Source: a virus
DNA: 24,061 bases
Direction: 5' to 3' (one strand)
Virus record (IMG/VR): IMGVR_UViG_3300046008_000044
Coordinates: 1 to 24,061 of that record
A program made the position numbers and the translations under genes. The notes under the pieces are model-generated. The model did not search any database. It was not told the DNA's origin and saw nothing but the letters and a program-made list of their open reading frames with translations. The first letter of the stretch is position 1; every line of letters begins with the position of its first letter. Below are positions 1-24,061 of the stretch, in pieces.

Positions 1-13
1 GGATTTGTATTTA

Positions 14-304
14 ATGAGTAAAATCACACAATCAGCTAAAGGCGAGAACTGCACAGTCAGAATTATTGGCTACTGCAACGGCAATCCAGAAACAACCGTT
101 TTAGCGCATTTAAGTGGTATTAGGTATGGACACGGTACTGGTCAGAAAGTAAACGACCTACACGGTGCGTATTGTTGCTCTGGATGCCATGATGCTATAG
201 ATGGCAGAGTAAGAACTAACCACACAAGAGATGAATTAAAGTTATCGCACCTAGAGGGTGTTATTGAAACGCAGTTAAGATTAATTGAGAAAGGTTTATT
301 ATGA
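14..304 (+). CDS. YbcO-like putative nuclease (DUF1364)
   Basis: This 96-residue protein resembles the lambdoid prophage protein YbcO (DUF1364), a putative structure-specific nuclease with a small metal-binding HNH-like fold. What I see: the N-terminal block AKGENCTVRIIGYCNGNPET and a later CCSGCHDAID block, both matching the YbcO pattern as I remember it. Likely metal or structural residues are C13, C21, H32, C54, C55, C58 and H59. I chose the ATG at 14 because it gives MSKITQ in register with YbcO; a TTG at 5 is in frame, and the frame stays open to the window edge. It overlaps the next start by ATGA. In lambdoid phages such genes sit among recombination/late-control genes, so a role in processing DNA junctions is inferred, not shown. 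Confidence 0.8.
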   Translation: MSKITQSAKGENCTVRIIGYCNGNPETTVLAHLSGIRYGHGTGQKVNDLHGAYCCSGCHDAIDGRVRTNHTRDELKLSHLEGVIETQLRLIEKGLL

Positions 305-903
305 TTGTCTTTCGTAAGAAGGTAGACGCATGGGTAGTTACAGCTAGGGATTCAGACTGTCAGATTATCCACATTGGTGACTACAAGACCCAAGAAGAAG
401 CCAAGGCAGCAGAACAGGCATTCAGAGATAAAAAGCTAGCAGACTCATACGCAAAACAAGAAGCAAAGCTAGACAGGATGGCAAAAGAGATGGTTGCTAG
501 ATACAACGTCTACCTAGAATTTTGCGTACTACCAAAGACCTTAACAGACATGAAGCAACAATTAGATGATGACAAGAATACTGCATCTAATACCATTAAG
601 AGTTTAATGGCTAGAGGCTTTATGAAGAGCATTGTTGTTAACGATACCGGCACACGCAAGTATTACAGCTTTGTCACTACCAAGCTAATGAGCTACGAGG
701 ATGCATTAGAGTATGTATCACCTAAGAAATATAAAACTAAGGTTAGCGAAAATACACCAACAATTGAAGGTGCTAGGGTTATTAATTTTGATGACAGGAA
801 ATTAAGCGCTTTATACATGACTCAACGTGCAATAGATCGGGCTAACATGAAATCACCTAAGAACTATACAAGTGGCGCAACAATGTCAGGGAGTGACTGG
901 TAA
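301..903 (+). CDS. Hypothetical protein with winged-helix-like centre
   Basis: I do not recognise this 200-residue protein as a named family. Residues 1-45 have a beta-beta-alpha look ending in a GDYKTQEEAKAAEQAF stretch, the G.Y.T.EEA pattern found in AP2-like and integrase N-terminal DNA-binding domains. Residues about 45-70 are a charged helix. Residues about 75-128 (LTDMKQQLDDDKNTASNTIK onward, then a beta-wing with GTRKYYSF) look like a winged helix. The C-terminus is basic and probably disordered. It is translationally coupled to its neighbours (ATGA upstream, TAATG downstream). A DNA-binding or regulatory role is inferred from the fold guess only; the position just before the control region at 1167-1533 makes it a candidate regulator of the late genes. 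Confidence 0.7.
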   Translation: MIVFRKKVDAWVVTARDSDCQIIHIGDYKTQEEAKAAEQAFRDKKLADSYAKQEAKLDRMAKEMVARYNVYLEFCVLPKTLTDMKQQLDDDKNTASNTIKSLMARGFMKSIVVNDTGTRKYYSFVTTKLMSYEDALEYVSPKKYKTKVSENTPTIEGARVINFDDRKLSALYMTQRAIDRANMKSPKNYTSGATMSGSDW

Positions 904-1166
904 TGAGCGTACTAGACATCCAACACGGTGGCAACCACTACAAGAGCTTTGCAATACAGCCAGCAGAGTTTTGCTATTACAATAACATTCCGTACCTAGA
1001 GGCTACTGCAATTAAGTACCTTTGTAGGCATAGAAATAAGAACGGTCTGGAGGACTTAAAGAAAGCAATACACTTTATTGAAATGCTGATAGAGTTTGAG
1101 TACAGCGAAAAAAATATTGAAGAGTTCTGGCAACCCAGCCCAGCAGATAGCCAGACTGGGAAGTAA
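903..1166 (+). CDS. DUF3310 family protein
   Basis: This 87-residue protein carries the DUF3310 pattern common in phages, sometimes annotated as a nucleotide kinase-like protein although no activity is established in this family to my knowledge. What I see: HGGNHYKSFAIQPAEFCYYN near the N-terminus (residues 8-27), then the helical core with YLCRHRNKNGLEDLKKAIHF and the hydrophobic helix IEMLIEF. The C-terminal 20 residues are polar and variable. Its start overlaps the previous stop as TAATG. It is the last gene before the 367-base gene-free region, and an AT-rich hairpin starts three bases after its stop. Family assignment is firm, function is not. Confidence 0.85.
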   Translation: MSVLDIQHGGNHYKSFAIQPAEFCYYNNIPYLEATAIKYLCRHRNKNGLEDLKKAIHFIEMLIEFEYSEKNIEEFWQPSPADSQTGK

Positions 1167-1168
1167 AT

Positions 1169-1186
1169 AGTAACAAATATGTTACT
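1169..1186 (+). repeat. Perfect inverted repeat AGTAACA-AATA-TGTTACT
   Basis: Seven-base perfect inverted repeat with a 4-base loop, starting three bases after the stop of the DUF3310 gene. It is AT-rich and followed by TGTTCATT rather than a T-run, so it is a poor rho-independent terminator. It may be a transcript-end stabilising hairpin or a protein-binding palindrome. Confidence 0.5.
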
Positions 1187-1276
1187 TGTTCATTACGTAC
1201 ATAGTTACTTCAAAGCCAAAACGCATTTCTGTAGCTGCTGGTGATGTCCACATGATATTAGTCCTTAATCTGTACT

Positions 1277-1290
1277 AAGCAAGATTGCTT
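1277..1290 (+). repeat. Perfect inverted repeat AAGCAA-GA-TTGCTT
   Basis: Six-base arms with a 2-base centre; as RNA the inner pair would open to give a 5-bp stem with a 4-base loop. It lies between two other palindromes in the same gene-free region. It may be an operator or an RNA hairpin; no known site matches by eye. Confidence 0.4.
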
Positions 1291-1310
1291 GTATGTAATA
1301 ATGTGCTTAA

Positions 1311-1325
1311 TGTTAGACACTAACA
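1311..1325 (+). promoter_or_regulatory. Operator-like palindrome TGTTAG-ACA-CTAACA
   Basis: Perfect 6-base arms around a 3-base centre, the spacing typical of a dimeric helix-turn-helix repressor or activator site. It ends 27 bases before the -35 box of the candidate promoter at 1353, a distance suited to an activator. The binding protein is unknown; the winged-helix-like product of the gene at 301 is one candidate, by proximity only. Confidence 0.4.
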
Positions 1326-1352
1326 ATAGTTAAAACCATTAAATGTGATATA

Positions 1353-1381
1353 TTGACCACGATTGATAAGTATGGTAAAGT
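1353..1381 (+). promoter_or_regulatory. Candidate sigma70-type promoter
   Basis: TTGACC (5/6 match to TTGACA) at 1353-1358, a 17-base spacer, and TAAAGT (4/6 match to TATAAT) at 1376-1381. Transcription would begin near 1388 and run rightward toward the terminase and virion genes. A terminator begins only about 9 bases past that start, so either the promoter call is wrong or the pair forms an attenuated or antiterminated late promoter. The match is by eye only. Confidence 0.3.
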
Positions 1382-1396
1382 CACGTAACGATTTAT

Positions 1397-1426
1397 AGTA
1401 GTGCGATTTTGCATTACTTTTTTATT
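1397..1426 (+). terminator. Rho-independent terminator
   Basis: An 8-bp stem pairs AGTAGTGC (1397-1404) with GCATTACT (1411-1418), including one G-T pair, around a GATTTT loop. It is followed by an unbroken T-run through 1423 and more T at 1425-1426. This is a textbook intrinsic terminator shape on the + strand. It would stop transcripts coming from the upstream block, or attenuate a promoter inside this region. Confidence 0.6.
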
Positions 1427-1428
1427 CC

Positions 1429-1533
1429 AGCGACTGTACATCGCTAGAAAGTAACCATTGCCCCTCAGACGTGATAGGGTAGACTCCGAGGTAGTCTAGT
1501 TGCGAGAACCTCCTACTTTTTAAGGGAATAACT
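1429..1533 (+). ncRNA. Candidate structured leader RNA (hairpins plus H-type pseudoknot)
   Basis: Between the terminator and the next start codon the transcript can form several helices. First is AGCGA (1429-1433) with TCGCT (1441-1445). Second is CCCTCA (1462-1467) with TGA...GGG (1472-1474, 1477-1479; TA bulge). Third is TAGACT (1480-1485) with AGTCTA (1493-1498). The loop of the third contains GAGGT (1488-1492), complementary to ACCTC (1508-1512), giving an H-type pseudoknot with a 2-base L1 and a 9-base L3. A competing fold pairs GAGGT and TCT (1495-1497) with AGA and ACCTC (1505-1512). The 3' strand ACCTCCT repeats the anti-Shine-Dalgarno core of 16S rRNA. The ribosome-binding site AAGGGA follows at 1522-1527. 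Cis-regulation of the downstream gene is inferred; no known riboswitch class is recognised. Confidence 0.4.
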
Positions 1534-1914
1534 ATGGCAAGAGGTTTGTTAGACACAAAAACTACTATTGGCACAGCCAAAGAGATTGCTGACAACACCA
1601 AGAATGCCATTGATAACTATTCTCTAGGAGCTATGAACCCAAGTTTGCCTAATACTGAGTACTGGGCAAAGATGGCTAAGATGTTCCGAATCACACCGGC
1701 AGAAGTCAAGCGTCAACGATGCGGTAACTGCGAATACTACGACAACACTCCTGAAATGTTTGAGGCTATGGAAGCCATCCCACTAAACAAGTACGACCTG
1801 TATGATGGTCAAGTTCAGAGAGGATGGTGTCATAAGCTCAGTTTAATTTGTCATAATAGTAGACTTTGTAGTGTTTGGGAAAAAAAAGAATTTGAAAATC
1901 CAATGACAGATTAA
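1534..1914 (+). CDS. Cys-cluster small phage protein, putative metal-binding
   Basis: I cannot name a family for this 126-residue protein, though the pattern is one I associate with phage hypothetical proteins. The first 45 residues are polar. The C-terminal half has a Cys cluster: RCGNCEYY (C63, C66), QRGWCHK (C99), LICHN (C106) and RLCSVWE (C112), plus H100 and H107 as possible ligands. That layout fits zinc binding or, less likely, an iron-sulphur site. AAGGGA sits 6-7 bases before the ATG. It is the first gene after the control region and its structured leader, so it is the first to be affected if that leader regulates. Function unknown. Confidence 0.75.
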   Translation: MARGLLDTKTTIGTAKEIADNTKNAIDNYSLGAMNPSLPNTEYWAKMAKMFRITPAEVKRQRCGNCEYYDNTPEMFEAMEAIPLNKYDLYDGQVQRGWCHKLSLICHNSRLCSVWEKKEFENPMTD

Positions 1915-1923
1915 ATTTGTATG

Positions 1924-1961
1924 GCTAGGTTTAGCGACCGAAAAGATAGAACCTTACTATC
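1924..1961 (+). other. Two adjacent small hairpins with complementary loops
   Basis: In the 89-base gap after the Cys-cluster gene, GCTA/TAGC (1924-1935, loop GGTT) is followed by GATAG/CTATC (1945-1961, loop AACCTTA). The first loop is complementary to AACC of the second, so a kissing interaction is possible. A 19-codon open frame starting at 1921 has no ribosome-binding site and is not called. Confidence 0.3.
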
Positions 1962-2003
1962 CTGCCAATACATTCAATAAGGCTATTAACTAAAGGGGTT
2001 AAT

Positions 2004-2495
2004 ATGATTACACAGCACGAAGTTAAAAAACTATTACATTACAACAAAGACAATGGAACATTTGTTTGGAATGAAAATAGAGGCAGAAGAATAAAAGCTG
2101 GAGATATTGCTGGGTCTATTCAAAAGACTGGATATATTCATCTTAAAATAAATTATGTTGCACATTTAGCTCATAGAATAGCATGGTTATATCATTATGG
2201 TTATATGCCAAAATTTGTTGACCATATAAATAGAAATAGAACTGATAATAGAATTGAAAATTTACGTGAATGCTCTTTATCACAAAATCAATTTAATAGA
2301 GGAATTCAAAAAAATAATACATCTGGAGTAAAAGGTGTAAGTTGGAATAAATCTTTAAATAAGTGGTTAGTACAATTTAGAGTATACAATGACAATAAAT
2401 ATATTGGATATTTTGAAGATTTAGAATTAGCAAAGTTAGTTGCAAGCGAAGCATACGACAAATATCATAAAGAATTTAAGGACTATTATGCGTAA
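2004..2495 (+). CDS. HNH homing endonuclease with AP2 domain
   Basis: A 163-residue free-standing homing endonuclease. The N-terminal 50 residues form a NUMOD-like/HNH_3 lead-in. The HNH core is AHRIAWLYHYGYMPKFVDHI (residues 56-75) followed by N77, N82 and N86 with ENLRECSLSQNQFNR; D73/H74 and H57 are the likely metal/catalytic residues. Residues 107-158 are an AP2-type DNA-binding domain starting SGVKGVSWNK and including YIGYFEDLELAKLVASEAY. Such enzymes cut an intron- or insert-less allele and spread by repair; they confer no obvious benefit to virion assembly. The gene is visibly more AT-rich than its neighbours and separates two small genes just before the terminase, the usual place for such invaders. 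Ribosome-binding site AAGGGG precedes it. The last 8 bases overlap the next gene. No intron boundaries are seen. Confidence 0.9.
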   Translation: MITQHEVKKLLHYNKDNGTFVWNENRGRRIKAGDIAGSIQKTGYIHLKINYVAHLAHRIAWLYHYGYMPKFVDHINRNRTDNRIENLRECSLSQNQFNRGIQKNNTSGVKGVSWNKSLNKWLVQFRVYNDNKYIGYFEDLELAKLVASEAYDKYHKEFKDYYA

Positions 2496-2643
2496 CTTAG
2501 ATAAAGCAGCCGAAAAGATTGGTAAGGTTATGGGCGAGTGGAAGGACAAAGAGCTTCATTCCGGCAAGGGTGGAAAGGTAGTTAAGTCACGTAAGCAAGC
2601 AATTGCCATCGCCTTAAGTGAAGCGAACCGTGCTAAAAAATGA
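2488..2643 (+). CDS. DUF6496-like small basic protein
   Basis: A 51-residue basic protein. After an N-terminal MRNLDKAAEKIGKVMGEWKD helix comes LHSGKGGKVVKSRKQAIAIA and then LSEANRAKK. The block 'LHSGKGGKVVKSRKQAIAIALSEA' (split here across residues 24-47) is the hallmark of a short family often annotated DUF6496. The same frame stays open upstream to an ATG at 2440, inside the HNH gene, but the family pattern and an AAGGA ribosome-binding site at 2478-2482 favour 2488. Function unknown; a nucleic-acid-binding role is a guess from charge. Confidence 0.8.
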   Translation: MRNLDKAAEKIGKVMGEWKDKELHSGKGGKVVKSRKQAIAIALSEANRAKK

Positions 2644-2720
2644 ACGACCATTGGGCAATAATACTGTTAGCTGTAATCGCTAACCTTACTCTAATTATCA
2701 ACGCAATACATCATTGGTAA
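2640..2720 (+). CDS. 26-residue single-TM microprotein
   Basis: A short open frame starting with ATG that overlaps the previous stop as ATGA. It encodes 26 residues: MNDHWAIILLAVIANLTLII followed by NAIHHW and TAA. Residues 6-21 are a continuous hydrophobic segment flanked by W/H-rich ends, the look of a single membrane-spanning microprotein. It has no ribosome-binding site of its own beyond the AT-rich end of the previous gene, so translation would rely on coupling. It lies between a small basic protein gene and the terminase. Function unknown; membrane-acting phage microproteins include holin regulators and superinfection-exclusion peptides, but nothing here decides between them. Confidence 0.5.
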   Translation: MNDHWAIILLAVIANLTLIINAIHHW

Positions 2721-2767
2721 ACTAATTTTAACAACTGGGTGACCAACCTATAAGGAGTCACAACATC

Positions 2768-3070
2768 ATGGCAGAAATTACAGAAACAAACCCCAAAGGT
2801 GCAGGTGCGCCACTAGGTCATACGAACGCTAGTAAAAACAATAGGATATGGGGAGATTTAATTAGAAAACTCGCAGTCCAAGAAGATTACAGGCGATTAC
2901 ATACTATTGCTAATGCTTTATATGAAAAAGCAGCCGATGGCGATATGAATGCTATCAAAGAGATAGGCGATAGATTAGATGGTAAGGCAATGCAAGAGAA
3001 CAAAGTAACTGGTGATGCTGATGCACCATTGCTGATACAAGTGGTAACTGGTATAGATGACAACTACTAA
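2768..3070 (+). CDS. Terminase small subunit
   Basis: A 100-residue protein directly before the large terminase gene and overlapping it by 14 bases. The N-terminus has KGAGAPLGHTNASKNN, the G.P.G..N..K opening common in small terminase subunits, followed by a helix-turn-helix-like stretch (WGDLIRKLAVQEDYRRLHTI) and a helical segment GDMNAIKEIGDRLDGKA that matches a TerS C-terminal oligomerisation pattern. TerS binds the packaging site on the genome and hands DNA to TerL. AAGGAG lies 14-9 bases before the ATG; a weak GTGAC/GTCAC stem (2739-2743 with 2757-2761) would place it in a loop. Assignment rests on position plus pattern. Confidence 0.8.
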   Translation: MAEITETNPKGAGAPLGHTNASKNNRIWGDLIRKLAVQEDYRRLHTIANALYEKAADGDMNAIKEIGDRLDGKAMQENKVTGDADAPLLIQVVTGIDDNY

Positions 3071-4325
3071 CCCGATTGACTTAGGCTACAAGCCTCGGTT
3101 ACCACAGAAAGAGATACACAAGGCAGTAAGAGAGAATCGTTTTGTTGTAGCTGTAGCGCATCGTAGGATGGGTAAAACTGTTTCTGCTATTGTACAATTG
3201 ATACATTCTGCGTTACAGAACACACAAAAGAATCCTAGGTACGCTTATATAGCACCGACTTACTCACAGGCTAAAAGGGTCGCATGGGATTACCTTACAG
3301 AATATACTCGCTCACTTGGTGGTACTGCAAACATCGCAGAGCTAAGAGTGGACTTCCTGGGCAGAAGGATCAGCCTGTACGGTAGTGAGAATGGTGATAG
3401 CTTACGTGGTCAATACTTTGATGGTGTTGTGCTAGACGAGATAGGTGACCAAGACCCAAAGATTTGGAATGAGATTATAAGACCGGCACTAGCAGACAGA
3501 AAAGGTTTCTGTTTGTTTATTGGCACTCCAAAGGGGAATAATCATTTCCGTGAGTTCAAAGAACGTGCAATGGTTACAGAAGGCTGGAAGTTCTTAGAGT
3601 TTAAGGCTAGTGATACTGGCATACTAGACCCACAAGAGTTGGCTAGTGCTAAGAACGAGATGGGCGAGGACAAGTACAAGCAAGAGTTTGAGTGTAGCTT
3701 TGATGCGCCAGTAGAAGGTGCTTACTATGGGTCACTATTACATGAAGCTGATAACGAGAAGCGTGTTACTAAGATTCCTAAAGACTCATTGGCAAAGATT
3801 GTTTGTAGCTGGGATTTGGGTGTCAGCGACAGTACGTGTATTTGGGTAGCGCAGATAGTTGGTAAAGAGATACAGCTAATAGATTGCACAGAAAACCACG
3901 GTGTCGGATTAGACTATTATGTTAGTTGGTTACGTGATAATGGTTATGACAAGGGTCAGCAGATACTTCCGCACGATGTAAGAGTCAGAGAGATGACTAC
4001 AGGTCGCAGCAGACTTGAGGTGTTGATGGAAGCTGGACTAGATGTTACTGTAGCACCAAGCCTATCTATAGCAGATGGCATTCAAGCAGTCAGACGTATG
4101 CTTCCACGATGCTGGTTTGATATGGAACGCACAAAGAGTGGTCTGGTAGCATTGCGTAACTATAGACGTGAGTTTAACGAGAAGCAGAACGTGTTTTATG
4201 ATAAGCCGGTACATGATTGGTCATCACACTTTGCAGATAGCTTTCGTTACATGGCAATAGGATTAGTAGAAGTAGATACAACATGGTCTAAACCATTACA
4301 ACAAAATAAGGCATGGGTCGTATAA
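3057..4325 (+). CDS. terL: Terminase large subunit (ATPase/nuclease)
   Basis: The 422-residue packaging motor. The ATPase half has a Walker A-type motif VAHRRMGKT (residues 33-41), Walker B VVLDE (124-128, D127/E128) and a coupling motif LFIGTPKG (153-160). The C-terminal RNase H-like nuclease starts at SWDLGVSDST (251-260, acidic D253) and ends with HFADSFRY (D394 as a likely metal ligand). It pumps the genome through the portal and cuts the concatemer. Length is usual for compact TerL proteins. The start overlaps TerS by 14 bases and the stop overlaps the portal start as TAATG, so all three are probably co-translated. Whether packaging is headful or site-specific cannot be judged without the phage termini. 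Confidence 0.97.
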   Translation: MTTTNPIDLGYKPRLPQKEIHKAVRENRFVVAVAHRRMGKTVSAIVQLIHSALQNTQKNPRYAYIAPTYSQAKRVAWDYLTEYTRSLGGTANIAELRVDFLGRRISLYGSENGDSLRGQYFDGVVLDEIGDQDPKIWNEIIRPALADRKGFCLFIGTPKGNNHFREFKERAMVTEGWKFLEFKASDTGILDPQELASAKNEMGEDKYKQEFECSFDAPVEGAYYGSLLHEADNEKRVTKIPKDSLAKIVCSWDLGVSDSTCIWVAQIVGKEIQLIDCTENHGVGLDYYVSWLRDNGYDKGQQILPHDVRVREMTTGRSRLEVLMEAGLDVTVAPSLSIADGIQAVRRMLPRCWFDMERTKSGLVALRNYRREFNEKQNVFYDKPVHDWSSHFADSFRYMAIGLVEVDTTWSKPLQQNKAWVV

Positions 4326-6475
4326 TGATGAATCAAGAAGAGTTAAAGGCACTATGTGCTGACGAAATCAATAACGCTATTGGCTACTTAGAGTCCGATA
4401 CTGTTCAAGAACGTGCTGATGCCATGAACTACTACTTCCGTGACAAATACGGAACTGAGGTAGAAGGTCGTAGCCAAGTAGTTACCGGTGAGGTAGCTGA
4501 AGCCGTAGATGGTGCATTGCCACAATTGATTCGTGTATTCACATCATGCGAGGATGCTGTCCGTTTTGAGGCTACCAAGGATGGTGAAGAACCACTAGCT
4601 GACCAAGCTAGTGACATGGCTAACTGGGTGTTCTATAAAGATAACGATGGCTTCTTAATCCTACACAACTGGTTCAAGGATGCATTGCTACAGAAGGTCG
4701 GTGTAGTTAAAGCCTACTGGGAAGAAAAGAAAGACACCATCAAAGAGAAGTATAAAGGCTTAACCGATGACGAGTTAGCCATGATTATGCAGACAGGCGA
4801 GTGGGAAATCACCAAGCAAGTAACTGACATTGTTATTGGTATTGATGGCTTCCCTTACAACACACACAGCGTAACGATTGAGCGCATCCAAGATGACAGC
4901 CGTATTGCTGTTGAGAACGTACCACCTGAAGAGTTTCTAATTAGCAAACGTGCTAAGACTATTGAGGACTCACCATTCACAGCTCACCGTAGAATGATTG
5001 CCCGTGGTGACTTGATTGCTATGGGTTACGAGAAGTCTATCGTTGATACTATCCCAGCCGGTGACCGTTTAGAGTATTCACCAGAGCGACTAGCACGTTT
5101 TGGTCGTGACGAGATGCCAGACTACGCACAGTCTACTGACCTATCAATGGAAGAGGTAGAGATATTTGAGTGCTACATCAAGGTTGATACAAACGATAAC
5201 GGCTTGCTAGAGTTACGCAGGGTTATCATTGGTGGTGAGCAGATTCTATCTAATGAAGAGTGCGACTACGTACCATTCCACTCTGTATGCCCAATTCCTA
5301 TTCCACACAAATTCTTTGGTCAATCACTAGCCGACAGGACAATGGACTTGCAACTAACCAAGTCTACTATATTGCGTCAAATGCTAGACAACTTGTACCT
5401 AACTAATAACGCACGTGTTACAGCCGTAGAGGGTCAAGTTAACCTAGATGACTTACTAACTTCTACTGCTGGTGGTGTTATCCGTGTTAAGAATCCTCAA
5501 GCAGTAAATCAACTAACAGTAGCAAACACAGCCGGTCAATCATTCCCGATGATGGAATACTTGGATGGTGTACAGGCTAAACGTACTGGTGTTAGTGACC
5601 TACAGCAAGGTCTTGATGCTAACGTGCTTCAGAACACTACAGCAACAGCCGTGGCAGCCATGATGCAACAGTCAGCAGGTAAGCTAGAGCTAATGGCTCG
5701 TATCTTTGCTGAAACAGGTGTCAAATCACTATTCCGTGGCATCTTGCACCTACTATGCAAATACCAAAACCAAGCTAAGACAATCCGTATGCGTGGCAAA
5801 TGGGTATCTTATGACCCACGTGAATGGTCTAACCTATACGAGGTATCAATCAACGTAGGCTTGGGCAACGGCAACCGCCAAGAGCAGATTGCTATGCTAC
5901 AAATGATTATGTCTAAACAGGAAGAAATCATCGGCAAGTACGGTGCTAACAACCCATTGGTGACTGTAACGCAATATCGCAGCACTCTTGGTCGCATGAT
6001 TGAGATGGCTGGCTTTAAAGACACAACATCATTTATTAATGAGATTACACCAGAAGTTGAACAACAAATAATGCAGCAAGCAAGCCAAGCACCGGCTGAT
6101 CCAAACTCTGAGGCAGCGCAGTTATATGCAAGAGTAGAAGAACAGAAGGCTCAATTGTCTGCACAGACTGCCCAGGCTAAGTTACAACTAGACCGTGAGC
6201 AAATGCAAGTAGAGAATGCTCGTAAAGAATTAGAGTTCCAACAAAAGCAAATGCAACTTGAAGGCGAGTATCGTATCAAGGAAGCTGAATTGCAATTGAA
6301 ACAGATGGAATTAGAAGTTAAGACACAGGCAACTGATGGCAAGCTACAGACAGAGCAGCTTAACGCTATTATGTCAGCCATTACTAGCTTGAATGAAATG
6401 GTAAAAGGTGGTATAAAGGCTGAACCACAAGATATGGAAGAAAACTTTGATATTGACACAACCTATGGTGCATAA
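4325..6475 (+). CDS. Portal protein, P22-like
   Basis: About 716 residues, close to the 725 of the P22 portal. The N-terminal third (AMNYYFRDKYGTEVEGRSQV, then an IRVFTS block) follows the pattern of P22-like portals. The core contains helical wing and stem segments, and residues about 590-690 are a Gln/Glu-rich coiled coil (repeats of QMQ, ELQLKQMELE) comparable in place to the P22 portal barrel. The dodecamer forms the DNA channel at one capsid vertex and docks TerL, then the adaptor. I prefer the ATG at 4325, which overlaps the TerL stop as TAATG; ATGs at 4313 and 4328 are in frame. Large size and coiled-coil tail argue against HK97-type portals. Confidence 0.92.
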   Translation: MMNQEELKALCADEINNAIGYLESDTVQERADAMNYYFRDKYGTEVEGRSQVVTGEVAEAVDGALPQLIRVFTSCEDAVRFEATKDGEEPLADQASDMANWVFYKDNDGFLILHNWFKDALLQKVGVVKAYWEEKKDTIKEKYKGLTDDELAMIMQTGEWEITKQVTDIVIGIDGFPYNTHSVTIERIQDDSRIAVENVPPEEFLISKRAKTIEDSPFTAHRRMIARGDLIAMGYEKSIVDTIPAGDRLEYSPERLARFGRDEMPDYAQSTDLSMEEVEIFECYIKVDTNDNGLLELRRVIIGGEQILSNEECDYVPFHSVCPIPIPHKFFGQSLADRTMDLQLTKSTILRQMLDNLYLTNNARVTAVEGQVNLDDLLTSTAGGVIRVKNPQAVNQLTVANTAGQSFPMMEYLDGVQAKRTGVSDLQQGLDANVLQNTTATAVAAMMQQSAGKLELMARIFAETGVKSLFRGILHLLCKYQNQAKTIRMRGKWVSYDPREWSNLYEVSINVGLGNGNRQEQIAMLQMIMSKQEEIIGKYGANNPLVTVTQYRSTLGRMIEMAGFKDTTSFINEITPEVEQQIMQQASQAPADPNSEAAQLYARVEEQKAQLSAQTAQAKLQLDREQMQVENARKELEFQQKQMQLEGEYRIKEAELQLKQMELEVKTQATDGKLQTEQLNAIMSAITSLNEMVKGGIKAEPQDMEENFDIDTTYGA

Positions 6476-6706
6476 ATGACCAAATCAGAGTGGGCAAACA
6501 ATATGCTCCAAGACCAAAACTTCTTGGAAGTGTTTAAAGAGATGGAAGAATTACAGATGCAACGGTGGTCTAACTCACCGCTTTATGATTATGACGAGCG
6601 ACAAGATGCTTACACAAAGCTAACGGCTATTCGTGAAGTAATGGCTCATATCGTTGGCATGGCAGATGACCGCAAGATTAATGCAAAACGCTGGAAAATA
6701 CTTTAG
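6476..6706 (+). CDS. Small phage protein between portal and scaffold
   Basis: A 76-residue helical protein starting immediately after the portal stop (TAA-ATG). It is charged and ends in a conserved-looking KINAKRWKIL tail. Similar short helical proteins are common between the portal and scaffold genes of podoviruses, but I know no function for them. Position suggests a role in head assembly. It is the last gene before a palindrome/promoter candidate, and the next gene starts after a 57-base gap. Confidence 0.75.
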   Translation: MTKSEWANNMLQDQNFLEVFKEMEELQMQRWSNSPLYDYDERQDAYTKLTAIREVMAHIVGMADDRKINAKRWKIL

Positions 6707-6720
6707 CAAGATTTTATAGT
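6692..6720 (+). promoter_or_regulatory. Candidate promoter before the scaffold/capsid genes
   Basis: TGGAAA (4/6 to TTGACA) at 6692-6697, a 17-base spacer, and TATAGT (5/6 to TATAAT) at 6715-6720. The -10 box lies inside the palindrome at 6712-6730. A start near 6727 would feed the scaffold and the highly expressed major capsid gene. Found by eye; AT-rich sequence yields such matches by chance. Confidence 0.3.
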
Positions 6721-6730
6721 ATCTATAAAA
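6712..6730 (+). repeat. Perfect palindrome TTTTATAG-TAT-CTATAAAA
   Basis: Eight-base perfect arms around a 3-base centre in the gap between the small protein gene and the scaffold gene. It covers the -10 box of a candidate promoter, as an operator would. As RNA it is a weak AT-only-arm hairpin with no T-run on the + strand. A second hairpin, GCTAG/CTAGC (6735-6749), follows just before the GGAG ribosome-binding site of the scaffold gene. Confidence 0.5.
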
Positions 6731-6763
6731 CGTGGCTAGGCGCACTAGCATATGGAGATTTAA

Positions 6764-7732
6764 ATGACTACCGACACCAACCCTAACGGGAGTGACACAC
6801 AGAGTACTGGCACTATCAATGAAGCACAAAACGCATTCTTAGGTTTAATGGATGCATCGGAAGCACCAGAAGAAGGGCAAGCTGAAGAGCAACCAGAACA
6901 AGAGAATGAAGAAGGTGGCAACGAGCAAGAAGTTGAGCAAGCAGATGATAGCTCAGAGGAGTCTAATCCAGACCAAGACGAACAACGGTTTCAAGTTAAA
7001 GTCGGTGGCGAGGATAAAGAACTAACCTTAACTGAACTAAAATCACTAGCGCAACAAGGTGCAGATTACACCAAAAAGACGCAACAAGTAGCAGAGCAAC
7101 GCAAAGCAGTAGAGGCTGAACAAAAAGCTATTGAAGAAGCCAAATATATGCGTGATGCTTATGCAGAACGGTTGCAAGCAATGGAGCAGTTACTGAATGC
7201 TCAACAACCAGTAGAGGATTTAGAGTCTTTAAAAGAATCTGACCCTATCGGTTACGCTGTACGAGTGGCAGAGATGTCGCAGAACAAAGAGAAGTTATAT
7301 GCAATACAAGCTGAAAGACAACGCATTGCAGAGATGCAACAAGCCGAGCAACAGCAAGGAATGCAACAATACTTGTCCGAACAGGCTGCTAAATTGTCTG
7401 AAACACTACCGGAATACAGCGATCCAGTAAAAGGTGAGGCACTAAGGTCAGATTTGCGTAAGTTTGCAAAGAACTTAGGATTCTCAGACCAAGAGCTATC
7501 AGCAGTAAGAGATGCTCGGCACGTTATGGCATTGTATAAGGCAATGCAGTACGACAAATTACAACAGTCTAAGCCTCAACTAAACAAGAGGGTTAGTGAA
7601 CCGCCTAAGACGATTAAGTCTGGTAACAGTAATACATCTGTAAATACTGACCAGGCTAAAAAGACTATGGCTCAATTACAAAAATCAGGCAAGGTGCGTG
7701 ACGCTGCATCTGTCTTTGAAAACTTTATTTAA
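6764..7732 (+). CDS. Scaffold protein
   Basis: A 322-residue protein directly before the major capsid gene. Residues 25-80 are very acidic and low in complexity (many E, Q, D), residues about 82-110 include a short KVGGEDKELTLTELKSLAQQ segment seen in phage scaffolds, and residues 110-215 are a long Gln/Glu/Ala coiled coil. The C-terminus is basic and ends in RDAASVFENFI, a likely coat-binding helix. Scaffolds direct coat assembly and then leave the head. GGAG sits 7 bases before the ATG. Assignment is from composition, the motif and gene order; no protease gene is seen nearby, so removal without cleavage (as in P22) is inferred. Confidence 0.88.
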   Translation: MTTDTNPNGSDTQSTGTINEAQNAFLGLMDASEAPEEGQAEEQPEQENEEGGNEQEVEQADDSSEESNPDQDEQRFQVKVGGEDKELTLTELKSLAQQGADYTKKTQQVAEQRKAVEAEQKAIEEAKYMRDAYAERLQAMEQLLNAQQPVEDLESLKESDPIGYAVRVAEMSQNKEKLYAIQAERQRIAEMQQAEQQQGMQQYLSEQAAKLSETLPEYSDPVKGEALRSDLRKFAKNLGFSDQELSAVRDARHVMALYKAMQYDKLQQSKPQLNKRVSEPPKTIKSGNSNTSVNTDQAKKTMAQLQKSGKVRDAASVFENFI

Positions 7733-7741
7733 GGAATTATC

Positions 7742-8686
7742 ATGGCAACATATCAAACCTATACCAGCATTGGTCAACGTGAAGACTTGGCTGATGTTAT
7801 TTACAACATCTCACCTACAGATACACCATTTATGACATCTGTTGGTAAAACCGCAGCTACTGCTGTATACCACGAATGGCAAACAGACAGCTTGGCTGCT
7901 GTAAACGTATCAAACGCTGTGGTTGAGGGTGCAACTGCATCTGACGCAACACTATCTCCAACTACTCGTGTTGGTAACCGTACACAAATTTCACAAAAAA
8001 CCATCAAAATTTCTGGTACTTTGGAAACTGTAAACAAAGCTGGTCGTAAATCAGAAAAAGCATACCAATTGGCTAAGGCTTCTGCTGAAATCAAACGTGA
8101 CATGGAAGCTATCCTATTAAGCAACCAAGTTGCTTCTGCTGGTGACTCTTCTACTGCTCGTGTTTTGGGTGGCTTACAAACATGGTTAAGCTCAAACTAC
8201 TCTGGTGGTACTTCTGGTACTGCTGGTTCTTTGGGTACTACTGCTCGTGTAACTGGTACAGACCGTGCTTTCACAGCAGCTATCTTAAACACAGTAATCC
8301 AATCTACTTACACTAACGGTGGTTCACCAACTTTGTTGATGGTAACTCCAGCTCAAAAAGTAGTTGCATCTACATTTGCCGGTATCGCTACTCGCTTTAA
8401 AGATGTACCTAGCAATGTTCAAGCAGCCATCATCGGTGCAGCAGACGTTTATGTTTCTGACTTTGGTACTATCTCTATCGTGCCTAACCGTTTCATTCCT
8501 AACTCAGACAATGATGACGTAGCATTCTTATTAGATCCTGAAATGGCTGCTGTATCTTACTTGCGCCCATTCCAAACTAATGAGCTTGCAAAAACTGGCG
8601 ATGCTGATTTAACTCAGTTGCTAGTTGAGTATACATTAGAAGTTAAGAACCAAGCAGCACACGGTATCATCGCTGACTTAACCTAG
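7742..8686 (+). CDS. Major capsid protein, SU10-like (DUF5309)
   Basis: A 314-residue coat protein of the phage SU10 major capsid family (DUF5309). The diagnostic N-terminus is visible: QREDLADVIYNISPTDTPFM (residues 13-32), a short linker, then YHEWQTDSLAAV (residues 42-53), with a helix KAYQLAKASAEIKRDMEAIL further on. It has the HK97-type coat fold in known relatives. Codon choice differs from the flanking genes, with strong preference for TCT, GCT, GGT and ACT, as expected for the most expressed virion gene. AAGGAA lies 5 bases before the ATG. A GC-rich hairpin follows the stop, probably setting mRNA level or stability relative to downstream genes. The family is very clear. Confidence 0.96.
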   Translation: MATYQTYTSIGQREDLADVIYNISPTDTPFMTSVGKTAATAVYHEWQTDSLAAVNVSNAVVEGATASDATLSPTTRVGNRTQISQKTIKISGTLETVNKAGRKSEKAYQLAKASAEIKRDMEAILLSNQVASAGDSSTARVLGGLQTWLSSNYSGGTSGTAGSLGTTARVTGTDRAFTAAILNTVIQSTYTNGGSPTLLMVTPAQKVVASTFAGIATRFKDVPSNVQAAIIGAADVYVSDFGTISIVPNRFIPNSDNDDVAFLLDPEMAAVSYLRPFQTNELAKTGDADLTQLLVEYTLEVKNQAAHGIIADLT

Positions 8687-8703
8687 TAATTAGTTAGATA
8701 TGT

Positions 8704-8723
8704 GGGGAGGGGAAACTCTCCCC
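8704..8723 (+). terminator. GC-rich GAAA-capped hairpin after the capsid gene
   Basis: GGGGAGGG (8704-8711) pairs with CTCTCCCC (8716-8723) in an 8-bp stem with one G-U pair, closed by a GAAA tetraloop. It stands out in AT-rich surroundings. There is no T-run after it, so it is either a leaky pause/terminator or an RNA-stabilising element that raises capsid mRNA relative to the genes behind it. Confidence 0.55.
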
Positions 8724-8737
8724 CATTACGAGGTCTT

Positions 8738-9055
8738 ATGAGTAATACAATATCCAACGGCATTACCAATACATCGTTTATTGATAACGGTGACCAATTA
8801 GTTATAGCTAAGAGCCAAGACATTACAAGCATACTTGAGATGAACAAGCGTGAGTACGCTGCTCAAGACGAACGTAAGACATGGGGCAATGATGCCTTTA
8901 GTAATAAGGTCGCATCTATACCGCTTACCGTGTTCTCAGAATTAGAAAAGCAAGGCATTACTAGAGGCTTTGCAGTAATAGATAAGAAACGATTTAACGA
9001 ATGGTTAAACAATCCCGACAATAGGGCATTTCGCACAAGGGCAGGGCGCATCTAA
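8738..9055 (+). CDS. Small virion-region protein after the capsid gene
   Basis: A 105-residue protein. It opens SNGITNTSFIDNGDQLVIAK, has QDITSILEMNKREYA and WGNDAFSNKVASIPLTVF in the middle, and ends NPDNRAFRTRAGRI. The same overall pattern, including the terminal R.R.GRI, is one I associate with unnamed proteins coded right after SU10-like capsid genes. Start choice: the ATG at 8738 has GAGG 5-8 bases upstream; the GTG at 8702 lies in the hairpin stem and is unlikely. Its stop overlaps the adaptor start (TAATG). A head-neck or minor head role is inferred from position. Confidence 0.8.
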   Translation: MSNTISNGITNTSFIDNGDQLVIAKSQDITSILEMNKREYAAQDERKTWGNDAFSNKVASIPLTVFSELEKQGITRGFAVIDKKRFNEWLNNPDNRAFRTRAGRI

Positions 9056-9675
9056 TGGCATTGACAAACTACGCAGACTTACAGACTACGATTGCCAGTT
9101 ACCTAGCTCGTAGTGATTTAACGGCAATGATTCCTGACTTTATTAGGCTTGCTGAAACACGTTTACGCAGAGAACTCCGTATTCGTCAAATGCTCAAGGT
9201 AGTGACAACAACTGCAACGGCAGGTGATTCAACAATTGAGTTACCGTCAGACTTCTTGCAAATGCGTGACATTCACCTAGCAACAAATCCAGTAACAACA
9301 TTAGAGTACCAGTCACCTAGCGCATTATTCCGTAATTCTCGTACTACTGACTCTGGTCTACCGCATCAATACACAGTATTAGCGCAAGAGTTTCAGTTGT
9401 CACCAGTACCAGACAGCAACTACACAGTAAATCTTTTATATTATGCTGCACCAACATTTTTAAGTAGCACGACAGCATCCAATGCATTTATGGCTAACTG
9501 CCCTGACTTATTGCTTTATGGTGCTTTAGGTGAAGCAGAGCCTTATATTATGAATGATGCAAGGTTACAAACATGGGCATCATTGTATGACCGTGGTGTA
9601 AATGCTTTAACCGTATCAGATGACCAAGGCGAGTATGCTGGTTCACCAATCTCAATCTCAATAGCAACACGATAA
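9055..9675 (+). CDS. Head-tail adaptor, SU10-like
   Basis: A 206-residue protein of the SU10-type phage adaptor group. Visible features: an N-terminal YADLQTTIASYLARSDLTAM, the helix PDFIRLAETRLRRELRIRQM (residues 26-45), a beta region with ELPSDFLQMRDIHL, and a later TVNLLYYAAPTFL strand. In known relatives the adaptor forms a ring beneath the portal and links it to the nozzle, comparable to gp4 of P22. Gene order (capsid, small protein, adaptor) agrees. Start overlaps the upstream stop. Confidence 0.85.
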   Translation: MALTNYADLQTTIASYLARSDLTAMIPDFIRLAETRLRRELRIRQMLKVVTTTATAGDSTIELPSDFLQMRDIHLATNPVTTLEYQSPSALFRNSRTTDSGLPHQYTVLAQEFQLSPVPDSNYTVNLLYYAAPTFLSSTTASNAFMANCPDLLLYGALGEAEPYIMNDARLQTWASLYDRGVNALTVSDDQGEYAGSPISISIATR

Positions 9676-9685
9676 AGGAATTATT

Positions 9686-10072
9686 ATGTCAGAAATGTCC
9701 AACTACCTAGAAAATGCGCTGATTAATGTAACGCTACGAGGCACAGCATTTACAGCACCAACAACAATTTACGTGGCACTTTACACAAGTGACCCTACAG
9801 ACGCCAACACAGGCACAGAAGTATCTGGTGGCTCTTACGCACGTACATCCGTAACCTTTGCTGCACCATCTAACGGGGTGAGCTTATCTAACGCAGACTG
9901 CACATTCTCACAATGTACGGTTGCATGGGGTACGGTAGGTTGGATTGGTTTAATGGATGCGTCAACATCTGGGAATCTTTTATACCATACTCCACTAGAC
10001 GTATCTAAAACAATTGATGTAGGCGATATATTTAAGATTGCGTCAGGCAGTCTTTCAGTAACATTATCATAG
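9686..10072 (+). CDS. Beta-rich tail or virion surface protein
   Basis: A 128-residue beta-rich protein. It begins MSNYLENALINVTLRGTAFT, followed by TTIYVALYTSDPTDA and a GSYART stretch. The 'NYLEN..I...L.GT.FT.P...YV.L.T..PTD' pattern recurs in phage virion proteins annotated as tail or decoration-like proteins; I know no proven function. Its place between the adaptor and the first tail fibre suggests it belongs to the tail. AAGGAA precedes the ATG. Confidence 0.75.
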   Translation: MSEMSNYLENALINVTLRGTAFTAPTTIYVALYTSDPTDANTGTEVSGGSYARTSVTFAAPSNGVSLSNADCTFSQCTVAWGTVGWIGLMDASTSGNLLYHTPLDVSKTIDVGDIFKIASGSLSVTLS

Positions 10073-10080
10073 GATAAAAC

Positions 10081-11436
10081 ATGGCTCTTATAGTCAAAGA
10101 CAGGGTACAGGAAACCTCTACCACTACCGGTACTGGTACGTTTACTCTTGATGGTGCTAATAGTGGCTTTGCTACATTCTCTAGCGCAGTAGGTAATGGC
10201 AACACAACTTACTACGCTATTGTAGGCGGTACAGAGTGGGAAGTAGGTATTGGCACAGTAGGTGCTGGTACGTTAGCAAGGACTACACTACTTGCGTCAT
10301 CTACAGGCTCTGTTATATCGTTTAGTGCAGGCATTAAAAATGTATTCTGTACCTATCCTGCTAGTAAATCTGTAACCATAGACGATATACAGACTCTTAC
10401 CAATAAAACAATCAACTTAGCCAGCAATACTTTAACTGGCACAACAGCGCAATTTAATACAGCTCTTTCAGATGGTGACTTTGCTACTTTAGCCGGTACT
10501 GAAACGCTTACAAACAAAGCACTAAATGGCACTCTAGGTGCTACGACACCTTCTACCATTGCTGCTACTACTATTAGTGCTAGTGGTGTATCTACATTCT
10601 CTGCTGGCTCTGCTGCTGCTCCTGCCATTACAACGAGTGGTGATACCAACACAGGAATATTATTCCCTGCTGCCGATACCATAGCATTTTCTGAAGGTGG
10701 TGTTGAGTCAATGCGTATTGATGCTAATGGAAATGCATTAATAGGTACTGCCAATGCTATAGGGAAATTAGGTGTTGCAACTGCATCTGCAACAGGCGCA
10801 CCTAGTGTATGGAACAACGGATTCTTTACCGTAGCACCTAATGGTGCAACTACTTCAGGCGGAGTAGGATTATCTTTTGATACTACAGGAAATACAGGAG
10901 CTATAACGTGTTTAGCTCCTAGTGTAGCATGGCGAAAATTAAAATATTTTGCATTAAACCATGATTGGATTGTAAATAATGGCGCAACTACAGGGATGAC
11001 CTTAGATGCAAGTTCAAACTTAGCTATTACTGGTGCGCTATCGTTTGGGTCTTTTTTAGGGGGCATAGGTAAAGTAGGTACTTTGTCTAGAAATACAGGT
11101 ACAGGTACAGGTACGGTTGCATATACTGGCGTAGGATTTAAACCTTCTGCAATTATATTTATTGCAGCTATAGGCACATTACCAGTTCAAAGTATTGGAT
11201 ATACTGACCCAACAACTGGTGGTTGTTTATACATAGATAACTATTATGGTTCAGGCGGTAGTAATTACGCTAATGCTATCTATTATTTACGCTCGTCAGC
11301 AGGAAACGGGAACATACAACAAGCAAATATATCAACAATGGATGCAGATGGATTTACGTTATCTTGGACTAAAACAGTTATTGGTACTGGCGCACCAACT
11401 AATACTATGACCATATATTATTTAGCTTTTAGATAA
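10081..11436 (+). CDS. Tail fibre protein
   Basis: A 451-residue fibre. The N-terminus (MALIVKDRVQETSTTTGTGT) is the virion-attachment beta domain seen in many phage fibres, continuing with YYAIVGGTEWEVGIGTV. Residues about 100-170 carry the classic shaft repeats TLTNKTINLASNTLTGT and ETLTNKALNGTL. Residues 170-230 (SGDTNTGILFPAADTIAF, SMRIDANGNALIGT) are the collagen-free beta-roll pattern common before receptor-binding tips. Residues about 332-451 form a distinct C-terminal domain with paired glycine-rich strands ending DGFTLSWTKTV...YYLAFR, probably the receptor-binding head. A perfect (ACAGGT)3 tract encodes TGTGTG at its start. The C-terminal half looks more AT-rich, as expected for exchanged host-range modules. 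Confidence 0.85.
   Translation: MALIVKDRVQETSTTTGTGTFTLDGANSGFATFSSAVGNGNTTYYAIVGGTEWEVGIGTVGAGTLARTTLLASSTGSVISFSAGIKNVFCTYPASKSVTIDDIQTLTNKTINLASNTLTGTTAQFNTALSDGDFATLAGTETLTNKALNGTLGATTPSTIAATTISASGVSTFSAGSAAAPAITTSGDTNTGILFPAADTIAFSEGGVESMRIDANGNALIGTANAIGKLGVATASATGAPSVWNNGFFTVAPNGATTSGGVGLSFDTTGNTGAITCLAPSVAWRKLKYFALNHDWIVNNGATTGMTLDASSNLAITGALSFGSFLGGIGKVGTLSRNTGTGTGTVAYTGVGFKPSAIIFIAAIGTLPVQSIGYTDPTTGGCLYIDNYYGSGGSNYANAIYYLRSSAGNGNIQQANISTMDADGFTLSWTKTVIGTGAPTNTMTIYYLAFR
11095..11112 (+). repeat. (ACAGGT)3 hexamer repeat in the tail-fibre gene
   Basis: Three perfect copies of ACAGGT in frame, coding Thr-Gly three times, at the junction before the C-terminal domain of the fibre. Copy-number slippage would change linker length by two residues without breaking the frame. 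Confidence 0.6.
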
Positions 11437-11445
11437 GGAATTAAA

Positions 11446-11784
11446 ATGAATCGTATATCAATACAAAAATCTACTGGCAAAATCATTGAAATGCAATCAG
11501 GTGGTGATACTGATGACCAAGAGTTAGCTAATGCTAGATTAGATACATTAAAACAAAATGCTATTACTATAGGGTTTGATGAATCAGATATTGAAGTTAA
11601 ATGGATAACTGACCAAGCGTATGCTGAATTAGCAAAAGCACAAAAAGAGCCACTATCATATTATGAATCACGAAAACTAGCTTACCCATCTATTGCTGAC
11701 CAATTAGATACTATTTTTCATAGCGGAATAGACGCATGGAAAGCCGAAATACAAGCTGTTAAAAATCAATATCAAAAAAGTTAA
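11446..11784 (+). CDS. Tail-fibre assembly-like protein
   Basis: A 112-residue protein behind the fibre gene. The last 45 residues hold the pattern YPSIADQLDTIFHSGIDAWK then EIQAVKNQYQ, which matches the 'YP.i.dQLD.i...G...W...I..VK..YP' ending found in phage fibre-associated proteins. The N-terminal half is polar and variable. Such proteins act as fibre chaperones or minor fibre components; which applies here cannot be told. AAGGAA sits before its ATG. Confidence 0.7.
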   Translation: MNRISIQKSTGKIIEMQSGGDTDDQELANARLDTLKQNAITIGFDESDIEVKWITDQAYAELAKAQKEPLSYYESRKLAYPSIADQLDTIFHSGIDAWKAEIQAVKNQYQKS

Positions 11785-11787
11785 ATA

Positions 11788-11826
11788 ATGCAATTAATAA
11801 AATTAATACCCAGAGACAATAAATAA
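11788..11826 (+). CDS. Possible 12-codon leader ORF
   Basis: ATG at 11788 encodes MQLIKLIPRDNK and its TAA overlaps the next ATG as TAATG. The next gene has only a weak AGAGA ribosome-binding site, so coupling through this mini-ORF may help its translation. It could equally be a remnant of a lost gene or chance. No function is claimed. Confidence 0.25.
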   Translation: MQLIKLIPRDNK

Positions 11827-12539
11827 TGTTTGGAATATCAGCATTTTCTCAAGGCACATTTAGTGCAATAGCTAATCAGATTCTATTAGCAACTGCAAGT
11901 GTTGATGGTAATGCACTTGTTAGTGCTAATGCAAATCAAATTAGTAGCGCAAATGCTATAATAGTAGCTAATGCAGCAGTTACTGCTAGTGCAAATAGAA
12001 CAAGACTAAATTCAGCTCAAATTAATGGTCTTGCAACAGTTAGCTCTAATGCCATTAGGGTTAGGACATCAACTGGAAGCATTAATGCGTTAGCAAGCGT
12101 TTCTAGCGGTTCTAGCGTTATTTATAGCGGAAATGCTGTAATAACAGGTAATGCCACAGTACAATCTAGTGCATTTAGAATAAGAACTTCTGCTGGCAGC
12201 ATAAACGGTAGTGCAACAGTTACAAGTAATGCAATAAGAATTAGAACTGCATCAGGCTCGGTAGTCGGGCTTGCTACAGTTACGGCACTTGGTGGTGTTC
12301 AATACAGCGCAGATGCACATATTAATGGAATTGCTTTAGCAACTGCTAACGGTAGTGCAATATGGTACGGTAAAGGTGCAATTGCAGGAAATGCTACTGT
12401 AGTCGCAAGTGGTACAAAGTTAGGTGATAACTGGATACCAGCACCAGAAAGTATCAATACTTGGACAGACACATCAGTAACATCAAATACATGGACAAAT
12501 ACACCAGTAAGTAGTAATACATGGCTTTTAAAGGGATAA
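11826..12539 (+). CDS. 20-residue-repeat tail protein (beta-solenoid-like)
   Basis: A 237-residue protein built from an exact repeat. Residues 21-200 divide into nine consecutive 20-residue units with no insertions, each of the form x(4)-(I/V)-x-G-x-A-x-V-x-(S/A)-x(6), for example SINGSATVTSNAIRIR. Alternating small and hydrophobic residues suggest a beta-solenoid or a trimeric beta-roll fibre. Residues 211-237 switch to a 10-residue Trp repeat (NTWTDTSVTS, NTWTNTPVSS, NTWLLKG), a possible cap or attachment. Position between two fibre genes makes a fibre shaft component likely, but I do not recognise the protein. It is Ala/Ser/Thr/Asn rich, with no Cys and a single Met, the initiator. Confidence 0.7.
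   Translation: MFGISAFSQGTFSAIANQILLATASVDGNALVSANANQISSANAIIVANAAVTASANRTRLNSAQINGLATVSSNAIRVRTSTGSINALASVSSGSSVIYSGNAVITGNATVQSSAFRIRTSAGSINGSATVTSNAIRIRTASGSVVGLATVTALGGVQYSADAHINGIALATANGSAIWYGKGAIAGNATVVASGTKLGDNWIPAPESINTWTDTSVTSNTWTNTPVSSNTWLLKG
11886..12425 (+). repeat. Nine diverged 60-bp tandem repeats (coding)
   Basis: The DNA counterpart of the nine 20-residue units. Copies are diverged but keep exact 60-base spacing; some are still close at DNA level, for example around 12060, 12180 and 12240 (stretches like AGAACTTCTGCTGGCAGC and AGAACTGCATCAGGCTCG). Recombination between copies could change the number of units without frame loss. Confidence 0.6.
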
Positions 12540-12542
12540 ATT

Positions 12543-13439
12543 ATGGCTAAGAATAAGATAAGTGAGTTTTCATCAACACCAGCAAACAATACAGATATTG
12601 GTGGTATTGATATTGCAGAGGGATGTGCGCCTAGTGGAATTAATAACGCCATTCGTGAATTGATGGCACAACTTAAAGACCAACAAGTTGGTACAGACGC
12701 AGATAACTTTACTGTAGGTGGTAACTTATCTGTTACTGGCACAACTACTGCTACTGGTTTAATTACTGCTACTGCATTAACAACTACAGGAAATACAATA
12801 TTAGGGGATGCTTATACTGATACATTAAATGTTGGCAATAACGATTTCATTAAAGATGCTAGTGGAAATGTACAAATTGGAACTTCATCTAACGCATCAA
12901 ATTATAAATTAACTATAGCTTTTGATGGTGGTGCAGTTAATGGATTAAATTTATATAATACTAATTCTGGTGGCAACCCAACATTATTTTCAATATCTGA
13001 TACAGCACAATCATTAAATAATACTTCATGGTGTGCTCAATATAGTGACAGTACTACTCAGCGTTGGGTGCTAAGAAAAAATGGTGGACTTTCTAACTAT
13101 CAAGCAAACGATACAAATCTTTCTGATGAACGTACTAAGAAAGATATCATTGATGCAGGTAATTATCTAAACAAAATATGTGCCATTTCTGTTCGTACAT
13201 TCTTATATAAAGACCAAACAGATAATTTATTAAATCTTGGTGTTATTGCTCAAGAAGTAGAAGCAGTTGCACCTGAATTAGTTGATGTAAGCGGATTTGG
13301 TGAAACTCCTAAAGATGGTATCCCATTAAAAGCGATTTACCAAACAGATTTGCAGTATGCGCTTATGAAGTCTATTCAAGAACTTAAAGCTATTGTAGAT
13401 ATACAAGCAGAACGCATAGCATTATTAGAGAATAAATAA
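12543..13439 (+). CDS. Tailspike/fibre with S74 self-cleaving chaperone domain
   Basis: A 298-residue fibre. The N-terminus (MAKNKISEFSSTPANNTDI, then GCAPSGINNAIRELMAQL) is a widespread virion-attachment domain. Residues 58-120 are beta-shaft repeats. The C-terminal ~108 residues are the intramolecular chaperone of endosialidase type (peptidase S74): LSDERTKKDI at 193-202 contains the conserved S-D-E-R-x-K box, with S194 and K199 matching the catalytic Ser/Lys pair, followed by GVIAQEVEAVAPELV and a terminal helix. The domain trimerises the fibre and then cuts itself off just before the Ser. The middle is short, so the enzyme or receptor domain is small or absent. ATAA spacing to the previous gene is tight. 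Confidence 0.9.
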   Translation: MAKNKISEFSSTPANNTDIGGIDIAEGCAPSGINNAIRELMAQLKDQQVGTDADNFTVGGNLSVTGTTTATGLITATALTTTGNTILGDAYTDTLNVGNNDFIKDASGNVQIGTSSNASNYKLTIAFDGGAVNGLNLYNTNSGGNPTLFSISDTAQSLNNTSWCAQYSDSTTQRWVLRKNGGLSNYQANDTNLSDERTKKDIIDAGNYLNKICAISVRTFLYKDQTDNLLNLGVIAQEVEAVAPELVDVSGFGETPKDGIPLKAIYQTDLQYALMKSIQELKAIVDIQAERIALLENK

Positions 13440-13687
13440 TGATAGAGAAAATCTTAGCCTTTCTAAACAATATCCCATCAGACAAAATATATCATTGTCT
13501 AGGTGGGGTTATTTTATTTGCTATCGGTCAGTTATTTGGTTGTGGTTTGCTGCTTGCTATTGTATTTGCTATTGGCAAAGAGATATACGATTACTTTCAC
13601 CAAGACAAACACACTCCAGATGTATGGGATGCAGTAGCCACTACACTAGGCGGTTTATTAGGGTATATAATTTACCTTGGCTATTAG
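13439..13687 (+). CDS. Small polytopic membrane protein, YfiM/DUF2279-like pattern
   Basis: An 82-residue membrane protein. Residues 21-46 are strongly hydrophobic and residues 65-81 form a second hydrophobic segment. Polar residues are arranged as DK..H (15-19), GKE.YD (46-51), HT.DVWDA.AT..G (58-71), a pattern like that in YfiM-type (DUF2279) proteins, which are also found in phage genomes. The function of the family is not known to me; an envelope-modifying or lysis-linked role is inferred. It starts on the A of the previous TAA (TAATGA) and sits between tail genes rather than in the later lysis block. Confidence 0.65.
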   Translation: MIEKILAFLNNIPSDKIYHCLGGVILFAIGQLFGCGLLLAIVFAIGKEIYDYFHQDKHTPDVWDAVATTLGGLLGYIIYLGY

Positions 13688-13708
13688 CCTACTTTATAAA
13701 GGAACACT

Positions 13709-15139
13709 ATGGCTACCCAACGTATAGCATTTACAGAATGGACTCCAGACTTAGCAGGTGTTGCTGAGAACTTGTCTGTTGCACAAAATGTAGTACCAAC
13801 TGCGCTAGGTTATAACCCATTCCCATTAGCCGTAGACTATTCTGCTGCTGCAAGTGAAAATCTTAATAATGTATTTGCTGGTAAGTTTAGTACGACAACA
13901 AGCATATTTGCCGGTGGTGCTACTAAGTTATTCAAATTAGATAGTGCTGACTTGAGCATGGATAACGTATCTAAGTCTGGCAACTATTCAAGCGTAGTTA
14001 AATGGAACTTTACACAGTTTGGCAATACTATTATTGCAGCTAATAACGTCAATATATTGCAAGCCTATACTTTAGGGTCAAGCTCACTATTTGCTGATGC
14101 AAATGCAAGCGCACCAATAGCTAAATTTGTTACCGTAGTCCGTGACTTTGTTGTGGCTGCTAACTTAGATGCTGGTAGTAATTCAAACAAGGTGCAATGG
14201 TCTAACATCAATGATGCAACAAACTGGACAGCCGGTGGCGCAAGTCAGTCTGACTTCCAAATAATTGCCGATGGTGGCAACATTACTGGTCTGACCGGTG
14301 GTGAGGTTGGATTAATATTACTAGACCGTGCCATTGTTCGTATGTCTTACATTGGCTCACCGTTATTCTTCCAATTTGACACAATCAGCCGTGGTGTTGG
14401 TTGCGTAGAAGGTAACTCTGTTGTTCAGTACGGTTCTATGACTTACTTCTTAGGTGATGATGGCTTCTATTCATGCGATGGCTCTACAGTAACTGCCATT
14501 GGTACACAAAAGGTAGATGCATGGTTCTATGCTAATGTAAACCAATCAAAACTTAACTCAATGTCAGCAACGATTGATCCAATTCGCAAGATAGTAGTTT
14601 GGAAGTTCATTGACAACTTTGCACAAAACACATTGCTTATCTATAACTGGCAAGTACAGAAGTGGTCATCTTGCACTACTGACGTTGATGTTGTTGCTAG
14701 TTCTGCATCAGCAGGCATGACGTTAGAAGGATTAGACTTATACGGCAACATGGACACATTGACTACTTCTTTAGATGACGCATTGTGGACAGGTGGCAAG
14801 TTCTTATTTGCAGGTACTAGGGCTACCAAAATAGTAACCTTTACTGGTGCTAACTCTACAGCTACATTGACAACTGGTGACATAGGAAGCGAAGTAACTT
14901 CTGTGGTTACATTGGCACGACCAGTAGTAGATAATGGCTCTGGGAGCGTAGCAATTGCTTCTAGGATGCTTTTGAGCGCAGTACCACAGTTAGGTTCATA
15001 TACAGCAGCAAGTAGCGAGAATCGTGTATCATTACGCAGTAGTGGTAAGTACCATCGTTTATCAGTAATTCCTACTGGAAGCAATTGGTCTAATGCCATT
15101 GGTATTGATATTGATGTTACACCACAAGGCACAAGATGA
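13709..15139 (+). CDS. P22 gp10-like tail/stabilisation protein
   Basis: A 476-residue protein, almost the same length as P22 gp10 (472), the packaged-DNA stabilisation protein that follows the adaptor in the tail machine. The sequence is beta-rich with propeller-like blades: repeated stretches such as IIAANNVNILQAYTL, VVAANLDAGSNSNKVQWSNI, WNINDATNW-type and YFLGDDGFYSCDGSTVTAIG. The N-terminal RIAFTEWTPDLAGVAENLSV resembles the start of nozzle and tail-hub proteins in short-tailed phages. It should form the nozzle under the adaptor ring. The exact match to gp10 versus another nozzle family needs profile comparison. AAAGGA precedes the ATG. Confidence 0.75.
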   Translation: MATQRIAFTEWTPDLAGVAENLSVAQNVVPTALGYNPFPLAVDYSAAASENLNNVFAGKFSTTTSIFAGGATKLFKLDSADLSMDNVSKSGNYSSVVKWNFTQFGNTIIAANNVNILQAYTLGSSSLFADANASAPIAKFVTVVRDFVVAANLDAGSNSNKVQWSNINDATNWTAGGASQSDFQIIADGGNITGLTGGEVGLILLDRAIVRMSYIGSPLFFQFDTISRGVGCVEGNSVVQYGSMTYFLGDDGFYSCDGSTVTAIGTQKVDAWFYANVNQSKLNSMSATIDPIRKIVVWKFIDNFAQNTLLIYNWQVQKWSSCTTDVDVVASSASAGMTLEGLDLYGNMDTLTTSLDDALWTGGKFLFAGTRATKIVTFTGANSTATLTTGDIGSEVTSVVTLARPVVDNGSGSVAIASRMLLSAVPQLGSYTAASSENRVSLRSSGKYHRLSVIPTGSNWSNAIGIDIDVTPQGTR

Positions 15140-15912
15140 TGTATCGTAAACTCAACCCAGCAGGTTCTACACCTCGTGAAATATCCGAGGTAGTAAACAA
15201 TTTGGTTGAAGGTAAGTCTAACAATACTGGTAGTGTTACATTAGCAACTGGTAACGCAACTACTACTACTATTACTGACGAGCGAATTGGCTATGACTCG
15301 GTTATACTATTAGCTCCTGTATCATTAGCAGCCGGCAATAACTTAGTACCGTATGCATCGTATCAAAATACAGTAGACCAAACATTTGCAGCAGCTAATA
15401 CGGCTTATACTGTTGCATTAAATACGACAGATATTGCTGATGGTTCATATTTATCAGCAAATAAGATATATGTAAGAAATGCCGGTACTTATAATGTACA
15501 ATTTTCATTACAACTAGCAAATACTACTACACAAATTGATGCAACTTCTATATGGCTAAAAGTAAATGGAGTAAATATTGATGGTACTGCTAGTAAATTT
15601 GATGTGCCAGCAAAGCACGGTTCTTCAGACGGTTATTTAGTAGCCGTGGCTAACTTCTTTGTTACCTGTAGTGCTGGTGATTACATTGAACTTGGCATAG
15701 CAATTGCTGCAACTGGTACTTATATAGAAGCATACGCAGCACAAACAACACCGTTTGCTAGACCATTAATACCGTCTAGCGTAGTAACATTGACATTAGC
15801 ATCGCCAATACAATCACCGTACATTAGCGCACAATCTAAAGGTACTGCAACTTTGACACATTATGCTAACTCAGTAGCAAACAAAACATACAAATACTTG
15901 GTGGTTGGATAA
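15136..15912 (+). CDS. Tail protein with nested C1q/jelly-roll-like insertion
   Basis: A 258-residue protein. The first ~68 residues (YRKLNPAGSTPREISEVVNN, then TTTTITDERIGYDSVILLAP) and the last ~45 (VTLTLASPIQSPYISAQSKG through KTYKYLVVG) look like the two halves of one small beta-sandwich protein that is usually about 90 residues in phages. Between them, residues about 70-212, lies a separate beta-rich domain with NKIYVRNAGTYNVQFSLQLA and TSIWLKVNGVNIDG, the C1q/TNF-like jelly-roll pattern of trimeric binding tips. The insert is AT-richer by eye than its flanks. A surface receptor- or sugar-binding role for the insert is inferred. The start ATG at 15136 overlaps the previous TGA; an ATG at 15139 is equally possible. 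Confidence 0.75.
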   Translation: MMYRKLNPAGSTPREISEVVNNLVEGKSNNTGSVTLATGNATTTTITDERIGYDSVILLAPVSLAAGNNLVPYASYQNTVDQTFAAANTAYTVALNTTDIADGSYLSANKIYVRNAGTYNVQFSLQLANTTTQIDATSIWLKVNGVNIDGTASKFDVPAKHGSSDGYLVAVANFFVTCSAGDYIELGIAIAATGTYIEAYAAQTTPFARPLIPSSVVTLTLASPIQSPYISAQSKGTATLTHYANSVANKTYKYLVVG

Positions 15913-16301
15913 TGGACTTCTCGTATGTAAAACCTAACGAACTAAGACATTGCTGGTGGTGGGTTCGTATGGGTCTTGAGAAGGTTCGTGCTAAAGGTCA
16001 TTCAGAGTGGTTAGCAGAAGACATTTATTGCGACTGCTACGAGCAACGCTCTATGTTGTGGATATTGCCAGAAAAGAAAGGTTTTATAGTATTACAGCCT
16101 AACGGTGTAGAGATGCACATTTGGGCAGCATGGTTAGATTCAAGCAACCCTGATGATTTATCCTTTGGACTTGAGTTTGCCAAGAGCATTGCTAAACAAG
16201 GCAACTGCAAAAAAGTGACGTTTTCTTCTATGCGTAGTGGATGGGAAACGAGAGCAAAACAACTAGGATTCAGACCAAGAAATTGGGAATTAAGCATTTA
16301 G
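15912..16301 (+). CDS. GNAT-like virion-region protein
   Basis: A 129-residue protein with an acetyltransferase-like (GNAT) look: ELRHCWWWVRMGLEKVRAKG, then beta strands FIVLQPNGVEMHIWAAWL, a helix and the ending MRSGWETRAKQLGFRPRNWE, where the 'GW..RA..LGF' motif matches the last helix-strand of GNAT folds. No clear acetyl-CoA binding loop (Q/RxxGxG/A) is seen, so catalysis is doubtful. GNAT-like proteins of similar size occur among podovirus internal virion genes, and this one lies between tail and ejection genes. Start overlaps the previous stop (TAATG). Confidence 0.7.
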   Translation: MDFSYVKPNELRHCWWWVRMGLEKVRAKGHSEWLAEDIYCDCYEQRSMLWILPEKKGFIVLQPNGVEMHIWAAWLDSSNPDDLSFGLEFAKSIAKQGNCKKVTFSSMRSGWETRAKQLGFRPRNWELSI

Positions 16302-16310
16302 GAGCATTAC

Positions 16311-17438
16311 ATGAAATACAATCACTTAGATATGTTGCCAGAGTTAGCATTCAAACCAGTAGGCAAACGCATGACTTTAGAGGGCGGTGGTGGCGGTGGT
16401 CAGCAACAACAATCAACTACCGGCATTGACCCAATACTTAAACCTTATGTTAGCTATGGTTTAGGAGAAGCAAAGAAACTATACCAAGGCAGTAGTCCTC
16501 GTTACTATGCCGGTCAGACTTATGTAGACCCATCAGCACAAACAACACAGGCTTTAACGGCAGCAAGTACCCGTGCTATGGCAGGTAATCCATTACTACC
16601 AGCAGCTCAACAACAACAACAAGCTGTAATAAGTGGTCAATACTTACAAAACAACCCATACTTTAATCAAGCTATGGCTGGTGCATCACAAGGTGCAACA
16701 CAAACCTACATGGATGCAATTAAGTCTGCTCAAGGTGGCGCATCAATGGCTGGTCGTTATGGCTCTGGTGTAAGTGCTGATATACAAAACCGTGCTGCTA
16801 ATACATTAGCTAATACCTTGGCTAATAAAGCTGGGGAACTTTCCTACGCTAACTATGCTGCCGAACGTGGTAGACAAGAAGCAGCAGCAATGGGCGCACC
16901 TGCATTGGCTAACGCTGACTACACAGACATTAATCAATTGCTTAAAAGTGGTCAAGCTAGAGAAGACTATGCCAACACAGCACTACAGGCAGATATTAAT
17001 CGCTTTAATTACCAAGAGAACTTGCCTACTGCTAAACTTAACCAGTACGCTCAATACTTGACTGGTACACCTCAAGGTTCAACCACTACAAGCACATCAA
17101 GTGGTGGTAAAATAGTATGTACTGCAATGAACGAGGCTTATGGCTTTGGTTCATTCCGACAAGCTGTATGGTTACAACATTCTGCTACCATGCCAAATGC
17201 TAAAACGATTGAGAAGGGCTATCACACATTATTCTTACCTGTCGTAGCCTATGCCTTCAACGGTACACCAAATGCGCTTAGAAACGCTGTAAGACGTGTT
17301 GCAGAGCATATTGCACGTCATCGTACTGCTGATTTGTGGAAAGAGATGCGTGGTAAGAAACGTGACCCACTAGGTCGTATCTATCGTGCAATTATAGAAC
17401 CTATTTGCTACTTAGTTGGCAAAGTGAAGGGAGCGTAG
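16311..17438 (+). CDS. Ejection-type internal virion protein, two-domain
   Basis: A 375-residue protein. After a short N-terminus there is a GGGGGG run and a QQQQ run (residues 25-34), then a long Ala/Gln/Gly-rich helical region (40-250) including MAGASQGATQTYMDAIKSAQ and GRYGSGVSADIQNRAANT, typical of podovirus internal or ejection proteins. Residues about 265-375 are different: KIVCTAMNEAYGFGSFRQAV, then EKGYHTLFLPVVAYAF and a basic end RHRTADLWKEMRGKKRD followed by a hydrophobic IYRAIIEPICYLVGKVK helix. This C-terminal module is seen by itself or fused in phage proteins and I know no function for it. Together the layout suggests a protein ejected into the host envelope with DNA. AGGAG precedes the ATG. 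Confidence 0.7.
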   Translation: MKYNHLDMLPELAFKPVGKRMTLEGGGGGGQQQQSTTGIDPILKPYVSYGLGEAKKLYQGSSPRYYAGQTYVDPSAQTTQALTAASTRAMAGNPLLPAAQQQQQAVISGQYLQNNPYFNQAMAGASQGATQTYMDAIKSAQGGASMAGRYGSGVSADIQNRAANTLANTLANKAGELSYANYAAERGRQEAAAMGAPALANADYTDINQLLKSGQAREDYANTALQADINRFNYQENLPTAKLNQYAQYLTGTPQGSTTTSTSSGGKIVCTAMNEAYGFGSFRQAVWLQHSATMPNAKTIEKGYHTLFLPVVAYAFNGTPNALRNAVRRVAEHIARHRTADLWKEMRGKKRDPLGRIYRAIIEPICYLVGKVKGA

Positions 17439-17439
17439 T

Positions 17440-18102
17440 ATGGGTCAATTAGCCGTTCCAATGATGATAGGTGCTGCCGTAGGTGGTGGCACAAAATTAC
17501 TACAAGGCAAAGGTCTTGGTGGCATTCTTAAAGGTGCTGCTTTAGGCGGTGCTTTGGGTGGTGCTACTGGTGGTTTAATGGGAGGTGCTAGTGGTATTAC
17601 TGGTGCTGCTGGTGGAACGGCTAGTTCACAAGGTGCTGGTGGTTTGCTCGGTGCTACTGGTGCTGCCGGTACTGGGGCTAGTTTAGCAGTTCCAACCATC
17701 GCTCAATCAATAGCTCCTGAAGCATTAGCCGGAACTATAGAAAGCTCTGGAATGGTATTTAATCCAGCCACAGGTTCTTATTTATCACCAGAATCATATT
17801 TGGCAGCAAGTTCATCTGCTCCAATATATACAGGTACTGGCTCTATGTTAGATAAGTTTACTACTGGCGCACAATCTGTAGGTTCTAATTTCTCAAATCC
17901 ATTTGCTGATGGAGTAGGTATTGATAACTTAAAAGGTGCAGCACAAGTAGCTAGTATGTATCAACCAACACCATTACAATCAGCACCAAGTGGCACTATT
18001 AAAGTAGGTCAAGCACCTACAGGTGATATATATGATGCATTGCGACAATATGGCTATACTATGCCTAAACGCAGAGAAACAAACTTTAGTTTGATAGGAT
18101 AA
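17440..18102 (+). CDS. Glycine-zipper ejection-type protein
   Basis: A 220-residue protein. Residues 7-75 are dominated by Gly/Ala/Leu zipper repeats (LGGILKGAALGGALGGATGG), capable of inserting in membranes as helical bundles. The rest is polar, ending in TGDIYDALRQYGYTMPKRRE, a tail segment common in phage internal proteins. The short, Gly-rich form and place between two larger ejection-type genes recall the small ejection protein of P22-like phages (gp7), though sequence kinship is not shown. GAAGGGAG is a strong ribosome-binding site. Confidence 0.65.
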   Translation: MGQLAVPMMIGAAVGGGTKLLQGKGLGGILKGAALGGALGGATGGLMGGASGITGAAGGTASSQGAGGLLGATGAAGTGASLAVPTIAQSIAPEALAGTIESSGMVFNPATGSYLSPESYLAASSSAPIYTGTGSMLDKFTTGAQSVGSNFSNPFADGVGIDNLKGAAQVASMYQPTPLQSAPSGTIKVGQAPTGDIYDALRQYGYTMPKRRETNFSLIG

Positions 18103-18105
18103 TAT

Positions 18106-19380
18106 ATGGCAAACGGATTATTAGATTATATAAGTGGCTTTGGTGCTACACCACCGGAATATTTAGGTGGCTTGCTTGGTCAAGAGGCTGTAGACAAGTT
18201 AAAAGGTCGTGCAGCTACTACTGGTATCGCCAATGCTGTACTAGGCTACCTAGCAGCACCTAAAAATCAAAACTTAGGGCTTGGTCGTATCATTGGTCAA
18301 TCTCTACAAGCAGGTATGCAAGGCGCACAAGGTGTTTACGATACTGCTACACAAGATTATTTAGCACAGCAAAAGATTGCTGAGATGCAACGTCAACAAA
18401 AACAACAAGCAGCACAAGATTTGTTTAGAAGCCGTATTGGTCAACCCAATGCTACTCGTGATGTTCTTATGCAAGATACTATGCAAATTCCTGTTGCACA
18501 AGGTACAGAAGCTCCTAGCTTCAGAACACAATTACCAGCACCAACAGTAACGCAACAACAATACTTTGACCCAAAAGTAATGATGAATGAAGCATTGCAG
18601 TCTGGCGCATTGCCGTTTGATAAGTATTTAGAGTTAACAGCAAAACAAAAAGAAGAATCACCTTTTGCTAAAATTGACCCTTCTAAATATACTCAAGAAT
18701 CAATTAATAAGTTTAATGCAACTGGTGTGTATGGTGATTTAGTTCCTATTAAAGAAGCACCATCAATGACTGAAGAACCAAGTCGTGTAGCATATGCTTT
18801 ATTTGGAAAACAATTAAATCAATTAACTCCAAAACAAGTTGGTCAAGTAAACAATTATATAGAACAAAATAAAGTTAGAGTTGCTGGTGCTGGTGTCCCA
18901 AGTCAACAGCCGGGCTTTAAAGATGCAACAACATTACGTCAAGAATATAAATCTGACCCAGTTTTAAAAACATTTAATGAAATTGATAGCGCATATAAAA
19001 TCATTAAAACAACCATGACAAAACCATCTGCAGCAGGTGATTTGGCTGGGGTAACTAAATTTATGAAACTTCTTGACCCAGCATCAGTTGTACGTGAGTC
19101 AGAAGTTGGCATGGCAAAAAATGCAACTGGATTGTATGATAAATTATCTAACTATTATGCAACAATATCGCAAGGTGTATCTTTATCCCCTGCTCAACGT
19201 GCAGACTTTTTACGTACTGCTACTGAATTTTATAACATAGCTAAAGAGCAAAAAGATAGCGTTACAAAACAATATGGAGATATTGCTGAAGCTGGTGGAT
19301 TGAGTAGAGTATTAGTTGTTGGTACACCATCGTCTAAAAATGTATTGAATTATGATTCACAAGGAAACTTAATAAGATGA
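18106..19380 (+). CDS. Internal virion/ejection-type protein
   Basis: A 424-residue protein. It begins MANGLLDYISGFGATPPEYL and has GRAATTGIANAVLGYLAAP and LGLGRIIGQSLQAGMQGAQG, the pattern that starts many podovirus internal proteins, followed by a Gln-rich coiled coil (residues 84-105). Residues 270-410 (TLRQEYKSDPVLKTFNEIDS; SYNYYATISQGVSLSPAQRA-like stretch; LRTATEFYNIAKEQKD) form a helical domain I have seen in phage ejection proteins. No lysozyme or transglycosylase motif is visible. Base composition becomes more AT-rich from about 18600 on, inside this gene, hinting at a mosaic joint. It ends with an ATGA overlap to the next gene. Confidence 0.7.
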   Translation: MANGLLDYISGFGATPPEYLGGLLGQEAVDKLKGRAATTGIANAVLGYLAAPKNQNLGLGRIIGQSLQAGMQGAQGVYDTATQDYLAQQKIAEMQRQQKQQAAQDLFRSRIGQPNATRDVLMQDTMQIPVAQGTEAPSFRTQLPAPTVTQQQYFDPKVMMNEALQSGALPFDKYLELTAKQKEESPFAKIDPSKYTQESINKFNATGVYGDLVPIKEAPSMTEEPSRVAYALFGKQLNQLTPKQVGQVNNYIEQNKVRVAGAGVPSQQPGFKDATTLRQEYKSDPVLKTFNEIDSAYKIIKTTMTKPSAAGDLAGVTKFMKLLDPASVVRESEVGMAKNATGLYDKLSNYYATISQGVSLSPAQRADFLRTATEFYNIAKEQKDSVTKQYGDIAEAGGLSRVLVVGTPSSKNVLNYDSQGNLIR

Positions 19381-20924
19381 CAACAGCAAATTTAGCCGAT
19401 GGAACAGTATTAAATTTTCCTGATGGAACAAGTGAAGAAGTTATTAGTCGTGTTGTTAAACAACATATATTAAAAAACGCTGTATCAAATCAAGGTATAC
19501 CAACTGATACAGGGATGCCAGAGATGGCTTATCCAGTTCCACAGCCAACAACACTAGGTGAAAAAGCTATTGGTGCTGGTGAGGCTGCATTGTCTGCGAT
19601 AAGCGGTGCTACTACAGGTACTTTAGGTGGCATGATGAATATGCTAACTACTCCATCTGCTAGGGTATCTGCTCAACGTGAGGCTGAGTTTAAACGATTA
19701 AATCCAAATATACCGTATAATCCTTTAGAGCAAAAATTTCTGCAAGGCGCAGAAAGATTTACTTATGCTCCAAGAACGCAAGCTGGACAAGAATATATTG
19801 GTAATGTTGGTGAGGTACTTCAACAAAGTGGATTACAAGGTTTAGTTGGTATGCCTGTTACACCAGCAATTAAAGTACCTAAAAGTGTAATAAAAAATAC
19901 AGTTAAAAATCAAACATTACAACAAGCTCAAAGAGAGGGATATATTATTCCTCCTTCTACAACTAATCCTTCTGCTTTAAACAAAACACTTGAAAGCATT
20001 GCTGGAAAAGATGCAACTAAACAAGCTGTGTCTGTAAAAAATCAAGAAGTTACAGATAACTTAACAAAACGAGCTTTAGGACTGTCACAAGATACTGAAT
20101 TGACAGCAGGTACGTTAAATGACTATCGTAAATTTCAAGCTCAAGTTGGCTATGACCCAATTCGTAATTTAGAGGGCAACTTTACTTTACCTACTGTAAA
20201 AACTGTTGATAAGTTTCCTAGTGCAACCGGCAAAGCAATTACCAGAGAAGTTACTCCAACTATATCTCCATCTGATGCTATTAATCAACTTTCTGAATTA
20301 AGAGCAAAAACAAACGATGCTTGGAATTCTTATGCAAAAACAAGCAGAGGTAAAGAGCGAGCAAAAAGTTTAGAAAAACAAACTGCAGAACTTGAAATGG
20401 CAATTGAATCTAATTTAAAACAACGTGGATTAGATGATTTAATACCACAATTTAGAGATGCTAGACGAAATATTGCAAAATCATATACAGTTAGCAATGC
20501 AATTGTAGAAGGTTCTGGTAGCGTTAATGCTCAAAAAATTGCATCAGAATTTGAAAAAGATAAACCTTTAACTGGTGAACTTGCTGTTATTGGTTCATTT
20601 GCTAATACATTCCCTAATGCGACTATGAATCCAAAGTACATTGGTAGCCAAGGTGTAAGTAAAATGCAATTTGGTCTTGGGTCAATTCTTGGTGGTCTTG
20701 GTGGAATTGGTGGTGGCGCATCATCTGCAGGGCTTGGCTTTGCTTTGCCATTTGTATTGCCTCCACTTTCAAAAGAGCTAATACTTTCTAGTCCATATCA
20801 AAAATCATTTTCTATACCAGCACAGCGTACACCTATCCCACAAAGGGCTGCGCCAATGATTCCATATGCTCCATATAGCGGATTATTATATCAACAAGAC
20901 CAATTAAACCAACAAGGACAGTAG
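19377..20924 (+). CDS. Large internal virion/ejection-type protein
   Basis: A 515-residue protein. The N-terminus carries NLADGTVLNFPDGTSEEVIS, a short module found at the start of many phage internal proteins. Residues about 60-165 hold a Gly/Ala-rich hydrophobic helix (AALSAISGATTGTLGGMMNM) and a conserved-looking FKRLNPNIPYNPLEQ. Residues 190-410 are a long helical region. Residues 430-470 are a Gly-rich hydrophobic segment with GLGSILGGLGGIGGGASSAG, possibly membrane-inserting, and the tail is Pro/Gln-rich. No catalytic motif is seen. It is the last of four adjacent ejection-type genes, matching in place the P22 gp20/gp16 pair. ATGA overlap joins it to the previous gene. Confidence 0.7.
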   Translation: MTTANLADGTVLNFPDGTSEEVISRVVKQHILKNAVSNQGIPTDTGMPEMAYPVPQPTTLGEKAIGAGEAALSAISGATTGTLGGMMNMLTTPSARVSAQREAEFKRLNPNIPYNPLEQKFLQGAERFTYAPRTQAGQEYIGNVGEVLQQSGLQGLVGMPVTPAIKVPKSVIKNTVKNQTLQQAQREGYIIPPSTTNPSALNKTLESIAGKDATKQAVSVKNQEVTDNLTKRALGLSQDTELTAGTLNDYRKFQAQVGYDPIRNLEGNFTLPTVKTVDKFPSATGKAITREVTPTISPSDAINQLSELRAKTNDAWNSYAKTSRGKERAKSLEKQTAELEMAIESNLKQRGLDDLIPQFRDARRNIAKSYTVSNAIVEGSGSVNAQKIASEFEKDKPLTGELAVIGSFANTFPNATMNPKYIGSQGVSKMQFGLGSILGGLGGIGGGASSAGLGFALPFVLPPLSKELILSSPYQKSFSIPAQRTPIPQRAAPMIPYAPYSGLLYQQDQLNQQGQ

Positions 20925-20925
20925 C

Positions 20926-21102
20926 ATGACTCCAGAAGAACAAAAAGAACTACACAAAGCAGCATTCAAAGAGGCTATTTCCGAGTGGTTAGACAAGCAA
21001 TTTGCTACGGTTGGTAAGTGGACATTACGTGGCATCTTATCGGTGGCTCTAGGTATGTTCCTGTATGCCTACGCTGCTGCACATGGCTGGGTAATAAAGT
21101 GA
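20926..21102 (+). CDS. 58-residue single-TM protein, holin-like candidate
   Basis: A 58-residue protein. Residues 1-31 are charged and amphipathic (MTPEEQKELHKAAFKEAISE), residues about 33-53 form one membrane helix (TLRGILSVALGMFLYAYAAA), and the end is short (HGWVIK). Proteins of this shape occur widely at the start of phage lysis blocks and are sometimes annotated as holins or pinholin-like; experimental proof is lacking to my knowledge. AAGGA precedes the ATG. Its TGA overlaps the next start (GTGA). A complete holin candidate also exists at 23584, so this could be an antiholin, pinholin or envelope protein instead. Confidence 0.7.
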   Translation: MTPEEQKELHKAAFKEAISEWLDKQFATVGKWTLRGILSVALGMFLYAYAAAHGWVIK

Positions 21103-21272
21103 AACAAGTCATGATTAATCGCATTGCATTATGCGAGAAGTGTCGGCAAGCATTTATTATCAACGAGCAGGGTGACGAAACAACTTGTGACAATTGCCTT
21201 GCTGAAGACGAGCTAACACACGAACTGCTAGACTCTGGCGATTTAATCGGGATTAATTATGACCGTGCATAA
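21099..21272 (+). CDS. Small zinc-ribbon protein
   Basis: A 57-residue protein with two CxxC pairs: CEKC (C12, C15) and CDNC (C30, C33), the pattern of a zinc ribbon, followed by an acidic helix LAEDELTHELLDSGD. The GTG at 21099 overlaps the previous stop as GTGA and is chosen for coupling; the ATG at 21111 would give 53 residues, and neither has a strong ribosome-binding site. Nucleic-acid or protein binding is possible; no partner can be named. Confidence 0.6.
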   Translation: MKQVMINRIALCEKCRQAFIINEQGDETTCDNCLAEDELTHELLDSGDLIGINYDRA

Positions 21273-21447
21273 ACTATTTGGTATGCAAGACTACTTTGAA
21301 CACATGATTGGCAAGACCATAGAAGAGGTAGGTATCTTTGATGGTGAGCTAGTAATATTCCTAGATGACCAGTCTGAGGTATGTATTTTTGAAGACGTAG
21401 ATGGTTTAGCGATGCAGATAAACGAACGACAAGAATTGGATGGATAA
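21259..21447 (+). CDS. Small acidic hypothetical protein
   Basis: A 62-residue acidic protein that I do not recognise. It is predicted as alpha then beta: MQDYFEHMIGKTIEEVGIFD, then GELVIFLDDQSEVCIFEDVD, two amphipathic strands separated by a turn. It overlaps the previous gene by 14 bases and the next by one (TAATG), so it is part of the same translational chain. Its single Cys and lack of a signal peptide suggest a cytoplasmic protein. Confidence 0.6.
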   Translation: MTVHKLFGMQDYFEHMIGKTIEEVGIFDGELVIFLDDQSEVCIFEDVDGLAMQINERQELDG

Positions 21448-21911
21448 TGAAACATATATTACTTTTTCTTACTTTATTATTTGTAACTACAGTTTATGCC
21501 GATGAAACGACAATTAATTATAAAGGTCAACCTGTCCCCTCTGCTATGGCTCCTTCAATGTCGGCTTTCAGTCAAGACGTTTGCAGTATTGGTATTAGCG
21601 GTGCTGTCAACGGTGGTATATTTTCTGTAGCCGGTGGTACGATGGTCACAGATAGCAATTGCGTTAAATTACGCTGGGCTAAGTTTTTAAGTGATAGTGG
21701 ACTAAAGGTAGCAGCAGTATCATTAGCCTGTGCAGCTAACCATGAAAACTGGGTTGCAATGGAAATGTCCGGTTCTCCCTGTCCTGTAGGCGGTGCTATT
21801 GGTGATGCAGCTAGAAAGGCTTGGTATGATTTACATCCAGATTGGTTTGAAGCAATATATGGCAAGGACTTTGTACTTATTACTCCTTTGCCTAATTCTA
21901 AAGAGCAATAA
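21447..21911 (+). CDS. Secreted Cys-containing protein
   Basis: A 154-residue protein with a clear signal peptide: MKHILLFLTLLFVTTVYA, cleaved before DE. The mature part has four Cys (VCSIGISGAVNGGIFSVAGG, NCVKLRW, LACAANHENW, SPCPVGG), probably forming two periplasmic disulphides, and ends AWYDLHPDWFEAIYGKD. The 'CS.G.SG....G..S...G' and 'C....A.....L...G...AA..LAC' layout is one I associate with unnamed phage proteins. A lysis-block location suggests a role at the envelope, but no lytic motif or lipobox is seen. The last 53 bases also encode the signal peptide of the next gene in another frame. Confidence 0.7.
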   Translation: MKHILLFLTLLFVTTVYADETTINYKGQPVPSAMAPSMSAFSQDVCSIGISGAVNGGIFSVAGGTMVTDSNCVKLRWAKFLSDSGLKVAAVSLACAANHENWVAMEMSGSPCPVGGAIGDAARKAWYDLHPDWFEAIYGKDFVLITPLPNSKEQ

Positions 21912-23253
21912 TGCTAGTGCATACTGTTATGCAGGTGCTTGGGAAAATAATATGCCAGTTTACTCAAGCCTTGGTGTGGCTCAAGGTACGACTATGCAGG
22001 CTTGTCAGCAACTTGCGTGTCAGATTTTTCCTAACATACCTGAGTGTGGTCAACCTACAGTACCTACCTGCTCAGACCGTGAGGAAGTGCAAAGTTTGGC
22101 TTGCGAACCGAATCACTCCGGCTCAATCAACCAAACAAGAACCTATCAATGCCAGACATCTAGCTACACAGCTTGGACTACAACCTCAAACAATTGTAGC
22201 CCAAACCCAGCAACCTGTACTTACAGCGCACAAACAGAAGAAAGGCAAACCTGTGGGAGTAACCAAATCGGCACGGTCACGTACAAGAAAGAACAAAACT
22301 GTCCAGACCCATACGGCAGCCCTGTTGACTCAGGGTGGTTTGAAATCTCAAGGTCGTGTCAGCCAGCTCCTCCAACGTGTCAAACAACTGTTGAAAGTCA
22401 GAATTTAGTATGCCCACAAAACTTCTCTGGCTCAATACAGCAAACAAAGACAAATATTTGCTCAGACCCGTATGGACAACAAACGGAAGGCATATGGACA
22501 ACGGTATCAAATTCATGCACACCAAATCCAGCAACCTGCTCAACATCAACTCAAATTAGGACTCTTTCATGTCAAGATGGCTTCATTGGCTCAATAACAG
22601 AAAACAGAACTTCTGTCTGCTCCACACCATACAGCGAACCGCTATGGAGCGATTGGACTCAGTCACAAGACACTTGCGTAAAGAGTCAAACAAACCCAAC
22701 GAACATGACCAGTCCGGTAAACCCAGCAAGTCCGTTGAGTCTACCAGCACCGCCACCACCTGCGCCAGAGCCTCCAGCAGAGCAACCACCAGAGCCACCT
22801 CCACCGGAAGCACCACCTCCAGCAGAAGCTCCACTACCGGAAGCTCCAAAGGCAGAGGCAGCTCCGGCAGCACCACCGCCAACAGCCTCGTCAGGAAGCA
22901 CAAGTACACAACCATCACAACCAGCCGTGAGTGCGCCAACGACATCCTCAACAGGGAATACGCAGAATACCTCGCCAGTACAAGTGCCGGCAGGGAAGAC
23001 GTTAGTACAAGGGTTTGGGCTAGTAATGAGCCTAGAGATTTTAAACAAGCCGATGCAAACTCAGGAGATTCAATTGAACGATGCATTGGCATACCAGCAG
23101 GAGTTACCGTATGAGCTTAGAGGAAATCAAGGAGTCTTACTCCAACTTATCACCGAAAGCAATATTTCTGACGCTTTCAATAATCTTGCCAGCGATAGGT
23201 GGAACAGCCTACGTAGGGATAACGACTTACAATCGTGTTATAGCTGCGACTGA
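21859..23253 (+). CDS. Secreted Cys-repeat, Pro-rich protein with probable frame switch
   Basis: As it stands the frame encodes 464 residues. MARTLYLLLLCLILKSNNAS(A) is a signal peptide, whose codons overlap the previous gene by 53 bases; upstream in-frame ATGs are less likely. The mature part has a Cys-rich lead (22-70), then four repeats of about 50 residues (71-119, 120-173, 174-226, 227-275), each with C...C...G.I......C...W.....C, reminiscent of thrombospondin-like modules. A Pro/Ala/Glu-rich linker (about 295-341) follows, long enough to span the periplasm or project outward. Near residue 355 the coding signal moves to the -1 frame, which ends at 23114 with ATGA overlap to the next start. 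The residues after that point in this frame (and the 143-base overlap with the next gene) are therefore doubtful. Function unknown; adhesion, lysis or superinfection exclusion are possibilities. Confidence 0.65.
   Translation: MARTLYLLLLCLILKSNNASAYCYAGAWENNMPVYSSLGVAQGTTMQACQQLACQIFPNIPECGQPTVPTCSDREEVQSLACEPNHSGSINQTRTYQCQTSSYTAWTTTSNNCSPNPATCTYSAQTEERQTCGSNQIGTVTYKKEQNCPDPYGSPVDSGWFEISRSCQPAPPTCQTTVESQNLVCPQNFSGSIQQTKTNICSDPYGQQTEGIWTTVSNSCTPNPATCSTSTQIRTLSCQDGFIGSITENRTSVCSTPYSEPLWSDWTQSQDTCVKSQTNPTNMTSPVNPASPLSLPAPPPPAPEPPAEQPPEPPPPEAPPPAEAPLPEAPKAEAAPAAPPPTASSGSTSTQPSQPAVSAPTTSSTGNTQNTSPVQVPAGKTLVQGFGLVMSLEILNKPMQTQEIQLNDALAYQQELPYELRGNQGVLLQLITESNISDAFNNLASDRWNSLRRDNDLQSCYSCD
22926..23114 (+). 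other. Probable true C-terminus of the Cys-repeat protein, in the -1 frame
   Basis: This segment reads in the -1 frame relative to the gene at 21859. It encodes a protein-like tail including EYLASTSAGREDVSTRVWAS and SIERCIGIPAGVTV, stopping at TGA 23112-23114, which overlaps the next start as ATGA. From 22959 to 23111 I counted codons by hand. This frame has G or C at about 31% of third positions and G at about 46% of first positions. The annotated frame has about 55% G/C at third positions with G dominating, the signature of a non-coding shifted frame. No start codon exists in this frame after about 22800, so it is a continuation, not a separate gene. Confidence 0.5.
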
Positions 23254-23581
23254 AGCAATTGAGGCAGCCAAGCCTTATGACGATGCAGAACTACGAGCAG
23301 AAGTGAATGCGTTAAAGGTTCAATTATCTGCACAACAAGCATCAGTCAATGTAGTTAAAGACTCTATGGTGACTACATCTAATCAGCTAGTGTCCATGCA
23401 AGAGAAGGTATCTAACGCTATCGGTACAGCGAATGAAGCTAAGGCTATCACTAACGGCAACGTGCGTGAAACTTCAGCATCTTTACTAGGTGTACGTGAA
23501 GAGATGAAAGCTACCCGTGAAGGCATAGAATCACAACTTAAAGCACTTAAACGTGCTACCTCTAACCCACTAGGAAATTAA
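23111..23581 (+). CDS. TM plus coiled-coil protein, spanin- or lysis-like candidate
   Basis: A 156-residue protein. Residues about 16-37 (KAIFLTLSIILPAIGGTAYV) are one membrane helix after a short polar N-terminus (MSLEEIKESYSNLSP). The rest is a long helical, coiled-coil domain (AELRAEVNALKVQLSAQQAS; VREEMKATREGIESQLKALK). N-in, helix-out topology is like inner-membrane spanins (Rz), though no outer-membrane lipoprotein partner or lipobox is seen. AGGAG lies 8-12 bases before the ATG at 23111; an ATG at 23081 in the same frame lacks it. The start overlaps the -1 frame stop of the previous gene. It directly precedes the holin gene, which supports a lysis role. Confidence 0.7.
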   Translation: MSLEEIKESYSNLSPKAIFLTLSIILPAIGGTAYVGITTYNRVIAATEAIEAAKPYDDAELRAEVNALKVQLSAQQASVNVVKDSMVTTSNQLVSMQEKVSNAIGTANEAKAITNGNVRETSASLLGVREEMKATREGIESQLKALKRATSNPLGN

Positions 23582-23583
23582 TT

Positions 23584-24061
23584 ATGTTATCAATCATATC
23601 AGGTCTATTAGGCATCGGCTCTTCTGCCTTACCAAGTTTATTAGGTTTCTTCCAACAGAAAGGTGACCAAAAGCATGAGATGGCTATGGCTCGTTTGCAG
23701 ACAGAACGTGAAGCTGCTATGGCTGCTGCTGGCTTTGCATCACAAGAAAAGATTGAGGCTATTAAGTTAGATGGTATAGAGATGCAAACATATACCCAAG
23801 AACGTGAGGCTTTATATGCACATGACATGAAAATCATGGACAAGGCTTCTCAGTCTGTTGTAGACCTTAATGGTAAAGTTCGCCCATACATTGCATTTAC
23901 CTTTGTTGGCTTGCTAGTGCTAGTAGATATTGTTGGTCTTGGCTGGGCTATCTATACTGGTGTAGAGTTTACAACAGCAATGGGATTAGTATTTTCTGAT
24001 GACGAAATGGCTATAGTGTCCAGTATAATTGGCTTCTACTTTGGTTCTCGTCAATGGGAAA
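23584..24061 (+). CDS. 3-TM holin family protein (5' part, runs off the window)
   Basis: The window holds 159 codons and the frame is still open at the end. It follows the pattern of the 3-TM holin family (GTA_holin_3TM type): a hydrophobic N-terminus MLSIISGLLGIGSSALPSLL, a charged helix with EMAMARLQTEREAAMAAAGF, then KVRPYIAFTFVGLLVLVDIV (residues 98-117) and IVSSIIGFYFGSRQWE (144-159), which is the family's diagnostic ending. Only a few residues should be missing. Holins open the inner membrane at a set time so that an endolysin can reach the cell wall; the endolysin gene would be expected just downstream. Two-base gap to the previous gene. Confidence 0.88.
   Translation, partial: MLSIISGLLGIGSSALPSLLGFFQQKGDQKHEMAMARLQTEREAAMAAAGFASQEKIEAIKLDGIEMQTYTQEREALYAHDMKIMDKASQSVVDLNGKVRPYIAFTFVGLLVLVDIVGLGWAIYTGVEFTTAMGLVFSDDEMAIVSSIIGFYFGSRQWE

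Follow-up and report, generated by a model that had tools for sequence, protein, structure and literature searches.

Many phage tail fibres are intertwined homotrimers, and in the curli subunit CsgA, a beta-solenoid, each coil has two strands and about 20 residues. PMC4576200 describes the gp5 spike of phage T4, in which three chains are wound into one beta-helix, and passages of PMC10966104 describe the neck fibres of the myophage A-1(L), built as chains of three small proteins, whose tip carbohydrate-binding module did not bind the host. The A-1(L) fibres are an unrelated case and the gp80 of that phage is not the gp80 of phage GP4. Freshwater and marine phages have many fibre-like genes without family or function.

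The stretch of DNA analysed here (the window) is a 24,061-base IMG/VR record with podophage packaging, head and tail genes, including a terminase. Between its fibre genes lies a gene for a repeat protein. We consider it moderately probable that this is a small neck or tail fibre or spike of an SU10-portal podophage, composed of an anchor peptide, a beta-coil shaft and a Trp-ribbed tip. The known kind in this case is the phage beta-fibre; the unusual element is a testable parity rule.

Modules of 20 residues and an even number of Trp decamers

An earlier note, made from the letters of the window, had placed nine exact 20-residue repeats followed by a 10-residue Trp repeat at 11826-12539. The ORF at this place starts with ATG on the + strand and encodes 237 aa. 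Its lag-20 BLOSUM62 autocorrelation over residues 13-200 was 1.31. Among 1000 shuffled versions the highest value was 0.17 and the mean -0.31. High values were also obtained at lags 40 and 60. The nine units (residues 21-200, 11886..12425, + strand) follow from this autocorrelation, from a profile of 1192 units and from relatives that differ by about whole units. They stand in one register over 180 residues, without insertion, as had been proposed. The exactness of the repeats was not retained, since identical residues were found at only 69/217 positions at lag 20; the repeat is exact in register, not in sequence. Expressed as z score, the lag-20 signal was 10.8 in the repeat protein vs at most 1.1 in 16 of the 17 other window genes tested. 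The remaining gene, at 21793-23253 (486 aa, with Cys-rich repeats and a Pro-rich stretch), scored z 4.1; as listed, its start overlaps the previous ORF in a different frame.

Even lags mostly outscored odd lags in the autocorrelation of the repeat protein, a pattern that was taken to indicate beta strands whose faces alternate. The unit profile (20 columns) combines 1192 units of MFG-type relatives; its positions 14, 16, 18, 20, 2, 4 and 6 are mostly Ala, Gly, Ile or Val and the positions in between mostly polar. After the alternating part comes a shorter segment, most often with the sequence Arg-Ile-Arg. One unit would thus comprise one long alternating strand and one short strand. The repeats had a pooled pN/pS of 0.34 against nine near relatives, and the gene is under purifying selection.

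The first 20 residues (11826..11885, + strand) form a putative virion anchor, judged by their conservation and by their replacement as a block in a sister subfamily. M1, F2, G3, A6, F7, S8 and S13 were invariant in 40 aligned relatives, all of which had been fetched by scans using this peptide as pattern. The pN/pS of the peptide was 0.39, not below that of the repeats. Two main subfamilies were distinguished by the N-terminus, MFGISAFSQ... in the window protein and MADLLPPWTIDSLDNL... in the MAD-type; in the latter the other N-terminus is swapped in as a block, and the repeats and the Trp array are kept. The subfamily profiles aligned without gaps through repeats and Trp array (249 columns, E 1.9e-60), the row of the window protein being itself 20 residues short in the Trp array. 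Two more N-termini were found, one in the contig L026 and one in phage C72C1. A swappable start joined to a constant remainder is what a docking peptide on a rod would be expected to show.

At least 220 distinct ORFs of the family were collected from 350 of 359 sources, nearly all of them environmental contigs; from the other nine no closed ORF was obtained, as an ORF had to reach its stop within the source to be taken. An ORF was counted when it had at least 120 aa with an MFG-type start, or at least three Trp at exact spacing, a rule by which non-MFG members with fewer Trp are missed. Many sources were repeat fetches of one contig; identical proteins were counted once and 5'-truncated copies may count apart. 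The first scan of viral contigs gave 184 relatives, of which the best 80 were used, and scans with other members added more. These scans favoured the MFG start. The family is larger than the ORFs collected. A scan of viral contigs with the divergent L004 protein found no relative, and neither did a search of bacterial and archaeal genomes with the start-peptide pattern, among the 80 matches listed.

Relatives with other repeat numbers, which the earlier note had suggested looking for, were found; from one to another, array length changes by about a whole number of 20-residue units. Among 133 MFG-type proteins the first Trp (0-based) lies at 182-184 in 19, at 202-205 in 99, at 245 in one and at 263-264 in 14. 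The distance from DAYGS to the first Trp in 61 MAD-type proteins is 122 residues in six, 182 in 31, 200-202 in 23 and 242 in one. Array lengths thus cluster about 20 residues apart, within 3 residues. Relatives at about 35-50% identity keep the conserved positions.

Among named phages, relatives occur in Venkman, a phage of the Methylophilales strain H5P1, and in four spring-water genomes. Venkman gp51 (QLF88126.1) and its counterpart in MW202481 (UOF77505.1) are homologous to the whole query, with 36-38% identity over 98-100%, and share its anchor, repeats and Trp array, the latter with six W in MW202481 vs four in the window protein. The window protein has the features by which the family was defined on Venkman gp51: an anchor of the MFGxxxFS type, 20-residue units, and Trp at 10-residue spacing to the C-terminus. 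The deposited names differ, "HERC6 ubiquitin ligase" for Venkman gp51 (L002 8001-8717) and "serine-rich adhesin" for MW202481 (L001 8001-8777), and both probably misannotate this family; the searches turned up no experiment on either protein. Passages of PMC8163748 report a short tail for Venkman in TEM, and the authors allow for tails lost on the grid and list the phage as a siphovirus. Judged by these homologous sequences, in Venkman as among the 220 or more ORFs, the repeat protein is not a lone oddity.

The 10-residue Trp repeat was confirmed at residues 201-237 (12426..12539 with the stop, + strand), where W203, W213, W223 and W233 are separated by three 10-residue steps and followed by four residues. 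The window protein thus has an even number of Trp, and four or six were present in 219 of the 220 family ORFs: with strict spacing, 44 had four and 175 had six. The sole exception by strict spacing, L004, was scored with three and actually has six, one step being of 9 residues. Two more distant relatives at a comparable place break the parity, as MW202879 has three W, and phiM5_18 three W with a Tyr where a first one would stand.

A FastTree tree was built from 105 nine-unit cores (out of 144 MFG-type cores, the Trp array being excluded after the first W), and on it four and six Trp were interchanged at least 11 times. The lower bound was 11, 10 and 6 after collapsing branches below 80, 90 and 95% support, respectively; exchange of C-termini between lineages by recombination could lower the true number of changes. 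If single and double decamer changes were equally likely, 11 doubles running would be expected about once in 2000 cases, and 6 about once in 64. In the 175 six-Trp arrays the DNA identity of the decamers was 0.538 for neighbours (lag 1) and 0.533 for those two apart (lag 2). As neighbouring and two-apart decamers are equally alike, slippage or recombination should give steps of one decamer too. The decamers change pairwise although their DNA permits single steps, and from this we infer that two decamers make one 20-residue structural unit.

The decamers themselves gave no independent proof of such a unit, as no excess of likeness between two-apart decamers was found. At the protein level two-apart decamers were not consistently more alike than neighbours in the MFG-type (63 vs 39 of 106), and in the MAD-type they were more alike in 24 and neighbours in 30 of 56. 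At the DNA level neighbours were more alike in 100 and two-apart decamers in 74 of the 175 arrays. An antiparallel meander is as compatible with the parity as a solenoid is.

In summary of the arrays, modules of 20 residues begin at about residue 21, relatives differ by about whole modules, and Trp decamers are even in number in the close family. A separate C-terminal cap, as the Trp segment had been read in the earlier note, is not favoured, because the decamers of the close family vary only in pairs, in the same 20-residue module size; the segment is probably two or three further 20-residue modules. An otherwise different protein of MW202566 (L360 1018-3132) ends in four Trp spaced 10, 12 and 10, and Trp-decamer tails may be a wider motif.

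Family searches and predicted fold

No family of Pfam (to E 1) or NCBIfam matched the window protein. The earlier note knew of no characterised fibre with this arrangement, and as far as the searched libraries and papers go this view stands. The literature searched yielded no paper on repeats of this kind. Among the PHROGs no named fibre and no named family matched. A match was obtained to phrog_7964 (function not named, E 3.6e-7), for which only 2/40 family members matched at 0.01. The family is a large and little-studied one of aquatic phages, without a curated model in the libraries searched.

Several candidate families were considered. DUF2807 (PF10988), a family of adhesin beta-solenoids, gave no match to the window protein at E 1, and in L241, a very regular sister, reached 11.3 bits vs a gathering score of 24.2. 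DUF2807 and DUF4097 appeared below threshold in 4/42 members of the sister family each, with E up to 1, and these hints of a solenoid were no more frequent than clearly unrelated families in the same list. The curlin repeat profile in Pfam gave no match at E 1 in the window protein. The same was true for Bflower_3 (PF21786), which reached 21.3 bits vs a cut-off of 34 in L033 and was detected in 4/40 relatives at E 0.1, with a best E of 5.4e-6. ProQ_C (PF17516) passed once, in L275 (25.5 vs 23.3 bits), and was judged a chance match because it covers 28 repeat residues with no stretch passing on its own. The C-terminal peptidase S74 domain of Pfam was absent from the repeat protein and present in the next gene. 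Sequence searches against solved structures gave no significant match, with a best E of 0.16 for the 40-row alignment and 0.12 for the 42-row MAD-type alignment.

AlphaFold2 prediction of the window protein as a monomer, with 40 sequences, had a mean pLDDT of 35.7 and a pTM of 0.23, with strands every ten residues to about residue 134. For L241, predicted with 42 of the 48 non-redundant MAD-type rows, the mean pLDDT was 48.2, with 56-61 over residues 51-180. This model shows a long and a short strand per 20-residue cycle, and its Trp array is without structure (pLDDT about 32). Foldseek searches were done with the L241 model only, as that of the window protein was too poor. No significant match was found in the PDB (best E 0.62); the best 50 of the 68 matches are, as we take them, nearly all beta-helices and solenoids (LpxD, GlmU, VacA). 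In BFVD five proteins matched at 0.001, all uncharacterised or nameless. VIA, which only re-aligns Foldseek's own solenoid-rich list, placed CsgA (8c50_A) at the top with Z 16.4, but with an rmsd of 10.4 over 234 for the low-confidence model, followed by 3lyc_A with Z 12.1 and an rmsd of 3.9 over 186 for the same model. 3lyc_A presumably belongs to DUF2807.

From these models a two-strand solenoid is slightly favoured, as a lean and not as proof. Of the regular solenoid or trimeric roll that the earlier note had expected, regular beta structure was well supported by the 20-residue step in the relatives and the alternation of polar and apolar residues, and the choice between the two leans to the solenoid from weak models. 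Intertwined trimers commonly give weak monomer predictions, and those of the window protein and L241 were weak or failed. The protein may instead be an intertwined homotrimeric fibre, a triple beta-helix of spiral or prism type, with the Trp array as the end that locks the trimer. The T4 gp5 spike is a precedent for a beta-helix of three chains (PMC4576200), and the repeat gene lies among fibre genes. Against the trimer, the L241 model resembles single-chain solenoids, and the window protein has neither a Pfam family at E 1 nor a PHROG of a named fibre. We regard the trimer as an appreciable possibility, and doubt it more than we expect it.

The gene cluster between adaptor and nozzle

The virion module of the window is marked by an SU10-type portal (4313..6475; PF23899, E 2.4e-211), followed by an SU10-type major capsid protein (7742..8686; PF17236, E 2.7e-98) and a head-to-tail adaptor (9055..9675; phmmer to 7z47_A E 2.2e-11 and to 9nwi_A E 2.6e-10). 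Next comes a gp80-like protein (9686..10072), a possible docking partner, which matched PF23140 'Podophage GP4 fiber I protein gp80' (Pfam 7.5e-49) and the solved 8jou_a 'Virion-associated phage protein' (E 5.8e-15), which we take to be GP4 gp80. Thus the likely docking neighbour has a solved relative. Another tail fibre of 451 aa (10081..11436; phrog_18345 tail fiber, E 2.6e-7) and a 112-aa protein (11446..11784; phrog_9114, function not named, E 6e-12) follow, the latter possibly a fibre assembly chaperone by resemblance. The repeat gene sits between this 112-aa gene and a tail fibre with a C-terminal peptidase S74 chaperone (12543..13439; PF13884 E 1.7e-12; phrog_1980 E 4e-25), behind which lies a tail nozzle or stabilisation protein (13709..15139; phrog_3287 E 6.9e-62; 8zkm_E 'nozzle' E 2.1e-11). 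All these genes are on the + strand. At 2004-2495 the window has, by the look of the sequence, an HNH homing-type endonuclease.

The arrangement recurs in the family. Recognised neighbours were on the same strand as the repeat gene in 1174/1177 cases. Downstream, 175 loci had room for a further gene, and the first one recognised there coded for a nozzle (64 loci), a collar-type fibre (51), an S74 fibre (24) or something else (36). A nozzle was recognised in 136 loci, and in 62 of them it started within about 50 bases of the repeat gene. A gp80-like gene was recognised upstream in 152 loci, with the repeat gene within about 250 bases in 75. Of 19 other records with a related nozzle, five were examined (MW202710, HTVC106P, RHph_Y1_10, KLEP18-1 and Mae-JY35), and in all five a presumed adaptor was followed directly by the nozzle, with no gp80-like or repeat gene between; the comparison covers this interval, and the adaptor is annotated in KLEP18-1 and assigned by position in the other four. 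The repeat gene is thus a conserved and selected gene in a cluster of adaptor, gp80-like, fibre and nozzle genes. By this synteny the protein would be present in the virion; the literature searched gave no virion proteomics or image of it.

A second explanation starts from the same place between fibre genes and from searches that found no direct virion evidence for the family: the protein could be an assembly factor or scaffold of the tail fibre that is absent from the finished virion. In phiM5, where phiM5_18 has a comparable position, a note of detection in particles is attached to the gp80-like protein but not to phiM5_18. In BcepMigl a gene related to 'gp81 of phage GP4' stands before the gp80-like one, and gp57, adjoining the gp80-like gene, is annotated as virion associated, which speaks against a scaffold, but gp57 has no sequence homology to the repeat protein. 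As long repeats of modular length also suit a structural part, we find a scaffold unlikely. A low-complexity repeat of Ala, Ser, Thr and Val that DNA slippage maintains without any specific fold would match the simple composition and the low-confidence monomer models, but is already disfavoured and very improbable in view of the low pN/pS, the positions conserved at about 35-50% identity, and array lengths that move only in steps of about 20 residues when the DNA of the Trp array offers 10-residue steps just as readily.

A proposed beta-coil fibre and its gp80-like neighbour

In the favoured reading as a small neck or tail fibre, each 20-residue module would be one beta-coil of a long and a short strand, and the coils would be stacked into a stiff rod, docked on the neck or tail by the short N-terminal peptide, perhaps through the gp80-like protein. 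The rod would be short, with about 11 coils in the window protein and perhaps 5 nm, at one 4.7 A step per coil. Its last two or three coils would carry one Trp per half and give an aromatic-ribbed tip, which may either bind a sugar of the host surface or lock the end of the rod. The Trp ladder would suit both; as the tip of A-1(L) did not bind its host, a receptor role is not to be taken for granted. Evolution would tune the length of the rod one coil at a time; with an odd number of Trp half-coils the C-terminus would come to lie on the wrong side. A large family here gains defined parts (anchor, 20-residue coils, Trp coils) together with a testable geometric rule. If the reading is right, length and tip of the fibre become readable from sequence, a natural ruler for the question why phages change fibre length.

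A lag-20 signal was also found beside gp80-like genes of other phages. A rule was drawn up on ten phages not belonging to the close set, in which the gene directly after the gp80-like gene had z of at least 2.5 with a best lag of 20 or 40 in 8/10, or in 5/7 without C72C1, MEP402 and CRP-5, which had entered through repeats or their folds. Eight more phages gave z of at least 2.5 at this position in 4/8 (Itty13, Archie, CRP-4, MW202476); the best lag was 20 in MW202476 only and 41, 18 and 36 in the others, which makes 1/8 when the lag is required as well. Pooled, 12 of 18 next testable genes after the PF23140 gene reached z of at least 2.5 vs 4 of 120 other genes, with Fisher p values of 0.0004 (eight phages) and 5e-10 (all 18) that ignore kinship and the 3/18 found through repeats. 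CRP-4 and CRP-5 are related, as are Archie and Lumos. The genes directly following in ACP17 were too short and the next long one was scored; X1 has its next gene on the opposite strand. Three of the four positives among the 120 background genes lie within three genes of the gp80-like gene. As 6/18 PF23140 phages are without the lag-20 signal in the next gene, a high score after PF23140 is a trend, not a law.

A bolder proposal is that the PF23140 docking protein and a rod of 20-residue beta-coils form a widespread, interchangeable fibre module across very different tails, with rod length in whole coils and a tip parity that arises as two decamers make one coil. We hold it to be doubtful; if true, rod length could be read module by module from sequence alone.

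Some single genes near PF23140 may be mentioned. In Mycobacterium phage Lumos the minor tail protein gp22 (L374 1242-2459), directly upstream of the PF23140 gene, has a 20-residue period with z 6.9. Methylophilales phage MEP402 has gp62 (L361 3256-4071) directly after its PF23140 gene, with 20/40-residue repeats and then a different Trp-rich C-terminus. Fibre-like genes come next after the gp80-like gene in MW202481 (L001 2285-2773, with an HNH gene between) and in Venkman (L002 2494-2982), both with a best lag of 20 and with z 2.9 and 1.8, respectively, so that a second repeat protein is possible in these two genomes.
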